DNA of 21,295 nt from a virus. Below, piece by piece: positions 1 through 21,295 of the stretch (within the stretch, counting starts at the first letter, position 1; each line of letters starts with the position of its first letter). The stretch spans positions 1-21,295 of the IMG/VR virus record IMGVR_UViG_3300039191_000071; one strand, 5' to 3'. A program made the position numbers and the translations under genes. The notes under the pieces are model-generated. The model saw only the letters and a program-made list of their open reading frames with translations, searched no databases and was not told the DNA's origin.

Positions 1-122
1 CTTGGGGAATGGGTATCAACGGGGGGCGCACCATACGGAGGTGGGAGGCTGGCGACGTTCCTGTAAACCCGATAGCGGCTCACTGCATTGCTATGATGGT
101 TAGGGACGCTCAGGCCGCTTGA
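1..122 (+). CDS. C-terminal end of a small helix-turn-helix DNA-binding protein (5' truncated by window)
   Basis: Frame 3 (first full codon at 3) is open from the window edge to a TGA at 120-122 and gives 39 residues. The segment GGRTIRRWEAGDVPVNPIAA has the look of the recognition-helix half of phage and prophage HTH proteins, which share a 'RTIRRWE.G..P.P' signature, followed by a short closing helix with IAMMVRD. The start lies outside the window, so the full domain cannot be confirmed. Frames 1 and 2 are also open for about 20-34 codons but give no recognisable pattern. It lies upstream of the palindromic control region and is a candidate regulator of it; that link is inference. Confidence 0.5.
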   Translation, partial: WGMGINGGRTIRRWEAGDVPVNPIAAHCIAMMVRDAQAA

Positions 123-166
123 CACAGCAGATTATTTGCGGTACGTGATAATCGCACGACGATTTC

Positions 167-193
167 CGCCGCCAGGTAAGCCTAGCGGCGTTT
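167..193 (+). terminator. Imperfect GC-rich hairpin with short T run, possible weak terminator
   Basis: CGCCGCCAGG (167-176) pairs with CCTAGCGGCG (181-190) around a TAAG loop, giving nine pairs with one C-A mismatch, and is followed by only three T residues (191-193). It sits 45 bp after the stop of the HTH gene, where a terminator would be expected, but the T tract is poor, so it could equally be a structured RNA element. Confidence 0.35.
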
Positions 194-337
194 CGATTCC
201 GCCTTCTGGTAGGTAAAGGTAAACGTCAATTGGGTGCGGTCGCTCAAACCCCTTGACACTTTATCCTCCTGAGCACGGCACAGGCTCGCAATTGCTGGTA
301 ATGAAGTCCCGCAGCCTACATCAAGCGCACTCAACAC

Positions 338-370
338 AGCCCGCCCCGCATCACGCGACGGCGGGCTTTT
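338..370 (+). terminator. Rho-independent terminator upstream of the late genes
   Basis: AGCCCGCC (338-345) and GGCGGGCT (360-367) form a perfect 8-bp stem with a 14-nt loop, followed by a T run at 367-370. It would stop plus-strand transcription arriving from upstream and so insulate the late operon, whose own promoter would lie between here and 485. Confidence 0.7.
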
Positions 371-390
371 GTATTTCCGATAATTAAAGC

Positions 391-427
391 GTTACGCGGT
401 ACGATTTAGCTTGTAATACGTTACGCG
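391..427 (+). repeat. Two direct copies of GTTACGCG, 29 bp apart
   Basis: Identical octamers occur at 391-398 and 420-427, start-to-start 29 bp, which is close to three helical turns and puts them on the same DNA face. The second copy forms part of the palindrome at 418-433. The arrangement resembles a full operator with an additional half-site. Confidence 0.5.
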
Positions 428-439
428 TAACGTTAGTTT
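411..439 (+). promoter_or_regulatory. Possible promoter with a palindromic operator in its spacer
   Basis: TTGTAA (411-416, four of six matches to the -35 consensus) is followed after exactly 17 bp by TAGTTT (434-439, a weak -10). The 17-bp spacer contains the perfect 16-bp palindrome ACGTTACGCGTAACGT (418-433). A regulator bound there would control polymerase access. The -10 is weak, so the promoter itself is uncertain; the palindrome is directly visible. Transcription would lead into the first late gene at 485. Confidence 0.4.
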
Positions 440-484
440 ATTCCTATAGGGCGGCGATTATCGCAACCCGCAGGAGTAGATAAA

Positions 485-685
485 ATGACCGAGCAAGAAT
501 ACGAAATGCAAGCCGCTGCAATCGCAACAGCAATTTGGGAAATCAGCACTGGCAACGGGCGCGACTTGGACGATGACTTGCACGACAATCACATGCAGAA
601 CTGTCAAGCCGCCGTTGCTAACACCTATTTTGGTGATATTGATATTGACGCGTGGCAGTCAGCAGCTTTGGCAGTGGTGTCGTGA
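485..685 (+). CDS. Small acidic hypothetical protein (66 aa), first gene of the late operon
   Basis: The ATG has a good Shine-Dalgarno (AGGAG, 472-476) at 8-nt spacing. The product is acidic, with a run of Asp and His in the middle (DLDDDLHDNH), and has no membrane segment or signal peptide. I do not recognise a family. Its stop overlaps the GTG of the next gene (GTGA), so the two are probably translationally coupled. Being first after the palindromic control region and just upstream of the terminase genes, it may belong to the packaging module, but nothing in the sequence shows a function. Confidence 0.6.
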   Translation: MTEQEYEMQAAAIATAIWEISTGNGRDLDDDLHDNHMQNCQAAVANTYFGDIDIDAWQSAALAVVS

Positions 686-855
686 ACATCACCCGCCCGC
701 GCAAGTCGCGCATTCTTGAAAAGGCTGGTCTGCGGTATCTCGCGGCTTGGCTTTCTGCCGAAACCGTTGAGGCGTTGCATTCTGAAATTGAAGAGACAGA
801 GGCTAAGGTAGCCGTAGAGCTGGCGAAAGCAGTCGGGGGCGCGAAAGATGAATGA
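682..855 (+). CDS. Small hypothetical protein (57 aa), coupled to its neighbour
   Basis: I chose the GTG at 682 because it overlaps the preceding TGA (683-685) in the GTGA arrangement seen repeatedly in this window; an in-frame ATG at 652 would cost a 34-bp overlap. The N-terminus is basic (NITRPRKSRILEK) and the C-terminal half is a Glu/Ala-rich predicted helix (SAETVEALHSEIEETEAK). The stop overlaps the next gene by 8 bp. No family is recognised. Basic N-terminus plus helical tail would suit a small nucleic-acid or protein-binding accessory factor, but that is a guess. Confidence 0.5.
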   Translation: MNITRPRKSRILEKAGLRYLAAWLSAETVEALHSEIEETEAKVAVELAKAVGGAKDE

Positions 856-1471
856 TCTAAGCGTTAAACGTGATAATGTAACACGCGAGTTTCGTCATGG
901 AACGCGGGGCGAGAGTGCCGCCCGCTGCATCGGTGAAATATCAAGGGATTGCGATGTGTTCGGCCTGACTAAAGGCGACTTTTCGATGATTGATATTTTG
1001 CGCCATATCGCCAAGCAGATTGGCCCATGCCGTATTGACATAGGCACATGGACGGCGGCGGCGGCGGACATCAAGCAGGCGTTCACGATGCTTGAGGATA
1101 AGAACATCGTAACGATGCGCTGGCTTGTGGATCGCAGCTTTCCGGCGCGTCAGGGCAAATACTACGCCAATTTGTTGGAGAAGTTTGGGCGCGACAGTGT
1201 GCGGCTGGCACGGTTTCACGCCAAATTTATACTGCTTGAAAACGACGATTACAGCGTAGCGGTTCGCACGTCGATGAATCTGAACGAAAACAAGCGGATT
1301 GAGTTTTTTGAAATCAGCGAGGGCAGCCCGATTAGCGGATATCTAAAGCAGGTTGTTGATTTTCATTTCGACAAGCCCTCTGAGGATAGCTATTCGGCGT
1401 TTAAGGAATTTGACATTACGCAACAGAAAAAGGCCCAGCCGGAAAAGGCGAGGCTTGGGGGCTGGGATTAA
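848..1471 (+). CDS. Phospholipase-D-like (single HKD) phage protein, 207 aa
   Basis: Residues about 34-155 resemble a single PLD-like domain. The first half has the alternating beta/helix pattern with CRIDIGTWTAAAADI (61-75). The second half has H124-x-K126 in ARFHAKFILLEN, then TSMNLN (141-146) followed by ENKRIEFFEI. This matches the order of an HKD motif (HxK...GSxxN), with Glu/Asn where the usual Asp falls and Thr-Ser in place of Gly-Ser. Proteins with one HKD normally act as dimers and are often nucleases or phosphodiesterases. The start overlaps the previous gene by 8 bp and the stop directly abuts the small terminase ATG. I infer a packaging- or DNA-related role; it could also be catalytically reduced. 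Confidence 0.65.
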   Translation: MNDLSVKRDNVTREFRHGTRGESAARCIGEISRDCDVFGLTKGDFSMIDILRHIAKQIGPCRIDIGTWTAAAADIKQAFTMLEDKNIVTMRWLVDRSFPARQGKYYANLLEKFGRDSVRLARFHAKFILLENDDYSVAVRTSMNLNENKRIEFFEISEGSPISGYLKQVVDFHFDKPSEDSYSAFKEFDITQQKKAQPEKARLGGWD

Positions 1472-1834
1472 ATGGCAAAGCAAGGCGCGATCTACAAGCC
1501 AACAGACGCAGATCGTTCGTTTGTTGAAAGGGCGGTGATGGCAGGCACGACGATTGAGAAAATATCGGAGTGCCTGAATATCCACAAAGACACGCTTGGC
1601 AAGCATTATCGTTATGAAATAATGACTGCCCGCGAAAGCATGAAGGGCCAGGCCGTGCGCGTTCTAATGGACAGCCTTACCGACAACAGCCTGGACGCGG
1701 CGAAGTATGTCCTGAGCCGCGTGGCGGGATGGACGGAAAAGAGCGTTGTGGATAACAAGCACGACATATCTGACCCGATGATCGAACTCCTCAAGCATGT
1801 GGCGGGCAATGGCAAACGTATCGGCGAAGATTAA
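1472..1834 (+). CDS. terS: Terminase small subunit (putative), 120 aa
   Basis: Residues about 22-47 form a helix-turn-helix of the terminase small-subunit/resolvase type (GTTIEKISECLNIHKDTLGK), followed by a helical segment ending in DAAKYVLSRVAGWTEK, which is typical of small terminase proteins. It recognises the packaging site and delivers DNA to the large subunit. The gene starts immediately after the PLD-like stop (TAA then ATG) and overlaps the large terminase gene by up to 38 bp. Length and position just before terL support the call. Identity as TerS rests on position and HTH rather than on a strongly diagnostic motif. Confidence 0.75.
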   Translation: MAKQGAIYKPTDADRSFVERAVMAGTTIEKISECLNIHKDTLGKHYRYEIMTARESMKGQAVRVLMDSLTDNSLDAAKYVLSRVAGWTEKSVVDNKHDISDPMIELLKHVAGNGKRIGED

Positions 1835-3302
1835 GGGTCAGTTCGCCGATCCCCTTTGGCGACTGCACAACCTCTACGACATCGTAGACAAGCGCGGCCA
1901 CGTCATTCGGTTTACGCCCAACCCTCAACAGCTTGACTATCTGCTGAACATTCATGGCCGCGACATCGTGCTAAAGGCGCGCCAGCTTGGATTCACAACG
2001 CTGGCCGCGATTGTAGCGCTGGATGAATGCGTTTTTACGCCAAACTGGTCAGCTGCGATCATCGCGCACACCAAGGCCGACGCACAGAAGATCCTCAAGA
2101 CAAAGGTACGGTTCCCCTACGATAACCTCCCGGAAGGCATCAAGAACGCCTGCCCGCTGGTTAATGACGCAGCCGACACGCTGGCGATGGCGAACAATAG
2201 CAGCGTAGTGGTGACATCATCCGCACGCGGCGGCACGCTGCAACGCTTGCACGTTTCGGAATTTGGCAAGATCTGCGCGCGATACCCGGACAAGGCCGAT
2301 GAGATCATCAGCGGATCGTTCCCGGCGGCGGAAAACGGTCACATCACAATCGAAAGCACCGCAGAAGGGCAAGATGGCGCGTTCTACCGCATGACGCAGG
2401 AGGCGCTTGAAAAGGAAGCCAAGGGCGAGGCTCTAAGCCCGCTCGACTGGCGCATTCACTTCTACCCTTGGTATGACAATCCAGACTATCAAACCGCGCC
2501 CGAGCTTGTGCGGGTCACGGAAGCTGACACTAAATACTTCGAAAACCTCAAATACGACGAGGGCATAGAGTTGGACGCAGGCCAAAAGGCTTGGTGGGTC
2601 CAGCAGGAAAAGACGCAGGGCGGCAAGATGAAGCGGGAATACCCCGCAACGCCGCGCGAGGCCTTTGAGCAGGCGCTTGAGGGCGCGTACTTCGAGCAAG
2701 AAATAGCGCACACGATCAAGCGCGACGGCATTGGCGCATTTCCATTTGATCCGCGCCACCAGGTCAACACCTTCTGGGACTTGGGGCGCAATGACCAGAC
2801 GGCGATCTGGCTGCATCAAGACATCAATGGGCGCGACCGGTGGATCGGCTATTATGAAAACAGCGGAGAGCACATCAGCCACTATTTGAACTGGCTCAAG
2901 GACTGGCTCAAGCAGCGCGAAGCCGGATGGGGCGACCACTACTGGCCTCACGATGGCGCGCGCGAGGATTTGTTTCTGGAGAATGGGCGGCTTGGCGAGG
3001 TTAAGGCGATGGGCTTTACGCCTAAAATCGTTCCCCGCGTGTCTGACAAGATCCTGGCGATTGAAGCGTCCCGCTCAGCGTTCCCGAACAGTGATTTTGA
3101 CGCGGTAGCCTGTGAGTTGGGACTCAAGCGGCTGAGGCACTACCGCAAAGAGTGGGATGATCGGCGCGGGGTTTGGAAAGACCGTCCGATGCACGACATC
3201 AACAGCAACGGCGCTGACGCCTACATGACATTTGCGACGGGCTACAAACGCCAGTCGGGATGGAAGGCGCCGCCGCGCAGGAACCTACAGGGGATTGCTT
3301 AG
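1797..3302 (+). CDS. terL: Terminase large subunit (ATPase/nuclease), 501 aa
   Basis: This is the packaging motor. The N-terminal ATPase has an adenine-contact segment (PNPQQLDYLL, 41-50), a Walker-A-like loop KARQLGFTT (60-68), a Walker-B-region strand RLHVSEFG (150-157), and the coupling motif ESTAEG (186-191). The C-terminal RNase-H-like nuclease carries acidic residues in WDLG (327-330), PHDG (384-387) and NGADAYMTFA (471-480). The length is normal for the family. The longest start is used; ATG 1809 (MANVSAK) is equally plausible because neither has a convincing Shine-Dalgarno, which suggests coupling to terS. The conservative residues at all motor positions indicate an active enzyme. Confidence 0.93.
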   Translation: MWRAMANVSAKIKGQFADPLWRLHNLYDIVDKRGHVIRFTPNPQQLDYLLNIHGRDIVLKARQLGFTTLAAIVALDECVFTPNWSAAIIAHTKADAQKILKTKVRFPYDNLPEGIKNACPLVNDAADTLAMANNSSVVVTSSARGGTLQRLHVSEFGKICARYPDKADEIISGSFPAAENGHITIESTAEGQDGAFYRMTQEALEKEAKGEALSPLDWRIHFYPWYDNPDYQTAPELVRVTEADTKYFENLKYDEGIELDAGQKAWWVQQEKTQGGKMKREYPATPREAFEQALEGAYFEQEIAHTIKRDGIGAFPFDPRHQVNTFWDLGRNDQTAIWLHQDINGRDRWIGYYENSGEHISHYLNWLKDWLKQREAGWGDHYWPHDGAREDLFLENGRLGEVKAMGFTPKIVPRVSDKILAIEASRSAFPNSDFDAVACELGLKRLRHYRKEWDDRRGVWKDRPMHDINSNGADAYMTFATGYKRQSGWKAPPRRNLQGIA

Positions 3303-3905
3303 ATGGCCTTATCGACATTCGCAGAACTGCAAGCGTCCATCGCGTCATGGCTTGACCGGGACGACCTGACTGCGGTGGTCAAAGACTTCATCACAATCGC
3401 AGAGGCTCAATTTCAGCGCGATGTGCGGCACCGCAGCATGGTGGCGAGCGCTGATCTAGCGATTGCCGCGCGGTTCGTTGATCTGCCCGCTGACCACATC
3501 AAAACTATTCGGCTGGACTGCGACGGCAACCGCCTGACTGCCATCAGCACAGACGACATGATTGACCGACGCGACAAAGGCACCGCAGGCGGCCAGCCTC
3601 GCAACTACGCCCCGATAGGCGTGCAGGTGGAGATATTCCCAACGCCCGCCGATAGCTACACCGGCACGCTGCAATACTACCGCAAGATCCCGGCGCTATC
3701 GGATGCGGCCCCGACGAATTGGTTGCTGGAAGTAGCGCCAGATGCGTACCTTTATGGATCACTGATCCACGCAGCACCGTTCCTAGTCGAGGACATGCGG
3801 CTTCAAACGTGGTCCGGGCTGTATTCTGCGGCGGTTTCAAACCTGAACGCCGCTGACAATGCCGGTCAGTGGGGCGGCAACCTCGTAATCCCTGCGCGGA
3901 GATAA
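3303..3905 (+). CDS. Neck/head-tail adaptor protein, SU10/podovirus type, 200 aa
   Basis: The N-terminal pattern (FAELQASIASWLDRDDLTA, then a helix with DFITIAEAQFQRDVRH) is the hallmark of the podoviral adaptor family that docks under the portal and completes the neck. The central beta-rich part has a DLPADHIKTIRL strand, and a late helix carries LLEVAPDAYLYGSLIHAAPFL, also typical. The ATG directly follows the terL stop. In most podoviruses this gene is close to the portal; here the portal is about 10 kb downstream. I am confident of the family; the structural position in the virion is inferred from relatives. Confidence 0.8.
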   Translation: MALSTFAELQASIASWLDRDDLTAVVKDFITIAEAQFQRDVRHRSMVASADLAIAARFVDLPADHIKTIRLDCDGNRLTAISTDDMIDRRDKGTAGGQPRNYAPIGVQVEIFPTPADSYTGTLQYYRKIPALSDAAPTNWLLEVAPDAYLYGSLIHAAPFLVEDMRLQTWSGLYSAAVSNLNAADNAGQWGGNLVIPARR

Positions 3906-3909
3906 ACAC

Positions 3910-5271
3910 ATGGCGACTTATTCAACCTCACTCGCGGTAACGCTACAAGCGGACGCCGCCAACTCGAACACATGGGGCGCTGTTGCCAACGGGGTTTTTG
4001 CGCAACTCGATGAAGCAATCGGGCAGTTTGCATCTATTGCGATTACGGGCGACGCGTCGCTGGTTATCACGGACGGCACGGCAAGCGCGGGCAGCAGCAA
4101 TCAAGCGCGCAAGGCGTTGCTGATCCTGACCGGAACGCCCGGCGCAGGCTTCACGCTGACGATGCCGGAAGTCCAGAAGGGCTGGGTATTCTACAACAAC
4201 TCAGACAGCACCGCGACGATCACAACCTCTACAGGCACCACGACTGTTGCTATCGAGGCGAACGTGTTTTGCAGCGTCTACGCGGACGGCGCGGGCAATG
4301 TCTACCAGACCAGCCACAAGATCACCGAGGACGGCAAGCAACTGGCCCCAACCGTGTCTGGAACGCTTGCCGCAGAAGACGATGTAACGGTCGGCGGAAC
4401 GCTGGCGGTGACTGGCACTACCACGCTTTCGGGCATATCCTACCCGACATCTGACGGGGCCGACACGCAGGTTCTGCGAACAGACGGCGCGGGCAATCTT
4501 ATCTTTGCGACGGTATCGGGCGGCGGCAATGTTCTTGGCCCCGCGTCGTCTATAGATGGCGGGATGGCGGCGTTTGACGGGACGAGCGGCACGCTGCTCA
4601 AAGCAGGCGTTGTACCTACTGCCACCAAAACCACCTATCTCACATCTACAACTTGGACCAAACCAGCCGGGGCTAAGTTTGTTATTATTGAGGCTTGGGG
4701 TGGCGGTGTAGGGGGGCAAGGTGCAAGCGCCGCACCGGGAAAAGGGGGCGGCGGCGGCGGTTACGTTAGCATTTCCATTCCTGCGGATGATCTTGCAGAA
4801 AGCGTTGCAATCACAATTGGCGCGGGTGGTGCTGGCGGAACAGGTGTTGATGGGAGCAACAGCACCGTTGACCCCGGCGGCGCTGGTGGAAACACCTCGT
4901 TTGGATCACTTTTAACTGCCTTTGGTGGCACTGGTACGACTTCCGGCAGCTTTGCTCTTGAAAACATTCCGGATTTCCACGGCGGTGGCGGTGGCGCAAT
5001 TGGACGTAGCGGCGGTGCGGCAATTAAAGGCGGTGGTGGTGGTGGTGGCGGGGGAAGCACAACTGCCAGCGCGGGAGGCGCATCGGCACTCGGGGGCAAT
5101 GGCGGCGCTAGTGGGGCGCAACCTTTGAATTCAGGTACGGACGGATCTAACGGGGTTGTCCCCGGCGGCGGTGGTGGTGGCGGAGGACAAGCTACCGGAA
5201 TTTCTTCATTCACTGCTGGCGATGGCGGCAATGGCGCTGCCGGTCAAGTTACCATCACAGTAATCACATAA
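3910..5271 (+). CDS. Tail fibre/receptor-binding protein with glycine-rich tip, 453 aa
   Basis: Shine-Dalgarno GGAG (3898-3901) precedes ATG 3910. Residues 1-140 form a Ser/Thr/Ala-rich, probably beta-sandwich attachment domain (NTWGAVANGVFAQLDEAIG is a common phage-fibre opening). Residues about 148-240 contain the spacer VSGTLAAEDDVTVGGTLAVTGTTTLSG, as found in fibre shafts. From about 245 comes a Gly-rich domain beginning TWTKPAGAKFVIIEAWGGG, with at least seven runs of 4-9 glycines to the C-terminus. This matches the phage 'glycine-rich domain' in which Gly-runs pack as a polyglycine-II-like tip and the loops between them contact the receptor. The following gene looks like its assembly partner. 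Confidence 0.85.
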   Translation: MATYSTSLAVTLQADAANSNTWGAVANGVFAQLDEAIGQFASIAITGDASLVITDGTASAGSSNQARKALLILTGTPGAGFTLTMPEVQKGWVFYNNSDSTATITTSTGTTTVAIEANVFCSVYADGAGNVYQTSHKITEDGKQLAPTVSGTLAAEDDVTVGGTLAVTGTTTLSGISYPTSDGADTQVLRTDGAGNLIFATVSGGGNVLGPASSIDGGMAAFDGTSGTLLKAGVVPTATKTTYLTSTTWTKPAGAKFVIIEAWGGGVGGQGASAAPGKGGGGGGYVSISIPADDLAESVAITIGAGGAGGTGVDGSNSTVDPGGAGGNTSFGSLLTAFGGTGTTSGSFALENIPDFHGGGGGAIGRSGGAAIKGGGGGGGGGSTTASAGGASALGGNGGASGAQPLNSGTDGSNGVVPGGGGGGGGQATGISSFTAGDGGNGAAGQVTITVIT

Positions 5272-5281
5272 GGGGGCGATC

Positions 5282-5695
5282 ATGTACGCAATCATTGAAA
5301 ACGGCAGGGTCGCAAATATTGTCATGGCCGACGCTGAAACCGCCACGGCAAACGGCTGGATCGCATATACTGGGGCCAGCAAAGGCGACACATGGGATGG
5401 CACAGACTTCGCCCGACCAGCCCTTCCCGCTATCACAGCAGCCCAGGTCAAGGCCGAGGCTGGCCGCCGCATCACTGCAATCGCCCCGGAGTGGACGCAG
5501 CGCAACCTAACAGCCCAAGCGGCTGTGCTGGCGAAAATCGGCGTGGACAACTGGACAACAGAACAGACGGCGGAATGGGACGCGGGCGAGGTTATTTGGG
5601 CAAGAATCCAGGCAATCCGCACGGCGTCCAATGTGATCGAACGGCTTGACCCGATCCCGCAAGATTACGCGACGAACGAAAGCCGCTGGCCTTAA
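5282..5695 (+). CDS. Tail-fibre-assembly-like protein, 137 aa
   Basis: The opening MYAIIENGRVANIVMADAET with GWIAYTGASKGDTWDGTDF after it is typical of small proteins encoded directly behind phage fibre genes. The C-terminal half is a helical segment (VKAEAGRRITAI, then WTTEQTAEWDAGEVIWARIQAI), as in fibre chaperones or attachment proteins. The Shine-Dalgarno is AAGGGGG (about 5270-5277). The gene sits between the fibre and the nozzle-like protein and its stop abuts the next ATG. It probably assists folding or attachment of the Gly-rich fibre; it could instead be a small structural component. Confidence 0.65.
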   Translation: MYAIIENGRVANIVMADAETATANGWIAYTGASKGDTWDGTDFARPALPAITAAQVKAEAGRRITAIAPEWTQRNLTAQAAVLAKIGVDNWTTEQTAEWDAGEVIWARIQAIRTASNVIERLDPIPQDYATNESRWP

Positions 5696-7168
5696 ATGCT
5701 GATCCCCATTGAACTGCCGCCCGGCCAATTCCGCAACGGCACCGACCTGCAATCGCGCGGGCGCTGGCGGGATGCCTCGCTGATCCGCTGGCACGAAGGC
5801 ACGATGCGCCCGGTCGGCGGCTGGGGTTTGTTTACGGCAGATGAAGCCGATGGCATTGTGCGCGCGATCCATTCGTTTCAGTCCATTGCAGGCGTGCGCT
5901 ATGTCGTGATGGGCAGCGCCAACGCTCTTGAGGTCTACAATGAGGACCGGGCGATTGTTGACATCACGCCTTCCGATCTCGCCACAGGTCGCGCGGCGTC
6001 GGAAACCAGAACAGGATGGGGCAGCGGAACATGGGGCCGAGGCCGCTGGAGTTCCGAATATGACGACGACTCGATTGACGCCGCCGCAACACTCTGGAGC
6101 CTAGACAACTGGGGGCAGGATCTTATCGCGTGCAATGATGTCGATGGCCGCATTCTGCTTTGGCAGCGCGATGAGGACGCAAATGCCGTAGTGATTACAA
6201 ACGCGCCGACAGGATGCCTCGCTACATGCGTTTCAGACAATCGCTTTCTGTTCGCATTCGGTGCGGGCGGCGATCCGCGCTTGGTGGCGTGGTCTGACCG
6301 CGAGGATTACACGGTCTGGGAGTCGAGCGCGACAAACGAGGCGGGCGATTTTCAGCTAAATACGGCTGGCTCGATTCAAACAGGCGTATCCGTTAAGGGT
6401 GAGGTTCTAATCCTGACCGACGAGGACGCGCACGCTGCGCGGTATGTCGGTCCGCAGTTGGTGCATGAGTTCGAGCAGGTCGGCACTTCATGCGGCGCTG
6501 CCGGGCGCAATGCGGTCGCAGTAACGGACATAGGCGCGATATGGATGGGGCGCGGCGGCTTCTACATCTACTCCGGCGGGCAAGTCCAGCGCATTCCATG
6601 CGAAGTTTCAGACTACGTGTTCGACGACATCGGGCGATTTACGGGGGCGCACGTCAGCGCTGTAAGGATCGGCGAATTCTCGGAGATCTGGTGGTTTTAC
6701 ACGACATCTACCGGCACCGATAACGAACGTTACGTCTCTTTTAACTACGAGCGCGGCACATGGTCCACGGGCAACCTTTCGCGCACGTCCGGCATTGATC
6801 GCGGCGTGTTCCCCTACCCCCTGATGATGGCAGACGACACGCTTTATGAGCATGAGGCAGGCACGATACCAGCAGGCTTTCCGGTCTATGCCGAGTCTGG
6901 ACCGGTTGGCTTGAACGGTGGTGAACAGACGTTCACGGCGCTGCGGCTGTACCCTGACGAGGAAACGCAGGGCGACGTAACGGCAACATTCAAAACACGG
7001 CTGTATCCCAACGCTACGGAAACCAGTCACGGGCCATATATTTTGGGCAATCCGACCAGCGTTCGATTCACTGGGCGGCAATTCAGGATGCGCGTCGATG
7101 GCGCGACGGGCCGGGATTTCAGGGTAGGCGCGCAGCGGCTTGACGTTCAGCCGAGGGGCAGACGATGA
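5696..7168 (+). CDS. Tail nozzle / packaged-DNA-stabilisation-like structural protein, 490 aa
   Basis: The N-terminus (IELPPGQFRNGTDLQSRGRW, then LIRWHEGTMRPVGGW) is a recurring signature of large podoviral tail-stub proteins. The rest consists of repeated beta-strand units with aromatic/Asp turns (VYNEDRAIVDITP; TLWSLDNWGQDLIACNDVDGRILLW; RFLFAFGAGGDPRLVAWSDRED), consistent with a beta-propeller like that of tail tubular protein B or the P22 gp10/SU10 nozzle. It would form the channel below the adaptor that retains packaged DNA. ATG abuts the previous stop and the TGA overlaps the next ATG (ATGA). The structural class is a pattern-based inference. Confidence 0.7.
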   Translation: MLIPIELPPGQFRNGTDLQSRGRWRDASLIRWHEGTMRPVGGWGLFTADEADGIVRAIHSFQSIAGVRYVVMGSANALEVYNEDRAIVDITPSDLATGRAASETRTGWGSGTWGRGRWSSEYDDDSIDAAATLWSLDNWGQDLIACNDVDGRILLWQRDEDANAVVITNAPTGCLATCVSDNRFLFAFGAGGDPRLVAWSDREDYTVWESSATNEAGDFQLNTAGSIQTGVSVKGEVLILTDEDAHAARYVGPQLVHEFEQVGTSCGAAGRNAVAVTDIGAIWMGRGGFYIYSGGQVQRIPCEVSDYVFDDIGRFTGAHVSAVRIGEFSEIWWFYTTSTGTDNERYVSFNYERGTWSTGNLSRTSGIDRGVFPYPLMMADDTLYEHEAGTIPAGFPVYAESGPVGLNGGEQTFTALRLYPDEETQGDVTATFKTRLYPNATETSHGPYILGNPTSVRFTGRQFRMRVDGATGRDFRVGAQRLDVQPRGRR

Positions 7169-7794
7169 ACCTTCCCGGCGGCGATAGCGCGCAGAACGCA
7201 CGCAACAGGCAGATCGAGAAGGCGGATCGGGAAAACGTGAAGCGCGCGCGCCAAAACGACATCAGCGGAACGATTAGGCTTCGCAGCCCTGACGGGACTT
7301 GGTGGACGCTGGCAGTGGATAATTCCGGCAATGTAAGCACAGGTGGCGCAGGCGGCGCGAGTTCAGCTTCATACGTCAACGTTAGCAACACAGACACATC
7401 GACAGATATAAACACCTCAAACTGGACGGACATTCCCTTTTCGGGGACGACAGACCACGTTGACGGCGATGATTACACTATCGCCTCAACGTCTATTACC
7501 GTCAAATTCGACGGCGTAGTTTCTGTGACTGCAAACGTTACACAAACAGGGTCAACGGCACGAACAAACGTCGGGATTCGGATTACTAAAAATAACAACA
7601 AAGTCAGTGGCATTGGGCAGTCTGGATATATTCGGGCGGCAAGTAATCACGACACATCTAGCAGCCACATCTACACTAGATTTAATGTTGAAGTAAATGA
7701 CGTGATCCGAGTTCAGGGCTTAACACGCGGTGCAGCGGGGGCAGTTACGCAGTTGAGAGGCCAAACATCTGTGATTATTGAACGGCGTGCGTGA
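7165..7794 (+). CDS. Second fibre-like virion protein with C-terminal jelly-roll-like domain, 209 aa
   Basis: Residues 1-50 are charged and helical (ARNRQIEKADRENVKRARQN), then a short 'SPDGTWWTLAVDNSGNVS' unit typical of phage fibre bases, then a Gly/Ser linker, and from about 70 a beta-rich domain (SVTANVTQTG..., IYTRFNVEVNDVIRVQGL) that resembles the C1q/TNF-like jelly rolls at the ends of some fibres. The C-terminus ends in a strand (TSVIIERRA). It is ATGA-coupled to the nozzle-like gene. It is probably a minor fibre or tail tip; the fold assignment is from strand pattern only. Confidence 0.55.
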   Translation: MNLPGGDSAQNARNRQIEKADRENVKRARQNDISGTIRLRSPDGTWWTLAVDNSGNVSTGGAGGASSASYVNVSNTDTSTDINTSNWTDIPFSGTTDHVDGDDYTIASTSITVKFDGVVSVTANVTQTGSTARTNVGIRITKNNNKVSGIGQSGYIRAASNHDTSSSHIYTRFNVEVNDVIRVQGLTRGAAGAVTQLRGQTSVIIERRA

Positions 7795-8128
7795 CTTAAC
7801 CGCGCTTCTCGCCAAAGCTATCAGGCGCGGGCCGCACACGGCAGACGAAATACAGGACGCCGTTAAGGCGGGCCGGATGCAAGTCTGGCCGGGGCAGCGT
7901 TCGGTTGCAATCACGCAGATATTCGACAGGCCAGGCAAAAAGGTTTGCCACGTACTTTGCGCGGCAGGCGACATCGCGGAGCTTGAGCAAATGGAGCAAG
8001 CGGCGGCGATCTGGGCAAAGGCGCAGGGCTGCACGGCAATGACACAAAACGGGCGGCGCGGCTGGCGGCGTATTCTAAATAAACGCGGCTGGCGCGAAAC
8101 CACCGTCACAATGGAAAGGTCACTTTAA
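7787..8128 (+). CDS. Small GNAT-like phage protein, 113 aa
   Basis: I chose the GTG at 7787, which overlaps the preceding TGA (7792-7794); a TTG at 7778 is an alternative. The product follows a pattern repeatedly seen in podoviruses: a central VCHVLCAAGDIAELEQMEQ region, then AKAQGCTAMTQNGRRGWRRI and a final KRGWRETTVTMER, which corresponds to the acetyl-CoA-fold core (strand, helix, GR.GW, strand) of GNAT-related proteins. No catalytic residue can be identified and the virion-gene context suggests a structural or host-modifying side role. The stop overlaps the next ATG by one base. Confidence 0.6.
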   Translation: MRDLTALLAKAIRRGPHTADEIQDAVKAGRMQVWPGQRSVAITQIFDRPGKKVCHVLCAAGDIAELEQMEQAAAIWAKAQGCTAMTQNGRRGWRRILNKRGWRETTVTMERSL

Positions 8129-8586
8129 TGGTTGACGGATTATCAGGAAGCGAATCAACGCAAGCGTCGGTGCCTAAGTATATCGAGGACGCTTCAAAGG
8201 ACGCAATCGGCCTTGCACAAGGTCGCAACAAACTGGGGTTTGCGCCATTTTACGGGCCAGAGGTAGCTGCGTTTAACCCCATGCAGATGCAGGCAATGGA
8301 GGGTAGCAACCTTATGGCGCAGTCTTTGGGGCTACCCACGCAGCAACAGCAAATGCCAGCGCCAACAGACTTTGGAGGCGGCATTTTAGGTCATTCCTCA
8401 CAGCCTCTTTACCAAAACAACATGGATATGTTTCAGAAGGCAAACCCGGATCTTTTCGCGGCCCTTCGAGCGCTGACGGGCGGCGGGATGGACCCGCAGG
8501 GGGCGCAGCAGGGGCAACCTATGGCAAACGCCGGGCCAGCGCGCTTCGGTGAACCGGGTTACTTCATGGAGGGGAGGGATAAGTAA
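8128..8586 (+). CDS. Virion-associated protein of unknown role, 152 aa
   Basis: AAAGG (8114-8118) lies upstream of an ATG overlapping the previous stop. The N-terminal half (SVPKYIEDASKDAIGLAQGR, then FAPFYGPEVAAFNPMQMQAM) is like the beginning of long internal or tail proteins of podoviruses. The rest is low-complexity, rich in Gln, Gly, Pro and Met. In other phages a segment of this kind is followed in the same chain by a 'DPYMNP' region, which here is in the next gene. Its stop is directly followed by that gene's ATG. I infer a minor virion protein; the biochemical function is not visible. Confidence 0.6.
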   Translation: MVDGLSGSESTQASVPKYIEDASKDAIGLAQGRNKLGFAPFYGPEVAAFNPMQMQAMEGSNLMAQSLGLPTQQQQMPAPTDFGGGILGHSSQPLYQNNMDMFQKANPDLFAALRALTGGGMDPQGAQQGQPMANAGPARFGEPGYFMEGRDK

Positions 8587-9596
<1,010 letters not shown>

Positions 9597-9597
<1 letters not shown>

Positions 9598-9962
9598 TGG
9601 GCATCCTCAATATGTTTCAGCAACCGCCGCAGCAGCAACAATCGCAGGGCCAGCGGGGCATAGACCCCCAAGCGTTGCAGGCATTGCAGCAAAGCAACCC
9701 CGCGCTTTACGACGTCATTACGCAGATGATGGGCGGCCAACAGCAACCGCCCGAACAGCCTAGCTATGGTGGCTTTACTAACGGCCTTGATATGCTCAAC
9801 GGCGGCGGGCCGGGCGCAAGCGGGCCGGAGTTTTCTGGCGGCTTTCGCGGATTCAGTGGCATTGGCGATATGTTCGATGGCGGCGGCATGGGCAAGTCGG
9901 GCGGCGCGTTTGAAGGCGGCGGGAACCTTTCCAAAATCGGCAACTTCTTTAAAGGAATGTGA
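9597..9962 (+). CDS. Gln/Gly-rich virion-associated protein, 121 aa
   Basis: The first half is Gln-rich (PPQQQQSQGQRGIDPQALQA), with one helix SNPALYDVITQMMGG that echoes SNPDLF-like NPDLFAALRALTGG in the 152-aa gene at 8128. The second half is Gly/Phe/Met-rich and probably disordered (FSGGFRGFSGIGDMFDGGGM). It is overlapped at both ends by the neighbours (1 bp upstream; its TGA 9960-9962 lies just before the transglycosylase ATG). It is likely a small structural or assembly partner of the adjacent ejection proteins; no known domain is seen. Confidence 0.55.
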
Positions 9963-9964
9963 TC

Positions 9965-11590
9965 ATGGGCTATCTTGACTCGCTGATCCAGTCTGAAAGT
10001 GGCGGGAATTGGGGTGCGCAAAATAGCGAAATGGGCGCTGGCGGGAAGGCTGGACACTTTGGCCGCGTGCAGTTTGGGCAGGCCCGGCTGCAAGACGCAA
10101 TGAACGCAGGGGCCATTCCACAAGGCGTAACGCCACAGCAGTTTATGGCGTCCCCTGAATTACAAGTGGCGGCGGAAAACTGGCACTTTGCGGACTTAGA
10201 AAAGAACCTTGGCCCACTGGTCGGATCGGTCGTGAACGGCAGGGCGCTAGACATGGGGTCCCTGGTCGCAATGGGGCATCTCGGCGGCGCGGGCGGCGCG
10301 CGGAAATACGTGCAGACCGGCGGGCGCTATAATCCGTCTGATTCATTCGGGACCAGTCTTTCGGACTACGCGGGCGCGCATGGCGGTCAATCGCGCGGGG
10401 CGCCACAGGGCGGCGCAGTGAGCACACAGGGAGCGGACACAATGGAACAACCGGGCGGACTTCTGGGCCGATTCAAGCCAGCCGAAGAAAATGTCGGCGG
10501 ATTGCTGGGCATGATTTTCAAGAATATGTCGCCGGATCGTGCCGACAGTATCCGCGCAGGTCTGGCAGGGATGCAGGGCGTCAACAACCAAGGCGTCTAC
10601 AATGCTGCCATGGGCCGCATGGATGGCCGCAGGGCATCGGCGGCAGGGGATACTCAGTTCGGTCGCGATACAGCCCTACAGCAGCAGCGCATCGACGCTG
10701 ACAGCGCCAAGAGGCAGGCCGAGCAACAACGCGCGGCGCAGATGCGCGCACAGGCGCGCGGATGGATCGAGCAGAACAGCCCGCAACACCTGGGCGCGTT
10801 TGACGGTGGCGCGATAAGCGTGGAGCAAGTCTACAAGGCGGCGAATCCACAGGTTGATCCGATGGACGCAATCGCTCTTCAGCAAGCTACCGTAAACTTG
10901 GATCAATCAACCTTTGATCTCAACGCAGACAGAAACGCACCACCCGAAACGCCAAGCCCCACCTCTACGATTGGCAAGCTGCAAGGCGATTTGGCGGCGG
11001 GCCTTATCAATCAAGAGCAATACGATGTGGCGCTGTCGAATATGGCTCCTCCGGGCATGACAATCGAAAGCGACGGCCAAGGCGGCTTTAGGATGGTTCA
11101 AGGGCAGGACGCGGGCGCAGGCACCCCGACAGAGCGGCAATCGATGCTTGCCCTCTTTGGTGGCCTTATGGATGAAACCATGCCTGAAATTTCACGTATG
11201 GAACAAGACCCTAGCTTTAATCCTGCCAGCTTGGGGGAGGGTATGGCTGCCAATACTGGATGGCTTGGCAATTACTTGCGGTCGCCGACAGGGCAGAGAT
11301 ACCAAGGGCTACAGCGCCAGTGGGCCGAAGGTGTTTTGCGCATCCAGACAGGCGCGGCGGCAACGCAGGACGAAATTAACCGTGTCATGGGAACTTACTT
11401 TCCTGTGCCGGGGGATACAGCGGAAACAATCGCGCAGAAATCACAGCAGCGTGACGCGTTTGCACGTTCCCTTGTGCCGGGATCTGGCGGCAATTTGACC
11501 GCACCAGGCGGCGCTGGCGACAGGCCCGCGATTGGAAAGACTTCGCCCCAACGGTTCAAGTTTAACCCTGAAACGGGAGCGATTGAATGA
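9965..11590 (+). CDS. Internal virion/ejection protein with N-terminal lytic transglycosylase domain, 541 aa
   Basis: ATG 9965 is preferred over the upstream GTG 9959 because AAAGGA (9951-9956) stands 8 nt before it. Residues 1-140 form a phage peptidoglycan-hydrolase domain: IQSESGGNWG (8-17) with catalytic-type Glu11, GHFGRVQFGQARLQDAM (30-46), MGHLGGAGGARKYV (103-116) and NPSDSFGTSLSDYA (123-136). The remaining 400 residues are Gln/Ala/Asp-rich, largely helical and without membrane spans. Such proteins travel in the head or tail and locally degrade the cell wall at DNA entry, as T7 gp16 and P22 gp4 do. Stop overlaps the next ATG (ATGA). Confidence 0.8.
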   Translation: MGYLDSLIQSESGGNWGAQNSEMGAGGKAGHFGRVQFGQARLQDAMNAGAIPQGVTPQQFMASPELQVAAENWHFADLEKNLGPLVGSVVNGRALDMGSLVAMGHLGGAGGARKYVQTGGRYNPSDSFGTSLSDYAGAHGGQSRGAPQGGAVSTQGADTMEQPGGLLGRFKPAEENVGGLLGMIFKNMSPDRADSIRAGLAGMQGVNNQGVYNAAMGRMDGRRASAAGDTQFGRDTALQQQRIDADSAKRQAEQQRAAQMRAQARGWIEQNSPQHLGAFDGGAISVEQVYKAANPQVDPMDAIALQQATVNLDQSTFDLNADRNAPPETPSPTSTIGKLQGDLAAGLINQEQYDVALSNMAPPGMTIESDGQGGFRMVQGQDAGAGTPTERQSMLALFGGLMDETMPEISRMEQDPSFNPASLGEGMAANTGWLGNYLRSPTGQRYQGLQRQWAEGVLRIQTGAAATQDEINRVMGTYFPVPGDTAETIAQKSQQRDAFARSLVPGSGGNLTAPGGAGDRPAIGKTSPQRFKFNPETGAIE

Positions 11591-13605
11591 TCGAAATTGA
11601 AATGCCAGACGGCACGATTGAGGAGTTTCCCGAGGGGACTAGCCGGGAGGTGATGGAGAATGCGCTTGCCCAATACAAAACACAGGGAGGCATGGGGTTC
11701 CCGGTTACGCCACAAGGCGGGTCTGCGACCAACAGCGCTGCCGTTGCTGAATTGGGCAGCAGCATCGGCAGCGCATTTGACGGTGCCGTAGAAGGTGCCA
11801 AATTTAACCTTGGGGACAACCTTTCTGGTGTGCGTTCGGCGTTGATGGGAGTGCAGGCCCAACCGGACGGAACCAGCACCTTTGGCGATTATTCCGGCAC
11901 AATGGGCAGTCGGTATGTGGAAGGCAGGGACGCAGAGCGCGCGCGGCTTGGGCGGTCACGGGATGCTAACCCAGCATCCTTTGGCGCTGGAAATATTGGC
12001 GGCATGGTCGGCACGTCTTTGGCGGCTTTGCCCGCCGCGACAGGCAAAGGGCTTCTCGGCACTGTGCTGCGCGGCATGGGCATCGGAGGGGTTGAGGGAG
12101 CGATTGCGGGCGCGGGCAGTGCGGACGGCGTAGAAACGGGCAAGAATGCTGCAATGGGCGGACTGCTGGGGACGATTCTTGGTGGCGCCGCTCCCGTTGG
12201 GGTCGCCGCCGGATCAAGGGTGGCGCGCGGCGTATCTGACCCAATTTCAGGCCTATTTGACATGGCCCTAAACCGCGCCAACACGGGCAAGGCAAACCGC
12301 GCAATTGCATCTACATTCGAAGGCAGCGGGAGACAGCCAAGCCAAGTTGCGGACGATCTGGCCCGCGCGCTTAGTGATGGGCAACCTGAATTTCGCTTAA
12401 TGGACGCCCTTGGGATGTCGGGCCAGCGCACGGCAAACGGCATTGTGCGCGGTGGTGACAGCGACGCAGCGCGCGAGATTGCGGAGTTTTTGGAAATGCG
12501 GCAGCGGGGCCAGCCCGAGCGCGTCGGCGGGTTTGTCGATGATGCTTTCGGGATGCAAGGCAGAACAGCAGCCCAAGCCGAGGACAGCATGAGGGCCGAG
12601 CGATCAACTGCGGCGGACCGAGACTATGGCGCGGCGCGGGGCAATGCTGCGCCGGTGGACGTGCGCGGCGCAGTGAGCGCGATTGACGACCGCATCGGCG
12701 GGATGCAGGGCAGCGGCGTTACAGGTGACGGCATCGACGCCAAGCTGGCCGGGTATCGGCGCAGGCTTGTGGCAGAAAGATCGCCTGATGGCGAAATCTC
12801 GCGCGAGTTGAGCGATTTTGACCGCGTTTTGGGCGTCAAGCAATCGGTGCAGGATGATATTGGCGCGGCTGTTCGCGCGGGCCGAAACAACGAGGCGCGC
12901 GAGTTGGGCAAGCTGATGAACGAACTGGACGGCGCGCTGGAGCAATCATCTGACATGTATCGCGCCGCAAATGACGGGTTCCGCACGCGGTCGCAAGAAA
13001 TAGGCGCAATCAACGAGGGCGCGGGGATGATGCGCGGAGGACGTCGGGCAACGGACACGACGCAGCAATTTGGGGCCATGACGCCTGACCAGCAGCAAGC
13101 CGCGCGCTTTGGATACGGCGACAGGCTGCAAGCGCAGATCGAAGCCAATAAAGCACCAACGGCGAACCGTGCCAAAACAGTAAGCAGCCCTAAGATGGAT
13201 GCGGAGGCGCGGGCCATGGCGCTTGACCCAGAGCAGTATGCGCGCCGTCTCGGGCGGGAAGGCACCATGTGGGAAACGCAGAATACCGCTCTTCGCGGGT
13301 CCAAAACCGCTGACAATCTGCAAGACATAGAGCGCGCCAATTCGGCGTCCGGCGGGCTACTGGCTGCGGCCCAAAAGGGCGCCAACTTCCAGATGGGCGA
13401 TGCTGTCGCTCAAATCATGGCAACGCTCGGCCCAGCTGCAAGGGGGCAAACCGAGGCAACGCGCCAGCTTATCGCAAGGGCGTTGCTTTCCACAGACCCA
13501 ATGGCGGCTCTCGCGCCCGCCTTGCGTCAAGATGCCAGTGGACAGATTCAGCGGCGGGTTATTGAGTCAATCGTTCGGAATACGGCGCGGCCCGCTCTAA
13601 ATTAA
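11587..13605 (+). CDS. Large DNA-ejection/internal virion protein, 672 aa
   Basis: The protein opens with IEIEMPDGTIEEFPEGTSRE (2-21), a short domain common at the start of podoviral ejection proteins. Residues about 132-210 are Gly/Ala-rich and hydrophobic with small-residue spacing (GGVEGAIAGAGSADG, GGLLGTILGGAAPVGVAAG), suited to membrane insertion. The rest is a long helical Arg/Glu/Gln/Ala-rich region with many DR and RAER units. This architecture suits a protein that leaves the virion to help form the trans-envelope channel. It is ATGA-coupled to the transglycosylase gene and overlaps the minus-strand gene tail-to-tail by 9 bp. Role is inferred from architecture and neighbours. Confidence 0.7.
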   Translation: MIEIEMPDGTIEEFPEGTSREVMENALAQYKTQGGMGFPVTPQGGSATNSAAVAELGSSIGSAFDGAVEGAKFNLGDNLSGVRSALMGVQAQPDGTSTFGDYSGTMGSRYVEGRDAERARLGRSRDANPASFGAGNIGGMVGTSLAALPAATGKGLLGTVLRGMGIGGVEGAIAGAGSADGVETGKNAAMGGLLGTILGGAAPVGVAAGSRVARGVSDPISGLFDMALNRANTGKANRAIASTFEGSGRQPSQVADDLARALSDGQPEFRLMDALGMSGQRTANGIVRGGDSDAAREIAEFLEMRQRGQPERVGGFVDDAFGMQGRTAAQAEDSMRAERSTAADRDYGAARGNAAPVDVRGAVSAIDDRIGGMQGSGVTGDGIDAKLAGYRRRLVAERSPDGEISRELSDFDRVLGVKQSVQDDIGAAVRAGRNNEARELGKLMNELDGALEQSSDMYRAANDGFRTRSQEIGAINEGAGMMRGGRRATDTTQQFGAMTPDQQQAARFGYGDRLQAQIEANKAPTANRAKTVSSPKMDAEARAMALDPEQYARRLGREGTMWETQNTALRGSKTADNLQDIERANSASGGLLAAAQKGANFQMGDAVAQIMATLGPAARGQTEATRQLIARALLSTDPMAALAPALRQDASGQIQRRVIESIVRNTARPALN

Positions 13606-13806
13606 AGAGTATCCAATCCACGCGCCGGGCAGCGCAGCGATAAACGGTAGAATGAAGCAGAAATAAACCCACATCGGCAAATCATTCTGCGAAACACCCT
13701 GCTTTTCAAGACGAACCGAAGTAATCGCCGCGACAACGAAAGCAGCGCAAACCGCATTCGCCACAATTACAGCGCAGATGACCTGCAAGAACATGCTCAA
13801 ATCCAT
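13597..13806 (-). CDS. Small two-helix membrane protein on the opposite strand, 69 aa
   Basis: This is the only minus-strand gene, and it fills most of the gap between the ejection protein and the portal, where the plus strand has no gene. It has a hydrophobic helix at 5-29 (FLQVICAVIVANAVCAAFVV) and another at 46-67 (VYFCFILPFIAALPGAWIGY), with a charged loop VRLEKQGVSQND, which predicts both ends outside the cytoplasm. The upstream ribosome site is weak. Start at Met1 is used; Met5 is possible. It ends 9 bp inside the end of the plus-strand ejection gene. It could be a moron (superinfection exclusion), a lysis modulator or a holin-like protein; no family is recognised. Confidence 0.55.
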   Translation of the reverse strand: MDLSMFLQVICAVIVANAVCAAFVVAAITSVRLEKQGVSQNDLPMWVYFCFILPFIAALPGAWIGYSLI

Positions 13807-13862
13807 CCGCTAATCATGCCCCAAGCCGGGCGATCAAGCAATGCGGAACACACAAACCCACG

Positions 13863-13889
13863 GCCTTCTGTTTTTCAGGGGGCTTTTTT
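13863..13889 (+). terminator. Terminator-like hairpin directly before the portal gene
   Basis: GCCTTCTG (13863-13870) pairs with CAGGGGGC (13876-13883) around a TTTTT loop, giving 8 pairs including two G-U, followed by six T residues (13884-13889). It lies only 6-12 nt before the portal start, leaving no room for a promoter after it. The 3' arm contains the ribosome-site-like AGGGGG (13877-13882), so the hairpin may also hide that site. Confidence 0.65.
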
Positions 13890-13890
13890 A

Positions 13891-13905
13891 ATGGAATGCC
13901 CATGA
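13891..13905 (+). other. Four-codon mini-ORF (MECP) overlapping the portal start
   Basis: AGGGGG (13877-13882) is 8 nt before an ATG at 13891, which opens the tiny frame ATG GAA TGC CCA TGA. Its TGA (13903-13905) overlaps the portal ATG at 13902 (ATGA). It could couple translation into the portal gene or be a chance arrangement. Confidence 0.3.
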
Positions 13906-15875
13906 AAACAGATATGAAAATCAGCGATCAGGTGCAATCCACTGTCAAAGAGCAGGTGGAGGCCGCCCGCGAATTCATCCAGGCGGACGTAGCGCCGGAC
14001 CGCATCAAGGCGGACCGGTATCGAAACGGCGAGGTTGATATTGGACACGAGGACGGCAGATCTCGCGTTGTCGCAACGCCGGTATCTGACACGATCCGCG
14101 CCGTGAAGCCCGCGCTCATGCGGCTTTTTTTGCAGTCTGACCCGGTGGAGTTCGTGCCGGAAAGCGCGCAATCGGTGCAATCTGCTAAGCAGCGCACGCA
14201 AATGGCCCGCTATATCTTTGAGCGCGAGGGCGGGTTTATGGTCCTGCATGACGTTTTCGATGATGCGCTCGTCAAAAAGGTCGGCATTGCCAAGGTATCT
14301 TGGGACGAAAAAGAAGAAATCGAGTTTGACGAATATACAGGCTTGTCGATGGAGGCCGCTTACTACATTTCTCAGCAGCCCGAAATCGAGGTAGAAAGCG
14401 CTACGCAAGAACCAGACGGCAGCGTGTCCATGAAGGTATCGCGCACGACCGACAAGGGCCGCATATCCATTGTCGCGCTACCGCCCGAAACGTTCTTTGT
14501 AAACGCTGAGGCTAAAAGCCTTGAGACTGCCAGCGTATGCGGCCACGCAGAAAATCAGACGGTCAGTGACTTGGTGGCATTAGGCTTTGATTTAGAGGAA
14601 GTCGAGGGACTGGATTCGGACGATCTCGATATAGAATCTGACGAGCGATTCTTGACAGAAGAAGTCGAATCTACTGACCCCCTTATGAAGCGGGTGCTTG
14701 TTACTGAGGCCTATATGGATGCCGACATTGAAGGCACCGGCGTTCCGCGAAAATACAAGTTTATCCTGGGCGGCACTTCATTCAAAGTGCTGGGCTATGA
14801 GCCCTGCGATGCGGTCCCGTTTGCAATTTTCGAAGTTGATCCAATCCCGCACAGCTTCTTTGGCCGCTCTCTGGCCGAGTTGCTCTTGCAGGACCAAGAC
14901 GCGGCAACATCGATGCAGCGCGGCGTGATCGACAGCATTAACATGGCGAACACCCCGCGTGTTGTGGCGGTGAAGGGGCAGGTGGACGTTGACAGCCTGA
15001 TGAACAACGAGACGGGCGGTATAATCTGGGCCGACCGCCTAGATGCTGTGCGTGAATTTTCTATGGGCAACGGTGCGACAATGGCCCTGCCTGCCATGCA
15101 GTACCACCAGCAGCGCTTAGAGGCTAAGACAGGCGTGCAGGGCGTCGGCATGGGCCTTGATGCGGACGCGCTGCAGAACCAGTCGGCAACATCCGCGAAC
15201 ATCGCTGAGCGGGCCGCTATGGGCCAGACAGAGCTTATCGCCCGCACGCTGGCCGAAGGCGGGATGAAACAACTGTTCAAGCTGGTTGATGCCCTTGTGC
15301 GCCAGCATCCCGACCAGAACAAAATGATGCAGGTCAGTGGTGAGTTTGTGGAAGTCGATCCCCGGTCATGGTCGGCAGATGCGGACGTGACTGTGAATGT
15401 CGGCCTTGGCACCAATCGCACCGAAGAACGTGCGGCGGCCATGGGGTCAATGGTCCAGATGCAGATGAATATGTTTCAGACGCTCGGGCCAGACAATCCG
15501 CTTGTGGGCCTAGCCGAGATCCGCGCGGGCATCGCTGACTATTATCGGATGATGGGTATCTATGACGTGTCGTCTTTCGTCAAGCCGTTCGGTCAGCGCG
15601 AAATGCAAATGATGGCGCAGCAACAGCAGCAACAGCCACCGCAACAACAATCAAACCCTCTGGCTGAAGCTGAGATGATTAAAGCGCAGTCGAAAGAGAA
15701 AACCGACGCGGGCAAGCTGATGCTGGAAGGCCAGAAGGCGAAGATGGACGATGACTTCCGCCGCGATGAAATGGCGCAGGATCGCGTCATGGAAGCCGTC
15801 AAATTGCTTGGCGAATACGGAATTCAGGTCAATCAGCAGCAGCTTGCGCAAGAGCAGGCCATGCCGCGCTATTGA
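13902..15875 (+). CDS. Portal protein, P22/SU10-like, 657 aa
   Basis: The chain has portal-type landmarks: a charged helical N-terminus (KEQVEAAREFIQADVAPDRI), a segment RLFLQSDPVEFVP, RKYKFILGGTSFKVLGYEP, and the long-helix/wing region with FGRSLAELLLQDQDAATSMQ, IDSINMANTPRVVAVKG and AGIADYYRMMGIYD. The C-terminus is Gln/Glu/Lys-rich with two Gln runs (QQQQQQPPQQQ) and a helical tail, like the barrel region of P22-family portals. It forms the dodecameric vertex through which terminase pumps DNA. TGGA (13892-13895) lies 6 nt before ATG 13902; ATG 13896 is an in-frame alternative. A terminator-like hairpin immediately precedes it. Confidence 0.9.
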   Translation: MKTDMKISDQVQSTVKEQVEAAREFIQADVAPDRIKADRYRNGEVDIGHEDGRSRVVATPVSDTIRAVKPALMRLFLQSDPVEFVPESAQSVQSAKQRTQMARYIFEREGGFMVLHDVFDDALVKKVGIAKVSWDEKEEIEFDEYTGLSMEAAYYISQQPEIEVESATQEPDGSVSMKVSRTTDKGRISIVALPPETFFVNAEAKSLETASVCGHAENQTVSDLVALGFDLEEVEGLDSDDLDIESDERFLTEEVESTDPLMKRVLVTEAYMDADIEGTGVPRKYKFILGGTSFKVLGYEPCDAVPFAIFEVDPIPHSFFGRSLAELLLQDQDAATSMQRGVIDSINMANTPRVVAVKGQVDVDSLMNNETGGIIWADRLDAVREFSMGNGATMALPAMQYHQQRLEAKTGVQGVGMGLDADALQNQSATSANIAERAAMGQTELIARTLAEGGMKQLFKLVDALVRQHPDQNKMMQVSGEFVEVDPRSWSADADVTVNVGLGTNRTEERAAAMGSMVQMQMNMFQTLGPDNPLVGLAEIRAGIADYYRMMGIYDVSSFVKPFGQREMQMMAQQQQQQPPQQQSNPLAEAEMIKAQSKEKTDAGKLMLEGQKAKMDDDFRRDEMAQDRVMEAVKLLGEYGIQVNQQQLAQEQAMPRY

Positions 15876-15886
15876 GGAAGGCCGCA

Positions 15887-16126
15887 ATGAACACAGAACA
15901 AAAGGCCATCACCGCCAAGAGGTTGATGGACGACGAAGGCTTGCAAATGGCCTTCGCAGAAATTCGAGACACTGCAACAGCGGTGTTTCTGAATACGGCC
16001 TCGACACAAGAGGACCGTGAGCAGGCGCACCAAGACGTGCGCGCAATAGAGGCAATCCGCAATCGCTTTGGGCTTTGGTCCGACGCCAAGAAAATTGCGG
16101 ACAAAAGGAAAAGGTCTGCACCGTGA
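15887..16126 (+). CDS. Small helical hypothetical protein between portal and scaffold, 79 aa
   Basis: ATG 15887 follows GAGGAAGG (15874-15880 region) at good spacing; an earlier TTG at 15872 is less likely. The product is helical and charged (ITAKRLMDDEGLQMAFAEIR, then EDREQAHQDVRAIEAIRNR), ending in a basic KKIADKRKRSAP. I have seen this small protein in the same place in other podoviral genomes but know no function. Overlap of its TGA with the scaffold GTG indicates coupling, so an assembly-related role is plausible. Confidence 0.6.
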   Translation: MNTEQKAITAKRLMDDEGLQMAFAEIRDTATAVFLNTASTQEDREQAHQDVRAIEAIRNRFGLWSDAKKIADKRKRSAP

Positions 16127-17121
16127 ATGACACGACAGAACCCCTGACCATTGACCAGGCAGTTGATGCTTACATGGCAGAAGACGACGCCCCGGCACCG
16201 GAGACGACCGAGGGCGATGAATCCGAAGTAAGCGACACCGACGAAGCCGAGGCCGAGGCGTCCGATCAGGACACAACCGACGCCGACGCGGGCGAGGAAG
16301 CTGAACCCGATGAAGCCGACGCGGATGAGGCAGAAGAATCCGACGAGGACGAGGCAGAGGACGACGAAGACGACGAACCACAGATGTTCACCGTTACTGT
16401 AGACGGTACTGAGCAATCTGTGGATCTCGCGGAACTTCGGCGCGGTTACTCTGGGCAAGCCAAGATCCAAAAAGACTTGACGGCGAACGCCTCAACGCGA
16501 AAGCAATTAGAGCAGGCCGCAAAGGCAATGATGGATCAGCAGGCGGAAATCCTGCAACTGCATCAGCAGGCACAGCAAGGCGGGTTTAAGGCTCCGCCGC
16601 AAGCGCCAGATCACAACCTGATCGAAACCAACCCGACCGAATACATGCGTCAGCGCGCTCGGTACGAAACGGCAATTGATGAATATCAGGGTGAACAGGC
16701 GCAACTATCGAAAATCCACCAGCAGCGCCTTGCATACCAGCAGCACCAGCAGGCCGAGAATATCGCGGCTCAATTCGAGGTGCTGAAAACGCGAATTCCC
16801 GAAATGGCTGATGAAAAGGCTGCACCGGAATACGCGCGGAAGCTGTTAAAAGCCGGGTCTGATTACGGGTTTTCCGGTGATGAACTGGGTGGGATTGACG
16901 ACCCTCGCGCGCTTGAGGTTCTGCGGGACGCTATGAATTGGCGCAACCTAAAGAACGGTCAAGCGGCGTCAAAAAAACCGCCGCAACCTTCGCGCAATGT
17001 GAAGTCCAAGGCGGCACGCAAGCCAGCCCCTGATGCAAAAGCCAAAGCCGTTAATGCGCGCTTCAAAAAGACCGGATCGATCCACGATGCGGTTGACGCG
17101 TTCATGGCGGAATCCTCATAA
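16123..17121 (+). CDS. Capsid scaffolding protein (putative), 332 aa
   Basis: GTG 16123 is chosen because AAAGGAAAAGG (16104-16114) lies upstream and it overlaps the previous stop (GTGA). The N-terminal 20 residues are followed by a very acidic stretch (19-90, mainly Glu, Asp and Ala), then a helical region with Gln-rich segments (about 120-220), a domain with PEYARKLLKAGSDYGFSG, and a basic C-terminus (KPPQPSRNVKSKAARKPAPD). This acidic-helical-basic profile and the position just before the coat gene are typical of scaffolds, whose basic end binds coat. The motif [T/S]I..AVDA[Y/F]MAE occurs at both ends (9-20 and 319-330). Confidence 0.75.
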   Translation: MNDTTEPLTIDQAVDAYMAEDDAPAPETTEGDESEVSDTDEAEAEASDQDTTDADAGEEAEPDEADADEAEESDEDEAEDDEDDEPQMFTVTVDGTEQSVDLAELRRGYSGQAKIQKDLTANASTRKQLEQAAKAMMDQQAEILQLHQQAQQGGFKAPPQAPDHNLIETNPTEYMRQRARYETAIDEYQGEQAQLSKIHQQRLAYQQHQQAENIAAQFEVLKTRIPEMADEKAAPEYARKLLKAGSDYGFSGDELGGIDDPRALEVLRDAMNWRNLKNGQAASKKPPQPSRNVKSKAARKPAPDAKAKAVNARFKKTGSIHDAVDAFMAESS

Positions 17122-17125
17122 CTCC

Positions 17126-17140
17126 TAAGGAGCCTAAACG
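17126..17140 (+). promoter_or_regulatory. Strong ribosome binding site of the capsid gene
   Basis: TAAGGAG (17126-17132) is a near-complete anti-16S match, 8 nt before ATG 17141. It is among the strongest sites in the window, in keeping with the large amount of coat protein required. Confidence 0.7.
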
Positions 17141-18100
17141 ATGGCACAACCCACAAATACTTTTGATTCCTACGACGCCGTGGGCGCGCGGGAATCCTTG
17201 TCGGACAAGATCAACAATATCGATCCTTACGACACGCCCTTCTTCTCAAACTGCGCGACGGAAAGCATCAGCGCGCACTACCATGAATTTCAGACGGACG
17301 CGCTGCGTCCAGCGGCCCGGAATAAGCATATTCAGGGCGACGACACCACTGCGACGGCTAAGGTCGCAACGGTGCGTCTGGGCAACTATTCCCAGACCAT
17401 CAAGGATGCGGTGAGCATTCCCGACACCGACGACAGCACCGACAAGGCTGGCCGAAAGCGGGAGCTTATTTACCAGCAGATGAAGATGGGCAAGGAATTG
17501 CGCACGGATCTCGAAATGGCGCTATTCAGCAACTATGCGAAGGCAGCGGGCAGCTCTACCGGTGCGGCAGAAATGGCTGGTGCGCTGGCGTGGATTCACA
17601 CAAATACGTCTGTAGCCGTGGCCGGTTCCCCCGCTGAGCCGGAAGGCGACGGCACTGACGGGCGCACAGATGGGACGCAACTCGCGTTTTCGCAAGCGCG
17701 CCTTGATACCGTCATGCAATCGTGCTGGACCGAAGGCGGCAAGCCGACCACGGTTTACCTCTCTGCATTCCAGCAGGACATCGCAAGCGGGTTCACTGGC
17801 TCGAACAACCAGCGTTCGACCATCGACGCCAGCAAGGCGAAAAACGCCGTGATTAAAAGCATGGACATCTACATTTCGCCTTTCGGCAAGCTGGAAATGC
17901 AGCTTTCGCGGTTCAACCGCGCGCGCGACGTTCTTGTTTTGCAGGATGATATGTGGGCGGTTGGCGTCAAGCGCAGCTGGAAATCGACCGAGCTTGCAAA
18001 GACGGGCGACGCAACGAAAATGCAGATCGTCGGTGAATACACGCTCATCAGCAAGAACGAAAAAGCCTCTGGTCTGGTGGCTGATAATACCACAGCCTAA
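17141..18100 (+). CDS. Major capsid protein, SU10-type (HK97 fold), 319 aa
   Basis: Family landmarks include NTFDSYDAVGARESLSDKIN (N-terminal arm), INNIDPYDTPFFSN (24-37), HYHEFQTDALRPA, VRLGNYSQTIKDAVSIPDTD, the spine-helix-like RELIYQQMKMGKELRTDLEM with ALFSNYA after it, and the C-terminal FGKLEMQLSRFN / WAVGVKRSWKSTELAKTGD. These match the SU10/DUF5309 major capsid family rather than T7 gp10. It assembles the icosahedral shell over the scaffold. It is followed directly by a strong terminator, so it is the last abundant product of the portal-scaffold-coat group. Length is normal for the family. Confidence 0.92.
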   Translation: MAQPTNTFDSYDAVGARESLSDKINNIDPYDTPFFSNCATESISAHYHEFQTDALRPAARNKHIQGDDTTATAKVATVRLGNYSQTIKDAVSIPDTDDSTDKAGRKRELIYQQMKMGKELRTDLEMALFSNYAKAAGSSTGAAEMAGALAWIHTNTSVAVAGSPAEPEGDGTDGRTDGTQLAFSQARLDTVMQSCWTEGGKPTTVYLSAFQQDIASGFTGSNNQRSTIDASKAKNAVIKSMDIYISPFGKLEMQLSRFNRARDVLVLQDDMWAVGVKRSWKSTELAKTGDATKMQIVGEYTLISKNEKASGLVADNTTA

Positions 18101-18104
18101 CGGC

Positions 18105-18134
18105 AAGGGCGTCCCTTCGGGGGCGCCCTTTTTT
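18105..18134 (+). terminator. Strong UUCG-loop terminator after the major capsid gene
   Basis: AAGGGCGTCCC (18105-18115) pairs with GGGGCGCCCTT (18120-18130) around a TTCG loop, an 11-bp stem with one G-U pair, followed by a run of T (18129-18134). It begins 5 nt after the capsid stop and would end or protect the coat message. Confidence 0.9.
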
Positions 18135-18156
18135 CCTTAACAACGGACCATCCCAC

Positions 18157-18315
18157 ATGAAAATCAAGATTCTGAACAAACGCCTTCGGGCGAACGGTAA
18201 ACGCTGGCTTGTCGGTGAGGTTGTTGACGTGGCGGACACATTCGCGGCTGATGCTGCCGATGAAACAAGAGGAATGTTTGAGGTCGTTCCGGAGCCAAAA
18301 AAGGCGAAGAAATGA
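18157..18315 (+). CDS. Small head-associated hypothetical protein, 52 aa
   Basis: ATG 18157 to TGA 18313-18315. The product begins MKIKILNKRLRANGKRWLVG and continues EVVDVADTF, a compact basic/strand pattern that recurs in small proteins encoded just after phage coat genes, and ends in a Lys-rich tail (PEPKKAKK). Its function is unknown; head stabilisation or completion is the usual guess. The stop overlaps the next ATG (ATGA). There are only 22 nt between the coat terminator and its start, so it depends on read-through from the coat operon. Confidence 0.6.
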   Translation: MKIKILNKRLRANGKRWLVGEVVDVADTFAADAADETRGMFEVVPEPKKAKK

Positions 18316-18602
18316 AGATCTCAGAGCAATTCATCGCAGACGACCACCCCAACAAATTCCACATCAAAAAGGTTTTTGACGCCACCCCTCAACTTGAGCA
18401 GGTGAAGGCGTTGAAGTCAGCGGGCGCGATGGGCCAAGGCGAAAACCGCCTGGTGGCCCGCGTGCCTCTTTGGCTCATAAATGAATGGTGCAAAGAGGCT
18501 GGCGTTCTTTGGACTGATGTAGAGGCCCGTCGCGAGGTTATGCACAAGAAACTGCTCAGCGGCGATGTCAGCGCGTTTCGCGTCTGGGAAGGCAGCTACT
18601 AA
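18312..18602 (+). CDS. Hypothetical protein following the coat gene, 96 aa
   Basis: It is ATGA-coupled to the 52-aa gene. The sequence (ALKSAGAMGQGENRLVARVP, then LWLINEWCKEAGVLWTDVEA and SGDVSAFRVWEGSY) is of a type found next to podoviral coat genes, but I know no function for it. It is soluble, with no membrane segment or signal. Conservation of position suggests a head-completion or virion-associated role; this is inference. Confidence 0.6.
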   Translation: MKISEQFIADDHPNKFHIKKVFDATPQLEQVKALKSAGAMGQGENRLVARVPLWLINEWCKEAGVLWTDVEARREVMHKKLLSGDVSAFRVWEGSY

Positions 18603-18608
18603 ATCAAC

Positions 18609-18646
18609 AGGAGGCCAAAATGGCTGATGGTATTTCTACCAAGTGA
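18609..18646 (+). other. Eight-codon leader ORF (MADGISTK) with consensus Shine-Dalgarno
   Basis: AGGAGG (18609-18614), a perfect Shine-Dalgarno, precedes ATG 18620 by 5 nt. The frame reads MADGISTK and stops at TGA 18644-18646, overlapping the GTG start of the DUF1353 gene (18643-18645). It can serve as a coupling leader. Alternatively, MADGIS is the type of start seen on phage structural genes, so it may be the stub of a deleted gene. Confidence 0.5.
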
Positions 18647-18990
18647 CCCCCTACACCGCTGCCCATGACTGGACCGAGAGGCTAGGCGCAGGCTACACCA
18701 CGGTCAAATTCGTGCGCTGGGAAATCGGAACTGTCGGCTCGGGTCTGTGGCTGAACGTGCCACCGGGTTTTGGCTTCGACGTGTCCGTCCCGCGCGGCCT
18801 GCGTTGGCTGTTTTCACCGCACAATCCTCAATACCTCAAAGCCGCCGCCCTGCATGATTACGCGCTGTCTATGGGCTGGGACAGGGTAAGTGCCGCTGCG
18901 GCGTTCTCTGAGGCTCTTCGGGCCTCTGGTGTTGGTAGGTTAGAGCGCCTGGCCATGGTGCTGGGCGTCGTCGTCTTCAAATTCAAATAA
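18643..18990 (+). CDS. DUF1353-family protein, 115 aa
   Basis: The pattern VPPGFGFDVSVPRGLRWLFS (59-78 region) followed by PQYLKAAALHDYAL is the DUF1353 signature (GF..D.SVPR ... A.LHDY). The C-terminal part is helical with a hydrophobic end (LAMVLGVVVFKFK). The family is frequent in phages, often near lysis genes; its biochemical role is not established. The only start in frame before an upstream stop is GTG 18643, which lacks its own Shine-Dalgarno and overlaps the leader ORF stop, so translation is presumably by coupling. Confidence 0.75.
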   Translation: MTPYTAAHDWTERLGAGYTTVKFVRWEIGTVGSGLWLNVPPGFGFDVSVPRGLRWLFSPHNPQYLKAAALHDYALSMGWDRVSAAAAFSEALRASGVGRLERLAMVLGVVVFKFK

Positions 18991-19000
18991 CGGAGCCAAC

Positions 19001-19330
19001 ATGGCAGAAAATATCGAGCGCGGCATTACGCTGCCCAAATCGCTTGCGTGGGTTATTCTAGTCGGCTTCTTAACCGGCGGCGTTTGGATCGGAACGCAAG
19101 TGACCGACGCAAAGGCAGGCATAAAGGCCTTGTCGGACCGGCAGGTTGAGGATCGTGGGGCAATCAAAAGCAACACGGAAGAAATCAACAATCTGCGCTC
19201 ATCTACTGCGCGCATTGATCAGCGGCTAACAGGCATTGAAGACATCTCAGCGCGCACTGAAGCGTCTGTATCTGAAATCTTGCGCTACCTGCGCGGGAAC
19301 ACTTTTGGCCGTAGCAACGGAGCGGAATGA
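19001..19330 (+). CDS. Single-span membrane protein with coiled-coil tail, lysis-region, 109 aa
   Basis: CGGAG lies about 6 nt before ATG 19001. One hydrophobic helix (13-34, SLAWVILVGFLTGGVWIGTQ) is followed by a long charged helix with heptad-like spacing (about 35-98: ALSDRQVEDRGAIKSNTEEI, NNLRSSTARIDQRL). This suits a membrane-anchored periplasmic or cytoplasmic coiled coil, like some phage holin accessory proteins or i-spanin-like proteins. A true spanin pair is present downstream, so I favour a holin-associated or structural-membrane role. It stops 4 nt before the holin-like gene. Confidence 0.6.
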   Translation: MAENIERGITLPKSLAWVILVGFLTGGVWIGTQVTDAKAGIKALSDRQVEDRGAIKSNTEEINNLRSSTARIDQRLTGIEDISARTEASVSEILRYLRGNTFGRSNGAE

Positions 19331-19334
19331 CAAA

Positions 19335-19544
19335 ATGAAACTGATACCAGACGCAAAGACGGTGGCGCTCAAGTCCTATTCGATGTGGGCTAATTACTGC
19401 GGCATCGCGGCGATACTGGCGCCCGATGCGATCTACCTTTCCACCGGTCGGGACACCAACCCGCACATATGGCTGGCAATCGGCCTTGGCCTGATTATCG
19501 CAGGCATCGCGGGCCGGATTGTATCGCAGGGAATCGCCCGATGA
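19335..19544 (+). CDS. Holin-like two-helix membrane protein, 69 aa
   Basis: ATG 19335 is preferred to the upstream in-frame ATG at 19236 because of the GGA (19324-19326) at suitable spacing and lack of overlap. The product begins MKLIPDAKTVALKSYSMWAN, then has hydrophobic helices at 20-35 (YCGIAAILAPDAIYL) and 45-62 (IWLAIGLGLIIAGIAGRIV). Small proteins of this pattern directly upstream of an endolysin are annotated as holins in alphaproteobacterial phages. It would form the inner-membrane hole that times lysis. Its TGA overlaps the endolysin ATG. Confidence 0.7.
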   Translation: MKLIPDAKTVALKSYSMWANYCGIAAILAPDAIYLSTGRDTNPHIWLAIGLGLIIAGIAGRIVSQGIAR

Positions 19545-20074
19545 TTAAGTCATTCCTATGCGCGATCTTTGTCTGTGCCGCTGCGCCTCCCGCGCCGATT
19601 GCAAACACCACAGAGGCGGCGACCATGCGTGTCCTTGTGCCGTTGGTGGCAAAATGGGAGGGCAAGAAAAACACCGCCTATCTCGACACCATCGCCAGCC
19701 CTGCTGTGTGGACTGTCTGCTATGGCGAGACGCGTGGCGTAGGGCAGGGCGACACATACACCGATGCGCAATGCTCGGCCATGCTGGAGCGCGGGCTCGG
19801 GCAGTTTCGGGACGGGCTGCATGGATACTTTACGCGGGAGACACGGGATTTGCGCCTGACGCCAGAGCGTGACGCGGCCTATGTGTCGCTGGCTTACAAC
19901 GCCGGGATCTACGGCATTGGCAAATCAACGGCCACACGGCGGCTGAACGCTGGCAACATCGCGGGCGGCTGCGCGGCGCTCGGCTGGTGGAATAAATCCG
20001 GTGGCCGCATCGTGCGCGGGCTAGTCAATCGCCGGGCTGATGAAACGCGGCTCTGCATGGTGGGGCTGACGTGA
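19541..20074 (+). CDS. Endolysin, GH24 (phage lysozyme) with N-terminal secretion signal, 177 aa
   Basis: The catalytic region is VAKWEGKKNTAYLDTIASP then VWTVCYGETRGV: Glu40, Asp49 (spacing of 8 residues, as in T4 lysozyme) and Thr58, with a three-residue longer turn than T4. Further typical blocks are AAYVSLAYNAGIYGIGKST and GGRIVRGLVNRRADETRLC. It cleaves peptidoglycan. The N-terminus MIKSFLCAIFVCAAAPPAPI is a signal-like hydrophobic stretch, so export may be Sec-dependent, or the segment may be a signal-arrest anchor released by the holin. ATG overlaps the holin stop, linking the two. Confidence 0.88.
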   Translation: MIKSFLCAIFVCAAAPPAPIANTTEAATMRVLVPLVAKWEGKKNTAYLDTIASPAVWTVCYGETRGVGQGDTYTDAQCSAMLERGLGQFRDGLHGYFTRETRDLRLTPERDAAYVSLAYNAGIYGIGKSTATRRLNAGNIAGGCAALGWWNKSGGRIVRGLVNRRADETRLCMVGLT

Positions 20075-20136
20075 TCCCCTACAAGAAATCCGCGCCCAGC
20101 GGTTCTGGGCAAGAAATTAAACAAGGAGCTAACGAG

Positions 20137-20643
20137 ATGCAGAAATTGCATTACGGAACCAAGGCGCTACTAGCCCTAGCTATGACCCGCCTTGATTATG
20201 TCACGTACCGGGGCTGGACGTTGCCCGGCGACGAAAACGGCGACGACGCTGGGTTTCTCGTTGAATACGTGGACGGAGGCGGAAAGAACCATGCCGATCA
20301 CGATGGGTACATTTCATGGTCGCCTGCTGACGTGTTTAACGCCGCGTATCAGCCGACAGACGCCATGTCTTTTGGTCACGCCCTTGTGGCTATGAAGGCC
20401 GGTCACAAAGTGGCTCGGGCTGGCTGGGACGGCAAGGGTATGTGGGTAGCCATACAGGCAGGATCTACGATTACTGCTGCTATGGCGCGGGGCGGTGCAG
20501 CAAAACTTCGTGCAGACGAGGGCGCAACAGAGTTCAATATTCTGCCTCACATTGACATGCGAACTGCTGATGGTTCGATGAACGTAGGTTGGCTCGCATC
20601 TCAGACCGACATGCTTGCTGACGATTGGCAAGTCGTCCTGTGA
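20137..20643 (+). CDS. Tad2-like (DUF2829) anti-defence candidate with N-terminal phage domain, 168 aa
   Basis: AAGGAG (20123-20128) stands 8 nt before ATG 20137; a GTG at 20071 overlapping the endolysin stop is a weaker start. Residues 1-75 form the domain YGTKALLALAMTRLDYVTYR ... DENGDDAGFLVEYVDGG ... HDGYISWSPADVFNAAYQP, common in phages. Residues 77-168 match the DUF2829/Tad2 pattern: MSFGHALVAMKAGHKVARAG, WDGKGMWVAI, ILPHIDMRTADG and GWLASQTDMLADDWQVV. Known Tad2 proteins bind the cyclic ADP-ribose isomer made by Thoeris TIR enzymes, and some bind CBASS nucleotides. Function here is inferred from the domain. The stop overlaps the Rz GTG. Confidence 0.82.
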   Translation: MQKLHYGTKALLALAMTRLDYVTYRGWTLPGDENGDDAGFLVEYVDGGGKNHADHDGYISWSPADVFNAAYQPTDAMSFGHALVAMKAGHKVARAGWDGKGMWVAIQAGSTITAAMARGGAAKLRADEGATEFNILPHIDMRTADGSMNVGWLASQTDMLADDWQVVL

Positions 20644-20960
20644 TCCGCGCCTATCTGGCTGGCGGCATCGCTGCGGCGTTCCTGGCGCTTGCTGGGGGCC
20701 TGTGGTGGCAGTCCAGCACCATCGGCAACCTACGCGACGACAACGCTCGCCTGACGCGCTCTGCGGCGGCTCTTGAGGATGCCCGCGCGCAGGCCCGGCT
20801 TGCTGCCACCGTGGCCCAATCCGAGGTGGCCCGCCAGCGTGCCAAGGCCGCCCAATATGAGCGGGTAAAAGACAGCTTTCGCAAAGGAGACTTCGATGCG
20901 CCCTTGCCTGATGATTTTCGCGTGCTGCTCAATCGCATCCTGCGGTCCAGCAACGATTGA
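20640..20960 (+). CDS. Rz: i-spanin (Rz-like), 106 aa
   Basis: GTG 20640 overlaps the previous TGA (20641-20643), giving MIRAYLAGGIAAAFLALAGG with a membrane helix at about 3-22, then a long Ala/Arg/Gln-rich coiled coil (26-85: LRDDNARLTRSAAALEDARA) and a C-terminus PLPDDFRVLLNRI similar to the ends of Rz proteins. It spans the periplasm with the outer-membrane partner Rz1, encoded from inside its 3' end, to fuse the membranes in the last step of lysis. The family call rests on topology plus the nested lipoprotein gene. Confidence 0.82.
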   Translation: MIRAYLAGGIAAAFLALAGGLWWQSSTIGNLRDDNARLTRSAAALEDARAQARLAATVAQSEVARQRAKAAQYERVKDSFRKGDFDAPLPDDFRVLLNRILRSSND

Positions 20961-21147
20961 ATACCGCAACGTGCTGCCGGACCTGCCAACCGAATTGCGC
21001 ACCCCGGTCGCGGTGCCGGATCGGCAGGCTGAAACGTTGGGCGATCTGGGGGTGATACTGTCCGATCACGTTGAAGCGCTGGATGCGGCCAACGGCAAGA
21101 TTACGGCGATTGATGACATTTGGCGCACCGCTGAGGCTGGCATCTAA
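20896..21147 (+). CDS. Rz1: o-spanin (Rz1-like lipoprotein), 83 aa, nested in Rz
   Basis: AAAGGAG (20883-20889) lies 6 nt before ATG 20896. The N-terminus has a hydrophobic signal and lipobox IASC with the acylated Cys at 16 (MRPCLMIFACCSIASCGPAT). The mature part has the Pro-rich start LPDLPTELRTPVAVP and a helical tail, as in Rz1 proteins. The first 65 bp overlap the Rz gene in another frame, the well-known nested Rz/Rz1 layout. It acts at the outer membrane. Confidence 0.85.
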   Translation: MRPCLMIFACCSIASCGPATIEYRNVLPDLPTELRTPVAVPDRQAETLGDLGVILSDHVEALDAANGKITAIDDIWRTAEAGI

Positions 21148-21161
21148 GCAAGGAAATCCAC

Positions 21162-21295
21162 ATGAAAATGATTGCAACCGCTCTGGCGGTCCTTTTGGCG
21201 TGTCCTGCCGCCGCTGAGTGCTACAAGCGCGACCACCTCGCCGCATACCTAAAGGTTGAGCATGGCCTTGCGTTGCATTCATGGGGCTTGGATGA
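21162..21295 (+). CDS. Secreted small protein, 3' end cut off by the window
   Basis: AAGGA (21150-21154) is 7 nt before ATG 21162. The first residues, MKMIATALAVLLACPAAAEC, are a signal peptide, probably cut after PAAA. The mature start ECYKRDHLAAYLKVEHGLAL then HSWGLD is similar in style to small periplasmic proteins often encoded after the lysis genes in Rhodobacteraceae prophages. The rest is outside the window, so function cannot be stated. Confidence 0.65.
   Translation, partial: MKMIATALAVLLACPAAAECYKRDHLAAYLKVEHGLALHSWGLD

Follow-up and report, generated by a model that had tools for sequence, protein, structure and literature searches.

The stretch of viral DNA that we analyzed (IMG/VR record IMGVR_UViG_3300039191_000071, positions 1 to 21,295; hereafter the window, 21,295 nt) carries a predicted nuclease gene of the PLD superfamily directly ahead of its terminase genes. 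This gene (848-1471, plus strand) starts with ATG and encodes 207 aa with a single HKD motif. It is preceded in the same operon by two small plus-strand ORFs of 66 aa (485-685) and 67 aa (652-855) and is followed, without any gap, by a plus-strand ORF of 120 aa (1472-1834). We call the latter TerS because of its position and because its C-terminal tail (DNKHDISDPMIELLKHVAGNGKRIGED; 1736-1834) is common to the Sf6-type TerS of two other loci, L261 and L262. Its first ~88 codons (1472-1735) form a head with a helix-turn-helix. The structural model of TerS had a pLDDT of 75 and gave a best VIA Z of 5.8, to Sf6 TerS, which is not decisive; Foldseek returned nothing under E 0.001 for this model. 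The large terminase TerL (501 aa; PHROG 26724/2472/2) is encoded at 1797-3302 on the plus strand. By eye, it retains its acidic motifs, which argues against a degenerate TerL nuclease for which the PLD protein would compensate.

Ahead of the operon, a perfect 16-nt palindrome (ACGTTACGCGTAACGT; 418-433) lies between promoter-like hexamers that were recognized by eye. It is the only perfect palindrome of at least 14 nt in the window. Related palindromes or half-sites were found 350-660 nt ahead of the PLD gene in several relatives: palindromes of 24 nt and 14 nt in L017 and L020, and half-sites in L003, L007, L008, L012, L018, and L069. Judging from these sequences, the palindrome is probably an operator; the flanking hexamers make this a simpler reading than a packaging site, a role that it may nonetheless have. 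The upstream non-coding DNA also contains a 29-nt direct repeat (97-125 and 231-259, 76% identical). Searches of the window for tRNAs and Rfam families gave no match. Further downstream, an ORF of 453 aa in the structural region (3910-5271) contains many glycine runs, and an ORF of 336 aa (8587-9597) contains a long glutamine run.

In a profile search, residues 19-178 of the PLD protein matched PHROG_16945 ("endonuclease", E = 2.2e-36), and the 207-aa protein had no match in Pfam, NCBIfam, or PADLOC. Neither profile nor structure comparison yielded an HNH match. Using tblastn, we found the gene in 59 phage records, chiefly of Arthrobacter (37) and Gordonia (16) phages, most of which already label it a NucT-like nuclease or an endonuclease; "NucT-like nuclease" is the name given to PHROG_16945 members in actinophages. 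The annotations that we found in the literature for the phage NucT-like nuclease or PHROG_16945 are similarity-based only and we found no published function, nor did we find anything relevant on NucT-like proteins or PLD together with terminase. The original prediction, that such nucleases are not a textbook component of packaging operons, holds, with the qualification that most of these records already annotate a nuclease at this place. A total of 258 PLD loci were fetched, repeat fetches of the same contigs included, from hosts of several phyla. They were reduced to 110 representatives at 70% identity, which form 39 clusters at 50%. One locus, L042, is without a PLD ORF and is thus outside every PLD count, and the PLD ORFs of L025 and L150 are broken.

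The AlphaFold2 model of the window's PLD protein reached a mean pLDDT of 90.2 and a pTM of 0.86. Its input alignment (A4) comprised 107 sequences: that of the window protein plus 106 homologues 24-75% identical to it, drawn from the 110 representatives minus L150, which is partial, and minus the loci fetched as annotated regions. With VIA-align, the model was closest to NucT (6ehi; Z 13.3, rmsd 2.6, 137 aligned), SauUSI (7clg; Z 13.1, rmsd 3.0, 146 aligned), and Nuc (1byr; Z 13.0, rmsd 2.6, 136 aligned); BfiI gave Z 11.1. Foldseek ranked SauUSI, NgoAVII, polyphosphate kinase, BJ-TSA-9, and NucT at the top, and it matched the window protein to its counterpart in phage Galaxy with an E of 3.6e-17. 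Together with the PHROG_16945 match, the predicted fold bears out the single-HKD PLD-like protein proposed from the sequence alone.

The same prediction had described an HKD-like center made of H124-x-K126 and TSMNLN, and both elements are present, as H124-A-K126 (HAKF) and T141-S-M-N-L-N (RTSMNLNENKRIE). The catalytic tetrad formed by H124, K126, N144, and E152 (codons at 1217-1219, 1223-1225, 1277-1279, and 1301-1303, plus strand) is unchanged in 107 of the 107 aligned sequences, as are G43, G59, and D95, and the pattern HxK-x17-N-x7-E occurs in 257 of the 258 fetched loci. The patterns used to scan for homologues included N144 and omitted the HxK histidine (the scan of bacterial genomes did use HAKF), so the conservation of this histidine in the pattern-found set is not a search artefact. 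Both points on which the original prediction could have failed, a fold unlike PLD and a lack of conservation of H124 and K126 among homologues, thus came out in its favor. It had also noted a replaced Asp and a Thr in place of Gly. The substitutions are real (Glu131 at K+5 and Thr141 at the Gly position of "GS") but they do not indicate decay, as this loss is typical of the family: the column of the canonical Asp is variable (R 33, K 16, T 13, and S 13, among others), the Gly is Thr or Ser, and the spacing is longer, such that the canonical Nuc/NucT signature HxK(x)4D(x)6GSxN (PMC5714352) is not matched. Its predicted fold and its tetrad place the window protein in the PLD superfamily, outside this canonical signature. 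Within the clade of the window, the median dN/dS was 0.05 for PLD (from the 36 of 136 pairs whose dS was usable) and 0.13 for TerS (39 of 136 pairs). The unchanged tetrad and this strong purifying selection led us to reject a degenerate, inactive protein. PLD enzymes of the NucT kind are described as dimers that form a phosphohistidine intermediate (PMC5714352), and BfiI as a restriction enzyme of the PLD type that needs no metal and forms a covalent intermediate (PMC4081073). The window protein is most likely a metal-independent nuclease, although a putative one.

The position directly upstream of the terminase, first noted for the window, turned out to be a property of the whole family. Neighboring genes were called with HMMs that we built from the neighbor families and labelled according to PHROGs. 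In 100 of the 110 non-redundant loci, terminase genes are no more than about 6 kb from PLD, the length of the fetched stretch: TerL is downstream on the same strand in 73, TerS alone was found in 18, and TerL is upstream or on the opposite strand in 9. The HMMs gave no terminase match in nine loci, one of which (L044) has annotated terS and terL genes, and one further locus offered too little sequence. The TerL types are diverse, with PHROG_9 at 39 loci, PHROG_15 at 12 (and 5 divergent ones), PHROG_2 at 11, and PHROG_38 at 6. All 24 loci from bacterial genomes look like prophages, since the stretch fetched for each includes a terminase-like gene. Phages phi16, Andrew, and Microcystis phage Mea-Yong924-1 have PLD immediately before terS, and three small genes separate the two in Francois. 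In BT-TP2, PLD instead comes after the portal gene, and in L023 and L024 it has no adjacent recognized TerS. Overall, 56 of 113 PLD ORFs are immediately followed by TerS, against 1 of 159 ORFs belonging to ten other neighbor families, a modest control given that several of these families are structural genes that normally come after TerS. In Galaxy (L286/L287), two predicted small-terminase genes have been reported, gene 54 adjoining the PLD nuclease and gene 2 adjoining TerL, with an HNH gene at the right end.

The association appears to be with the TerS head in particular. Among 18 sets from the window clade (26 sets before near-identical PLDs were dropped; L011 had no TerL ORF), PLD similarity followed the similarity of the TerS head (rho = 0.83, a value reached by 0 of 2000 permutations) and not that of TerL (rho = -0.04, 1268 of 2000 permutations as high). 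The TerS tail follows TerL instead (rho = 0.36, 1 of 2000 permutations as high). Adjacency by itself yields some co-inheritance of PLD and TerS through linkage. A search with TerS returned 33 loci. In the 26 that are 44% identical or more, PLD always lies upstream, adjacent in 25 and at 738 nt in one, and the seven distant relatives, one of which is a match of 29 residues, have none. Across the window clade this head, at 44-78% identity, is followed by a TerL of type 2, type 38, or the window's own type; in most members the TerS match ends near residue 95. The match between L001 and the window is likewise confined to 848-1757, that is, PLD and the TerS head. A distant relative of the head in an Acinetobacter phage has another gene upstream in place of PLD: in phage Bphi-R1888 (L289, 1303-2496), the slot is taken by what by eye is a ParB/DNA-methyltransferase-like gene, which overlaps the start of the TerS-head relative.

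The loci L261 and L262 reveal an exchange of this unit with a breakpoint inside terS. They share with the window 97.8% DNA identity over 1736-3306 (the end of terS and terL) and upstream blocks that are 96-98% identical (from 73 or 114 to 176, and about 328-378). In place of the window segment 379-1735, which comprises the two small ORFs, PLD, and the initial 88 codons of terS, both loci have an Sf6-type TerS head (PF20901, E = 8.7e-44) and no PLD. Because this TerL evidently works with an Sf6-type TerS and without PLD, TerL itself does not need PLD. No PLD was detected in the fetched stretches of 22 TerL relatives, some of which start at or just before TerL, or in the fetched regions of three named relatives. 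Two other differences separate these genomes: about 1.1 kb after terL (L261 2187-3273, also in L262) is missing from the window, and the L261 match breaks off near position 4838, inside the glycine-rich ORF.

Two lineages have PLD fused to parts of TerS. In L147, a single ORF of 446 aa that overlaps a PHROG_15-type TerL combines PLD (95-263) with a match to the TerS family PHROG_57 (323-426, E = 2e-10); this fusion was seen in one contig and a search for relatives returned only that contig. An attempt to read its N-terminus as a Nu1-like TerS helix-turn-helix failed (score 6.2 against top shuffled scores of 8.5, 8.1, and 5.5 in 500 shuffles), such that the C-terminal match alone stands as its likeness to TerS. 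In a second group (L218/L221/L226, L216, L227, and L097), PLD carries a C-terminal extension that, among the ORFs examined, is found elsewhere only in the 3' part of the L094 TerS (E = 3e-14), whose front part is Terminase_4 (PF05119, E = 1.3e-14). A search for PF05119 itself gave no hit in L218, L227, L216, L097, and L147 and did give hits in the six other PLD records covered. The L147 and L218 tails had no match in the phage collection. The C-terminal extension of L047 was also considered as a TerS part and gave no match.

Co-inheritance with TerS, the cassette swap, and the fusions favor DNA processing during packaging among the three functions that had been proposed from the sequence; nothing was found in support of the other two, host DNA degradation and defense or counter-defense, and PADLOC detected no defense system component. 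We therefore propose, with a probability of about 60%, that the PLD nuclease acts with the DNA-recognition half of TerS in genome packaging. The machinery by which phages package DNA thus probably includes this nuclease as a component that has been overlooked. The TerS head would bind the packaging site and, through contact with it, a PLD dimer in which two HKD half-sites form one active site would nick or trim the DNA at this site through phosphohistidine chemistry that needs no metal, after which the TerS tail would pass the DNA end to TerL. We infer the contact, the dimer, the cutting, its substrate, and the step of action. More tentatively, and as something we hold possible without expecting it, PLD and the TerS head may constitute an interchangeable specificity module of the packaging motor that both recognizes and cuts the packaging site through covalent phosphohistidine chemistry and can be exchanged for an Sf6-type head on the same TerL, in which case a swap may switch between headful and cos packaging.

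The chief rival, which we consider unlikely, is that PLD is a stand-alone endonuclease of the homing type that propagates by cleaving terS alleles without PLD, the swap and the TerL mosaic being co-conversion tracts. The breakpoints in terS and in upstream non-coding DNA between flanks of 96-98% identity fit this view. PLD is missing from L261 and L262, there as part of an allelic swap. Homing-type nucleases are described as having a hot spot upstream of the terminase, and the HNH protein of HK97 as open to homing and terminase-partner readings, which are not mutually exclusive (PMC10448857). Against homing, PLD is ahead of four TerL types in hosts of several phyla, its dN/dS is low and its tetrad intact, it is retained by all 26 close TerS relatives, and it is fused with TerS parts in two lineages. 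Conservation, fusions, and purifying selection thus favor, rather than prove, a working part over a selfish one. Moreover, we know of no homing enzymes of the PLD type.

Somewhat less probable still is a strict equivalence with HNH proteins, in which PLD would replace the HNH terminase partner and make the cos cut. Kala and colleagues reportedly described such HNH partners, of the HK97 gp74 type, in 2014. HNH genes were detected in at least 22 of the 110 PLD loci (a lower bound, since the HNH profiles were built from the same loci), always with a type 9 TerL where TerL was seen downstream; none was seen with types 2, 15, or 38, which agrees with a replacement. The co-occurrence of both nucleases, including in Galaxy, Andrew, and Francois, where HNH lies close to cos or the right end, indicates that PLD is not simply an HNH replacement and weakens the idea of an exclusive substitute; another nuclease may cut cos in these three phages. 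The HK97 HNH is described as acting with terminase in cos cleavage in vitro (PMC10448857). The genome ends of BetterKatz (10 bases; PMC5559632), Galaxy (12 bases; PMC5513430), and phi16 (14 nt; PMC5506516), the three PLD phages whose ends were found in print, are all 3' cohesive. This is weak support, as such ends are common anyway (28 of 47 Gordonia rows examined; PMC5559632). Least probable of all is an accessory nuclease for host DNA degradation, rival exclusion, or defense or counter-defense that rides in the late operon: PLD nucleases do serve restriction systems, the best fold matches include SauUSI and NgoAVII, and the Galaxy TerS adjoining PLD may be an extra DNA-targeting partner, but the tight coupling to the TerS head, the cassette swap, the fusions, and the lack of a PADLOC match argue against it.

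If the packaging role that we favor is correct, phage packaging would employ a second nuclease chemistry, without metal and with a covalent histidine intermediate, and the role of the widespread "NucT-like nuclease" would be explained. TerS would also divide into two modules that can be separated, a head that recognizes DNA and has its own nuclease, and a tail that binds TerL. The window and L261, being nearly identical, offer a ready genetic test.

The window protein shares its single-HKD fold and the invariant H and K with NucT of Helicobacter pylori and with Nuc (1byr). In contrast to the NucT motif HxK(x)4D(x)6GSxN (PMC5714352), the window protein has a K-to-N spacing of 18, no Asp conserved at this place in its family, and RTSMNLN in place of GSxN, and NucT, which serves purine salvage and transformation, has no terminase neighbor. 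BfiI (PMC4081073), SauUSI, and NgoAVII similarly cut DNA with a PLD fold coupled to a DNA-recognition part; the window protein, which is 13-20% identical to such restriction enzymes (VIA-align), lacks both a restriction and an ATPase domain, and the part that recognizes DNA would in its case be TerS, either as a protein of its own or fused to PLD. HNH terminase partners are also encoded beside the terminase but are unrelated in fold and chemistry. Finally, the phage "NucT-like nuclease" (PHROG_16945) and the window's PLD protein belong to the same, already annotated gene family; what is new is its genomic context, the pairing with terminase.
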